Positions 1 to 64,000 of a stretch of DNA of 64,000 bases are shown piece by piece. Both the position numbers and the translations under genes were made by a program. How positions within the stretch are numbered: position 1 is the stretch's first letter; each line of letters begins with the position of its first letter. The notes beneath the pieces are model-generated. The model ran no database searches, was not told where the DNA came from, and was given only the letters and a program-made list of their open reading frames with translations. Source of the DNA: Galerina marginata (lineage: Eukaryota > Basidiomycota > Agaricomycetes > Agaricales > Galerinaceae); assembly GCA_023014335.1 (NCBI GenBank), contig JAECYW010000010.1, positions 2,418,001 to 2,482,000 on the forward strand, given 5' to 3'.

Positions 1-1870
1 ATTCATCGATGCGGCTATGTATGTCTGTCAATATATTCTTGTCCACTTTCCTAACTTTTACTCACAACATGTACGTCCAACAGTATTCCAGAACAAGGAT
101 CTATCAGCAGTATCCAAGAAGGACCTTCCAGGATCAACTACTTCAAAGCACCGAGGCAAATTAATGAGGACCAATGGACCTTCATGCTAGGGCCGCGGCT
201 TTTCATACTTCAAAAGATTCCATTTGTTATTCCATTTGAGGTGCGAGTCTCGATCTTCCAGGACCTAATCGCAAACGATAGAGTGTTGCATGGCTCAACT
301 GAGAGACTCAATGCCTTGGGGCACGATCAAAGGACGAGGGTGAAGATCCGTCGAGGCATGCTCGTTCACGGACTGGCTAGGCTTGCTGAAGTCAATCTGA
401 AAGCGCCTCTCGAGATAGTTATGGTTGATCAGTTTGGGCATGAGGAGTAAGTAATTGAATCATCTTTCGCGTTTAAGGGCGGATCTGACATACTTCGGTT
501 GATTGACTTAGGGAGGGAAGTGATGACGGAAGCTACTTCAAGAAATTCTTTACGTCGTTCTGCCGAGGCTTGCTGGGGACAAAGTCTGGGCTGTGGTCGG
601 AAAATCAGTGGGGCGAGTTGTACCCGACATCGCATCCACATGCAATCGAGGGTGCCTTTGGTTGATGTTTATCTTGTAGTCAAATTCTTACTGCCGCTCT
701 CTTTTAGACCGCGCCTTAGACTGGTATTTGTTCCTAGGACGGATGGTTGGCAAAGCAATGTATGACGGAATTTTGGTGGACGTTATGTTTGCTTGTTTTT
801 TTCTATCCAAGGTAAGCTTGTTTACTTCGCATGTGCTTGAGTTTGAACTTACAGTGAAAAGTAGTGGCTACGCAGGAAATGCTACCTCGATGACCTCTCT
901 TCACTAGATCAAGAGCATTATCACCGCCTTCTCTCCCTCAAACACTCCAGTGAAAATATTGTGGATCTTTCATTGCATTTTGCTATTGCCACAGAGGGTG
1001 AGGCTGTTTCCTAAACAATTTGACCAATCAATTAATTGTCATCTGTTAGAACTTGGAGTGACAAAGTGGGTGGACCTCATCCCAAATGGTCGGGAAATTG
1101 CAGTCACCAGCGAGAATAAACTACATTATATCGACCTTTCCGCCCGTTACCGCCTGAATGCGCAGGTCAAGCGGCAGAGCAATGCTTTCCTCACGGGCCT
1201 GTCGCAATTGATCCGGCCAGAATGGTTGAAGTACGTTTTGCACTTTATATTTCCCCTGTGATTCAATTGTAATTGGAAAAATTGTCAGACTGTTTAACCA
1301 GCGAGAACTTCAGATACTAATTGGGGGTACATTTGCGCCGATCGACTTGGACGACCTCCGCCGCCATACAACTTACGAAGGGATTTATCATAGTGGCCAC
1401 GAGACGATTGTCGCATTTTGGCGGGTACGCCTCGTTATTTTTAGTGTATCCCAAGTTCTGGTTGTAATTGACCGACTTAGGTTGTCAATTCCTTCCACCG
1501 ATGGCAAAAACACAATTTACTGCGGTTTGTAACGAGCTGCAGTCGTCCACATGTACTGTAAGCGGTGCTTTCTCTTGATATATTGTTTCACAAATTTGCT
1601 TCAACTATAAATTCCAGAGGATTTAAAGAACTCTCTCCGAACTTCTCGATACGCGATGACGGATCGGATGAAAATCAGGTTCCCTCTTCTCGGACATGTG
1701 TCAATCTTCTCAAAGTGAGACAGAGTCATTCTATTTTTCTTCCTTTGATGCCGTGATGGGCTGACGTGCGCTTCCTTACGTCTTAGCTTCCTGCATATAA
1801 AAGTGAGCGTCAACTGCGCGAAATGTTGTTGGAAGCCATTTCTTTCAGAGCCGGGTTTGATTCGTCTTGA
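1..1870 (+). CDS. HECT-type E3 ubiquitin ligase, UBE3C/Hul5-like, copy A (5' part outside window)
   Basis: This is the C-terminal 443 residues of a UBE3C/Hul5-type HECT ubiquitin ligase; the family extends ubiquitin chains on proteasome-bound substrates. Ten exons are visible: 1-18, 84-446, 512-651, 708-811, 865-997, 1050-1230, 1289-1424, 1481-1557, 1618-1714 and 1787-1870, all with GT-AG borders and consistent phase. The IPFVIPFEVRVSIF block opens the HECT domain. LGRMVGKAMYDGIL, PIDLDDLRRHT and the catalytic-site block LLRFVTSCSRPH follow; the active cysteine codon is 1538-1540, 65 residues before the stop. The C-terminus GFDSS matches the hydrophobic tail of the family. No frameshift or stop is seen in the visible part. 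The usual EAGIDGGG stretch reads EEGSDDGS here. Two further copies lie at 27876-31685 and 39521-43271. Family assignment is secure; activity is inferred. Confidence 0.88.
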
Positions 1871-2310
1871 AATGTAACGAATTTGCGGGTAATTAGTGTA
1901 TAATCCTTCCCTTTAAAGTTTCCTTCGTTGATTTACGGTCTCGTCTTTATCTCGACTCTCGAGAGGAACCGCATTATACTCGATACGCATTTTCTCCGTC
2001 AAACTAATTCCTTAGTATGCTGATGCATCATAACCGGTGTAGCTGTGAGCAGTGAGCCAAGATATATGGGTCGTGTCTATTGGAGACCGATGATTTTCGC
2101 CGATGTTCAATGGTATTGCCACCTTGGCGCATATCACTCTTCTAAAGTAGCCTTGGGTTCGAAAATCATCACAAAAACCCACCGCCCCGTTGTTCCCTTC
2201 TTCTTTGCTGCTTCACTAGAATATTATGCTATCCATTTTCTTATGATTCTGAACCGGCAGGCTGCTTCGACATTTAGGAAGTGAGTAATGAGGTTTTGGG
2301 TAGGCTGGGC
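1871..2310. other. Intergenic, no gene seen
   Basis: This is the 3' flank of HECT copy A up to repeat R1. A 79-codon reading frame (2045-2284) has no recognisable motif and no paralogue behind the other two HECT copies, so I leave it out. Confidence 0.5.
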
Positions 2311-4130
2311 GTCAAAAGCACTGCATTTGGAAGTAGAGACGCGTCGCGTCGCGTCATCGTATCAATCACGTGTCTGTTGAGATCATGATCAAACTTCGCC
2401 CTTCCCGTCCTTCCCGTCCTCGCCCATGGGGACCGACATCCATTCTTCCCTGCCTATTTCTTCCACGTACAGTTCTCTTTCGATCATCTACAGCATATAG
2501 AACTCACTTATGGCCTATATTCTCCTGGAATACTCAATGCCTTGAGGATCTCAAAGCTCAAACGACGTGTCTTTTTCGCCTGTCGTCTCTCTTCCAGGTT
2601 TCTTGCTCCTCATGAGCTCTTGGATGTCATAACGCAGGTTCTAGGTGAGCAAACAAGGTCTCTGGCATAAACTCTTCGCTAATCCTTTCTAAAATCCCAG
2701 CTCTTATTATGACGAGCTACCTTTGCTGGAGTGCGATTCCTCCGATACAAACTCACCAACACGCTGATCTCGCATCGTCGTTGAAATCGCAGCACGGCTC
2801 TTCAAGCTTCAGTAGGGGAACAAGGAAACAAGGTACGTGCATTCCAGTTCGATGCTTTTTCTGAAGTCGATGCTAAATACACTTCGTCGCTCTGTAGCTG
2901 GTTGTTGGTTCAGCTTGGCGCTACTTTTTACTCTGCAAGGCCAGCTCTTTGTTCGCGCGCGCACTTCGCGCAGGAGAGGTTACCGAATTCTACGCGAATT
3001 TCCTACCCCTCTACACCAGCTGATGCCATTTCTTTGATTGTTCTTACGCTACGCATCGAGGAGGAACACCCAGTCGCGTGGCCAGGTTCCGCATTCCCGT
3101 TATTTCGAATGCGCCGGTCATTCCGTAGTTAGTTGTTGGGGCTTCAAAACCCGCTACTCCTTCGACCCCTTCTATGAGCTCACACCCTGTAAACTATCGG
3201 GATGCTCGATCGCCGCGTCGACTCGTCTTCTGCCCCCTCGTCACCCTCCGCTCATTCTGTAGCAATTCTCTCCTTCAAACTTCGCTTCCCGTGCAAGTCG
3301 GTCCCAATGTTTGCCTCCGTCTTACCAACACTGATAAGGATGAGCTGCAGGCTCGCCCCGCTTCATTTCTCTAAAAACAACGCCGCGGGTGGGATGAGGC
3401 AGACGGCTCGGGTGTTTGTGCTGAAGATTCAAACGGGCTGGATATAGTGGAGGAGGACGAGGTAGAGTCGCTCTTCCTTTAAGACAGTCAACTGGTAAGC
3501 TCAGATCTCTTGTACGACCTCTAATTACTGCTGCTTTCTCTAGAATCGGACTCGTTTTTATAACGAGCCAGTTTTTCTTTCGAGTTTCCATATTATCACC
3601 ATACAGATACTCGATCTCCATATCGGTCCATCGTCCGCCGCTATTCCTCGAGCTGGATTCTGCGTCATTTGTCTGCGACCGGTCATGACCACCTGTCTCG
3701 AAATTTCGCTGACCCTCTCCCTTCCAGTTCCTAAATCCTTTACTTGTTGTTCTGCATTTACGCGGTCGTTGCTGCCCTCCCGCGCTCCACCTTCTTTGCC
3801 TCTGTCCCTCTCACAGGGCGGGTCGTACGTACGACCACTGGCCCTGGGATACGGACATCTTGCAATACCAGCAAGAAAATGCGCCCCGGGAGAGTTATCG
3901 TCGCGTTTCCGAGTCAAGTTTATGCGAGAACTTTGAGAAGGAGGGGCGTGGTGATAGGAAGCTGGTATTGATGTTGATGGTCTTGTCGGCGGGTGCTCGA
4001 GTTGCAGCGGCAGTGGGTGAAGTTTTGATCACGTCTGCAAGCGGATGGGAGAGCAGTGCGACGCAGAGCAAGGACGACGGGCTCGGCGGGGTGGGTAGGA
4101 TGTACTGATGGATAACGCTGCGCACTCCAT
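2311..4130 (+). repeat. Dispersed repeat family R, copy R1
   Basis: First of about nine related segments. Order: GCATTTGG block, GACGCGTCGCGTC palindrome plus CACGTG (2337-2374), pyrimidine-rich leader, CTCTTTCGATC, a block around AACTCACTTATGGCC, an intron-like stretch opening GTGAGCAAACAAGG, a short exon-like block, then a 65-nt intron-like element at 2833-2897 (GTACGTG to TCTGTAG). A GC-rich C/T-biased tail with the motif CTCGATCGCCGCGTCGACTCG (first 20 bases near 3205) follows. Reading frames are short and frameshifted relative to other copies. It could be a decayed gene family with its promoter or an unclassified element; I cannot name a product. The end is approximate. Confidence 0.55.
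2337..2374 (+). promoter_or_regulatory. GC palindrome plus CACGTG, promoter-like block of R1
   Basis: It contains ACGCGTCGCGTCGCGTCA followed 11 bases later by CACGTG. The same pairing opens R2, R3, R4, R5 and R8, and on the minus strand it precedes Q1. The regulatory role is inferred from conservation and position. Confidence 0.45.
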
Positions 4131-4800
4131 ACCAGCCTCGACTTCACGACATCCACGGTTGCCGATTAATAATCCAGTGGGAGGTCTACCCTTCCTTCTT
4201 TTTCAATATCAATGCAGTGTAGTTCGTATGGCGGTTAAAATTCCTTGTTCCGATGTTTAATGCGTGCTGACTTTGGTTTTTATTTGGCGCTAGAAATACT
4301 CTAGGTGTGAATGGTTGATATATCTTGGTCTGCCATTCTGAAGCTAAAGCCGCTGGTTACTTCAATTCGACTTTCAGAAACCAAGTAAGTAGTGAGTAAA
4401 GTTCGGGTGGGCTGTGGTTCATGAGCTCCAGATCAAACTGATATCTCTCATGGCAGTTTTTTATTACATCGAATTCGTTGATTACTAGGTTAAACTTGAA
4501 TATTAAATGCTCACATTATCTACATTTCACCGTATCCTACATGCCTACCATTCGATTAGCGCCATTTCCTTTCGCGTAAGCCCCACAATTGACAACTTTA
4601 GACTTCTTCCAGTAGCGACATAACATCGATCCTAACTTCTCAGATACTCTAGTCTATTATCAGTCTCTGAATGGTAAAGGGGAAAACAGATGAAATCGTC
4701 GATGGTGCTATGAGGGAGGATGAACATTGCGTAGGAGGAATAATGAATGAAATTATAACTTATAAGTGTAAATTATCTCGGATTGTTAAAACAGCAGTGT
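4131..4800. other. Spacer between R1 and R2
   Basis: AT-richer DNA with no coding signal that I can support; no paralogous sequence was recognised elsewhere in the window. Confidence 0.5.
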
Positions 4801-4804
4801 CGTC

Positions 4805-7740
4805 AAACGCGCTGCATTTGGGAATAGACTCGAGACGCGTCGCGTCAACGTGCATTTCGATCACGTGTCTGTTGCAATCAATTTTCGCTTCCCGCCATTC
4901 CCGCCTCCCGCGTACCGACATCCACTCTTCCCTGCCTGTTTCCTTCACGTAAAGCTCTCTTTCGAGCATCTATCATCTGCAGCATGCCGAACTCACTTAT
5001 GGCCTCTACTGTCTTGGAATTCTCGACGACTTGAAGATCCTGGCAACTCATACGACGCGGTGTATTTCCTTTTCGTGTGCCGTTTCTATTTCTTTTCTAG
5101 GTTCCTTGCTCCTCACCATCTCTTGGAGGTCAAAACGCAGTTTCTAGGTGAGCAAACAAGGTCTTTGGCTAGACTATTTGCTAATCTTTTCTAAGAACGA
5201 AAGGTCGTGTTGTTACGAACTACTTTGCTGGCCTGCGATTCTTCCGTGCTCGCAAGACCTCTGAATGCGCCGACCTCGTAACGCAACAATGGGCCTTTAG
5301 GGGAGGAACAATGCGGCTAGGTACGTACCTCCTACTTGATTTCTTCCTTTGAAGTCGAAGTTAAACACAATTCGTTGCTCTGTAGCACGTCGTTGGTACC
5401 ACTCTTTTCGCTTCAAGATAGGCTCTTCGCTCGCGATCCTTGGACTCTAAGCACAAGATTTCCGCCTTCTACGCGTATTTCTTGCCCCTTTACTCGGGCT
5501 TCTGCCGCTGCCTTGCTTGTTCTTCCGCTACGTACCAGGAAGGAGAGCCGCACTCGCGCAGAAGATTCTACATTCCCGTTGTTTCCCGAATGTCCCAGTC
5601 GTGTGGTTCGCCGTTGGGGCTCCAAGCCCCAGGATCCGCTCGCCCTTTGACCCCTCTTATAAGCCCCCTGTCCCCACCCCGCAAGCTACTACGGTGCTCG
5701 ATCGCCACGTCGACTCATCTTTAGCCACATCGCCACTACCTGCCTACCATTTCGCCTCGTCTACGGGGCTGGCGGGATCTTCAAATCCTCTACTCCAAAT
5801 CTACTCGTCCCCCTCGTCGCAGCCCTCCCGCGGCGCATCCTCTTTACTCAGCTCCAGGGCGAATCGTATGATCGCTGGCACTGAGATATGGGCATTAGGT
5901 GGTGAATTGCCTGCTGCAGCAAAGCTTTTGTCCCGTTAGCGGGTCAGATGTACTCGTATGATGGAACAATGAGACGGATCCGGAGGGAAGTGCGATAGGG
6001 AAGGGCGGGGTGGGGTGGGCGGCTGTAGCTAGTGCTAATCTTGCTGGCGTGCTGCTGGTACTGCCAGTAGGCGGGTAGTTCGCGACCCAGCCATAATCGA
6101 GGGACGAGTGGACGGTGCCTCGGCTAGCATCCATATAAGTCCGAATACGACGACGACAAGCCCTCTCGACCGCATACATCCACGCCTTGGCAACCCCACC
6201 GATCGATTTGCCTTTATTCTCGACCAGGTACGTGCCTCCTGGTCTGTCTTTTCCTTTGTATGCGATGCTGAACACCCTGTCGTTCTGTAGCTCGCTGTTG
6301 ATGCAAGTTTGAAACGTCTTCACCGTCCACAAGCTGGAATTCAACCCTTTGTTCATTTCAGACGGGCTGAAGTCCTGTCCCTGCCCACCCCGCCCGCCCT
6401 GGTGCACCGCACCGTAGTACCACATCGTCATTCGTTTAAACCAGGTGGATCGTACTGGCGCCCCTGGTCCTGTGTATTGGAATGGGGTCGGGCTACTGAC
6501 GAAGCCGCTGCTTTAGGCGTGTTTTCTTCATGTTAGATGGTGTAAGCAAACAATAAGTTGTGCAGTCTGCACAAGTCTTTTCTGTCCGTTTCACGTCGAA
6601 TTATCAATCGTCTCCTCTTCAGGACAGCGGGAAGGATATCCTGCGACCCGGCGTATCGCGTGCTAGAGGAAATGCCGCGGCAGAGATTTCGTTTGTGCGT
6701 TGGGCGTATAGGGAAACGTGCGACGGAGGGGCGGGGCACGTGGCGGGGTGGGGTGGTGCGAGTAGTGGTGCTGCAGCTTCTGGTGCGCTGCTTATAGTGG
6801 ATCGAAACAGCCGGGTTCGCAAGCTAGGTATACTCAAGGAGGAAGATAAATGTCATTCGGCTGGGACGCAACCAGTACGAATACGATAACGTCCCCGCCC
6901 CGCCTCCCCTTCAACCACAGGATCTGCTCTCCATTCTCCGTTCTCCGTTCCCGTCTCTACATCACCCCATGCATATCCCCGTCGCTATCCGCCTCCTGCC
7001 AGCGTGGTTGACTCGTGATACGCGGACCTACCATTCAACGGTTTGGGATCCATCCGTGCGGCTGCTGCTCAAAATGCAGACCCCTTACCCACCTCTTCCG
7101 CTTTCCTCCCGCTTCGAATGCATTGTCGACGCCCACCTCTGGCCCTAGTCAAACTCACTAATACGACCCGCAGCCGCCCGACCCGTCATCTGCACAAGTG
7201 CTGTCGACTGGAGCAAACCACACTCGTTCTACGGTTTCTGCTCGTTCCGAACTGTGATAACTCGCCGTGGCGCGTGAGGACGAGCCCCTGGGTCGGCGAT
7301 GCTGGGAGTCTTTCCCTTTTCTTCGTTTTGGCGGCTGTTTGGTGGGACAAGGAGACGTGTCACTGGGCAGGCGGGATTGGGCAGGCGGGATTGAGCACGC
7401 GTCGACCTTTTTTATCTTGCTAGGATGCCCGGAGACCCTCGAACGCGCCGGGATTTCCCTTCATGGTTCTAGGGTGGAGGGGTGAGCAAATAGGTATGTA
7501 CCTTTTAGCTTTACCTGCTCTAAAGTTGAAACTAAACGCTGTATGTCGTTCTGCAGCTAGCACTAGCGCTGCTTTGCTCCGTTTCAAGAATCGAGCCACC
7601 CTGCACGACTCCTTTGAACCTAAGCAGTGCATACCTGCTGCTATTCACAGCGCATCCGTGTCGCTATCCACGCCTCTAATCTGCAGCTGCTAACGCGGGT
7701 ACTTTCGTTTTCCTGGGACTCTACTCCTGCTGAACTTTCC
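4805..7740 (+). repeat. Dispersed repeat family R, copy R2 (with internal re-duplication)
   Basis: Same order as R1: GCATTTGGGAATA, ACGCGTCGCGTCA with CACGTG at 4832-4868, pyrimidine-rich leader, CTCTTTCGAGC, ATGCCGAACTCAC, a GTGAGCAAACAAGG donor-like site, and the 65-nt intron-like element at 5321-5385. That intron-like element recurs at 6228-6290 and 7493-7555, so the 3' half has been duplicated inside this copy. Long open frames on the minus strand here (for example 5895-6431) are GC-driven shadows. No product is recognised. Confidence 0.55.
4832..4868 (+). promoter_or_regulatory. GC palindrome plus CACGTG, R2
   Basis: GACGCGTCGCGTCA followed by TCACGTGTCTGTTG; same block as in R1. Confidence 0.45.
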
Positions 7741-8195
7741 AACAACCTTGATGTGGCAAGTGTAAATTCGGTGTAAATTCGGTGTCGTTTTCTCCACCCT
7801 TCATATTCTATTTATCATGCCGTCCTCTTCCCCACTGTGAATATCTTGCATCGTTTCAACGTCGTACAATTGATAGTAACGGTTCCCAGAGATAGCAAAT
7901 TGAAGTCAAATCGCTTCGAATATTCATCGGTCGGATTGTTTTTACTTTTTGAGAGTTATAATTAGTAATCTGCAACATCTTGTAGAACACACAGGCCTTT
8001 TTTTACACGTCGACTAATTTTAACCCAAGTAACAAAGTTATGGTAGTTGGCCGCTAGGGACAGCCACACAGCACCGCCTTGTGAATACACAGACCACGGA
8101 GCGACTCACGTTTGCTTCGTTCCTTACCCTCCCACTATCTATCAGAATCACTGAATCCTTTGTTCAGCTCCGAAATTTGCTGGTGTCGCTTGGGT
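7741..8195. other. Upstream region of the NACHT gene
   Basis: It holds a direct duplication of GTGTAAATTCG near 7761-7784 and AT-rich sequence. It is likely the promoter and 5' leader of the gene starting at 8196; no discrete site can be defended. Confidence 0.35.
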
Positions 8196-10417
8196 ATGTT
8201 TCCTCGGAGCAACTTGAACATCAACGGTGGAGCCTTCACGCAGATAAACCAGATAAACAACGGGAATAGTGAGCAATGCTGGTCAACGACTTTCTTGGTG
8301 ACCTAAGACAACTAACTACCAAATCGTAGGAGGGTTCGAGCTTCTCAAGAACGCTGCTTCACCCGCTGCTTTCCACGATTCAGCCGATCGTCGTGATCCA
8401 CCGAAATGTCATCCCAATACGCGCGTCGCCATTGTGGAGAAACTCATGGGATGGGTTCACGGTCTCGATCCCGGAACACTGAACGCGCTCATCATATGGA
8501 TCTATGGACCTGCTGGGTCGGGAAAGTCTGCCATCGCACAGACAATCGCTGAACTTTGCGCCGAAGAGGGGACCCTCCTAGCAAGTTTCTTTTTCTTCCG
8601 TTCCGACCCCACTCGGAATCACTCCAGATCGTTGATTCCGACCATCGCCTACCAGATTGCCACACATTTTCCAAATTTCAGAGAGCGTATCACGGCAATC
8701 ATCGAAAACGATCCTCACATATTTAATCGCTCGCTGACGAAACAGATGACTTCCCTCATTATTGAACCTTTCCTAGCTCACGGAGATTCTGACATCCCAA
8801 ATTCCAGGTCCCTGATTATTATTGACGGACTGGACGAATGTGAGGACCGTGAAGGTCAACTTGACATCCTCCGCACGATCTCGAGTTCATTCCAGCAAAG
8901 TCATTTACCCTTTATTTTTTTAATTGCCAGTCGTCCCGAGTACGATATTACCAATGCATTTGGCGACGGGCATCTACAACAAATCACTTCCCGCCTCGCG
9001 TTAGACGATAACTACCAAGCATCGGATGATATCAGGCTATTCCTCAGGGACCAGTTCGCCCATATCAAGCAAAGTCACCCCTTAAAGGCACACATCGCGG
9101 ATGATTGGCCTGCGGAGGAGGTCTTGGATCAAGTCGTGGATAAATCATCTGGGCAGTTTATATATGCGTCTACTGTCTCAAATTTTGTGAAGTCTACTCG
9201 TCATCGCCCCCAAAACCGCCTCGAGATTGTACTCGGTTTGCACCCTTCGGGGTCGTTGCGCGATATGCCATTTGCAGGACTGGACGAGCTCTATCATCAT
9301 ATTTTCCGATCTGTTTTGAGTCTGGACGACGTTCTACGTGTTGTATCCTGGATTATACTCAGCTATTCGCACTATTCTCCTGACTGGTATATCCACCAGG
9401 TGGAGGATATGTTGTTGTTTGATAAGGGTGAAATCCAACTTTTATTTTGCGACCTCCATTCAATTATCAACATACGGGAAGATGACGGAAAGGGGTATCT
9501 GCATTTTTTTCATGCGTCCTTAGGGGACTTTCTTCTGGACGAGTCACGCTCAAAGAATTTGTACATTGATGCCCCCTTGCGATATGCCGAGTTTTGCCGT
9601 GCAATATTGCAGTACTTCCCCAGTCAGTATGCTACCTGTTCACATGCTTACTCTCATATTCATATGATGCACAGGGATTCCTACAGGATGTGTATCAATA
9701 TTTCAACTTCAGGACACCCTTGAGACCTGTATGAAGCTGGCAGAGCCAACCGCTGAGCTTCGACGAGAACTCTTAAACTTTAACATTACTCGATATTTTC
9801 AAGCAAGTTTTAGTCACGAAATCTTCTGGTGTGTGCCAAACATTCTCGATTCTTTCAAGCATTCGGTATGCAATAACACCTGATATTCTTGAACCTCCTC
9901 TGATCAATGATTTCTGCAGAAATTTACCGATGCGCACGACATTTTTTCTTATCATATGCGAATGTTCGAGGATTATGCAATCGCTCAATTAAAAACCTAT
10001 TACTCGGAACATCAATTGCTTTCCCTCATTGCGATTATTGGATGCCATTCTGATGGACTTGATGGTTGGAGGTTCGGTTGTGGGATCCATCGTCTGTTTA
10101 AGATTGGCCAAAGGGTCCGATGTATTGACCAGAACGGTCTTGGATGCTTGCCAATGGGACCTAAAACATATGGTATACTCGCCCCTGACAGCTACCTCGA
10201 ATTTTTGAGATCATTTCTCAACGACAGCGCTGGATCAAGAGTTTGCATCCTAGACGGCCAAAAATATGCCAGTGCGGCGCTATATGTTCTGCAGTACACC
10301 TGCCCTCCCTCCGAAAAACAGCACCAACTTTTCAAAGTAGCTACCCACCGCCACGTACCTGCGTTTAAAATTCTTCCATGGAAATGGCACCGAAAAAAAC
10401 CAGAAAGAACGTGTATT

Positions 10418-11797
10418 GGAAAGTCTCATCAAAATGTGATACTTTGTGAGTTTTTTGAGTCCTCGTGAGACTTGGTGATACTTTGAGATTCTGTGATACT
10501 TTGTGATACTCTAGCGAGACTTCGTGAGTCCGGGATACTTCGTGATACTTTGTGAGACTTCAAAGTCCGGTGAGACTTGGTGAGACTTGGTGAGACCCAG
10601 CAGAATTTCGGCATATATAAAGCTTCGTTTATTCAAACTGATTCCCCATTTCCTTTCCTCCCCCACCTGTGGGTATCGTTGACGGTTGACGCTAGGTAAA
10701 GTTGCTTACGCCCCGCCTGTCGCTTAATCTTACCGCGCGCTGCCTCTCAATGTTACCGCGCGCTGCCTCTCAATGTTACCGCGCGCTGCCTCTCAGAGCC
10801 GCCGCCTCGCCTCTCGCCCGTCACGCTCATTCGGCGCCGTGCCGCCTTTCTACCATTCCTAGCCTATTCGTATTCGGCTGCCCGAGCACCCGTGTTGGCA
10901 GCCTCCTGCTGCTTTGTCTCCAGGTAGGCTCCTAGCACCTCACGTTTGCATTTGACCGCTGCTGCGTACCGCCTCTTCCGCGAGTTGTTCGCGAGCCGAG
11001 GCATCGTCTCCGCTGTAGGCGTTGTCCTCGCGCTTTGGAACTACCTAAATATTTATACAATAATCGTAGATACTTTGAAATGTATTTTGCTAGAATTGAA
11101 TGAATAAACTGCGCTTTTTTGGGCCATAACTTTACAATTTCAAGTGTAAGGACTCTAGTACGATATATACAGAACAGGCATGCATTCTGGCTTATTTCCC
11201 ACCAGAAAAATGGAAGTCAAATTCGAAGGAGACTGTTAAAAAATAGTACATTTTTTCTATTCCGACAGAAAACAGACTCCGCAATTAAATACTGAGCGCA
11301 GTGTGTAGTAAAATAGAAATTAGACAGGCAGGGATGCCCTCAATTGAGGGTGTATATACCTATGTACAAATACTCTAGAGCATAGTACATTAGAAAATCT
11401 ACTAAAAAGGTCCTGCGTGAACGAGTGAGGACATGGATTTTACTAATCTATGAAGTGTGAATAAGCGCCGGCTTAATTTGGCGCCGGCTCCTGCGTGGTG
11501 TTGGCGTTATCACTGCGGTGGGTGGCTGCGAGCGGGACTCAGCCTCGGGCTAGACGCAGAGCGGGAAACCGAGTAGGAGGGGAAAACAAGCACGCAGAGT
11601 TGGGGGGGGAGATGGATAGCCAGATCAGAGGTGGGCGTCGTATTTATATCAGCTTCAAACCGTAAGTCACAGACTTCAAAGTCTCGAGTCTCTCGAGTCT
11701 CATTGATACTTCCAGTAGTCTCACGAAGTATCACCAAGCCTCACGAAGTTTCGGTCTCACGAAGTCTCACGGAGATACAAGTCTCATGAGACTTTCC
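10418..11797. mobile_element. 1380-bp non-autonomous DNA element with subterminal repeats
   Basis: The ends are inverted: GGAAAGTCTCAT at 10418 and its complement ending at 11797, flanked by ATT on both sides (10415-10417, 11798-11800), a likely 3-bp target duplication. Inside each end lies an array of variants of GTGAGACTT/GTGATACTT (about 10435-10610) and the same in inverse orientation (about 11660-11790). No transposase frame is seen. Three-base duplications plus subterminal arrays recall CACTA-like elements, but the terminus is not CACTA, so the superfamily is left open. Confidence 0.72.
10730..10795. repeat. 23-bp tandem repeat, three copies
   Basis: The unit starts TTACCGCGCGCTGCCTC and repeats at 10730, 10753 and 10776 inside the element that splits the NACHT gene. 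Confidence 0.85.
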
Positions 11798-12157
11798 ATT
11801 TCACGTTTGTCCTCAAAAAAACTGTGGACAAGAGAAGTATTCAAGAGATGGGAAAAACAGCCAAAGCGTGATTTGTGGAGCCGTTCTGCCCTATTCCGCC
11901 GAAATATACGCAACTCATCCGCGCTTCACAACGGCTGGGTTCAGAGCCTCCGGGAAAACGAATACGGGGTAGCTTTTAAATTCGGTCTGGAGCGTTTACC
12001 GCCCTTGCTGAGCAGAGCCGGGCAATCAGAAGAACTGATTCAGTTTTCACGGCGATGCTCTTTTGGGCCATTTTCGGTCGTCTTTCCAAAAGAAATCAAA
12101 GCAGCGAGCCGAGCCATCACACGGTATCTGATAAGGATGCGGGTAGATGAGGTTTAG

Positions 12158-12591
12158 TTTTAGTTCACTGATTTTCACGTTATTGCTTTCTCAAAGTCGG
12201 TATTTTGTTACAATTGTTACAATATTATGACATCTATCTATGTACATCTACACGAGACTTTGGGTACTTTATGAAATTAACCTCGATAGACCTATAAAGA
12301 CAGGTTTACTACTCAGAATCGCATTACAGTTCTCAACCCTTGAACGTCAAATTTTTCTAATTAAAAATAAAGTGACATATCTGGGTAGGTAATACCTTTT
12401 GAATACCAGATTTTGTAGTAGCAGGAGAACGGGAAATGGTAGACTGGAACGGTGCGTGAAAGGTCTCATTTCACGACAATCACAGGCTTAGCGCTTAACG
12501 CACCTTCTGAGAGTGCATACCAGCTACCGACTCTTTTAATGAACCATGCTCCATCGTCTATTCCCTTCACCGAGGGTTCTATCCTAGCAAA
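12158..12591. other. Intergenic, no gene seen
   Basis: AT-rich 3' flank of the broken NACHT gene up to R3; nothing recognised. Confidence 0.5.
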
Positions 12592-12614
12592 GATGCATTT
12601 GGGAATTCCGAAGA

Positions 12615-12647
12615 GGGGCGCGTCGCGTCAACGTTCCAGTCACGTGT
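12615..12647 (+). promoter_or_regulatory. GC palindrome plus CACGTG, R3
   Basis: GGGGCGCGTCGCGTCAACG then CAGTCACGTG; same block as in the other R copies. Confidence 0.45.
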
Positions 12648-13784
12648 TGGCAGTTGATCATTTTTTGGATCGTCTTCGAGTCTCTATGGGATGCCGGATT
12701 CGCTCTTGGCCTCCACTCTCTAAATCTTCGCTACCTTGGACTCGAAATCCCAACGATTCGTGTGACGCCGCATTCTTTTCTTTTTCGCGTGTCGCCTCTC
12801 TTTCTTTTCCTGGCTCCTTTTCCTGGCGCCTGGTTCGTTACGATGTGTTGGATGTCTTCAAGTAAGCTCTAGAGTTCGCATACGACCTAAACTTTTCGCT
12901 AACGTTTCTCAAGGATCGAGCTCGTCTGTATGATGAGCCACCATTTCTGGCCTGCCAGTCTTCCCTCCTTACAAGCAGGAACAAGTCAGTTTCGCATCGT
13001 CAATGGAATGGGACTGGATTCTGAAGTGGAAGGACGAGCGAAGAAGGACGAGCGAATATGTGCGTGTTTTCTAGCTCTTACCTCCTCAAAAGTCGATCCT
13101 GAACACGCTGTTGTTCTGTAGCTTGCTGTTGTCGCTAGTTTTCCGAGATCCGTGGTCCCTTACCCGACCACCTACTCGACTGTCGCGTCCGCGGATGTGA
13201 AACAGCTGCAGGTGGAGCCATTATCGTCAACCATCGCCCACCCACCTCTTGCCTCCACTGGCTTCGGTCGTGAACGAGAGCCAACACGAACCCATCTCCT
13301 CCCGAGTGACGTTGTCGCAGCCCTCATCGGAACCTCACCCACCCACTCTTCCTTCCACCTCAGGCGTGCCCGCATCTGCCCATCTTGCCACAACAACCAA
13401 ACCCTACAGCACTCCGAAGGTCGCGAGGATCGTGCCTTCGTCCCTAATGGATGAGTAACCCCCTCAAGAAGACTCTTCCTCACGTTGGCGGGTGTATGAC
13501 GGGGCGGAGGGGAAGAAGAGAGTTCCGATGATGCGAGCAAGGGCGGGGCGGGCTGCTGCTGGTTCTGCTGGCGCTGTCGGAGGCCAAATCGGTTCTCAGC
13601 CCGTCTCTAGCTCGCCCTTCCGTCTGCGTCTGGGCGGGCAGCATCTGCTACGATATTCTCGATTGGTCATCGTCACCAACACCACCAACACGTCCCTACC
13701 ATTTTACCAACTGTCTCCGCTCTGGGGGAGGGTATAAGATGTCCAACTCATTGCCTCCGCATCTACTCCTGCGCCATCGTCTCA

Positions 13785-16500
13785 GCCCTCCCGGTGCAGC
13801 TTCGCCCTCCTTCCCTTTCCCCTCCCAGCCCTGCTCGCGTCCTGCCTACCCACCCCAGCACCCCGCGTGCTGCTGCTGCTTCACGACCCGCTTCGACCCC
13901 TGAAGCGAAGCAAGCCTTGCACGCGTCGCAGGACCGTTGCTGGCACTGCAGTATTGTAAGCATGAGTGTGGGCTGCTGGAGCAGCCGCGGAGGGAGAGTC
14001 TTCGTCACGTTCTCGGGTTGGGTGCAATGGGCAGGGCGGAGAGGGGAAGGGGAAGGGGAAGGAGCTGGGAAGGAGCGAGAGCGGGGAGAGCGGGGGGTGA
14101 CCTTGTTGACGTTGCTGGCACGCTGATGGTGCTACAAGCACGCTGGCGGGTTCGCGGGCAGGAGGTCGGGGAGGAAGCGTGAATGGCGTTCGACTTGGGA
14201 CGCACCCGCCACGGTGCAGTTGTCGATGATCCCGAGCGGGCTCGATGGGAAGAGGACAGGGAAGGGCGTCGACGAAGCGACGAGAGAAGGTCGTCCTCGA
14301 GCATTCCCCTCTTGTGACTTTGCTACTTGCCCGCATGCACCCCGCCCCCACCGCGACCCACGATGCAGCTGCAGTCCTATCATCATCTCATCTCAGACTC
14401 CGAGATCAAGCCTACCTCGAGCTGTACGTTGACGCCCCTTGCACGCATATCCGCGGGTGCAGGGTGAGGTACGATAACTCCCCATCTCGCCTATCCTCAT
14501 CCCACACCAGGGCTTCGAGATCAACTGTTTTCGCCCCCAAACCCAACCCAACTCGGAAGGCCGCAGACGCAGCCACTATCGTTTGCAATGGCGGGGCGCC
14601 GGGGGCGGGCCGCGGGTGTTGTTGGCGCTGTCTGACGCCGAATCGGGAAGGAAGAGGAGGAAGAGAGGTCGACGCTGTCGTCAGCAATACGAATGCGAGA
14701 AGTCCATGAAAGAAGGTCCGACGATTACCTCCCCTCCCCCCTCTCTCGACTGCAGCCACAGTTCCCATTCTCTAAGCCCACCCTTCCGTCTGCGTCTAAG
14801 CATCTGGTTCGAAATTCTTGGTTGGTCGTCGCCACCACCTATCCCTACCATTCTCATTAACCCTCTCCACTCCGGGGGAGGGTGTAGGAGCTCCAAAGCA
14901 TCCCCTCGCCATCCACTCGTACGCCGTCTTCGCAGCCCTCCCACTGCCGCTCCTCCTTCGCTCTCCCCTCCCAGCCCTGCTCGCGTCTTGGCCGTTCCCA
15001 CCCCGGCGAACCACGCAGGCGGCGCTGCTGCTACTGCTCCGCCGTTCTTTTCACTCTCAAAAGAAAAGTACGCCCGTGCGGGTCGCAGGACAGCTGCTGG
15101 ACCTGCGGTATTGGTATAGGCATGGACTGCTGGAGCACCCGCGGAGGCAGAGTATTCGTCATGTTCGCAGGTCGGGTGCGATGGGGTAGGGCAGGGAGGG
15201 TAAGGATGGGGCCGGGGTAAGGGGCGGGGGCGTGACGATGCTGACGATGCTGATGTTGCTGGCGCAGTGTTGGTGCTGCCAGCAGACTGACGGGTCTGCG
15301 AGCCGAGGATCGGGGAGGAAGAATGTTACAGCTACGAATGCAATGACGTCCCTGCCGCCCCCTCTCAACCGCGAGATCAGCTCGACTTCGCCACATGCAT
15401 GTTTGCATCAACGACCCGCAAGGTGGTTCGGCGAAAGAAGGTATTCTAGCGTGGATGTTTCCTTCAACGTTCAACACCCTTTTCATGCCCTCTCTCCCCT
15501 TCCTCGAGCATCCCGCCCATGACTTTGCTACTTGCCCGCATACAACCCGCCCCCGCCCCGCCCTGTCCCGTCCGCGCCACGACCCATGATACAGGTGAAG
15601 CCCTATCAACACGATCTCGGATCTCAAACTCCAAGGTCAAGCCTGCCTCGGGCTGTACGTTCATGCCCACGCCTATACCGTCATTTTAATCGGATACATT
15701 GCCCCTTGTCGAGCGAAGACTACGTGCAAGCATATCAGCGGGTGTAGGGTGCAGTACGATCGTCCTCTTCCTGCCCGTCCCCATTCCACGCCGCGGGCAT
15801 CGAGGTGGAAGACTGTTTTTGCTCCCAAACCTGACCCAAGTGGGAAGGCCGTGTGGATGGTATGGACGCCGCTTGGAATGTGGTATGGGGATCCAGATGG
15901 GAGTGGGGTCGGTGATGCTGGAGGGAGGAGCTACCACCTTGGGCGAGCTTTAATCACATTGGCGGGTATATAAGGGGAGGAGGCGCGGAGAGAGGTGCGA
16001 TGGGCATGGGTCGTTTTGATCCCGTCCGCGGGCGTGTAGCGGGCGCAGACGCAGCGACCATCGTTCGCCTTGTCCATTCACTCCCAAGGCCGTCGTCGCA
16101 GCCTTTACCCCAGCCGCGCCCGTACTCCCTCCGTGCTCGCGGCATCTCGTCCCGCCCCCGCGCGACAGCGCCGTTTGTTATGAAAAGCAAATGTAAGAAG
16201 CTACTTCAAAAGTCGATCGTTTTTGGCCTGTGCTATGGGGGCGAGGTTGGTGCTTGTGGAGGAATCGTCTGGTAGAGAGAATTTTCGTGACGTTCGCGGA
16301 ATGGGTGTTTTGGGGACGTGCGAGGGGGAGGGTGGGGGAGGCGCTATGGGACGGGCAGGCTGCTGCTACTGTGCTAGTGACGATGCTGCTGGGACTGATA
16401 GTATCAGTGGGCGGGCGGGTTCGCAATCTGGGGAGGAGGAGAAGGAGGGAAGGACGCTGTCGTCTGGAGGAATGCTAATGCGAACTCCAGCGTGGATCGT
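13785..16500 (+). repeat. About 1.15-kb tandem expansion inside R3
   Basis: Three units begin with a CAGCC(CTC) motif near 13785, 14933 and 16095, spaced 1148 and 1162 bases. The first two units share CCTCCCAGCCCTGCTCGCG, CTCGAGCAT, GACTTTGCTACTTGCCCGCA and a CCCAAACCxxACCCAA block in order. The third is shorter and more diverged. Confidence 0.6.
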
Positions 16501-17339
16501 TCCTTCGGCGCGGATGGTGCTGATGGAGGATGTTGCCTCTTAGGACGAGTTTTTGTCTCATTGGTGGGTGTTTGAAGGAGGGGAGGGACAGAGGGGGAGG
16601 TGTCATCGATTCGTAGGCGAAATTACACTCCTCCGAGTCGAGTTTTACCTAGCCTTGATCTTAGCCGACGTTCTTACAAGGCGTTGGCTCGGCGTTCAGC
16701 CGATTACCTTCTTCACATCCGCTTAGACAGTTGGCAATTTCGACTTGGAGCTCGTGCTAACGCCTGGATGCTCGCTTGCTCGTGCTACGTTCGATTACGG
16801 TGTTTCCGGGAGGATTTTGGCATTCTGCTTTGACCGGCTTCATGGTGATCTGTTCACCTCGACTATTCGCAAATTGAATCTATTTTTTCTTTTATTTAAC
16901 GGTTAATCTATCTGCAACGAATTCTCTGCTCTGTCTCTTGTCATGGCGTCATGGTCTCTTCTGGATTTATTTCGTCGTAAGTGACATAGAGAATGGCAAG
17001 CGCTCTGTTCTGGGATTCCTGCTACCGAGTACCTATACTCCAGAAAAGTCAAAGAAAGAAAGACCACTGCGAATCATCGATTAGAAAATGTACGTCTCCA
17101 AAGCCTCTTTCTCATAAAATGACTTGACAGTTTTTCGCTGCTCGCATTTCCCGTCTAGTGAATAAATACTCTTCGTGATAACCAATTCGGCAAAGTCGTT
17201 CTGAACTTAAACTGTAGATTTTTTCACTGACATCGTCGCTTGATTGCTTAGGTAGATTGGAATTTTGAGAGGCACTGCAAGAAGGGATCTAAACCAGGCT
17301 TCCAACTGGCTGCCAGGACCTAGTCTCTTAGGTGGAAAA

Positions 17340-17715
17340 TGTGAATGAACTGTCGTATTTGGCGGAGGCTCGTGAAGATCTCTTTGAAATGTAGACAGGT
17401 ATGGAATCCTAATACTTAGAGGATAAAAGTTGTTAGTGCTTCCCTCGACAAGAACGGTTCTGATAGTTGGCGTTAGTTTCTACCCCTTCAACTTCGCACT
17501 AGTTCTCAACTTGAAACCCCCCGCCGAATTTTCGAGCAAAAATGCACATTCCAAAACGTATAGTCCCCATATCCCATTCCTAGCCACCTTCCGGTGAATA
17601 ACTCACTCTCAAGCTCACGCACTCAAATCCAGCCTAGCCTGTCTGAATCATGGATACCTCTTACATCTTTGCACTAGCGTTCCTACCTTTTAATCTGTAC
17701 GGCGCCAATTAATCA
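17340..17715 (+). pseudogene. Truncated duplicate of the 5' end of the cytochrome-domain gene
   Basis: 17340-17640 resembles the region upstream of the gene at 24647 (GTATTTGGCGGAGGCTCGTGA, first 20 bases, against ATTTTGGCAGAGGCTCGTGA; GGTTCTGATAGTTGGCG against GGTTCTGACAGTGGGCG). An ATG near 17650 opens MDTSYIFALAFLPF, matching MKASFIFGLAILPF of that gene, then stops after about 20 codons. Nothing of the downstream exons remains. It marks the 3' limit of a segmental duplication shared by R3 and R4. Confidence 0.62.
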
Positions 17716-17994
17716 GCGTTGACTCGGTGATACTAACAGATGTCATTCGGAACTGTTCCTCAATTTTGTAAAATAAACAGTGAAAGTCGGGCATAGATAC
17801 GATGAAACTGACTAGAGTGTCAATTCGTCTGTTTCAATGGTTCGTTTTCGTTAGCCATTGTGGTTCGCCACGAAATCTAAAAAAGCATAATTCGGCATGG
17901 ACTACTCGAGTAAATTACAAGAGTACTACTTGTTTCGGAAATCACCACTGGGCCTACTATACCTCGTCGAGATAGTCGATATCCAATAACCAAA

Positions 17995-19734
17995 TCACGG
18001 CTTTCTGCCTTTCTGAGCCAAGGTGCTCATCGCCCACATCCGCTCGGCGGCCATACCTAGCTCGTCTTCTGTCAGATCATCGGGGTCGATATCGTCAGAA
18101 TCGAGATCCAGCCCTTTGTATTCCTTCTCAAATTGGGTCTTCAGTCGCGACATTACAGGATAGTGTACCGATAACTTCGTCCACTTCGGAGCTTTCTCGA
18201 CGTATTTTTTAAGGAATTGATACATAAATCGCGCGGCCCTATGGTCCCCGTTTTTAAAGGCTAATGTAGTCAGGAACGTTAGGTTCGTTTGAGACGTGCC
18301 TAAAAAAACTCACCTCTATCCCGTTTCCGTAGAAACATTTGCTTAACCGTTTCTTCAAAAGCACAGGTTAGAAAATGATATTTTTCCAAGTCATGTTTAT
18401 CTGTAGTACACTCACGGCCAAGTTCAAATGTGGGAGGTAGGGATATTCCCACATCAGCCAACGGCGGCGGGTTAACCAGCTTTATGGTCATAAGGATTCA
18501 GAATTATACACGTCGGATGGTTAATGTGGAGCTTACGAAGTAGTCCACAGGCGGCTCGGCTTTCATCTGAAGCGAAATTTGGTGAAGTAAAGCCGGGGAT
18601 CTTTTAAACCCAGGAACAGCGAGCGGAATCCTTTTGTTGTTTTCTTTTGAGGGAGCATTGACCTCATCCGGAATCTCGCTTTCCAGCCGGCCACAGATAT
18701 TCTTATGAGGTCTTGGATTCCCATGTTTCCAGTCGTGTTTTTGGCATTCGCTTCAAATAAGGCTCAGTTAATCGCAATATCCCAAAGCTGTCAACGCACC
18801 TCGAGCAATAAAAAATCGTCCTGCCAATAGGCTTACACCTTGCACATACTTTCAGCTGTTGACCCTGACCCAGCTTGGACGCATCCTTGCCACATGTCCA
18901 GCAGATAGTAACTGCACCAAACTTTATATTATCGTCCTTGAGCTCGCGCTTGATGCTTCGGAGCTTCCGCTCCCAATCGTCGCCAAGCATCTCTGCTGAT
19001 GCCGCCCGACTTTCAGAGTTAGACTCGCGCAGAGGTTTGTATGCGGTCCATTCTTCACTTTCACCGTACTGAAAATTAGGTTTTTAACATGTCGCAATCG
19101 CCTGAAGAAAAATCACACTCACGAAGGCAAGCAGAATATACCAGAGCGTAAGGATGATGAAATACGCCCTATATTTCTGTATTTCAGGTGGCGTCGCACC
19201 TTCAGCTTTCTTGTAGTAAGCGTCCAGTCCAGGATGAGAAATCAACGTTGGCTCCGTGATCTTGACGCCCATGTTATTCGGAACGAACTTCATGAGCAGA
19301 TCGATATATCCCTGTCCTCCGTTTCCCGTCAGATTCCAAACCGCCATCTCTGGACACCAACCCCTTTGGCGCTCCATTTCTGGAACGCAGCATGCCTTGT
19401 ATAGCCCTTCTAGCACGAGTTCCTCTCGCCGCTCCTGAGTCGACTCCTTCCACTTCTGCTCGAAGTCGTCGGTGCTCATGCGCTCCAACGCCAGCCTGAC
19501 TAAGTCGCCTTGCAATTTGCACATTTCATGTGTAACTCGTTCTTCCTGGAGTCCAGGACGGGGCTTCGAGGTAGACGTCTTCTGGGTATTGTGATTAACG
19601 ATATTCGACTGATCGGCAGTGAACAACTCCATCGCATCGTAGCGAATTTTGAGCTCCTTCTCCCAGCTTGCATTCCATCCAGTGCGATCCTTGTGTTTGT
19701 CTGGCCTCGATTTTTGAATTTTCTTCGGTGCCAT
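17995..19734 (-). CDS. MYND zinc-finger protein, 508 aa
   Basis: Five exons on the minus strand, 19734-19123, 19068-18800, 18750-18537, 18479-18314 and 18260-17995, separated by introns of 49-57 nt with GT-AG ends. The phases add up to an uninterrupted 508-codon frame. The central MYND finger (about residues 260-313) has the Cys pairs CWTC and CARC, then YCSSEC and HKNIC, giving C-x2-C, C-x2-C, C-x3-C and H-x3-C ligands. MYND fingers usually bind proline-rich partner peptides. The N-terminal 200 residues are basic then mixed; the C-terminus has an acidic DLDSDDIDPDDL stretch. No SET or other catalytic domain is recognised, as in many expanded basidiomycete MYND families. The start MAPKKIQK is the first in-frame ATG of exon 1. 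Confidence 0.85.
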
Positions 19735-21288
19735 CGGTGGGTAAGGACAACAACGAATGTGGAACGAGGGAAGCCAACCTCCTGCAACTCCAGGAATTGT
19801 TTATCGTCTTCATCAGCGTACGTGCTTCTCGGGAGGTCCAATTTAATTTACGTACGACCCTTCGTAGATACTTCTCACCAGCCGACCAAAAACCCATCGC
19901 CTTCCAATTTTCTTTGTCTGAAATCAACTCCGTACGAGCGGTCGCAATGCCTTGTGCAAAAAGTCTAGGTTTGAGTTTGGTCTGAGTGATGAATGGAAAA
20001 CTGAACGCGAGGACCAGGAATTTGGGAAATCTTATTACTGTTAGTTGACTGTTAGGCCTTCATCGCCGAACACGACATCCGCAATCCCCGAACCTCGTGC
20101 CTTGGATACTACGCGCTTCTGGTGATATCAAACGTCACGGTGGCGTAGGGGTATGAGGTGTACATTATAACTCTAGCAGCTCGTGTCTCGCAAGGCTCGA
20201 AGAGCGCGTTGAACAGCAATGAGCCTGAGCAGCGCGATCCTGGCCAGCGCGTAATCGTGATGGCATTGGATGGCATCAATAAATACGGACCGGTTCGCAC
20301 CTCTTGAACGAAAAGCCAATCCCCCCTAGGACGAGTTTTGTCCTCGCTGACATGCTTGTTGAGTTAATACCAAACAGCAGATGCTCGAATAAATTGAAAT
20401 GGGACCGTGAAACCAAACCGTCGATCGTCGCCTTGTACCCATTTCAGTTGCTCGGTGATTTCGACCACTATGGCCGACTCCTGCATTCTACAGTACCAAG
20501 GTGTTCTACGATCCTAGTTCGTACAGCAGCTACCTCATTCAAATACTTCATGCTGGCCCACCTTTTAATTTGAGCTCGAGCTAGTCCAGATGTCAAAGGT
20601 CGGTGGGTCGTAAACTGCAACTTTGAGGCGGCTGGTTGCTTCGACTTTAAGGAACTGACTTTTTCTGTCCGTGCAAGAGTCCAACATGACCCACAATCAC
20701 GACTCCATCCTTATCGGCTTCAGCTGTAGCGGATAGATTGTAACTGGCCGGATCTGACATGGCGATTCAGTAATAGTGCGCAGTCAGGTCGGGTTTGAAG
20801 GTCGAGTGTGTTGATGGAAGGAAAGAACTGAGAAGATGGGAAGGCAGGCTGTAGGTCAATCAACGGCCTTTTGAGAAGACAAGGTGAGAATAAAGAATCA
20901 AGACCATGCCGAATGGCTCTACATCCTCACAATTTTAGATATTCGACCTCTGACGTCCTCATAGGTCAATGGCGGTATTTTTCTTAGCCCTCACAGTTCC
21001 CACCTGGATTTCAAAAGGATAATCGTCGCACGAAACCTCGAGATTTGGAGGAATGATCAAAACACTGAAATAGACATATAGGTTGAGATACCATGTAGGG
21101 AGAGCTAATCCCGAATAACCCAGAGCGTTTCAGAGGTTATTCGTGGCATTACTGAAGCGCATAACTCCGTTCTTGTTCTTCCGAGTTCCCGAATATTATA
21201 ATTTCCATCATAAGATCTAGAAGTTTTGAATGCAATTTGGTTGGAATGTTTGGAATCGCATATGTAAGAGCACTTGAGAATGCTGGGG
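19735..21288. other. Intergenic region without supported genes
   Basis: This is the 5' side of the minus-strand MYND gene followed by about 1.5 kb with only short frames (for example 20304-20573). I recognise no domain, RNA gene or repeat. Confidence 0.5.
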
Positions 21289-21290
21289 TA

Positions 21291-21445
21291 CTATGGGTTC
21301 CCTGAACATCGGACGGACCCCTCAGTCGGACAAGCCAATCAGATCGCTCCGTTTGCACAGCTCATCAGTCACCTCGTCACATTCCTCTGCCAAAAGTGTG
21401 ACTTGTCCGACTGAGGGGTCTGTCCGACGTTCAGGGAACCCATAG
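21291..21445. mobile_element. 155-bp miniature inverted-repeat element
   Basis: CTATGGGTTCCCTGAAC at the left end pairs with GTTCAGGGAACCCATAG at the right; the arms stay complementary for about 48 bp around a loop of about 60 bp. TA flanks both sides (21289-21290, 21446-21447), as expected for TA-target elements. It sits directly against the conserved GC block of R4. It is too short to code for anything. Confidence 0.85.
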
Positions 21446-21447
21446 TA

Positions 21448-21480
21448 GCGGCACGTCGCGTCGTTGGATCAGTCACGTGT
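21448..21480 (+). promoter_or_regulatory. GC palindrome plus CACGTG, R4
   Basis: ACGTCGCGTCG followed by CAGTCACGTG. One palindrome arm is weakened and the 155-bp element lies immediately upstream. Confidence 0.4.
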
Positions 21481-21645
21481 TCCCTTCTGGATCAATTTTC
21501 AAACTTCGATCAGTTTGATTATTCTTGTCCTCCCGCCTCCGCCAAGTTCTGTGTCAGTTTCCTCGGCCTACAATTCCCTTTCGATCCTCTATAGGATGTC
21601 TGATTCAGTCTTGGCCTCTATTTTCTCGAAATTTTGGACGCCTTA

Positions 21646-22219
21646 CAGCTGGATGCAAAATCCTAGGACCCCTTCGAAAATCGAGCTCAATGCGCCTATG
21701 TTTGTATAAACAACCGCATTTGTAGCCTGAATGCGTCATTTGATTACGAGCCACCCCAAACTGCTACGGGTTGGCTACGGGGCTCCATACTGGTGGGGTT
21801 GTTGCCCCACAATTTCCCGACGCACAACCAAAAGAGGACCTACGGCGTGCATCAGAAATCAAGCCGTTTAGTTTCCACGGGTTTCTCAAGTTGAGCAACC
21901 GGCAAAAACCGGCAAAAACCCTGAGACCTGGGAACTTGGCCTAAATTGGTGACCTATGTCACTTTTTCCAGAAACCGGCCGGGGGTCGGTGGCAGGGTCA
22001 AGACCCTGACTAGAATTACGACTAGTCTTTTGACAGAAATTGCCATTCCAGGTTTCCGGAGACCTGAAAACCGCCGAAAACCACGGGAAACCCGGAAACT
22101 ATTTGGACGTTTTGCTGATGTGAGGCATGACCTCTCTGGCTACCAAATCCGGTTGTTTATACAAACATAGGCGGACGAACTCGGATTTCGAAGGGGTCCT
22201 AGGTTTTTGCATCTAGCTG
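21646..22219. mobile_element. 574-bp TIR element in R4
   Basis: Terminal inverted repeats of about 85 bp start CAGCTGGATGCAAAA and end with the complement of CAGCTAGATGCAAAA. Both arms carry CCTATGTTTGTATAAACAAC. TA flanks each end (21644-21645, 22220-22221). The uninterrupted equivalents in R8 (GACGCCTTGACGGTCCC) and R2 (CTTGAAGATCC) show what the site was before insertion. There is no transposase, so it is non-autonomous. The interior has GGTCAGGGTC-type short repeats and no coding signal. Confidence 0.88.
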
Positions 22220-24000
22220 TAAAGATCCCAACCGAATTCTAACGACTTATGCGACGCTTTCGTTTGTCGCCTCTCTGTTTCTGACCCCTCACGAATCACG
22301 ATCTCTTGGATGTCATTGGGTGAGCTCTAGCGGGTGCGACCTTAACCTTTTGCTAATGTAGAACAAGAACCAGGCTCGTAGTCCTCTATGATGAGCCATC
22401 CTTACAAGACCCACGAACCCGCCGATTTCACTGTTTGCATCGCATTGGGATCAAAATTAGAGCTGTGGAGGAACTAGGAGACTAGGTACGTGCCTCCTAG
22501 TTCGTTGCTTCCTCTGAAGTTGAAGCTGAAGTCATTTTGTGGTTCAATAGCTCGTTTTTTGGTACCACAACGAGCTCCTGGCACCCTATCGACCGCCTCC
22601 CTTGAGATCCCTTCCTGCAAACCTGCAACCATTACCAGCATACTCCGTCGCTACGTCGATTCGTCGTTTAACTCCGTGCCTCGAGCTGGGCATGCACCGT
22701 TTGTTCGCGATTCGTCATCACCACTAACCTGTCCCTTCGCCTAACGTCTCTGCTTCGGGAAATGGTGCAGGATTTCCAAATCATCTGCTCGCAATCTACT
22801 CATCCATCCGCCGCCGTTTCAGCCCGCTGCGCTACCTTCCTCCCTTTATTACTTTTAGCCCTGTTCGTCTACGGTACGCCGCGCCGCTGTTCTATTCGCT
22901 CCCAAAAGCAGAGCCAGCCCTCGCAGGTCGTACGATCGTCACTCGTCCTGGGGTGTTGGCATGTATTGTGAGATGCTGGATGACCAGCGGCGGGGAGTTT
23001 TCATGACCCGCAGCTCGGGTGTGGGGAAACAGTGCGACGGATGGGAAGGGGGATGGGAAAGGCGTCGTGGCGGGGCTTGACGGGCTACTGGTGCAGATGT
23101 TGCTGGTACTGCCGGCACGCGGATGACTTTGCGAGTTAGCCACGATCGGGGAGGGAGAAGGAGACGCATACAAGTACGAATACAAGTGTGAAGAAGTCGA
23201 TGAAAGAATCCCCACCTCCCCTCTCGAAAGCTGGATCGGCTTTCCGTCCCTCAGTCCTCTGTAACAGCCTGGACCTCGAGAGAATGACGCTGTCGTCTCG
23301 GAGCCTGGAGGAATAACACTACAAATACAAATCCATGAAAGGATCTCTCTCTCAACCACAGGATCGACCTTGAGCACAAATTGAGGCCCACTTCGCTTCG
23401 ATGGCGGATTACGCCCCTAGTCTTGATCCTAGGCGAGTCGGCGACGTTCGTAAAAGGCGCTGGCTCAGCGCTCAGATGCTGCCTACGTACCTACTACCTG
23501 CTTCACTCCTACGTTGACGGGTGTTCGCTCTGGTGCTAGTTTTAAGGCTCGCTGGCCCTAGCTCCGCTGGAATGCCTTGTTTCTGCTGAGGAAATTTCTC
23601 ATGCTGGTTACGAGTTACTACGACGGCTACACCATAATCGGTCCTAAATCGATTGCCTTCACGGTGATCTGTTCCCCTCGACTAGCCGCAGATGGCGTCT
23701 ATTCTTTTTTTTACTTAATGAATGATCTGTCTACAACGAATTCGCAGCCTTTTACCTTCTTAAATTGCAGTATTTATTTCGTCGAAACCAACTGCATCAA
23801 CGGCTAGCGCTTTGATCTTGGGTCTCTGATTCGTTCGTGCTTTACTATCGAGCACCTTACACTTTCGAGGAGTTAAGCAAAGGAGGATCTCTGCGAACCA
23901 CTGGGAATCATCGATTACAAGACGCACGGCGGAAAATTTCTTTTTCTCACAACATGACTTGATTTACTTGAACCTTTGGCTTTCCTGTCAAACAAAGCCT

Positions 24001-24646
24001 CTCCTTGATTACCCACTATGCACAGTCCTTTGAACTCGAACTGTAGATCCGAGAGCTGAGGCTGTCGCTTAATTCCTTACGTTGAACCTTTGAGAGGTGC
24101 TGAAGAAGAGCATCTAGGCTTTACGTTGGAGATGGGAATAAAACGTCATATTTTGGCAGAGGCTCGTGAACGCCTTGATTCTTCGAAACCTTCATCTGAC
24201 GACATGGGAACCACTAACAAAATGACTGGTATGTATCCCAGGCTTGATCCAGGTACGGACGCGTATTACACGGAAGGCAAAATCCTATCAATACCTGCTC
24301 GACACTGGCGGTTCTGACATAGGGCGTTTGCTTCTATCGTTCAACAGCGCACTACCTCGCGCGCTCACAGACTTGGGATGTATCTCAGGCTCAGAGCCAG
24401 GTACGTAATCCAAGTGCTAGGCGGATAGAATTCTGACACTGCCTACCTCGACGTTGGCGGTTCTGACAGTGGGCGTTGGCTTCTACTGTTCGACATCGCA
24501 CTTGTCCTCAACCTCTCTGTTAAATATTTCAAGCACAAATGCCTATGCCGAAGGTTATAAAGCCTAGATGACATCCCAGGTCATTTGCATTCGTCTTGGG
24601 TCCAGGACCACTCATCGCACTCAATCTAACAGAACCTGTTTGGATT
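24001..24646 (+). promoter_or_regulatory. Upstream region of the cytochrome-domain gene
   Basis: A 5' region duplicated at about 17200-17640. An internal tandem duplication is visible: TGGCGGTTCTGACA(T/G) followed by GGGCGTT(T/G)GCTTCTA occurs near 24307 and 24463. Exact promoter elements cannot be placed. Confidence 0.35.
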
Positions 24647-25588
24647 ATGAAGGCCTCGTTCATCTTTGGATTAGCGATCCTACCTTTTGGTTTGTAACAT
24701 TTATAACGTTCAAAGACTTATGACTGAGATATAATATTTCTAGTTGCAAGCCAGATAACGGAGGTCTGCGACGCGAAGACTTCCATATGCTTTCAGCAGT
24801 TATCTGTGAGTAGGCTTGCCTCGACACGTAAGTAAAAGCTGACCATAGGAACGTTGTAGGACGCAGCGACCAAAACGACCGTAGGTTTGATTTTGCCGCC
24901 AAAGAGCGGCGGTAAGGATAATACGAAAGACGCCATTGTCAAGATAACAACTTCGCTTCCCTATGGCTACGTCGGCTTCGGATTTTCTGCACCAGGGAAA
25001 CGTTTCCCCGAGTGAGTGGAATTCCAAGTTCCCAATATTTCTCTGTTTTAATGGCAGGCTAGGTTTGGATTGGTAGGATGGAAATTGGTAACTGTACCAC
25101 CCAGGCGGCGAGCCCTGCTAGAAAGGTACAAACTACAAGAGACATTCCCTCAGTGAACTGCCGATAATCTAACTGGAGTTTATAGCCGCGATAAAGGACC
25201 AGTAGCGATACTTCCGGATGGTCTGATTGTCCAACAGAGCATTCTCATGTACGTCGTCCTATCGCGGCCTCGTTCTCTTCTCAATCTAATAGTTGATCAC
25301 AATAGAACAAATGCATCGGTGCCTTCGACTGGGGCGTTCGGGAATACTGTTGTTTCGCTCTCTCCAAAATCGTCTGAAAGTTATGAGGAGAACCAGGTTA
25401 CGTTTTTCCTTCGATGCCAGCAATGTTCCGCGACTTCATTCAATGCTGGAGATTCCTTGACGATTTTCAGATCGGCTGCCTCCGACTTGCCGCTGGAGGA
25501 TTTCACCGTAACGCATTTTCCCATCAAAAGTATAGACATTTTTAGGAGTGAAGAGTTCGATTTTGCTGCCAAGGAGTTAGGTATTTGA
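24647..25588 (+). CDS. Secreted cytochrome (DOMON) domain protein, cellobiose-dehydrogenase type
   Basis: Exon 1 (24647-24689) and exon 2 (24744-24805) give a signal peptide MKASFIFGLAILPFVAS then QITEVCDAKTSICFQQLS. Exon 3 (24860-25011) gives TVGLILPPKSGG and TSLPYGYVGFGFSAPG. The last part (about 25290-25588) gives VTFFLRCQQCS and EEFDFAAKELGI. This order (one N-terminal Cys pair, the GYVGFGFS strand, a Cys-x2-Cys strand, an acidic DF end) is that of the heme cytochrome domain of cellobiose dehydrogenase, which passes electrons to lytic polysaccharide monooxygenases. No flavin domain follows. Exons between 25058 and 25290 are unclear: an in-frame TAG after 25058 needs an extra intron or means damage, and the usual heme Met is not evident. 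A truncated duplicate lies at 17340-17715. Confidence 0.6.
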
Positions 25589-25884
25589 AGTCGATTTGCC
25601 TCCACAACCTGCGTCCTACCTGTCAAAATAAAATATTGATTACATTGAAAGCTGGTTCAATTTATGTCGAACTTTCCAAAGCTTATCTTATTGCGAATAT
25701 GAGGCATTTAATATTCAATTTCAGATTAGGAATCTATGTGTACTCAAGGACACACGCCTCCAGAGGTCTCGGTAAAGGAAAAAGACTTGGAGAGTTTCAA
25801 ATGTAATTAAAGTACAAGTACAAGTTGGACCGCTTGAGATTGCCCTACTAAGAAGAAATAACCGTTCCGGTAAACAACCAAGCA

Positions 25885-27353
25885 TTACATTTAGGGATAG
25901 GGGCGCGGCGCGTCCCCATGTCAATCACGTGTCGTGTGTTGAAAATCTTGAGATCAATTTTGGATAATTGTCTTGGTGGATATCGAACATCCTGTTTTCT
26001 CAACTTTCAGCTCTCTTTCCATACTCTACTTTCCAGAACCAGGCTCGTATTATGATGAGCCACCTTTCTAGCCTGCGATTCTTTTCGAACCACGAACGCG
26101 CCAATCTCGGGGCTTTAGTGGAGGAACGGGCGAATAGGTACGTACTTTTTGGCTTTCATTTCGTCCGAAATCGAAACTGAACATAATCCGTCCTTCTGTA
26201 GCTCACTTTTGACGCTACTGTCCCGGCTCTGCTGCGGCCACTACCTTGCTCGATCCGCGTTCTGCAATGGGAAAGAGTCGCGTTCCGCATTCTTGTCGTT
26301 CTCGCTGTCCTCCCTCCTGGAGCAGCACCCGTCCTAACTCCTCAGTTGCATTCACATTCTGCCCATCACATGCAACAGGACCACCTCGTTCATTCTCCCC
26401 AAAAGCAAACTACGAAGCCCGCACCAATCGTATCAATCCTCGCTGACGCAGGAATTGTCCCCTTACGAAGAATTTTATCTCACTGGTGTATGTATGCTGG
26501 GCCACATGGAAGGCCCAATCGAGGCGAAACGAGGAGGAACGGAAAGCCTGTACGCTAGCGACGATGCTGCAACGAACAGGTCCTGCGCATTCAGGTCATA
26601 GGTGGACGCATGGACCCCCACGTTTGCCCATTACCATTCATACTCGAATCCCGACTCCCTTCTCTCTCTCTCCGCCAGAGGACTTTCATAGCCCGAGCTG
26701 TGGCGGCTTCCGCCTCTGCATCTCCGGCTCCAATGACGCCACCCCCACCCCCGAGACGCACCTGCAGCCCGAGCATCTCAAACTTCAAGATCTACCCTGC
26801 CCCTGTACTCTCCATAGCTCGAGCTGGACGCGTATGGACTCCCCTACCGTCACCCAATACAGTACTCCCGTCAACTTCAAAGCCGCTCCGCAGATGCCGC
26901 ACGTTAAATTTACTCTCTCTGGTTCTTCCCCCGCTCGTTTTTGGATTACTTAGACTGCTGTATCGGTCCAGTGCAGCGACAACGAGCAGATCGCCTGACA
27001 TGCCAATTCAATGCGCTCCTCGCGTGTCTCGACTGCGCGTAAGCGGCAGTCGTAGTCACTGCAGCCCACCACAGCCCACCCTCTTCTCTTTTCCACCTAG
27101 CACAGAGAGACGAAACACAATTGCTCCCAGATTATGTCGTTCCAGTCATCACCGCTTGACCCGTCATCATGCGGTTATGAGACGAACAATCTTCCCTTGG
27201 GTTCTACATACCATCGCGTGCGACGCTATAGCGAAAAACTCGACGCGTTTTCCGAGCTTCCCACGTCAGACTGTTAAGGTCGGCCTTTCGACTCCTTTCC
27301 AGGTCTGCCAAGACGGTTTTGTATTCTTTGAATGGTACAAATTCTCCCGATGA
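25885..27353 (+). repeat. Dispersed repeat family R, copy R5
   Basis: ACATTTAGGGATA, GGGGCGCGGCGCGTC and CACGTG (25899-25933), then a shortened leader lacking the first exon-like block. It continues at CCAGAACCAGGCTCGTATTATGATG and the 64-nt intron-like element at 26138-26201. A proline/serine-coding GC-rich tail follows. The longest frame (26610-27353) is compositionally biased and is not conserved with the frame used in R8, so I do not call it a gene. Confidence 0.55.
25899..25933 (+). promoter_or_regulatory. GC block plus CACGTG, R5
   Basis: GGGGCGCGGCGCGTCCCC followed by TCAATCACGTGT. It is a variant of the shared block. Confidence 0.4.
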
Positions 27354-27875
27354 AACGAAATTTAACATGTTTTGGAACGGATCAGTTGTCGCGATGCTGG
27401 TAAGCGTCGCCGTTCGATATTAGCATCACTAAAACACTCATCTTGCTCCTCAGGTGCTCTGTTGATAACCCTATAACGGTAATCGGCCGATTCGTTCCGA
27501 TGTCACTGACAATTGGACTGTATTCTGAACTTTCGATCTTTTACCCATCGTATAAGTTCGCGTATTTGGGCATGGTGTTGGGGATGACGGATATATCGTT
27601 TATCGTGATTGGTGTATGTAAATTCAATAAAATATACATCCCTGTCTCAAATAGAATTTTTTGAATAGCCGCCAAAATGTTTTACCGCTCCCCTCAATCA
27701 AAACGAAACATCAGTTCTGACATGATAAAGTTGGACGACATGCGCCTGCGCTAACGTAACAACTCACTCGACAGGGAACACGCGACGGGGCCTGTCTATC
27801 TTTAATCGATACCATCATCTCCCTTCCAGTATCCTTCCAAGAGACGCGACGACTATCACCTCCGGCGACAGAAAC
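27354..27875. other. Leader region of HECT copy B
   Basis: It shares TTGAATAGCCGxCAAAATG, GACATGCGCCTG(C/T)GCTAACGTAAC and GATACCATCATCTCC with the region before HECT copy C (39300-39520), so it is part of a segmental duplication. It probably contains the promoter and 5' leader; a further 5' exon cannot be excluded. Confidence 0.45.
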
Positions 27876-30800
27876 ATGCCTTGTGGCTGGTATGACCACC
27901 ATAAGACAAGACAACCGGAAAAGGCTGTGAAAATCCAGATGTGGTGGAGACGCATGTTGGCGGTCAGGACGTCGAAGAAACCTCTCAGGAGGATTTTTGA
28001 GGGCGATGTAACGGGCTTAACAGGGCTGCGATGCCTTGTCTTGATTGGGGCGCACGATGATGTGCTCGGGACATGGGCGAGGGCAATGAAACAGCGTGGA
28101 CCTGGTGTGTTGAGACGACTTAATACTTTGGTTCTTTTAATCTTACGGGAATGTCTATAGAAGCGATTCTGGCTCAGGCGTTGGGGAAACAGAGCGCAAG
28201 TTGGCTGGTGCTTTTGCAGAAAGCGACCTGGCTGCTTTTGCTGTCCTTGGCTCACGCACCTGAGTAATGATTTCATTTCGCAGCTCATCTAGGGACTTAC
28301 TCTACGTTACAGGTCATCAAATGCCTCATTGTATCTGGAGGTTCTGATGATTTTATTGTCAAATGAACACGCCGCAGCCGCGTCGGGTGCTCAAGGAATT
28401 GCTTTTTGCCAGGCTATAATGGTGTACCTCATGAAGAAACACTTCTACAGCTTTCTTAGAAAATCGATCTCAAAACTGGTACCTTAAAATAACGTCGAGT
28501 ATTCCATTTCCTGTCTAATTATTCTTTATTCGCAGCCGATCAAGAACTCAGCAAGTTTACCGCCTTTCCTTACCTTATGCACCTTGCCGCTGTCGGGCTA
28601 TCATCAAAATTCACCTGAATTTGCCAAAATATACGCCGATATTTTCCTTTGTATTTTAAGCATTCCATTGCTTCCAAACCGACTACCACTTGACGGCCCA
28701 TCCCCTTTTGTCTCGCATTTATTGAACACTTTGGATACACTTACCCCGACGTTGATCAGATTCATTGGCGCCAATATTTGTCGTCCTGACTCGCCAGACC
28801 TTGCAGCAAACATATTTATGTTTGTTTCCCCACACTACGAACGGCTTTCGACCGCGGCTTTCACTTCCTACCTTCAGCTTTCGACGAAGTTGATCAATAA
28901 CTTCAACGCCTACGGGTGGGGCATACCTTCTCCATTGGAATCAAAAATCGAGGCGGAACCTCAAACAGACTTTGCTGACAACGATTCAGACCTTAGCGAC
29001 GGCTACACAGAATACGAGGATTCGGGTCTAGAGCAAGATGATTTTCCATACGTACTGAATGTTACTGAACAGTCAATAAGCTGGATTGAGCAAGCGGCCA
29101 CGCCAAAACACGTAATAGAATTAGTCAACGTCACACGGTCGCATGCTGGACTTTTGCCTCACTTAGCCGCATATCTATTCACTGTGGCTGCGACATGGCC
29201 ATCTTCTCAACAGGAAATCCAGAGTGTTGTCCTCGCAAACTCTAGTGACTGGCTGGTTGGAGATCTGTATCGGGAAGTTGTCAGCCGGTCGCCCTTGGGG
29301 CAAGAAGAAGATTCTACAAATTTTTACAGTGCGTTTATCATTTAGATCTTTGCAGTTAAACATTAAGTATTCATCGCCATCCTGGCTGCAGAGCCAGACA
29401 CCGTCATACACTGGCCTCCCCTCATTTTTCTCACCGACTTATATTCCCAAGCGTTAGAAACAATGGATGACGATGAGTTCTTCGGTACGGCGTCTAGGAG
29501 TCGTGGGAATAACCCACTGACACAGGGAGAGTTGACCGCGTTTAGCGTCCAGCTGCTCAACATTGTATTTTCGCTTTACTGGCGGTTTACGGGCTATAAT
29601 TACGACGACCCAGAGGGGATACAGCCCTTCACTGTCTCATCAGATGTGTATTGCACGTGGAAGGCGTTGAGGGAGAAATCACTGCACTGCCTGTTGAGAA
29701 TTCATGCCAGACAGTGAGTTATTGCCGTTTTTTCGACGAAATTATAATCAAGTTTCGTGCTAGTTGTAGACGGCCATTCGTACCTTTGGGTCACTGGCTT
29801 CTTCGGTCTCAACTAGACATGAACACGTTCATCGACGCCGCTATGTAAGCCTGTCAATCCCTTCTCGTCTACCTCTAACATTGCCGAATGATGTGCACAT
29901 CCAACAGTAGCCTAGAACGGGAATCGTCCTCAACCTACGACTATCGAACACGAGATCGCTTCGACTCTCACCTATGGAATTCGATGCAGCTGCGCTTTTC
30001 CATTCTTAAGAAAATTCCGTTCGCTATTCCGTTTGAAGTACGTGTTTCCATCTTCCAGCACCTAATCATAAACGATAGGGTGTTGCATGGCTCCACCGAG
30101 CGGCTCGATGCCTTGGGGCACGATCAAAGGCTGAGGGTAATAATTCGTCGAGGCGCAGTAGCTCAGGATGGATTTGAAATGCTTGGTGGAGTCGATTTGA
30201 AGGCGCCTCTTGATATAGTTATGATTGATCAATTTGGTCAGGAGGAGTGGGTCATTGAATTGTTTTTTCGGGTTTTAAAGGCATTTCTGACCTACCCCCG
30301 TTGATGGTGTTTAGGGAGAGGATTGACGGTGGAGGCCAATTCAAGGAATTCTTTACAACGTTCTGCCAGGAAGTGCTTATGACAAATTCTGGTCTGTGGT
30401 CGAGAGATAAGTGTGGCTGGTTGTATCCCACTTCGCATTCATATGCAACGGAAGGTGGCTTTGGTCATATTCTTATCTCGTAGTTAAATGCTTACTCTTC
30501 CTTTCTTTTATTTAGCCCACAGTTTAGACTGGTATTGGTTCGTCGGACGCATGATCGGCAAAGCAATGTACGAAGGGATTTTAATGGAGGTCGAGTTCGC
30601 TTATTTCTTTCTATCCAAGGTAAGCTCGCCCACAGTGTATTTATTGGGGTTTTATCTTACAATGCATACTAGTGGCTAGGCAGAAGAAGCTGCCTCGATG
30701 ACCTCTGTTTACTAGATCCGGACCTATACCGCCGCCTTCTTTCCCTCAAACATTCTACCGAGAATATCGAGGATCTCTCATTAAATTTCACTATTGCTAC

Positions 30801-31685
30801 AGAGGGTGAGACTGTTTCTTAAATAATCCCATCTAATGGTTTATTATAATCTAGTAGAATTTGGAGTGACACAAAGGGTGGACCTCATCCCAAATGGCCG
30901 GAATATTGCCGTCACCACGGAGAACAGGCTGCGTTATATCAAGCTTGTCACCGGTTATCACCTCAATGCGCGGATAAAGCAGCAAAGCGAGGCGTTCCTC
31001 GAGGGTCTGTCACAGTTTATTCAGCCGAAATGGTTAAAGTACGTCTTACACTTCACAACCTCCGTGTCAATGTGTGATGGTGGGGAATAATGGTCAGGAT
31101 GTTTGATCGGCAAGAACTCCAAGTTCTCATTGCAGGTGCCACTGTGCCAATCGACTTGGACGATCTCCGGCGTAATACGACTTACAAGGGAATTTATCAT
31201 AACGGCCATGAGACAATATGCACATTTTGGCGGGTAGGTCCTACTGCTTCATTATTTATAACGTATGCTAAGCTACTGCCGTAATTGCCGACTTACTGAG
31301 GTCGTCAATTCCTTCCACCGATGGCAAAAACATTCTTTGCTGCGATTTGTGACAAACTGCAGTTATCCACATGCACTGTAAGCGGTTTTTTGCTCTGATA
31401 TATGTTCTCACAAATTTAATGCCACTTTGAAATCCAGAGGATTCAAAGAACTTGTTCCGAATTTCACGATACGTGACAACGGATCAGACGAAAGTCGGCT
31501 GCCCACTTCTAGCCCATGTGTCAATCTCCTCAAAGTGAGATCGGGCGATTCTCTTATTTTCCCTTTAATTTTTCGCTGACGTGTGCTTCGTTGCGGCTTA
31601 GCTTCCTACGTATAAGAGCGAACGTCAACTGCGCGAAATGCTATTGGAAGCCCTTACTTCCAGAGCCGGGTTTGACTCGTCTTGA
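27876..31685 (+). CDS. HECT-type E3 ubiquitin ligase, UBE3C/Hul5-like, copy B (994 aa)
   Basis: Fifteen exons (27876-28104, 28161-28263, 28313-28478, 28536-29328, 29392-29713, 29764-29844, 29908-30246, 30315-30454, 30516-30619, 30673-30805, 30858-31038, 31098-31233, 31301-31377, 31438-31534, 31602-31685) add up to 995 codons with no stop. An IQ-like segment KIQMWWRR sits at residues 19-26. The middle region resembles UBE3C (LYSQALETMDDDEFFG, DVYCTWKALREK). The HECT domain runs from about residue 590. It contains IDGGGQFKEFF, GRMIGKAMYEGIL, IPNGRNIAVT-type blocks and the catalytic cysteine in FVTNCSYPHAL (codon 31358-31360, residue 929). The family adds ubiquitin chains to proteasome-associated substrates. 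The first Met of copy C is ATC here, so the start was placed at the next Met, and the true N-terminus may be longer. This is the copy closest to family consensus. Confidence 0.88.
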
Positions 31686-32040
31686 AGTTGCAGATGCTAC
31701 ATACATACATGCCTTCTTGTTTTTGTCATTTCTTAGACAGCTATGTTCTTTGTACTTTCAGCCCGCACAGGTCGTCAGCATCACTGGTCGATTATAACGA
31801 TAGGTATGGAAAGTACGGTAAATTTCAACCGTAAGGGAAACTTTATTCAAAGCGGTAGATACAAATGCCGCCAATATTTCCGTTACTGCACTCGGGCCCT
31901 CCATCCCGACGTTTCCTATTCGGTAGGAACTGCTCTGCTTTGGTGATGACGACGTAAGCGCGCCCCCACCAAAGCCCTATCGCCCGGATCTGAGCACCCA
32001 TACGGATGACCCCGCCGAGCCAGCCCATCAGCTAGACGGC
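31686..32040. other. 3' flank of HECT copy B
   Basis: Terminal region between the HECT stop and the convergent Q1 segment. No gene seen. Confidence 0.45.
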
Positions 32041-33850
32041 GGCTTGCTTAGAATTTAACATACTCTAGGTAGCTTCGTCAGCATCTGCGCTGAAAACACA
32101 GAAGTAAAGAGGATAGCCAAGAAAAAGCAAAAAAAGCAAAAGAAAAGAAAAAGACGTACCGTGGTTTAATTGGTATGACTGCCGTGATGCGTACTTACAT
32201 GCATGGTGGTGGGGATATCCACGGGCTTGCGGGTTATTGACTCAATGCAGTCGTTTCTTTCTTGTTCTCGGAATGTCGGAATGACATCTTCGTAGAACCT
32301 GAAGTGGGTGGTGTATTTAGGTGGTGGCGACGGTTTTTTTGTTCGAGGTTAGTTTAAAGTTTTGTTAATTTACTGGATCAGCTTATGTTGTACCGAGAGT
32401 TGGCTTTTCCTTCGTCGAAGTCAAAGCCGATGCAACAGCAGCATCCTTGAACTATCTTTGCACCAGCTTCAACGCTGCCTTCCTATAAATCAATTCCAAA
32501 ACACCGTCAGCACCATTTCTCGCACTTCTAAACCTGAACTTACCTTCCTGATACGCTTATTTGACTCTTCGACCCACTTTCCTACGAAATATATTTACTT
32601 AACCCGTCACGCGCCTTGGGCGTGGCGTCCACGTCCGCAGTAGCTAGTCCATTTGCCTCCTTTGCCTGCAGGCCGAGGTATCTCGATGCGGTGGCGGCCT
32701 ACTTCACGGACACGTAGCCCAAGACTACAGACGAAAAGCACTCGATAGCGGTTGACAGGCGGGTCAATGCAAATAATTGTAGGACTAGAGATCAGTATTG
32801 CGCCAAAGAATGGAAGGGGAGGCAGGGAAGTAGGGACGTACTAATGGTCGAAGAAACTGGCCTCAGCCCCGCGTCTGTCTACCGCTCATGCTGAACGGGA
32901 AACCGCCTGGCGCACGTCTTCGCAACGTGCGACGAGCGCAAATCGGGCGTGTGGAAGAGAGGAGTGGGGGTGAGGCGTCTCTAGAGAATCTGTATGACGG
33001 AAGGCAGGAATCAGGATAACGAAAGAAAAACCACGCATATATTTACCTGAGTCGTACTGTCATGGGAATGGCCATGAGGTTCTCGGATGTGAGGATGAGG
33101 CAGGCCAAGAAAACTGTCCGACGGAGACAAGTGAAATTAGCGTCAAAAGAACGAAAGGAAAATGCGCATATTGCCATACCTTTTGAAGCTTATGTTCCCA
33201 GCTTCTTGAACTCCCTTTCGCATCGCTCTGAGGAGCATCCACAGCTTCGTCAAGATCCGCTTCAGCTACTACTCCCATCGATAGTACCTTCATTGTCTCT
33301 CCCCATCTTCGCTGTTCTGCGCGTTGATAGGTCCTTTCTTCTGCACGAGCAGCGCTATGCTCGGTCGGCCGTCGAAGAAAGGCGGAGGAGTGTGCAAGCT
33401 TGTTCTACACCGGCTCGTAGAAGTTGTTTGGATTCGCGACAACCTGTTTGCTAGTGAAGTTGTTGGGAGGAGATGTTCTACCGGGAGCTGGCATCAAAAA
33501 CAGAGACAATAAAGAGGCAGATCCAGCAGTTAAATTCGTCGGACGACCGTGAGGAGGTTACGAATGTTAACGAGGAAAATAGCGCGCGGCAGGTGGAAGG
33601 CAATTTGTACAGAGTCTAGAGAGCTTGATCAGATTTGGAAAACAGGAAAAAAGTAGGAGATTTACCCGAATTTGATGTTGGTTCACAAGTTTACATCTCC
33701 CAAGGTCGTAGGGTAGGCCGTGTTGGCAACTTTACTGCCTGCGGCTCCTCCAGCGGAAACGGAGCAAGAAACAGTCGCCTGCAGGAATGGCGCTGGGATC
33801 ATGACGGTGGAGGCCGGAGCAGGTGTCGGACTTTGTGGTGGAAAGCTTAA
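32040..33850 (-). repeat. Duplicated segment Q1 (unknown minus-strand gene remnant)
   Basis: This segment shares ordered blocks with Q2 (36560-38600) and Q3 (43380-45000). GAGGTATCTCGATGCG and CATACTAATGGTCGA-like sequences match Q2. GAATCTGTA(T/C)GACGG, CGCATATATTTACCT and ATTTACCC(G/A)A(A/T)TTTGATG match Q3. Short minus-strand exon-like frames exist (for example 33293-33060, with EADLDEAVDAPQSDAKGS), but no continuous gene can be assembled. The product is unknown. A palindrome-plus-CACGTG block sits just upstream on this strand. Confidence 0.45.
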
Positions 33851-33857
33851 TTACTAG

Positions 33858-33890
33858 CCACGTGATTCATTTCATGACGCGACGCGTCAT
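33858..33890 (-). promoter_or_regulatory. Palindrome TGACGCGTCGCGTCA plus CACGTG upstream of Q1
   Basis: Read on the minus strand: ATGACGCGTCGCGTCATG then TGAATCACGTGG. It has the best-preserved palindrome of the set and lies in front of a different segment type, which suggests a shared regulatory input and not only shared descent. Confidence 0.45.
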
Positions 33891-34069
33891 GTAAAGTTCG
33901 AACTCAAAGTGAACAGATCCAACATTGAGTCACCGAATCGGAGTAAGTAGTGTGAGACGGTCTGCCGAGTTTCCACTGTCCAGTATCATGACAATTTTTA
34001 TTTAATATGCGAACAACTTGAACATGTTACATGGCCATTCCGTCGATGGAACCAGTTTGGGACGTTGTA

Positions 34070-34570
34070 CTACTGGAAGATAGCCATCATAATCAGTCCG
34101 GCAATTACATCCGCCTCCCCAAGGGATTGGGATGTAATATATCCAGGCTCAAATTTGAGCTGGTTCCGAAAACCCAAGAACGAGAAAGCGCAGAGCGCTC
34201 TTTGCCCAGCGTAGGCTTCATCCAGCCTCAGGATATACTGTCCGCCATTTACCAAGTTACCATGCCAGGACTCTACTCTAATCTGAGGCTGTGAATAAGT
34301 AACTGGGCCAAACATGGAAAACCGCCAGTTGTGATCCGAAATGTCGACGGTTGGCCCCATTGTGTTGTCAGCGGGGTCACTGAGCCACACCTCGACGCGA
34401 CCAGAACCGCGGAAAGGCGTGGTGTCGTTCGAAAAGCCGGAGCTTGGTAGTCGATTGGGATTCCACTGAGATGGCCTGGGAGGGACGGAGACTGTGTATC
34501 CAGTGCGCGTATTCCGGTAATTAACCGTACGGCTTGTGTTGTTGACGACTCGTACAATGGCTACAGGCAT
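34070..34570 (-). CDS. Small conserved protein with hydrophobic C-terminal tail, paralogue 1
   Basis: An uninterrupted 166-codon frame. It begins MPVAIVRVVNNTSRTVNY and ends ADVIAGLIMMAIFQ, a hydrophobic tail that could anchor it in a membrane. Its divergent neighbour at 36029-36523 is clearly homologous over the full length (NNTSRTxNYRNTRT, VPP, DxNWRFSxxGPV, ESWHG/QSWHG, GGxYILRLDE). An upstream ATG adds seven residues (to 34591), but the paralogue has a stop there, so I use the shared Met. Both genes have a conserved leader with an intron-like stretch (CAG|GTA to TATGCTAG) just before the start. It may be a beta-rich fold. I do not recognise the family. Confidence 0.72.
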   Translation of the reverse strand: MPVAIVRVVNNTSRTVNYRNTRTGYTVSVPPRPSQWNPNRLPSSGFSNDTTPFRGSGRVEVWLSDPADNTMGPTVDISDHNWRFSMFGPVTYSQPQIRVESWHGNLVNGGQYILRLDEAYAGQRALCAFSFLGFRNQLKFEPGYITSQSLGEADVIAGLIMMAIFQ

Positions 34571-34947
34571 GACGGGAAGCCGGGCTAGCATAGACCGAGA
34601 TCAGGAGGAAGCAGATGGGACAATGAGATTCGACACTACCTGATATAAATCGAGGTCGGGGAATAGGTCGAGTAAAGAATTAAATCTTCGGCCAATATAC
34701 CGATTCTAAAGGGTAGCATCGTCAGAAGGCATATTGGCCACATTATAATAGTACTGACTTTATGGTAAAGGAAGATTGAGAGCGAGAACTGGATCACAAG
34801 ACGAGAGCGACAGGGACGAAGCGCGACTAGGTTTTTGAAACGCAAATAACGACGGCGAGAGGCGAGACCCAACTTGGTAAGAAAACCCTAAATCTCAATG
34901 GTAATGAGCGGGAGATGTTTTCCACAGTACGAGGTCGAGGACACGAG

Positions 34948-35530
34948 TTTTTATACTGTGAAAAACGTAGGCTAGGTGCGCATAAATCAGAATTGGAGTG
35001 GGTTGAATAGCCAATGAAATGAACGCATCAAGTGCGCCTTTGAAGTCGAAGGTGCCAAGCCAGACGCGAAGTCATATTTTCGAGGTATTCCGTGTGGTGT
35101 GCGCCGGGGGGGATTTTGCTCCGTGGGCGATGGGGAGAAGCCTATGAGTTTGAAATGAAAAAGTAGAAGGGAGGTCGTTCCATATCACACCCCTAATCCC
35201 CCAAAAGGCCTATCGTGCCCATTCCCAGTCACGGAGCTGAATCCCCCACGGCGCACACCACAAGCAGTACCTTGAAAATCCGACTTCACATCTAGCTTAG
35301 CTCCTTTGACTTCAAACGCGCTCTTGAGGTATTTATTTCATTGGCCTTCTTCTCATCACCCACGGAGCTGAATACCCACCGCAGCACATCACACAAAATT
35401 CCTCGAAAATACGACTTCAGGTCTAGCTTGGCACCTTCAACGTCAAACGCGCACTTGAGGTTTTTAATTCATTGGCTGTTCAACTCAGTCAGATTTTGAT
35501 TTACACGTACCTGTGTCTGCGTAGTATAAG
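34948..35530. promoter_or_regulatory. Bidirectional promoter with three repeated modules
   Basis: Module 1 (34985-35130, minus orientation) and modules 2 (35228-35350) and 3 (35355-35490, plus orientation) share CCCACGGAGC, a GCGCACACCACA-like block, CCTCGAAAATACGACTTC, TCTAGCTTGGCACCTTC and GCGCACTTGA, each ending TTCATTGGC. A TATA box lies past the last module on each side: TATAAAAA (minus, 34948-34955) and TATAAG (plus, 35525-35530). It lies between two divergent paralogous genes. Confidence 0.65.
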
Positions 35531-36028
35531 AACCCATGTACTTAACTTCGTACTGCAGAGAATTCAATCTCCCGTCTCCTGTCTCATCATCTTCCTCGTT
35601 CGCATTCCCAAAAACTTTGCCGCACTTTGTCTCTCGTCGCTCTCGTCTTACGCTCCAGCTCCCTCTCGCGATCTTCTCTACAGGCACCAACACTCCATTG
35701 TTGGGCTTCTGTAACGTCCACTGGCAAGTTAGCCTTACCACGGTCCGTTTGTTTTGTCGTTTTTCACAGCATATGACTGAACTAGGCAATCAGTGTCCTG
35801 TTGCATAATACGAATTCAAATAAAGTCAGTAGTATTATCTCACTTATAATGTTTGCAATATGTTTTTTGACGACGCTACCCTACAGGACCAGTATATTGG
35901 CCGAAGATTCCAATCTTTTATTCGACTTGTTCCCCGACCCTGTCCTATATCAGGTATTATCAGTTCTCGTTTTTTCATCCACCTCCTGACGGTTCTGACC
36001 TCGCTTTATGCTAGCATAGCCTCCCATT

Positions 36029-36523
36029 ATGCCTGTAGCCATTGTCCAGGTCGTCAACAACACAAGCCGCACAGCCAATTATCGCAATACTCGTACTAGC
36101 GTGAGCTTCTCTGTTCCACCCAAGGACCCGACGCAGTGGGAAAACAATGACTGGATTCCAAGCTCCAATTTTCGCAACGACACAGTTCCTTTCCATCGCA
36201 CCGGACACATCGCGATTACCCTCAGTAACGGGCAGGAGGTGGGGCCGATCGCGGAAATTTCGGATGATAACTGGCGGTTCTCCATAATCGGTCCTGTTGA
36301 AGATTCTGCAGATAGGGCGCAGTCCTGGCATGGCACGTTGCAAAACGGTGGCCTATACATTCTGAGGTTGGACGAGATTCGTAACAATGGGGTAAATCGC
36401 TGCGCTTTCACGTTTTTGCGGTACGAAAACGAGTTGAACGTCGAGGCTGGATTTATTGCATCCCAGATCATTGGGCGAGCGGCTGTCGTTGCTGGACTGA
36501 TTTTGATGGCTATCTTCTTGTAG
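36029..36523 (+). CDS. Small conserved protein with hydrophobic C-terminal tail, paralogue 2
   Basis: A 164-codon uninterrupted frame starting MPVAIVQVVNNTSRTANY and ending RAAVVAGLILMAIFL. It is homologous along its whole length to the minus-strand gene at 34070-34570. Conservation of the start, the NNTSRT motif, the DDNWRFSIIGPV and YILRLDE blocks and the tail indicates both are under selection as proteins. The leader (35860-36010) contains a conserved stretch ACGACGCTACCCTACAGGA and an intron-like region ending TATGCTAG, matched in the paralogue. It is transcribed away from its partner from a shared modular promoter. No domain is recognised and no signal peptide is seen. Confidence 0.73.
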   Translation: MPVAIVQVVNNTSRTANYRNTRTSVSFSVPPKDPTQWENNDWIPSSNFRNDTVPFHRTGHIAITLSNGQEVGPIAEISDDNWRFSIIGPVEDSADRAQSWHGTLQNGGLYILRLDEIRNNGVNRCAFTFLRYENELNVEAGFIASQIIGRAAVVAGLILMAIFL

Positions 36524-36559
36524 CAAGCTGGGCGCGTTCTCCGGAGTTGCAGAGTAATC

Positions 36560-38600
36560 AAGTCGTTCCGATCCTAGATTATATACATAGTCATCGACTG
36601 TACGCGTTAAATACTGTATCCAATTTCCGAACATTTGCAATGACCTGCCAACCAGAATCTGATCTGTCGCTCTTGCTCCTATTGGAATCTAATGGCGTAA
36701 ATACTGAACCAACTCCCAAGCCACCTTCATAGTTATCTATTTCAACATAGTCAACTTCAATGCTCGAGCCCAAAATTCGAGAGTACCTGACGCTCCTGCC
36801 CTGCCTGACCCAGCTTTTCCTCGAATAATATTTTAGGACCATGTTGACAGCCTCAGCTGCGGCTTTCACGCATACGGAAGCCCGCCCGCTCGACTCCTCG
36901 GCCTGTGGGTGCAGGTATCTAGATGCGATGGCAGTTCCTCGTCGGACACATAGTGAGGTCATGTGGCCCAGCAGCGGTGCGAACGAAATGCTGTGGAAGA
37001 AAAAGTAAGTATGGTATCGAAGGATAATAAGAGAGAATAGAAGGACATACTAATGGTCGAGAATTTTTTTGTTCTGCTCTGGCTGGGGAATTCAGCGGCT
37101 GATGCATCCTCCTGACTCGCGACGAGTGTTGATTGGGCCACTTGGCCAGCTCTTCGGTTTGCATGCCATCGAGCATAGTAAACGCCGAAATCTTATTTTC
37201 TTAACGATTTGTCTCCGTCGACCTCCATTCTCGGCTCGTTTTTGATCCTCAGCAGCTTGGCCACCAATCTGTCTCGCACCATATCTTTGCAATCTTTGCT
37301 GCAGCTGCGCGTCGATCTTGGCCTCGAGTACAAGATTACTTCTTGTACCTTGCTCGTGGATGTGGCAGAGACGGAATCGGCGAGCTTGTCCAGCTCGTCG
37401 AAGATGTTCGAACTTCGAAGCGATTGGTGGTAATTTGAGCGCGAAAGAGAGGGCTCAACTGGGTGCTCCTTGAAACCACGGACGACCCCGACCTAGAGGT
37501 ACGGAAGTACTGATCGTCGGTGCCATATGCGGTCTGTGGAGATTTTGAACATTATAGTTCGATGGATTGGTAAATACAAAATAAGAAGGGATATACCTCA
37601 TGGTGAAGAATATTGACGAACCTGCTTCTTCTGAAGTGGCAGGGCTGCTTTTCGAATTCCTCAATCTTCGCCCCGCAGTCGTTAAACACGTCCTACTGGA
37701 AATGGTTAGAAAGGTTAGTGAATAGAAAACGAAATGATATGTTTACCTGAAGACAACAATGGGTCAATAGTTTCTTTCTTCTGAGGTGGTGGGGTAGGCA
37801 ACTCCACCATTTGCGGCTCCTCCTGCTTTTTAATCCTCGATCTCTTCCCCGCTCCCCTTAACCCACTTGGTGATACAGACCTTCTGATGCGGGTACAATA
37901 CAGCCACCAATTCCTCCTTATATTCCTCCACACCCTGCTGATTACGGGCAGCCGCGAAAACGATTGTAATCTGCGCAGAAACCGTGACTAATCGAACTGA
38001 GTTCCCGTCTGAGAGCAGGAACCCGCCAAATGACAGCTGTCCGAACATCATCTCCTTGTTGGAGAACAGCTGGCAGCGGGCGATGAGGAGTGCGCAATCC
38101 AGGGGGTAGATCTCGAGCAAGGATTGCTTGGCACCGAGCCCGGATTCGACAGCGGGAGCAGCGGGCTGTAGGCAGAGGTAATTGGTGACAAGTGTTGTGT
38201 TGGCGTGTCGGCATCATCGAGTGTCGACGAACCATCACCCGACGATGGAGACCAGGGCCTGACAGTTTCTGAAGGTAATCTGGGTGCATTCTCGGTACTC
38301 TTGACCTCACCACCGTCCTCGCCAACTGGTCGCTTTTGGCCTTTCGTTATCGTTCAGCATGGCGCTGCAGGGCGGCAGGCGGGCGTGTCCTGCTCAGATT
38401 TCGTTTTCAACCACAGCAGAGCCTTGAGAGAAATCATATTTTCTACTAAAGGAGCAGAAGATGCAAAGAAAGGCCGGGAAGAATGTACGTGGTGGGCGGG
38501 CTGGCGGGAATGCACACGTCAATGGTTGTGGCTGTGTACCTCCTTCCTAAAAAGCAACATTTCGGTGGTTCGCATCAAATCTGCCATCTGTAATTTCAGT
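36560..38600 (-). repeat. Duplicated segment Q2 (unknown minus-strand gene remnant)
   Basis: The longest member of the Q set. Minus-strand pieces include a 123-codon frame (36962-36591), HQSLRSSNIFDELDKLAD near 37420, DCGAKIEEFEKQPCHFRRS near 37670, and a block ending near 37833 that contains LDCALLIARCQLFSNKEMM and VSAQITIVFAAARNQQGV. The last matches ALLIARRCLFLGFYEAVV in Q3. A single intact gene could not be built. I do not know the function. The 38200-38560 part matches 44600-44960 of Q3 closely (CGTTCTCGGTACTCT, AAAGAAAGGCCGGGAAG). Confidence 0.45.
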
Positions 38601-38609
38601 AGCGGCAAG

Positions 38610-39160
38610 TCGCGTAAGGCTCCTCATAATTTCTTGAATGTCATCGAGTAGATTCCAGAGATCAAGAGTTCTAGTGCGACCTAATATTTTGGCCGAGGTT
38701 TTTTCCAGAACCAGACTCGTAGTCTGCGATTCTTCCGACCTCTAAATATGTCGCTCTCTCACAGGCTTTGGATTTGCAACACGGATCTTTAGCGGAGGAA
38801 AGAGCGAAATCTAGGTATGTACCTTTCAACTTTCCTTTCCTCTAGAGTCAAAGCTGAACAAAATCTGTTTAGTCTGTAATTGCTGTGGGCTTTACTGTTC
38901 CCCATTCCATGATCTGCTCGTCCTTGTGACCCATCTCTTTATGCACGAGAGATTACCGCATTCCATGCGGTTCCCAGACTCACTAATTATTTTACAATGG
39001 GAAAAAGAACCTTTCGCGTCATTCCCAATCGTGCCCACCGACTTCCCGACCATGTTTGTGCCCCCGTCATGCATACCTGCCGTTATCACATCAATTCATC
39101 GGCCAACTGTGGTCAGAAAGTCAAATGTGGCCGTCAATTCTAAAATCATTGTTTGAATAG
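38610..39160 (+). repeat. Dispersed repeat family R, fragment R7
   Basis: A remnant lacking the promoter-like block. It has TCATAATTTCTTGAATGTCAT, CCAGAACCAGACTCGTAGT, a GATCTTTAGCGGAGGAA block and the intron-like element from 38815, whose acceptor CTGTAG is mutated to CTGTAA. It precedes HECT copy C as R5 precedes copy B. Confidence 0.5.
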
Positions 39161-39520
39161 TCCTGTTTTTTAACTATACAACCAGGTTAACCAGACGATG
39201 ATTCCTATCTCTTCGCTCCCGGCCTCGATTTGTTGCCACCAACGTCGATTCTCTTTGTCCCTTTTCGTGGCCCTCTGAAATATGTTCCCAAGAATCCGAG
39301 ATAGAATTTGATGAATAGCCGGCAAAATGATTTTTCCGCACTCCGATCTCACGACAAGGCAGTAGCTCTCTCCGACAGAATAAAATTAGATAACATGCGC
39401 CTGTGCTAACGTAACGACATTTCTGAATCCGACAGAGAATATGCTTCGCGGTTCGTCCATCCTTTATCTCTGATCGATACCATCATCTCCTTCCCTGTCC
39501 ATCCAAAAGACTCGACGACT

Positions 39521-42500
39521 ATGACTGCCAGTAATCGAAATATGCACCGTTTCTCCATGTATGAGTCCCGGAGGAAAGAGCAGCCCAATAAGGCTAGAAG
39601 GATCCAGGTATGGTGGAGGCGCGTGTTGAAGGTCCGGGAGGCGAAGAAACCTCTCAGGAGGATTTTTGAAAGTGACGTAACGGGTTTAACAGGGCTGAGA
39701 TGCCTTGTTCTGATTGGAGTGCACGATGACGTGCTCGGGACATGGGCAAAGGCGATGATACAGCTTGGTCCTGGTAAGTTGAAACGATTTGGCACCTCAA
39801 TTCGTTCAATTTTATCGTAACATTAACAGAAGCATTTCTGGCTCGAGGCTTGGGTGAACAGAGCACAAGCTGGCTGGTGCTCATGCGGAAAGCGGCCTTG
39901 CTACTTGTTTTATCTCTGGCCTACGTACCCAGGTAGACATTCCATTTGTCGGATCGTAAAGGTACTCACTTTATTCTACAGATCACCAAATGCTTCGTTG
40001 TACCTGGACGTTCTGGTAGTTTTATTGTCGAACAAACAAGCCGTAGCCACCTCAGCTGCTCAAGGAAGAGCATTTTGTCAGGCAATCACAGCGTATCTCA
40101 TAAAGCAACAACTCTATCGCCTTCTCCGACAAGCAATGTCAAAATTAGTACTTTATAATACCTTCCCGCATTTTAATTGCCCAAACTAATGACCTTTTGT
40201 TCGCAGCCAATCGAGAACTCAACAAGCTTCCAGCCCTTCCTTACCTTATGCATGTTGCCACTGTCGACCTTCCCAGAAAATTCACCTCAATTCAAGAAAA
40301 TATGTCTCGGCATTTTTTCCCAGGTTTTGAGCCTGCCGTCGCTCCCAAATCGACTGCCGCTTGACTGCCCGCCCATTTTCCTCTCATACTTTTTATTGAC
40401 TACCCCGAATACAGTTAAACCGCTGATTCAACTCATAAGCGACAGACTTTCCGCTTGTTCCTCATCAAATCTTGCGGCAAATTTATTTATGGCTGTTTCA
40501 CCGCACTACAAAATGCTTTCTACCCAAGCGTTTGCTTCCTATCTTCAGCTTTCGGTAATGCTGTTTAACCGGTTCAATATCTCCTCGTGGCTTAATGCGG
40601 AATCAAATAACGAGGCCGGCTACAGGGACTCACGACTACAATTTTGCTTTTGTCATCCCACCCTACCGGTTACTGGCGAGACATTGCGGTGGATTCTGAA
40701 AATCCCCACCCCACAGCACATATCAGAGTTAATTAACCTCACACATTCGCAAGCCATCCTTCTGCCACACTTAGCGGCTTACCTGTTCGCGCTGACAGCG
40801 ATGCGGCCACCTTATCGACAGGAAATCCAGAATATTGTCCTAACAACTTCAAATGGTGGGCTGGTTGGAGAACTGTATCGTGAAGTCGTGGCGCGGTCGT
40901 CTTTGGGCCAGAAAGCGGATTCTATGAATGTATACGGTGCGTTTCGAGCTTACAAGTTACATTCATTCATCGTCTTCCTGCTTCAGAGTCACCTAGGGGC
41001 ATGCCCTGGCCCCCTATCATCTTTTTCGCTGATTTATATTCTCAAGCGCTGCACACCATGGATGATTACGAGTTCTTTGATATGGCACGTGGGAGCAGGG
41101 GTTGCAACCCGCTGACGCTGGAAGAGGTTGCCTCGTTCAGCGTGAAGCTGCTTAACATCATGTTTATGATGTACTCGCGGTATTCCGAGTACTGGAACGA
41201 GTCAAGTTCGATACAGAACACGTGTATTTCTTCGGATGTTTATTGCTCGTGGAAGGCGCTGAGGGAGAAATTAATCCGGTGCTTGTCGAGAATTCACGCG
41301 AGAGAGTAAGTAAATGCTTTCCGCTTTTTAGGTGAGGAATCTAATCTCTTTGGATTTAGTTCTAGACGACCTTTTTTGTTTCTGGGTCGCTGCCTCCTTA
41401 GGTCTGAACTTGAGATGAACACATTCATCGACGCTGCTGTGTATGTCTGTTTTATGTTTGCCTTTGTAACTTTGCCTCACGACATGTGCATCCAGCAGAA
41501 TCTATGAACAACGACCTTCCGGGACATACTCCAGAATGCCAAGCGACGTCACTCGCTACCAAATCACATCCATGTCGCCGCAATTGTCCATTTTCAAAAA
41601 GATTCCATTTGCCATTCCGTTCGAAGTGCGCGTTTCCATATTTCAGCACTTAATCGTAACTGACAGGGTATTGCACGGCTCTACTGAGCGGCTCAATTCC
41701 TTGGGGCACGATCAAAGGTTGACGGTGAGGATTCATCGGGAAGAAGTAGTTCTAGGTGGATTTCATCAGCTTGCCGGAGTCAATATGAATGCGCCTCTCG
41801 AAATAGTCATGACTGATCGATTTGGGCAAAAGGAGTGAAGCATTCATTTATTTTTCGTGCTTTAAACTAGATGTTTCTGACGTACCTTGGTTGGGTGAAT
41901 TTTTAGGGAGGAAGTCGACGATAGAGGTCACTTCAAAGAATTTCTTATGGCATTCTGCCAGGAAGCGATGTATGACGGTCTGTGGGTCCAAAATGAAAGC
42001 GACGAGCTGTATCCGACTACGCTCGGGTACGCAATTGAAGGTGCCTTTAGTTGTACACCCAATTCGTATCCAACTCTGACTGTCATTCTCTTTTAGCCAA
42101 CAGCTTAAACTGGTTTTGGTTCACCGGATATCTCGTTGGCAAAGCAATGTATGATGGGATTCTGATGCACGTACCGTTTGCTACCTTCTTTTTAGCCAAA
42201 GTAGGCTCGCTTGCAGTGTATGCACTGCCCTTGAACTTACAACGGAGACTAGTGCCTTGGCAGGACAAGTTGCTTCGACGACCTCTTCTCACTCGATCTG
42301 GGTCTTTATCGCCAACTTTTTTCCCTCAAACACTCTTCAAAGAATATTAATATCGAAGACCTTTCATTGCATTTTTCTATTACTGTCAATGGTGAGATTT
42401 TTAATAATAATAAAATCAACCTATTAATTTGGTGTCATCCATTAGAATCCGGAGTAATAAGAACGGTAGACCTCATCCAAAATGGCCATGAAATTGCTGT

Positions 42501-43271
42501 CACCAGGGAGAACAGGCTGCAGTATATCGACCTTGTTACTCGTTACCGCATGGATACCCAGTTCAAGTGGCAAAGTGAGGCTTTCCTCGCGGGTCTGTCA
42601 CATATAATTCAGCCGGAGTGGTTGAGGTATGTCTTCCACTTTATCCTTCTTATGTCAATGCGTTGTAATAAGAAAACAATGGGCAGGATGTTTGATCAGC
42701 GCGAACTTCAGATCCTCATTGCGGGTGCCCCTGGACCGATCGACTTAGACGACCTCCGGCGTCATACAATCTATCAAGGGATATATCATAACAGCCACGA
42801 GACAATACATATATTCTGGCAGGTATGTTCTACTAGTTCGCTACTTATAGCGTACCCTGTATGATTAACACGAACGTATCAGGTCGTCAATTCCTTTCAC
42901 CACTGGCAAAAACGGAGTTTACTGGCGTTTGTGACTCACTGCGATCGCCCGCATGTACTGTAAGTAGCTCCTTACCCTGTTATCTGCTCTCACAAATTTA
43001 ACGCTCCTTTAAACTACAGAGGATTCAAAGAACTAGTTCCAAATTTTACGATACACGACGATGGATCAAACGAAAATTGGCTGCCCACTTCAAACAGACG
43101 CGTTAATCTCCTCAAAGTGAGAGTGGGCCATTTTCTTTCCCCCCTTTGATTTCCCGTCGAGCTAACGCGCGCTTTCTTACGGCTCAGCTCCCTACATATA
43201 AAAGCGAACGTCAAATGCGTGAAATGTTGTTGGAAGCCATTACTACCAGAGCCGGGTTCGATTCTTCTTGA
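39521..43271 (+). CDS. HECT-type E3 ubiquitin ligase, UBE3C/Hul5-like, copy C (979 aa)
   Basis: Fifteen exons in the same positions and phases as copy B (39521-39773, 39830-39932, 39982-40147, 40207-40936, 40987-41305, 41360-41440, 41499-41834, 41907-42040, 42097-42200, 42253-42391, 42446-42626, 42687-42822, 42883-42959, 43020-43116, 43188-43271), giving 980 codons without a stop. It has an IQ-like segment RIQVWWRR near residue 30 and a shorter acidic loop in the middle. The HECT domain follows. The catalytic cysteine is present (codon 42940-42942, residue 914), but its context FVTHCDRPHVL departs from the usual TSCS/TNCS. The normally strict IDGGG reads VDDRG, and GRMxGKAMY reads GYLVGKAMY. 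The copy is open and spliceable, but several conserved HECT positions are relaxed, so its activity is less certain than that of copy B. Confidence 0.86.
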
Positions 43272-43379
43272 ACTTGCAGATTGTACTTACTCCCCTTTTC
43301 TCCCCATTGATTTACATTTTGCTATCGATTGACTGCTGTGATGTTTGTGTTCTCAAAGTGCAAATGAAATATATTTTGA

Positions 43380-45000
43380 CGCACCTGTCTATATCATTAG
43401 TGGTCAGATAACAAATTTACCTGATGTTAGAGCGTTAGGGCAGGTTCAGCAAGCTGCTTCTCCTAAGGCAGCGGGGTCAGCGTTACCTCCTGCCTCTCGA
43501 ACTCCTCACCCTTCGGCTCGCCATCTATAACCTGGGCCTAGTAGAGGTAGTTGAATGGATTGGTAAACAGGAACCAAAACATCAGAATTACCTAAAGCCG
43601 CCATTGGTTCAATGATTTGCTTTCCCTGAAGCGTCGGTAGGCGGCTTCACCATCTCAGCTCGGCTTCCCAAGATTGGGCATGCGGAAGGGAGAAGTTTTC
43701 GGGGATGAGGCGGCCCCAGGGAATCTGTACGACGGGGCAGGTAAGGTAAGGTTCAGGAAACAAACAAACAACCGCGCATATATTTTACCTTGACCATCTT
43801 TCCTTTCTGCAGGCCGTGCCTCTTCGCGATTGTGAAACTTGCTGCATCCTGCAACGTTAACAATAACGGTGGAGATGTCGTGCTTATCAAGGAAGTCGGT
43901 GTGTACGAGGACTCTAGGAATTGTTAGCTAGGTTGGTAAATACGAAACGATGACTGATTTACCCAATTTTGATGCAGTTTCAAGCTGCTTTTCCTCAGAC
44001 GGAGGGTCAGTGACTTCTCCTGCCTATCGAATTTATAAATCTTCTCGCCGCCGTCCTTAACCAGGGCCTCGTAGAGAGAGTTAGCTAGATCGGTATAGGA
44101 AACGAAATAATAGATCTACCGGTAGTCGGCGTCGGTAGAACGATTAGCTTTTCCTAAGGCGGTGGTATCAGCAGCTCCATCGTCAACAGCTGGTCTCATC
44201 CTGCCTTTCTACTTCTCCGAACTTCGCCCCATCAGCATTAGCCAACTCCGTGATATCCTCCTCACTACACCCGATACTAGCAGACGCGAACACGCTCGTA
44301 TCTGCGCAGAAACTTCAGCTGGCGCACAGAGCTCGCGTTCTTGAACAGAAACGCGCTGACGTACGGGCTGCATATTCTCCCTGGTGAGGAACACCACCGC
44401 TAGGTCGGGCACGACGACGGCTTCGTAGAACCCGAGAAACAGACAGCGGCGGGCGATGAGAAGTGCGAGAATCCTTGTAGGTAACGCTTGAGCACGGATT
44501 GCCTGGGTATCGAGGCTGGGTTCGAAGGTGGGCGTCGGGGAGGATGCAGAGGAGGTCGGCTGTGAAGAAGGTAAAGACATGGGTCACATGGCGTCAGCGT
44601 CATCGTGCGTCGATGAGCCGTCAGCGTCGATGAGCCGTCAGCTAATGATGAAGACAAGAGACAGGCAGGATCTGAGGGAAATCTGAGTGCGTTCTCGGTA
44701 CTCTCGAGCTCACCGCCATCCTCGCCCAACTATTTCGTTTCTCGTGTTGTTGTCATCGTCCTGCAGGGCGGCGGGCAGCATTTCTTGCTCAGATTCCGGC
44801 TTAGTCCTTAGCATAGCCTTAAGAGAAGACGTATTGGTCACTAAAGCAGGAAAGAACGCAAAGAAAGGCCGGGAAGGATGCAGCAGGTGGCGGGCCTTGG
44901 AGGACGACACGCGTCAACTATCGTGGCTGTGTTGCTCCTTCCTAAAAGAGCAACCTTTCGCATCAATCCCGAACTCAGTGTCGTTGCAGTGTCGGCATGA
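43380..45000 (-). repeat. Duplicated segment Q3 (unknown minus-strand gene remnant)
   Basis: It aligns in order with Q1 (43720-43990) and Q2 (44200-44960). A 123-codon minus frame (44580-44209) contains ALLIARRCLFLGFYEAVV and a VSAQI block shared with Q2. Another stretch near 43910 reads LVHTDFLDKHDISTVIVNVAG. Exons cannot be chained with confidence. It sits directly behind HECT copy C, as Q1 sits behind copy B. Confidence 0.45.
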
Positions 45001-45169
45001 ATATTTTGATTTTATTCCCTAAACACCATGGGCGATAAAGATAGTGACACATCAGATGATCTGTCTATATCCTCCCTAATTTCGAACTAAGCCCCAAGTC
45101 ACGCATTGCTGGTCGAAAAAAAAGTCAGATGCAGGCATCATGCAGCCACTATGACAAAGTTGAGTACCG

Positions 45170-45425
45170 GCAGGACGCCATGCTCGCCGATGGTCCCGTT
45201 CCCCGTTTGCTTGGGACTTTACTTCGCGTTTAATGTGGCGTTGTCTACTCCGGGGCCCATCAGCATGGATTCAAAAACTACCCTGGCCGCAGCCACGCCC
45301 TGCCGCGCCACTTTCTTGCGGGCTCTTAAAGCATAGACATTTTTCTCAGGAAAGGTTCGATAAGATGCAGGATATTGTTTCCGATATTTTGACCAGCGTC
45401 GTAGCGTTGTAGGTAGAGCCATTGT
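45170..45425 (+). pseudogene. Fragment related to the PD-(D/E)XK-like protein at 54922-55542
   Basis: Plus-strand reading with stops: LADGPVPRLLGTLLRV, then CGVVYSGAHQ, then ALPRHFLAGS and SIDIF. This parallels ILADCPVHRLWGLSLLGTS, CGDVDSGALQ, TLPRDFLAGC and WDIDI in the intact minus-strand gene at 54922-55542. At least two stops and length changes make it a remnant. Confidence 0.6.
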
Positions 45426-45624
45426 TTTCATTACCTATCCCAGCTTTAATTAATGGCCTCGCTCCGAGTCCAGCCACTCGTCCTTGTGATATCAAGAAAC
45501 GTCTGACTTTTTTACCATTTTTGAAACGGAGAGTTCAACACCATAGAAAGTTGGTTGAAGTTATGGGTACACTAGTATGTTATATCTATGAAACGTTGAT
45601 GATAACACCACCGACTTTCTCAAT

Positions 45625-46675
45625 TCAAGGGCCTTCAGGTAAATCCACTTCATCTCCAAAGCGTGAAATGTGGCCTTGTCGAACGTGAACAGCGTTATCA
45701 CTTGCCCATGATAGAATTTTCTCGAAATTCCTGCATTGATGACGAGTATTAAAATCTGGGTACGGTGAATTAAAACCCCTGTACAAGGCATGAGACCATC
45801 CCCAGTAACAGAAGATAAGCTCCTCACTGGACCCATTCAAACGTAATCATGCCAACATCTGCTGAGCACATCAAACTTTGGCGGAGAATTTCCACGCAAT
45901 GGTCTTGAAATATTGGTCAACGCTAGAATTTACGCCAAAAGAAATTGGAATGTTACCTAGGTGCATTCGGAACAGCTCAGGGTTCACATGAAAGTCTGGA
46001 TCAGAAATTTCGTAGTACTCGCGGTAGCTGTACTTTCGAAGCCTATCCTGTTTTGAAACTCAGTTTATACAACGTCAGAAGGTTGATCTTCCTTTACCAA
46101 GCAGTGCAACTGGTGAGGAAATTCAAGGGACGCGAGGTATCCTCCTCCATCCGCGTCACGAAGCTTGACTTTTGAAGGTGTGACTTCTTTACCCAGTTTC
46201 AAGACTTGTTCTCGAGTCAGGCGGATGAATTTCACTGCAATTCAATTGTTGGAAGTCAGTCTCAGGCATCGGAATAAATAAACAAAACATACCGTCTTGA
46301 GATATTCTGCGCCAAGCAGCATCAATCTCTGGGGTGGGATATCCACGATAGATCGACGGATAGTTGAGGGTTCCATTCCATACTGTTAGTTCTTTATAGT
46401 ATTCCACAGCTATGTTGGCGGGAGCTACCCAAATAACAGTTTAGACGATATCTTCAGGACGCAAAATACGACGAACAATATACTGGGTTTAAAGGTCGAA
46501 CTTGAGCGCGAATCCAAAGAGAGAAAAAAAATATTGAGAGCATTAGCAATACGCCGTGAGTGAAATATGCCCTGTAACGCAGCCATAACTCTCGGTGTCG
46601 AGAATGTTGAGTATGTTTGTGGACAGTGGACCCTTGCCCCAGAAGTTGTCCAGTTACGCCGTCTTCTTCGTCCAT
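45625..46675 (-). CDS. UstYa-like (DUF3328) protein, candidate peptide-cyclising oxidase, 262 aa
   Basis: Six minus-strand exons (46675-46477, 46424-46293, 46234-46098, 46047-45957, 45903-45828, 45778-45625) join in phase to 263 codons including the stop. The introns are 49-58 nt. An N-terminal membrane anchor spans about residues 37-55 (YFTHGVLLMLSIFFFSLWI). Then come YSPANIAVEYY, YRGYPTPEIDAAW, VLKLGKE and the two HxxHC motifs that define the family: HQLHC (151-155) and HLDHC (185-189). PDFNTRHQCRNFE and DLPEGP close the protein. UstYa-family members are membrane-bound proteins that oxidise and cyclise core peptides of dikaritins such as ustiloxin, phomopsin and asperipin. The donor of intron 1 (GTTCGT) is unusual but gives the conserved YSPA junction. 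A Met ten codons upstream (46705) is an alternative start. The secreted repeat-protein gene at 48706 is the obvious candidate substrate. Confidence 0.87.
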
Positions 46676-48705
46676 TTGTGCAAGAGAAAAGTAGACCGGG
46701 GGCATGGTTATAGATGGCCAGACAAGGAACTATGATGTATGAATCAAGTTTGAGTGATGGGGGATGAAATTCCATGCACATTCATCGCCCATAAAGCACA
46801 ATCCAATGCCAAATATAGCATTCGGGTGTCTGCCACTTTATTGGATGAAGAAAGTCAGACTATTTTAACACCAGCCTATGATGCACTATGTTCAAAAATT
46901 TCCTTGGCAAGAAATTCCCTTTCGAATCTGTCTTAACTAGAAACAGACGCCGTGGGCTCCGGAGGAGAGCAGTCTCATTCCTTCTTCATGTAAAGCCCAA
47001 AGCCGTTTGCAAAATACTTGGCAAGGCCAACGGCCAGTTAACCCCATTGCAGAGCTTTAAAGGGGATGGATGGTAAAAAATAAAATTCGAATGCCTAATA
47101 CTCCTTGATGGACGGCACTTGTCTAATATATCTAGTCTGTGTACCCATTGCATAAACCTACCGTTTACATTGTACGCTTCATGACCGTGAATGAAATCAA
47201 CTTTTTGTTGTTTGTACTAATGACGCGAGTCGCGACCATTCCCGTGATGAGAACACTCAAGTTTCAGCAGGTAAGCAGTGCCAGTTGGGCATTGTTGTAG
47301 TAGGCCCATCTGGCATACCCTAGCAGATCAGGCTTGGCAAAGCTCCTATAGGGCATCAAGAAGCCGTGCCGTATAATTAGCCTTCCGAGTAAGGTGCGAA
47401 TGGATTGCTCAACCAGAAAGCGCGTTGGCACACAACCGTGCGCAGTCGCTGATGGGATCTACGGTATCTAATCTAATCGAGGGCTCAGGCTGTTCGGGCA
47501 TAGGTCACTACCACATCGTCATCAGTGCTTCCATACCGCAACATCTGAAATAAGGCCATGAGTTGACTCTTTCATCAGAGACCATACGCTGCTGGGGGCC
47601 ATCAGAAAACTGAAATTACCGGGAATCAAACTCTGGTATTGCTACCTTCAATGTGAATGCTCTACTTCTATTAAGCTTGGTTCCGTTCGGTTTTTGCCTT
47701 ACAGAGGCATACTACTTGGTATTGACGCGAGAGGGTAGGAAAACCGCCCATGTACGTTATAAAGGGTTTGGGTACAAATCATAATTTTTTCACCCTCGCA
47801 ATAGCTCAACTCGCCATACGGTTAACGGGTTTATCGCGACCAAATTACAGCCTACATGTACAGGACTGCCCGACTTGGCCATCTACCACAATTTGATTCT
47901 ATTTTACTACCCAATGTATGTTCGAACTTAGAATTTACCCAAATCTAATTGGTATCTAGTCAACAACCGCAACGAGACCTTTCTCTGACCCCCCGAGGGT
48001 TAGTTACCCACCAAACCCCCGTCCCCCGCAAAAAATCTGAGGAATTAGACGCATCATCCGTTGACGTCGCAAGTTGTGTACCAATCCCATGGCTTGCGTC
48101 CAATGTCTGTGTGTGGTGAGCGCTGGTGAGCGGTGATGATGACTGTCAATGGAACTGAAAGATCATTTCGGTTGATTTGATAAAAATAGCGTAGCTAACA
48201 GTAGCTTTAGACCGTGAAGAGTTTGGCATCTACAGCTGTTCTATTCTGCATAAGCCATTTGTGTCCATGTTCCGCAGATTCTGGAGGTTATATCACCGCA
48301 AAGTATCACGTCTCTAGTGAACTCATTGCAATTTGGTTGCCAAGTCTTTTGTAAATTGAACAAGTTGCCGACCAGAGCCCTATGCGGACCAGGTATCTCC
48401 TTTCAGGGTGATTTTTTTAAAGAGCATACTTCGGTTTTCAACCTTCAAAGCAGTTTGGATTGGGAACCTTGTGTCGTCTCATAATTGGTATTGAGATGCT
48501 CCGGAACGACTCCCGCAGTTAATGTAAATGTTTACCCGAAATTTAACCCGCTGAAATGGTCGGCTACACCAACAATATGGCGTCACTGATCGCGCCTGAC
48601 AAGCAAAGGTGAAGAATGCTTAAATACAAGGACAAAAAGTACAAAGGACTTCAGCAACTTTCTTCCACACCAAGTGCTACACATCCAGAAGACTTCATTC
48701 ACACA
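46676..48705. other. 2-kb region between the UstYa-like gene and the repeat-precursor gene
   Basis: No coding frame of note from about 47080 to 48580 and no domain recognised. It must hold the upstream regions of two divergent genes. A TATA-like TTAAATAC lies near 48619, about 87 bases before the precursor ATG. Confidence 0.45.
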
Positions 48706-50099
48706 ATGCAAATTTCTCGCGTATTTCTTGCCCTTCTTCCATTGTTGACAATCAGCGTCGCAATTCCTCTCGAATCTGCTAAAGCGGGTGGGTTCTCTAT
48801 TGCTTCCAATGGAAAGATTGTGAAACCGTGCATATACTAGGGTCCGCGTTTTCAAGGTACATTCGTGAGGGTATGCATATTATATTCATTTGGACGACAA
48901 GCTTGAACTAACACTACCAATAGAGTTGGAAGGCCCAGAAGCGGGCGGTAATTATGTTACTTCCAGTGGAATGATTTCACAGTAATGCCGTCAACATCTT
49001 AGGGATAAAATTTGAGTACGGTCGTGAGGGTATGTGCATTGTATTTGAACGCCTAACAAATAATTTAACGCCTTCAACAGAGATAGGGGGTGAGGAAGAG
49101 GACGGTAATTCTGTTGCCCCAATACAATCCCTTTAGAACCGACGTCTCTAACATTCTATCTAGGGATAAAATTCGAGTATGGTCGTGAGGGTACGTGCAT
49201 TGTATTTCAACGCCTAACAAATAGTTTAACACCCTCAACAGAGATAGGGAGTGGGGAAGAGGACGGTAATTTGTTGCCCCAATACAATCCCTTTAGAACT
49301 GACATCGCTCACATCCTAGGCATAAAATTTGAGTATGGTCGTGAGGGTACGCGCCTTGTATTTGAACGCCTAAAAAATAATTTAACACCTTCAACAGAGA
49401 TAGGGAATGAGAAAGAGGACGGTAAGTCTGTTTCTCCGGGTAGAAATGTTCTTAAACTGACATTGTCAACATCCTAGGGATAAAATTTGAGTACGGTCGT
49501 GAGGGTACGTGCATTGCTTTTGAATACCTAAAAAATAATTTAACGCCCTCAACAGAGATAGGGAGTGAGGAAGAGGACGGTAATTCTGCTGCCCCAATAC
49601 AATGCCTTTGAAACTGACATTGCTAACATCCTAGGAATAAAATTTGAGTACGGTCGTGAAGAAGAGGACGGTAATTTTGTTGCCCCCAATACAATCCCTT
49701 TAGAACTAACATCGCTCACATCCTATCTAGGGATAAAATTTGAGTACGGTCGTGAGGGTACGCGCCTTGTATTCGAACGCCTAACAAATAATTTAACACC
49801 TTCAACAGAAATAGGGAGTGAGGAAGAGGACGGTGACTCTGTTGCTCCGGGTGGAGATGCTCTTAAACTGACATTGTCAACATTCAAGGGATAAAATTTG
49901 AGTACGGTCGTAAGGGTACGTGCATTGTATTTGAATACCTAACAAACAATTTAACACCCTCAAAAGAAATAGGGGGTGAGGAAGAGGACGGTAATTCTGT
50001 TGCTCCGGGTGGAAATGCTCTTAAACTGACATTGACAACATCCTAGGGATAAAATTTGAGTACGGTCGCGGGAATTACATTCGGGACGGAATGAACTAG
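48706..50099 (+). CDS. Secreted multi-repeat peptide precursor assembled from micro-exons (RiPP-like), about 176 aa
   Basis: Exon 1 (48706-48787) encodes a signal peptide (MQISRVFLALLPLLTISVA) plus a short pro-segment. Then alternate A exons of 27 nt (first 30) and B exons of 24 nt: A 48841-48870, 49003-49029, 49164-49190, 49320-49346, 49478-49504, 49731-49757, 49889-49915; B 48924-48947, 49081-49104, 49242-49265, 49398-49421, 49556-49579, 49809-49832, 49967-49990. A fused 36-nt exon is at 49635-49670 and the last exon is 50047-50099 (stop 50097). Every junction is phase 1, with GT-AG ends and CTAAC or CTGAC branch-like motifs. Each A+B pair encodes the 17-residue unit GIKFEYGREEIGSEEED. GIKFEYGR occurs eight times; the final copy runs into GNYIRDGMN and stop. 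The first unit is divergent (GSAFSRYIRE). Hydrophobic/aromatic cores separated by acidic spacers behind a signal peptide are typical of UstYa-dependent precursors, and a UstYa-like gene is next door. No KR or RR site is present. Function is inferred. Confidence 0.8.
48841..50099 (+). repeat. Tandem array, about 158-bp period
   Basis: A-exon starts at 49003, 49164, 49320, 49478, 49635, 49731, 49889 and 50047 give periods of 161, 156, 158, 157, 96, 158 and 158. A degenerate unit precedes at 48841. The 96-bp unit has lost the A-to-B intron. The B-to-A spacers fall in two sequence classes (CCCCAATACAATCCC and CTCCGGGT(G/A)GAAAT types), a sign of higher-order duplication. Confidence 0.93.
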
Positions 50100-50382
50100 T
50101 CGTGGTGTGCATATTGCATCATTCAACCGAAAATTTAAAAAATTGACTGGAGGTTTTCAATAGGGACGTACCGACGGAACAGTGGTTGGTAATCTTTGGA
50201 CCCCTTTTTAATTGGGATTAACCTAATGTCTTCAGTAGAAGATCCCGTTTATATCGGCCTCGATTGTAGTAGAATCAAGTGATTTCTTTATTTCGAAGGC
50301 TGGGGGTACGATACTGGACTTTAAATGTGATAAATCTATAAAGTTAAGATTAAACTTGTTGCGCTTGAGCCTATTGAAAAGA

Positions 50383-50904
50383 TCACGAAGGAGAAAATTG
50401 CACATAGTTGTGCCAGTTCAGTTCCAAATCTACCTGCACCTCTAGCAGCAGCAGTGAATGCACAGATAGGGAATAAGCGCATCTGAAGGCTGGTGAGTTG
50501 GAAGGGGCTTTATTACAGCTGCAATCACCAGAAGGGGATACTCTTTTACCTACTCGAACAGTAGCTGGAGTATCAAGTGTACATATCGCTGTAGTGTAAT
50601 GTATATGAATATGCCATGGGTACTTTGCAGCGAAAGGTGAGGCAATGCAAGCCGAGGAAGTGAGAGAAAATAGAAGGAAACATAGGAATATCCATTCTTT
50701 GAAACATCGTTCTAAATAATGGGTGGCTAGGAGAATTTGTATTTTGTGAGTTATAAGAGGTATTTTCGAAAATGCCTCTTGACTCTTGAGAGCGCCAATA
50801 AGAGCGCCAACAGAGAAATCACCACGGTTTGGGTCAGCGTCAGTCACGTCCAGTGATGTGCCAGCTTGAGAAGCAGTTAATCGCGAGTGGAGTACTACGG
50901 TCAA
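50383..50904 (-). CDS. Hypothetical protein with an internal hydrophobic segment
   Basis: An uninterrupted 173-codon frame. A hydrophobic stretch EWIFLCFLLFSLTSSACIA lies near the middle, followed by a Cys-containing region with VGKRVSPSGDC. There is no paralogue in the window and no recognised domain. It lies 280 bases beyond the repeat-precursor gene in convergent orientation. If an unseen upstream exon supplies a start nearer the hydrophobic stretch, the product could be secreted. It may equally be a chance frame. Confidence 0.3.
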   Translation of the reverse strand: MTVVLHSRLTASQAGTSLDVTDADPNRGDFSVGALIGALKSQEAFSKIPLITHKIQILLATHYLERCFKEWIFLCFLLFSLTSSACIASPFAAKYPWHIHIHYTTAICTLDTPATVRVGKRVSPSGDCSCNKAPSNSPAFRCAYSLSVHSLLLLEVQVDLELNWHNYVQFSPS

Positions 50905-51075
50905 CGCAAAATTGGTAATTAATTAAATCAGTTCAAGAGAATGCATTGACAAGTTCAAAAGAGCTACGACTCCCGGTTGAGGGATTGATCAGCGCTGAGT
51001 GCTGATTGGGGTGCCTTAGGCACTTACCCTCTTCGGAGAAATCCGAAGGCAACGAGGCCGGGTCTGTGCGCATTA

Positions 51076-51268
51076 CAGCTAAATTCATAATGATAGGCCA
51101 CATCAAAAAGCTGTACGCAGACAGCCGAAGTGATCCGGCCAGCTGGCGGAGGTCAATAAATTTCTTCGGCTACCCTAGGAGCTCGGCTATCACGTCGCGT
51201 AAAAGATTTATGGACTCCGCACTGTCTAAGTTTTGATCTGGGGTGGCCTATCTTTATGAATTTAGCTG
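51076..51268. mobile_element. 193-bp miniature inverted-repeat element in S1
   Basis: The left end CAGCTAAATTCATAATGATAGG is matched at the right by the complement of CAGCTAAATTCATAAAGATAGG (first 20 bases shown in each case are alike save one); both arms continue with GCCAC. TA flanks both sides (51074-51075, 51269-51270). The duplicate S2 has GCGCAGTAATATAAACC with a single TA at the matching place, so it shows the empty site. There is no coding capacity. Confidence 0.85.
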
Positions 51269-51289
51269 TAATATATTGATAACCATCAC

Positions 51290-51765
51290 CCTCGGATCGT
51301 CTTCCGTTCTTCCTTTCCCCCACTTCATTTTTGGCATCCCTGGTCACTGCGCGTCGCGATCTTTATGATGCCAGACCTCTCACTATGCGCGTCTTGGAGT
51401 TATCTCCTGTGATCCTGTCTGAATCCTGCTACCTTCCTGCCTTGGCCATCTATCATCCTTCTCTGAAGACACGATTCAAAGTTCGAAGAAATTATGGCCT
51501 TCCAACAAGGTCAATAGCCTCTCAGTGATCGTCGCTGTGGGCGTTGAGTTATTAATGACTGTCTTTACAAGTCCCGGTACGCCATCCATGTTCGCCCTTC
51601 TTGTTCCTTAGGCAGACGAAACGACCCAGATACTCGCCCCCTGGTCCTGCATTCTTTCTTGGACGCCGTTCTGAGAGGATATTGCGTCACAATGTGCGAG
51701 GAAGGCTTCTTTTTCGATGACTCCTTCGGACCATTGTTCGTTTACGGGTTTACTGGTAGCTGAGC
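51290..51765 (+). pseudogene. Broken paralogue (S1) of the small unknown gene at 55745
   Basis: It matches the intact copy at GCATCCC(C/T)(T/G)G, CTTCCTGC, GTCGCTGT(C/G)GGC and the final block DSFGPLFVYGFTGS. An extra T around 51650 and earlier length changes break the frame. A 35-nt GT-AG stretch (51577-51611) stands where the intact copy has a 34-nt one. Confidence 0.6.
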
Positions 51766-52789
51766 GCTTGATTTCTGAGGTCTGCGGGTCCCCGAACCTA
51801 CGTATGACTCGCATCTGGTTCAGGGATAACGTACACTTGGTCAGTTCTCAAGCTAAAGATAGATAACTAATGCATTTCTGCAATCCTGGTAAGTCGGAAC
51901 GTCGTATTCCACCAACATTTCTTCATTTTGTCAATCTAGTCCTTGCTTTCAAGTGGTAATAGCGACCGTGTCCCCTTTCTTTCGTCAATGCCCGGTGATT
52001 TTTAGAGGTATGTTATATATCTTGTCTCTGCTGCGCATACTCGTACTTACTTGCTGTTAGTTAGATCTCACTGTTTTCCTTAATACCTGATTCTGAGAGG
52101 TACGTAGCATCCCTCATATCTGTGGCGTACACTCATCCATATTCGTTGTTAGCCGTTCCATCCTTTTGTTTTCGTCTATACACACCTGCTTCTTCGGATC
52201 TGTGGGGCGGCATTAGCGTCTTCAAATAAATGGGAGGAATTTTCTGGTACCCCTTTATGGTCGGCTCAGCTAGGGTTCTTTTTGTATTTCCTTCTTTACC
52301 TTTTAGTAATATTATGACACGTTCACTTCGTCTGCCATAGCACTCGATCTCAGGCTCCGCCCACTTCAGCTAAGCTTCTTACAGATCGACACTTCCTTCT
52401 TCGAGTCTGGCCTGCCGTCTTCTTTCTACAAACCTTCTTCCAAGTCATTATTCGCGGACCTGGTCATTCCGACTCGTGTCGCTCTCAGTGGTCTCAGTCG
52501 ACGATAAGTGCTCGAAGCGTGAAGCCTAAATAAATGATACTGAATATCTGGTTTCGTACTATTCGGTTTTACATTGGCTACTTTACTGCCGGACAGTAAT
52601 CTGGCCCGCCGACGGACTGATTTGTATTGATTTCACATTTGTACGACGAAAAGAAGGACCGCAGGTCCACAGGCGGCAACAGATGCAGCATCGTTAATGA
52701 TTTAGTAAAAGGAAATGACAACGAAGGAGAGAAGGCTCATCCACCATCGCATTTCAAAACAAGTCAAAAACAAGACCAAAAACAAACTC

Positions 52790-53250
52790 AAACCAATCTG
52801 GTTCCGAGGACGTTGTTACAGCCCTCACTACAGCCCACCCAGTCTCCCTCCCTCCACCTCAGTCGTGCTCCCGCGTAGTGGCCATCCAGTCGCGCTGCGA
52901 TATCACATCATCCCAAAAGCGAACCCTGAAGCAAACTCTGAGGCTTGTACGGATTATGCTGTCGAGTATGTTGGGGGCGGAAGTAAGCTATGATCGGAGA
53001 GGGTCCCGTCTACTAGGCATGATCCTGGTGGTACTGGTGACTGGTACTGGTCTTGATATTAATATTTCTGATATGCAAACGGGTCTGCAAGCCGTGGAGG
53101 AGGGGAAAGAGGGGGTAAAGGGGATGGCATCTCGTCTAGAAGGAACACCGCGGGAATTCGATGAAAGAGGTCCGATCCTTATCTCCCCTCTCAATTGCAG
53201 CCTTACCCCAAGCGTGAAAACCTTGAAATATCCAGAATTTTATCTACGAT
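52790..53250 (+). repeat. Fragment R10 of the R family tail
   Basis: GTTACAGCCCTCACTACAGCCCACC, ending in CTCCCTCCACCTCAGTCGTGC, resembles the 13310-13380 stretch of R3 (GCAGCCCTCATCGG, CCTTCCACCTCAGGCGTGC). A CCTTATCTCCCCTCTC block follows. The promoter-like end is missing. The preceding 52630-52740 stretch is related to 58660-58770 (CGACGAA(A)AGAAGGACCGCA-like, AATGATTTA). Confidence 0.4.
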
Positions 53251-53405
53251 GCAGCCAGTGAAGCCGCTAATTTAATAGTTGTCAGACTTTCGGGTTTTCG
53301 TGACGGAGATTTCAGACTTCAGCTGATTGAGAAAGGTGCCTCAAGTTGTTGTACATTTGGGTCGCTACATTGACATACGAGAGAACTTGGAAACCCGCGA
53401 GAAAC

Positions 53406-53702
53406 TCATAGCGGCAAAGTGCTGGTCATTTCGTCCGCCCCTTGGGCCCAGTCGGTGGGATCATCGAGATCATGACTGTGCACTGAGCCTGCAGAGTTCG
53501 TTTTCTGCTCCTCCTCCTCCGATTTTGCGACATTATTAACCTTCTTCAGCGCTTTAGTCTTCTCCCCCTCCAGATCTTCAACTACAAGATCATCCGCTGA
53601 GTTGCCGGGTTTTTTCGCCACTTCCTCCTCAGTTATTTTTTTGATTCCGGCAGTAGAAGATTCCGCGTCTCCAATCTTAACAACGTTAGGGAGCGTTGAC
53701 AT
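53406..53702 (-). CDS. Hypothetical acidic/charged protein
   Basis: A 98-codon open frame, rich in Glu, Lys and Asp (KKITEEEVAKKPG, KSEEEEQKTN). It has no hydrophobic segment and no recognised domain, and could be a partial or unspliced exon. No relative is seen in the window. Confidence 0.25.
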   Translation of the reverse strand: MSTLPNVVKIGDAESSTAGIKKITEEEVAKKPGNSADDLVVEDLEGEKTKALKKVNNVAKSEEEEQKTNSAGSVHSHDLDDPTDWAQGADEMTSTLPL

Positions 53703-54921
53703 CGGTGCCGAAGGTTTGGATAGTGCTGTATATGGACTGGTAGAAGGTGGTCACTGAAAGTCGACAACGAAGAAGAATTATGATGGCTCACCGGGCTTCG
53801 AAGATCGGGTTTTGGGGCAAGGAATCGCTGATGATGATGAGCACATCCACAACCAACCTTCGGTATTTAAGAAAAATACCCGACTCGTACGTAGCATTTT
53901 CACTGTAACTCAGATTGACGGAACACTTGAAAAGCGCCCTCGGGGACTCCAAAGCCCGGAAGATAACAGAAAGCTTGGACTTGTGATTGACGGATGAGAA
54001 TGTAACTACAGCATGTTACCGTTCATTGTTCTTTTGAGCCTCGCCCCTTTCGCTAACTTCATATCGTCCATCATCACCTTTTACCCAAATCCACACGTCT
54101 CCTAAACATTACAACTGTTCTCGAGTCCATACCATCGACATTCACATTATCGGATTGATTTGAACTGACCTTTGACTCTCATTTGTCTGATGAAAATATG
54201 GAACTACCGCATCTGAGTGTACTTGTAGCAGTCTATAAATGCTGATTTTCTTTCTTTTCTAAAGGAAAACCTGTAGTTCCCGGAAGCCTCGGTGACTAGT
54301 ACGTCCTCGGCAATGACAGAACGCTTGGATGACCCAGGGGAAATCAAACACGGTACACCTAAAGGTCTAGAAGGTTATGCCCTTCTTTGGTATCCGAAAA
54401 TGCAGTCGCTCACCACGACCATCGGTGAGAGAAAAAACCCGTAGGCACGATTCTGACAGTGCCTATTCCAGCTGAGGGTAAAATGATAGACCAGATCAAG
54501 ACATGGACACAGTGCCTTTGACTCACTTGAGTCGTACCTGATTCATACTACTCATATCAAGCACGATGTCGTTCCAGTTTGGTTTTGAGGCAAGGGTGGT
54601 CGATTGCAATTGACACAGCGAGTCATCTGCATGAACCGTGTCTCCATCTTGCCTTCAAGCTTCCTCTCCCCATATTACATATGTTCTACAGGTAATTCTG
54701 AATACGACAGCACCAATTCGATCCCAAGCTTTGGAGGAACGTAGACATTTGTCATTCTTTGTGCTCAGATTCGTCAAATTGTTTCATTCGAGCTGTCTAT
54801 TCTGAATTTATGGGCCGTGGCTTTTGCCTCCGGTGAGTGAGAAGCAAGAAAGACGGTTCTACCTATTATAGAAAAGACCAGCTCGACACCGGGAATGGCT
54901 AAACCAAAGTTACTAACCTAC
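53703..54921. other. Region without supported genes
   Basis: Only short frames (for example 53812-53997). No recognised repeat or domain. Confidence 0.45.
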
Positions 54922-55542
54922 TCAAGTACTCGGAGACATGCTAGCGAAATCTATAAATGCACCGATCTGCAGCATTGCAAAAATACCTTCTACAATCCTC
55001 TGCACTTCATCGAACCCTTCCTGAGAAAGGATATCTATGTCCCAACAACCTGCAAGAAAGTCCCGCGGCAGGGTACGGCTGCGGCTAGTGCGGTTTACGA
55101 ACTTAGGTTGAAGGGCCCCGGAGTCGACATCGCCACAGTAAACGCGAAGTGATGTCCCGAGCAAACTTAATCCCCACAAACGATGTACGGGACAATCGGC
55201 CAGAATGGAGTCGTAAGCTTGACGCATGTGGGTGTCTGCCTTGAGGCGTAGGTCGGCTCTGTCGGCCCAGCTGCCGTCCTTGATGTCCACGATAAGAATG
55301 GGCCGACGACGAGTGTCGTAGACAACTAAAAATTCGTTTGAATCGATGGTGTTTGGACTTGAAGCGCTCGAAGGGTAATGGGGAGCAACAAAGTACTCGA
55401 AGGAGTCGGGGGAAAAGCAGTAGGCGAGCAGCTTGTGGTAGGGCCCATAGTAGCGGTTATCCCCTGGTGGTAGATCGCGACGGCAGACCTCAAAAATCGT
55501 GATAAGACCTTTAGGCCAGGTAGCGTCGGTTAAAAATGGCAT
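54922..55542 (-). CDS. PD-(D/E)XK nuclease-like protein, 206 aa
   Basis: A single uninterrupted frame. The core FLVVYDTRRRPILIVDIKDG carries a D-x-K strand (VDIKD) after an upstream YD, and QAYDSILADCPVHRLWGLSLLG supplies the helix with Gln and the following strand seen in many fungal PD-(D/E)XK-fold proteins. An N-terminal acid (about residue 70) could complete the site. The fold assignment is by pattern only. Family members of this kind are common and mostly uncharacterised in mushroom-forming fungi. A broken relative lies at 45170-45425. It is transcribed away from the S2 gene. No signal or membrane segment is seen. Confidence 0.6.
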   Translation of the reverse strand: MPFLTDATWPKGLITIFEVCRRDLPPGDNRYYGPYHKLLAYCFSPDSFEYFVAPHYPSSASSPNTIDSNEFLVVYDTRRRPILIVDIKDGSWADRADLRLKADTHMRQAYDSILADCPVHRLWGLSLLGTSLRVYCGDVDSGALQPKFVNRTSRSRTLPRDFLAGCWDIDILSQEGFDEVQRIVEGIFAMLQIGAFIDFASMSPST

Positions 55543-55589
55543 GCTGGAGGTGATTTATGTAGAACCACGAACGATGCGAGTTGAATTTG

Positions 55590-57200
55590 AGTTGAATATT
55601 GACGGGAGTATTCGAGACTGCAAGGCACTCTCGGAGAAACCCGAGGGCAGGGACGAGCTGACAAGAGGCTTGGTCTGTGCGCAGTAATATAAACCTCAGT
55701 CATCGGTCCGTCTTTCTTTCTTCCTTTCCTCCCATTCCTTCGGCTTGTCTTTGGCATCCCCTGTTATTCCGCGACGAGATCTTCTCGATACCGATCTTCC
55801 CTACGCCTGTCTTCGAGGCTCCCGCGATACTTTCTTAGCTTGGTGCCTTCCTGCTTTCGGCGGCTACGAAGTTGCTCTGAAGGCGCGGTTCGAAGGCGCG
55901 GTGGACATCCAACAAGCCCTTAAGATCAGTCACTACTCAGCGATGGTCGCTGTCGGCATTAAGGTATTTGTTGACGATCCTTTCAGATTTAGGTACGCGT
56001 TCCATATCACCCTTCTTGGTCTTTAGGTTGATGATACAGCCCAGATACTCGCCTCTTGGTCGACCATACTTCTTGCACGCTGTTCTAAGAGGATATCGTG
56101 TCACAACGCGCGAGGAAGCCTTCCCTCTCGATAACGCCTTCGGTGGATTGTTCGTTTACGGGTTTACTGGTAGCTGACCGCTGGATTTCTGAGACCTGTT
56201 TGTCCACGAACCTACGTATGACTCTCATTTGGTTCAGGGGTAACATACAGCTCGTCGGTTTCCCAGCTAGAGATAGGCGACTATGCGTTTCTGCAATTCT
56301 GATGAGGCGGAACGTCCTATTCCGCTGTCATTCCTTCATTTTACCAGTTTAGTCCTTGCTTTTGAGTGGTAATGACTACCGTGCCCCCTTCCTTTCATCA
56401 AGGCTCGGTGATCCTTAGAGGTAAGTTACACCTCTCGTCTCTAGGACGCATACTCATACTTACTCGACCTTAGTTTGATCTCATTGATTTCCTTAATACG
56501 TGATTATGAGAGGTACGTGGTATCTTTCGCATCGGGGGCACATACTCATACTCATTCTACCTTAGACGTTTAGTCTGTACGTCTCCGGGCCCTGTAAAAG
56601 TCAAATTTTACGCAGTTATAGTGGCGAAAATCACGATGGGCCTTCAGATGATAGTAGAGTTGGTTCGGGTATGCCGCTTTGGTCGGCTGACGTGGTGAAC
56701 TTGCGCGACACTGCTCGCTGCCTAGCCATTCAATAAGAGTCAGCCTTAGAGCAATACACTTACCTCCCGCGATATTAGTTCTGCGGGAACGCGCTCGTGC
56801 TCTACTCCCCATGCTATTCACGCAATTTTTTTGTTTTGTTTCTTTACTCTTTCATAATATGTACATCACACGTTCACATCATCTAAGTCGACGTCTCAGA
56901 TGATTCTGAGATCCCATTGGATCGCAAGTCACCCTCGCAGACAGAAGTCGCCTTTCTTAAGTTGAGCCTTGGTTCAGCCGGCGTCGTCCCTTTCCTTACT
57001 TTTATAGTAACCTCATTCAAGATCGTCGTTAGCGGTGCAAACGACAATGAGGGGAGCGTCAATGGTGTGCCTAGTGGCAATTTAACGAGTCTTTTCGTCA
57101 CTTTGTATGCTTCCGTTCAAGTTGGGGCATATATATATTAAGTAGTGGTAGTAGTAGTGAGTTTAACCGTCGTGGTCCAACAGCTGAATATCGGGTTTCC
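55590..57200 (+). repeat. Segmental duplicate S2
   Basis: The intact counterpart of S1, colinear over about 1.5 kb. It contains the small gene at 55745-56177 and the downstream exon-like blocks around 56190-56580. Confidence 0.6.
55745..56177 (+). CDS. Small protein of unknown function, 132 aa, with a 34-nt intron
   Basis: Exon 1 is 55745-55992 and exon 2 is 56027-56177; removing 34 nt (GTACGC to TTTAG) joins them in phase to 133 codons. The product contains LKISHYSAMVAVGIKVFVDDP then RPYFLHAVLRGYRV and ends FGGLFVYGFTGS. Without splicing, the first frame stops at 56026. S1 preserves both the intron position and the C-terminal block despite its frameshifts, which supports the model. A further exon downstream (ISETC, LRMTLIWFRGN near 56190) is possible if the TGA at 56175-56177 is spliced out. 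Family not recognised. Confidence 0.5.
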
Positions 57201-57373
57201 TAGAGTATTAAAATACGCGTGAAGCACTTCTCGTCCGACTTCTCGGACCCTGCAATCGGAATGGTCACCCACTAAGGGACTAAACACGTGTAAGTCTCGT
57301 GCACGTTGACCCCCTGGCCAACCGCTGGCAATTCCAACTGCCGTTCATCGATTGCTCTTTCATCCCGAGTATC

Positions 57374-58368
57374 ATGCCAGATTTTACATTACCCAGCGAT
57401 GAATCCTCTCAAGCATCTCTCCCAGGAGCCGCAGATATCAAAAAAGGTCGAAAAGGCATGGGGTCGATTTGCATGGGATGTACGAAAACGGAGGAGCCAG
57501 GCTCAGGACATAAATTCCAGGTGTGCGCAAATGTGAATCTTGATCGAAAGATAACCTTGTCCCGTGCTTTGACTGACTTTTTACTAGTGTCGATGTTGTT
57601 ATTGTTCACGGGAGGTGAGCTAGGTTTTACTGCAAGCCGCTCAATACAACCGGCTAACTGTCGTCGAATGTTCGTTCCTTTGCAGTGCCAAAAGGCAGAT
57701 TGGTAAGGTTTCAATCGCCCTAACAAAACGTTGAATTTATACAAATATTTGACTTTTTAGGAATAAACATAAACTGCAATGCCACGGGCCCCCGAAAGGA
57801 CCTTTCGTCGCGTTATTCAAACGATCGGCTGAAATTGATTCAAGCCCAATGCAGGGCATGTTCCAAATCTGCGCTATCACATCGAAAGGTGTTCCAGTTG
57901 ACGAGAGTAGCTACGCTATCACCGCTCCAGGAGACGTCAGTGTCACGTTTGTGCGCGCGACAGGTGGAGCTGGCTTCCAAACTGTCGAGATTTTTGGCAC
58001 GGTATCACAAGAGGCTCTCGATTTTTGCAAGCGTACCCAAGAACTTGAGGTTCCTCTTGGTTCAATGGCGGGGTACACGCTCAAAGAGCCGCAATCTGTC
58101 ATCGAGTGCGTATATTTACTTTACTGCGGTGATTACTATTTTTCGAGACTGACACCACTTTGGCAGCTCAATCAATATGATGATCGAACATGATACTGCC
58201 AATGAATGGCTCTTGCGAATGTCGATGCACAAGAAGGACAAACAGATAATCCGGGATGCGGTTGACACAGATATGCGGGGGGTAGGTCGGTTTGTGAACC
58301 AGAAAGCAAATCGGCGCCTTGCGTTGCTTAGGGAAGGGTATGTCACGGAGAAGCAGCAGAGGACGTAG
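57374..58368 (+). CDS. MYND zinc-finger protein, 249 aa
   Basis: Five exons: 57374-57532, 57588-57614 (27 nt), 57686-57702 (17 nt), 57761-58105 and 58167-58368. Together they give 250 codons with consistent phase. The finger is complete and canonical: C33-x2-C36, C51-x2-C54, C59-x3-C63, H71-x3-C75 (CMGC, CANC, YCSREC, WNKHKLQC). The two micro-exons carry CRCCYCSRE and CQKADW, so the finger exists only after splicing both. The C-terminal 170 residues include QSVIEDSINMMIEHD and a basic end EKQQRT; no enzyme domain is seen. This is a short, finger-first MYND protein, unlike the 508-residue one at 17995-19734. Confidence 0.83.
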
Positions 58369-58890
58369 ATAAAACTAGCACGGGCGTTCTGACGAGGTAG
58401 ACACGAAATATTTGTTGAATTGTTGGAGGACTTTCGGTATGAAAAAATGGTTAGGATATTGAGAGGCACTCAAAATCGGTCGCCTAACCAGCACCAATCG
58501 TCACCTTAAGAGTTACAGCGCATATTGATACTCGTCCGAGGTTAAACGTTCAATCGGGCGTGTGGAAGTCCATAGGTTAGGACGACCAAAGCCCACGGAC
58601 AAACATGGAAGTTTCCTGGAAAAGTAGATTCATGTATTCCTGATTCACCATCGCGACGACGAAGAGAAGGACGCGCATTTATACAGAAAACCATAGGTAA
58701 CAACTCCAGGAAACCTTAATGATTTAATTAAAGGAAGCAACAACGAAGTGAAAAATGAGGTTTTCTAGAGTGTGTGCTAAGTAGAATCTATGAATTTCAC
58801 GTACAGTAGTATCACTTCCATCTAATCGCCTCTCAGCCTTCTCTAAACAGATCGTTCGTTGTAACTCTTGACTCTCGATCTATCAATTGG
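58369..58890. other. Convergent intergenic region
   Basis: It lies between the plus-strand MYND gene and the minus-strand gene ending at 58891. If the minus-strand gene uses a further intron (donor GTATGT), its stop moves into this region, near 58833. Confidence 0.45.
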
Positions 58891-60405
58891 CTAAACGAAT
58901 GAGAACGACAAAGCGCATACAAGGGGAACGAACACATACCGTTTTTTCAGCATGGCCACATGCTTCTCGGTCACTATACGAGAAGTCGCGTCTTCAACCT
59001 CCTCGTAGGAAGGCTCATAGATTTCTCCAGGAAAGAAGGGTGTTCGCCGTGGGATATGGGACGTACTACAAAGCGGAAAAATTATTCAGAACGATAGTAA
59101 AGTTTTTTTTTGATAGAACACCGTACCTTTTAGCTAGCAAAGCGAGAGCTTTGAATCCTCGTGCTTCAATTCTTTTGACGGTATCGGCTTCCTCTTTGAA
59201 TTTGTCTCGACATTGGTTGGCGAAGTGAAGCGCCGTTTCCCAGTCCTTAGTCAAAGTTCGGCTTAGGAATATGGAAGAACTCTACATGCTCACGTCAGAA
59301 TGCGTTAGTGTATACAAGTATTCCCAAAGCTCTGCACTCACCTCCGGGTTATTGATATTATTCCTGAAGCTGCTTTTTTTCGTGATAACCCTCAACGAGG
59401 CGATATACCCGTTAAACAAAATCCCGAATATCTTGTTGGTCACTGAGAGAGAGAGAGAAAGACAATTAAACTGGGTCGAAAGTTATACGAAGCAACTGAC
59501 CTTCGATTATGTCTGTGCAAACATGTTCTCTGCTCGGACCGACGGACAGAGTTTCGTCGTTGAAGAAGGTTTGCGTGTTCGGGTCGTATTTGAAGAATTT
59601 GAACGTTGTGAAATCTGAGAGAAGGCCGTGGACTTTTAGGTTATTTAGGTCGTATTTGGAGTTTCTTTTAACAGCGGCTTGGAGAAGGTTGAGTATCGTG
59701 GATGATATGAAATGGTTTCAAATGAAGCTCACAGAGGATCGCGAGGAACAGTTGAGCGACGTAATTGGAGAATGGCACTCCCGTAAGAAGGTGCTTGAGC
59801 TCGACGACGAGGAACAAGGTCCTTCCGATGAAGAATACCTACCAATGTTTATTATTAAAGCGGAGACTCGAGAAACTGAGAACCGAACTCACTTCATGTT
59901 CGACTTTTCCTCCACTCGATTCCAGAGTAGGTTCTTCCGGCATGTCAGTTATTCGACCACGAAAAAGTGCAATAAGGGGTATTAGAAACTGAGTAACCAG
60001 ATTAAGTCCAGCATGACAGGGACGACTTAAAAGCTCCACAAAACATACCGGTTCCAAGAGGCGAAGTGTGCCATCGTTTGTCATTTGACTCCCCTTCTCA
60101 CCGTACACATCCATCCACGGCCATGCGCCCATAGTGAGTCGAGTATGGAACGAAAGGGGAAGATCGTAGCTTGGAGTTTTGTCGGTGGGGAGAATGATCA
60201 TTGTGGTTAGGTAGTCGTTTACGAGTGGAGGATTGAACTTTGCTCCGTGGTCGAACACGAAATCTTCCCAATTTACGGCGGATAATGAGGATGTTGTCTG
60301 ATTGATTTGCTCTTCGGCGATTAACGCGGTCAACACGGGGTGAAGGCTGTCTGGAAGACTTGGGTCTGCTAGGAATTCGCGGAGTTCAGCTATGGTAGTC
60401 GGCAT
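58891..60405 (-). CDS. Seven-exon protein of unknown function with an ExK motif, about 388 aa
   Basis: Exons: 60405-60049, 59988-59893, 59838-59733, 59677-59501, 59442-59342, 59281-59127 and 59065-58891. Introns are 53-62 nt and the phases are consistent throughout (389 codons). It begins MPTTIAELREFLADPSLP. The middle carries VFFIGRTLFLVVELKHLL with a strand ending in E-x-K, then VAQLFLAILSAVKRN and VHGLLSDFTTFKFFKYDP. This resembles a large group of uncharacterised mushroom proteins that look PD-(D/E)XK-like, but no catalytic claim is made. The (CT)n run before exon 5 is a splice-site pyrimidine tract. The last exon could be split by an intron with a perfect GTATGT donor, giving a different C-terminus. 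Confidence 0.7.
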
Positions 60406-60789
60406 TGTGTAGGATGTGGAGCGGTAATGAGAGTAGTCGTAGTCAGTTGAGCGTCTTATTAAGGTATCAACCTCCTTTCTTTACCTATGACCAGACACTC
60501 AGACTTCAAATGTCTTACCCTCCCCTTGTAAAGGGCAAATTCTACCATAAGATAAACAGTGTGATGACATTCAAAGTATGCATAATAGATATATTTTTGA
60601 GCTTAACGATATTTGAAGTGTTCTAAGATTCACAAGGAGGGAAAACCCTAAGATGTGGACAGTGATAGATCGCCGAAGCTACTCTTGCATGTCTCGGATT
60701 ACCGGGGGCATGTGTGCAGACCAACTGTTTTAAATTTAAGGTCTCTCGTGGCGGTCGAACAGGGTACGGGTTATCGTGTGGTAGGGCGG
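60406..60789. other. 5' flank of the minus-strand gene
   Basis: Promoter side of the gene ending at 60405, up to R8. No further feature seen. Confidence 0.4.
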
Positions 60790-63430
60790 GCGAAGGTGAT
60801 TTGGGAATAGCCCTAGGGGCGCGTCGCGTCATCGCGTCAGTCACGTGTTTCCTGTTGAGATATTTTTTCTCGTCTTCCCACCTCGCACCCTCTCCACTCC
60901 ACCATCCGCTTTTCTTTGTCTGTTTTCCGCGTATAATTCTCTTTCGATCCTTTACGGCATGCCGGATCTACTCATGGCCTCAATTCTCTGGGAATCTTCG
61001 ACGCCTTGACGGTCCCAACGACTCGTGCGATGCCGCACATTTCGCATTTTGCTACACGTTTTCTAGGTCTCCTAGATGTTGTAGCGCGAGTTCTTTGGTT
61101 TGGGTGAGCAAAGAAGCTTCTCGGGTTTAACTCCCTTGCTGATCTTCTCTCGGAACTTCAGTTCGTGTTATCACAAACGGCCTTTTCTGGCCTGCGGTTA
61201 CAAACGCCCCGATCTCGCTTCGTCATTGGAATGAGAACACGAGCTAGTGAAGGAACGAGTGATTAGGTACGTGCCTCCTAGTCTCTTTGTTCTCTGAAGT
61301 CGAAGCTGAACACGCTCTGTCGTCCTGAAGGTTCCTGTTTGGGCTCACGCTTCACGTCTCAAGATGGACTCTTCCCCCGATCCTTGAGCTGCAAGCACAC
61401 AATTACCACGTTCTAAGCTTGTTTTCCACCCCACTGGTTAAGCTGCGGCCATCGCCTTGTTGGCTCTCTTATTCTGCGACGGGAAATCGAGCCCTACCCA
61501 CTTCTCGACCCCTCCTTTGAGCATCTGCTACGCATCTATGCCGCCATTACAACGCCTATTATGTTGGACGTTCTTAGATCCGAGCCCGAAACTTTCCTCG
61601 ACACACGCAGACAAGAATTTGGGAGAAGTTATCCTTGCTACAACCGATTCTGCGCGTCGTGGCTCACGTTCTCGACCTTTTACACCTCTAGAGCCGACCT
61701 TCACTCAGGACGACAATCATCCGACATTTAGGGAACAAGACCTGTCGAATCTCACGAGGCACCTGGGGTCGACTTCATGTCTTTCCCAAACTTTGGCCCT
61801 TGTAATTGCCGCCTCTGCCTCCGCGTCGATTTCCTTTACATCCACTTGCCCCATCCTCGTCAAACTTCAGACATGTCGCTCGTATCAACTCCTTCATTTG
61901 TCAGAGCATTCGCTACCAACTAAGGGGCAGCTTACGCACGGTGAAGTCTCCCCGCCGGCGAAGACCACGTTCGACGTCGGGCTAAATCTGAAATTTGGGA
62001 CATTGGCCCTTTGCAGCCCGTATCGTGTAGTTCACAGGTTGGGATTCCCTTTCGAACCAGATTATGGGCGCCGATGGGTCGTGTTGGTGTCGGGAAGTCA
62101 GCAAATAATAAGGGAAAGGGCGAAGACGTTGTCTTAGCAGGGCTTCATCTCCATCCCACACTCTCAGCTTCAACGATGTTTGCCCGACCTCGACCAAGTA
62201 GGCGGGACTATGCGTATATATGCGCCTCCAAACCTTCCCGGACCGACGTTCATTCACTCCCTCAATACCAGAACCCTGCCTCCGTTCTTCCCAGTGCGGC
62301 ATGACGACGCCTTCAACTACGAATGTTGGCTATTTAGAGAGCACGAATGGCTCCGGCTTGCTCATAGCTCAACACCTTCCATCGTGTCCAACCTTCTCCT
62401 CACTCTCCACCGACATCGGTTTGGCTTGGCACAAAACATCTAACCTTCACGCTGATGCGCGACGACGCTCTCCCCGCTATTCTCTCCGCCTCCGCTCATG
62501 CGCCCGAAGAAGCGTTCTACACGAATGTCATTCAAACCTGTTCGCTGTGGGTTAGGGCACCGGGTTCACGGCCCCTGGAAGATGAAGGTTCTGCTGGAGG
62601 ATATCGGTGGGGGCATGCAAGGCTGGTGTTAGACGTGTGACCGATGGGCATGGAATCGCCGTGGATATGGGATTGGAATCTACGTTCGCAAGAGAGGAGA
62701 AGGAGGTGTTGTTTCCCGGAACCTCCGGCCCGTAGCGGTGCCTGGATTTAGGTGAAGTTTTCACGTTCTGAAAACCTATATCCCGCCTCCGGTTCGTCAG
62801 CGTGATCCACCTCGCCAGCGTCGGCCTTGGTGGTTCGCCCATCGGAATCAACGTACCCGGCCTCATCTTTCTCGACTTTTGCGTTCCAACTAGCATTTTC
62901 GCCTGTTAATGTTCGCACCTCGTCATCACTCTCGACTTCCATTCCTCAGGGCGATCTTCTTTGCTATCATCGGCCTCGTTGGAGCGCACATCGAAGACCA
63001 CGTACCCGCCAGCTCCTCTCTCGACTTTCACGTTTTGGGCGCCGTCTTCGCCTTTGACTATTCACGCCACGTCATCACTGCCTCAAGTACTTGGGCCGGG
63101 GCTGTACCTGCGATCGAGCTGCATAGGTGTTTAGTTATCAACGACTGCTACTCGTAAACCCTCTCTCGACATCTTGTCTTCGCCACCTTAGACCTGGGAG
63201 TCGAGAAACCATCCGTCGATGATGTTATCGCGGCATATTTGTGGCTGCCCTATCTAAACGTTCGACTCGTACGAACTCGTACGATTGATCACGCCGATGC
63301 TGCTTCCAGTGTGGAGGAGTCGACGAAAACCTCTGAGCATGGAAATTTAGACCCAGGAGCGGGGACGGCGGGTCTACGTTCGTCTAGACGATATTCCTCG
63401 CGGTCGTCGTTTATAATAGTTCATTGATCG
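60790..63430 (+). repeat. Dispersed repeat family R, copy R8
   Basis: ATTTGGGAATA, GGGGCGCGTCGCGTCATCG and CACGTG (60816-60849), a pyrimidine-rich leader, CTCTTTCGATCCTTTACGG, ATGCCGGATCTACTC, then a GTGAGCAAA donor-like site. The intron-like element is at 61267-61330 (acceptor CTGAAG). This copy shows the intact site corresponding to the transposon position in R4. Open frames downstream (61457-62137) differ in frame from those of R5. Confidence 0.55.
60816..60849 (+). promoter_or_regulatory. GC palindrome plus CACGTG, R8
   Basis: GGGGCGCGTCGCGTCATCG followed by CAGTCACGTG; same block as in R1-R5. Confidence 0.45.
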
Positions 63431-63589
63431 AATTCGACGTACCCACCGTTACCCCTTCGATTTTCAGTCTTTGAGGCTTTTGTAGCTTTCGCCTGTCCTC
63501 TGCTGGAATTTGGACGTTTTCATCAAGCATTATCAGCGGAAATACGAACAGGTATGCTCTCCATGCATCACAACATCCGTTTCTAATCT

Positions 63590-64000
63590 TCTCTAAGGAA
63601 TATAGGTCGTATTTTGACAGCCGCCTTTCCTGGACCTGCGATTCTTCTGACGTTAAAAGACTTACAAACGCGCTGATCTCGTGCATATTGTCATTGGATT
63701 GGGAACACGATGGGGTGGACGAATGAATGACTAGGTACGTGCCTTCTGGTTCCTTCCTCTGAAGATAAAGCCGAACACGGTTCCTCGTTCTGTAGCTTGC
63801 CGTTAGTACCACTCTTTCCACTGCAAGGCCACTGCATGGCCTATTCTTAACTCCAGCCACGCAGCTAAGTTCTGCATTCCCGTCATGTCCGCCGATGTCC
63901 CGACCGCCACCTTCTTTAAGCCCTAGCCCCGCAAATTAATCGCCATCACCACCATCTACAATCGCCACATCGATTCGTCTGGCTCCGTGCCTCGAAATAG
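63590..64000 (+). repeat. Dispersed repeat family R, copy R9 (runs off the window)
   Basis: It starts inside the unit at TCTAATCTTCTCTAAGGA. The intron-like element is at 63735-63795 (GTACGTG to TTCTGTAG), followed by CGCCACATCGATTCGTCTGG. It lacks the promoter-like block and lies in tandem behind R8. Confidence 0.52.

Follow-up and report, generated by a model that had tools for sequence, protein, structure and literature searches.

We suggest that a gene of the mushroom Galerina marginata (basidiomycete, Agaricales) is probably a UstYa-type (dikaritin-like) multicore RiPP precursor gene, in which most of the repeated cores lie on micro-exons of their own. The gene was found in the window, a stretch of 64,000 nucleotides corresponding to C2:2418001-2482000 of the 69.3-Mb, 43-contig genome. 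A complete UstYa gene lies 2.0 kb off in divergent orientation, and hence a multicore precursor of the UstYa type is the most likely reading. We count for it the open spliced frame with its uniform phase, the repeat, the UstYa neighbour and the divergent precursors at other loci of the genome. Against it we count the missing KR/RR sites, the lack of an annotated homologue among the candidates scored, the frame that stays open on retention of the six 51-nt introns and the B exon, in which no clear constraint is seen.

Predicted exon structure of the precursor gene

The precursor gene occupies 48706-50099 of the forward strand. The TATA-like element TTAAATAC (48620..48627, +) lies 86 nt 5' of its start codon, and TTAAATACA occurs in the 64-kb window once on the forward strand and never on the reverse. 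An earlier note on this DNA had described a signal-peptide exon followed by micro-exons, about 17 exons in all, joined in phase 1 throughout and yielding eight GIKFEYGR blocks with acidic spacers. The same model is obtained on re-derivation by script: 17 predicted exons separated by 16 introns of 51-60 nt, with GT-AG borders in 16/16 introns and phase 1 at 16/16 junctions. The predicted spliced ORF is 531 nt long and encodes 176 aa with eight GIKFEYGR blocks.

Exon 1 (MQISRVFLALLPLLTISVAIPLESAKA, 48706..48787, +, 82 nt) encodes the putative signal peptide, judged by eye and from its likeness to other leaders. In the script-derived model it is followed on the same strand by the 30-nt exon A0 (48841..48870, GSAFSRYIRE) and the 24-nt spacer exon B0 (48924..48947). 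The 27-nt core exons are A1 (49003..49029, GIKFEYGRE), A2 (49164..49190), A3 (49320..49346), A4 (49478..49504), A6 (49731..49757) and A7 (49889..49915, GIKFEYGRK). They are paired with the 24-nt acidic spacer exons B1 (49081..49104), B2 (49242..49265), B3 (49398..49421), B4 (49556..49579), B6 (49809..49832) and B7 (49967..49990). Unit 5 is the fused 36-nt exon AB5 (GIKFEYGREEED, 49635..49670), which is intron-free inside; the A-intron and part of the B exon are absent and the frame is kept. The last exon, A8 (50047..50099, 53 nt including the stop, GIKFEYGRGNYIRDGMN), has a tail resembling the last exon of the paralogue on contig C40, DYIREDIN. In total 15 of the 17 predicted exons are 24-36 nt long, and all 15 are multiples of three and in phase 1.

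The regular alternation of 27- and 24-nt exons proposed earlier is exact for six A exons (A1-A4, A6, A7) and for seven B exons, and it is broken by A0, by the fused unit 5 with no B exon of its own and by the last exon. The repeat unit, given as 158 bp, is not uniform, with core-to-core spacings of 161, 156, 158, 157, 96, 158 and 158 bp. A donor, a branch-like motif and an acceptor had been assigned to each of these micro-exons; the splice borders agree with this in every case, and a branch-like motif, scored with the loose YTVAY pattern, is present in 15/16 introns and missing from the first.

The array was found independently by Tandem Repeats Finder in three overlapping or adjoining rows (scores 925, 267 and 568). 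When a typed 157-nt composite unit was searched against the 69-Mb genome, a search that scores only the best candidates, 8/8 of the matches listed fell inside the window gene. A pattern search with one guessed codon spelling of the core gave no match; the real repeats use other codons.

In the predicted spliced protein, ED stands before 7/8 cores and the core contains Tyr. Each core is followed by a single Arg; KR and RR do not occur in the protein (0 each) and RK occurs once, at A7.

The UstYa neighbour

The UstYa (DUF3328) oxidase gene lies at 45625..46675 on the reverse strand and is complete, with six exons and 262 aa according to its PF11807 match and gene model (46675-46477, 46424-46293, 46234-46098, 46047-45957, 45903-45828 and 45778-45625). 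The PF11807 match (E=6.3e-61) covers positions 3-220 of the 220 in the profile. One N-terminal membrane stretch is seen by eye, and the exon 1/2 junction uses the unusual donor GTTCGT. The protein is identical at 188/191 residues to the partial protein GALMADRAFT_78890 of G. marginata CBS 339.88; a search of solved-structure sequences with UstYa gave no match. Full-length relatives are present in Phlegmacium glaucopus (68% identity) and Gymnopilus junonius (63%). The gene is divergent from the precursor gene, with 2,030 bp between the start codons.

The window contains 325 stop-to-stop pieces that reach 70 aa or more; 17 of these and the two gene models were scanned with Pfam. None of the 17 resembles a tailoring enzyme, and the matches among them are of HECT and NACHT type only. 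They include a 473-aa ORF with an NPHP3_N/NACHT domain (8302-9720, +), an NLR-like protein, and a HECT ubiquitin-transferase fragment (42253-42861, +), which may be a relic or belong to a larger gene. No tRNA genes were found in 44000-52000 of the window.

Constraint on exons and introns

The six complete units of the window gene were compared pairwise. Mismatches amount to 23/405 in A exons, 97/765 in A introns, 31/360 in B exons and 131/800 in B introns. Three of the four variable sites of the A exon are at the third codon position; in the A intron variable sites are distributed 4/6/5 over the three positions and in the B exon 2/2/1. Relative to the consensus, the A exon carries 4 silent changes and 1 replacing change (expected replacing share 0.80, P ~0.006, the copies not being independent). 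The A intron carries 8 silent and 15 replacing changes (expected replacing share 0.74, P 0.23), near the neutral expectation, and the B exon 2 silent and 5 replacing (P 0.29), with no clear constraint. Judged from these substitutions, constraint is apparent on the core exons, is not apparent on the A introns and is unclear for the spacers.

These comparisons bear directly on the possibility that the 51-nt introns between A and B exons belong to the coding sequence, whether in every transcript or in a part of them, in which case the unit would be a 102-nt exon giving GIKFEYGREGTCIVFERLTNNLTPSTEIGSEEED. Retained singly, 8/16 introns lead to a stop inside the intron or the next exon and 8/16 do not, the latter being the six 51-nt introns and two B-type introns of 54 and 60 nt. 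Each of the six 51-nt introns keeps the frame and contains no in-frame stop, their joint retention leaves an open frame of 278 aa, and in two of the six (after A3 and A4) CTAAC is lost and TTAAC alone remains. However, the probability that a random 51-mer of such composition contains no stop is 0.26, and all six introns are copies of one. The homologous introns, A0-B0 in the window gene and the A-intron of C40, contain in-frame stops on retention. Moreover, the rate of change in A introns is roughly double that of A exons and is even over the codon positions, with the near-neutral ratio of silent to replacing changes given above. We therefore regard coding introns as unlikely. Splicing of the window gene appears to be supported indirectly, via the other genes of the same genome.

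Precursor-like genes at other UstYa loci of the genome

A search for the UstYa family gave 49 matches, which were grouped into 22 loci (matches within ~5 kb). Eighteen of these, all but C39:229k, C1:3858k, C12:44k and C18:743k, were inspected, some in part. Precursor-like genes were recognised at nine: C2 (the window), C40, C10, C25, C23:177k, C23:553k, C28, C43 and C39, and all 9/9 are divergent from their UstYa gene. Word scans, which would miss single-core precursors, found no precursor at the other nine: C23:306k, C13:669k, C13:956k, C16, C33, C43:587k, C39:487-491k, C10:1335k and C2:2111k. Judged from match positions and scores, the UstYa pairs at C16:88468-90101 and C33:125546-127153 look like near-duplicates. 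The 48-bp and 38-bp arrays of L012 were considered as precursors and rejected, as they look like inverted mobile-element arrays; they lie at 3338-4133 and 7671-8422, repeated in inverted orientation with ~4 kb between the copies, an arrangement reminiscent of DNA transposon ends.

The UstYa genes most like that of the window, by identity and not from a tree, are those at C40, C10, C25, C23:177k and C23:553k. The leaders of the precursors at these loci and of the window gene begin with MQ and have a common LLP or FLP stretch. Besides the window gene, the leader search matched C40 (E 1.5e-4), C25 (0.0012) and C10 (0.055); the two C23 leaders are outside its list and were recognised by eye. The element TTAAATAC is found at -84 to -87 in 5/9 precursor genes (C2, C40, C25, C10, C23:177k) and is absent at that position in C23:553k, C28, C43 and C39. 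Start codons of precursor and UstYa are separated by 1,578 bp at C40, 1,497 bp at C25, 3,685 bp at C10 and 537 bp at C23:177k, where the UstYa starts, other than that of the window, are match ends.

The C40 paralogue (L033 6870-7451) adjoins the UstYa gene most like that of the window. Its A exon of 27 nt, B exon of 18 nt and last exon give ARLANYIRGENPEIGGAAFADYIREDIN on predicted phase-1 splicing, and upstream of them the gene looks partly degenerate by eye. The precursor at C23:177k (L018 566-1114), divergent from its UstYa gene, consists of six 57-bp repeats, GIDGVSFAHAYTSRAEDPA, with no introns between them and thus provides a contrast to the micro-exon genes within one genome. C10 and C25 apparently contain a single core, as read by eye, and at C23:553k the leader alone was read.

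The precursors at C28 (L015 6393-7715), C43 (L020 1997-3638) and C39 (L013 6774-7292) have Trp-containing repeats (NIQW, NIIW, INW), and two tandem UstYa matches lie beside each. The C28 array has 13 exons of exactly 42 nt with one RGEDVDDGNIQWFK-type repeat each, and the C43 array 16 exons of 39 or 42 nt with one (K)RAEDVDQGNIIWS-type repeat each. Array introns in both are 50-65 nt long, and the cores are quite unlike that of the window gene. Exon identity is 0.78 vs 0.58 for introns in C28, and 0.77 vs 0.57 in C43, where 15/16 repeat exons were compared; the exon-collecting patterns fix a few bases and raise the exon values somewhat. Pairwise differences by codon position are 98/100/514 in C28 and 137/182/672 in C43, so that the third position accounts for 514/712 and 672/991, and variable columns are distributed 5/3/12 and 4/4/12. 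Both arrays combine conserved exons, in which most changes fall on the third codon position, with diverged introns. Pfam matches of the C28 and C43 precursors, including Mastoparan_2 and CHZ above the curated cut-offs, were rejected as repeat artefacts, since 10/12 had no single passing stretch and the families are mutually unrelated.

C39 has four RESTVDEASINWGK-type repeats on exons of 42-45 nt (with the K counted, as in the public model below, the first measures 45 nt) and, as read by eye, a short last exon after them. The public, separately made G. marginata gene model GALMADRAFT_1359447, the sole match to the C39 precursor among 7,992 scored candidates, joins the leader and the first three repeats as we predict. 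It is identical to the prediction at 64/67 residues and then follows a different reading. KR is present at every between-repeat junction in C28 and C39, and at 5/16 repeats in C43. In C28 and C39 the exon border falls between these two residues, with the K codon ending one exon and the R codon opening the following one, hence the Kex2 site between repeats arises only by splicing.

Genes of the same kind thus occur in apparently single-core, intron-free repeat and micro-exon repeat versions. The earlier note took the window gene for a secreted repeat-peptide gene of phase-1 micro-exons, and this is still the best reading, now backed by paralogous and analogous genes of the same genome. However, that reading is incomplete, as the divergent UstYa gene, which points to a likely pathway, and the sister micro-exon precursors were missed. 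The sister precursors make the window gene a member of a family and not a singleton.

The other loci also help to weigh the remaining alternatives. The window gene may be decaying or silent, a tandem array of recent origin whose expression or processing has ceased. The precursor protein has no annotated homologue at E<=1 among 7,990 scored candidates, unit 5 has no intron where other units have one, the C40 paralogue looks partly degenerate by eye, and the window gene has no dibasic sites. Nevertheless, the frame is intact through 17 exons, the eight GIKFEYGR blocks are invariant in amino acids despite silent changes, UstYa is intact and the promoter-like motif is common to four related genes, which makes decay quite improbable. 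We consider it very unlikely that the product is a repetitive secreted protein, e.g. of the cell wall or surface, with a coincidental UstYa neighbour: the repeats of the window gene do lack a Kex2 dibasic site, but the five further most window-like UstYa genes are each accompanied by a divergent small gene with a related leader, and in the acidic repeats of C28, C39 and C43 the cores are separated by R or KR. A non-coding tandem satellite with chance splice-like motifs would account for the 158-bp period and is practically dismissed by the leader exon, the uniform phase and the open frame, by the arrays beside UstYa genes at three further loci, in two of which the codon-position bias is strong, and by the lack of a second genomic place among the unit matches listed.

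Comparison with known systems

The published systems are compared here on the basis of excerpts from the cited papers. The UstYa-type multicore precursor that we favour resembles the dikaritins (ustiloxin UstA, phomopsin PhomA and asperipin AprA), which have a signal peptide, several near-identical cores, ED before the core and an adjoining UstYa-family gene; in UstA, ED and KR flank each core (PMC6514808). The window gene has the UstYa neighbour, and its predicted product has the signal peptide and several near-identical cores, with ED at 7/8 of them. Unlike in dikaritins, the cores lie on separate micro-exons, the dibasic KR after each core is missing with a single Arg in its place, and the host is a basidiomycete. 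Ustiloxin and phomopsin also have a tyrosinase and other tailoring genes, and the four asperipin genes do without them; no tyrosinase or methyltransferase was seen among the window ORFs scanned (17/325 pieces).

Epichloecyclins (gigA, Epichloe) likewise derive from a repeat precursor with a DUF3328 neighbour, and their core, with an N-terminal Ile and an internal Tyr, can be compared with G-I-K-F-E-Y (PMC9233826; PMC7317419). For such cores a cross-link of Tyr to a nearby residue has been proposed (PMC9233826). They differ in having 27-amino-acid repeats with kexin sites and a kexB gene in the cluster. In Galerina the genome-wide search for the kexin domain matched on C8 and C41 only, and none was seen by the window gene. 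Kex2-processed repeat proteins (KEPs), which occur in Agaricomycetes among others, are also secreted and repetitive and give short peptides. What defines them is the presence of KEX2 sites on either side of the cores (PMC9769878); the repeated cores of the window gene have no such sites. In the same paper cDNA was used to obtain intron-less KEP sequences (PMC9769878), and hence some KEP genes contain introns.

Tandem symmetric exons of 6-36 bp, in multiples of three, are known from the micro-exon genes (MEGs) of schistosomes (PMC3961193), and 15 of the 17 predicted exons of the window gene fit this description. No homology to these genes, which belong to a different kingdom, is claimed. Alternative splicing that varies the protein is also a trait of MEGs. 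The predicted exons of the window gene repeat one core beside a tailoring enzyme.

MSDIN/amatoxin precursors contain a single core, and these systems are not known to include UstYa. The MSDIN/amatoxin genes of Amanita and Galerina, agaric RiPPs, have a short intron of 52-58 bp, and the alpha-amanitin precursor of 35 aa is processed by POPB (PMC5159998).

UstYa-type repeat precursors and, in schistosomes, symmetric micro-exon genes are thus known. In the excerpts of the open-licence literature we found no description of the two combined, of introns inside UstYa-type repeat precursors or of precursors with one core per micro-exon.

Proposed mechanism and implications

We suggest that the removal of 16 short introns would join a secretion leader to eight GIKFEYG(R) cores, with acidic spacers between them supplied mostly by the alternate micro-exons. 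The precursor would then enter the secretory pathway, where a protease may cut beside the Arg after each core. Of all the steps in the proposed pathway, this cut at a lone arginine is the least secure. The divergent UstYa oxidase would cross-link the core, probably via its Tyr, to a nearby residue. As a result, several copies of one cyclic peptide may be obtained from each precursor protein.

Tandem duplication probably enlarged the array, the duplicated genomic segments beginning and ending within phase-1 introns. Each added unit thus brings a core exon and a spacer exon and leaves the frame unbroken. Likeness to C40 is seen in the A0-B0 pair (GSAFSRYIRE) and in the tail (NYIRDGMN), and the GIKFEYGR units lie between them.

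We tentatively propose, as a possible though not the favoured outcome, a class of fungal RiPPs in which the exon is the unit of chemistry, the core being a symmetric micro-exon and, in sister genes, the K|R site being made by the joining of exons. If this is true, exon skipping or unequal crossing-over in the introns could alter the number or mix of cores with no loss of frame, and retention of the 51-nt intron would give a second, longer unit.

Last but not least, mushroom genomes carry many UstYa-like genes, with 16 in Pleurotus (PMC8893723). Should their substrates be split into micro-exons, these could escape searches based on tandem repeats or existing gene models. Precursors of this type tend to be missed or cut short by gene prediction: no annotated homologue of the window gene was found, and the model of C39 stops at three of the four repeats. 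Since intron-free, one-repeat-per-micro-exon and apparently one-core relatives are found in one genome, the origin of the architecture is testable. Through missed or truncated precursors, the substrates of many mushroom UstYa genes may stay hidden, and a splice-aware search beside these genes would list candidate cyclic peptides.
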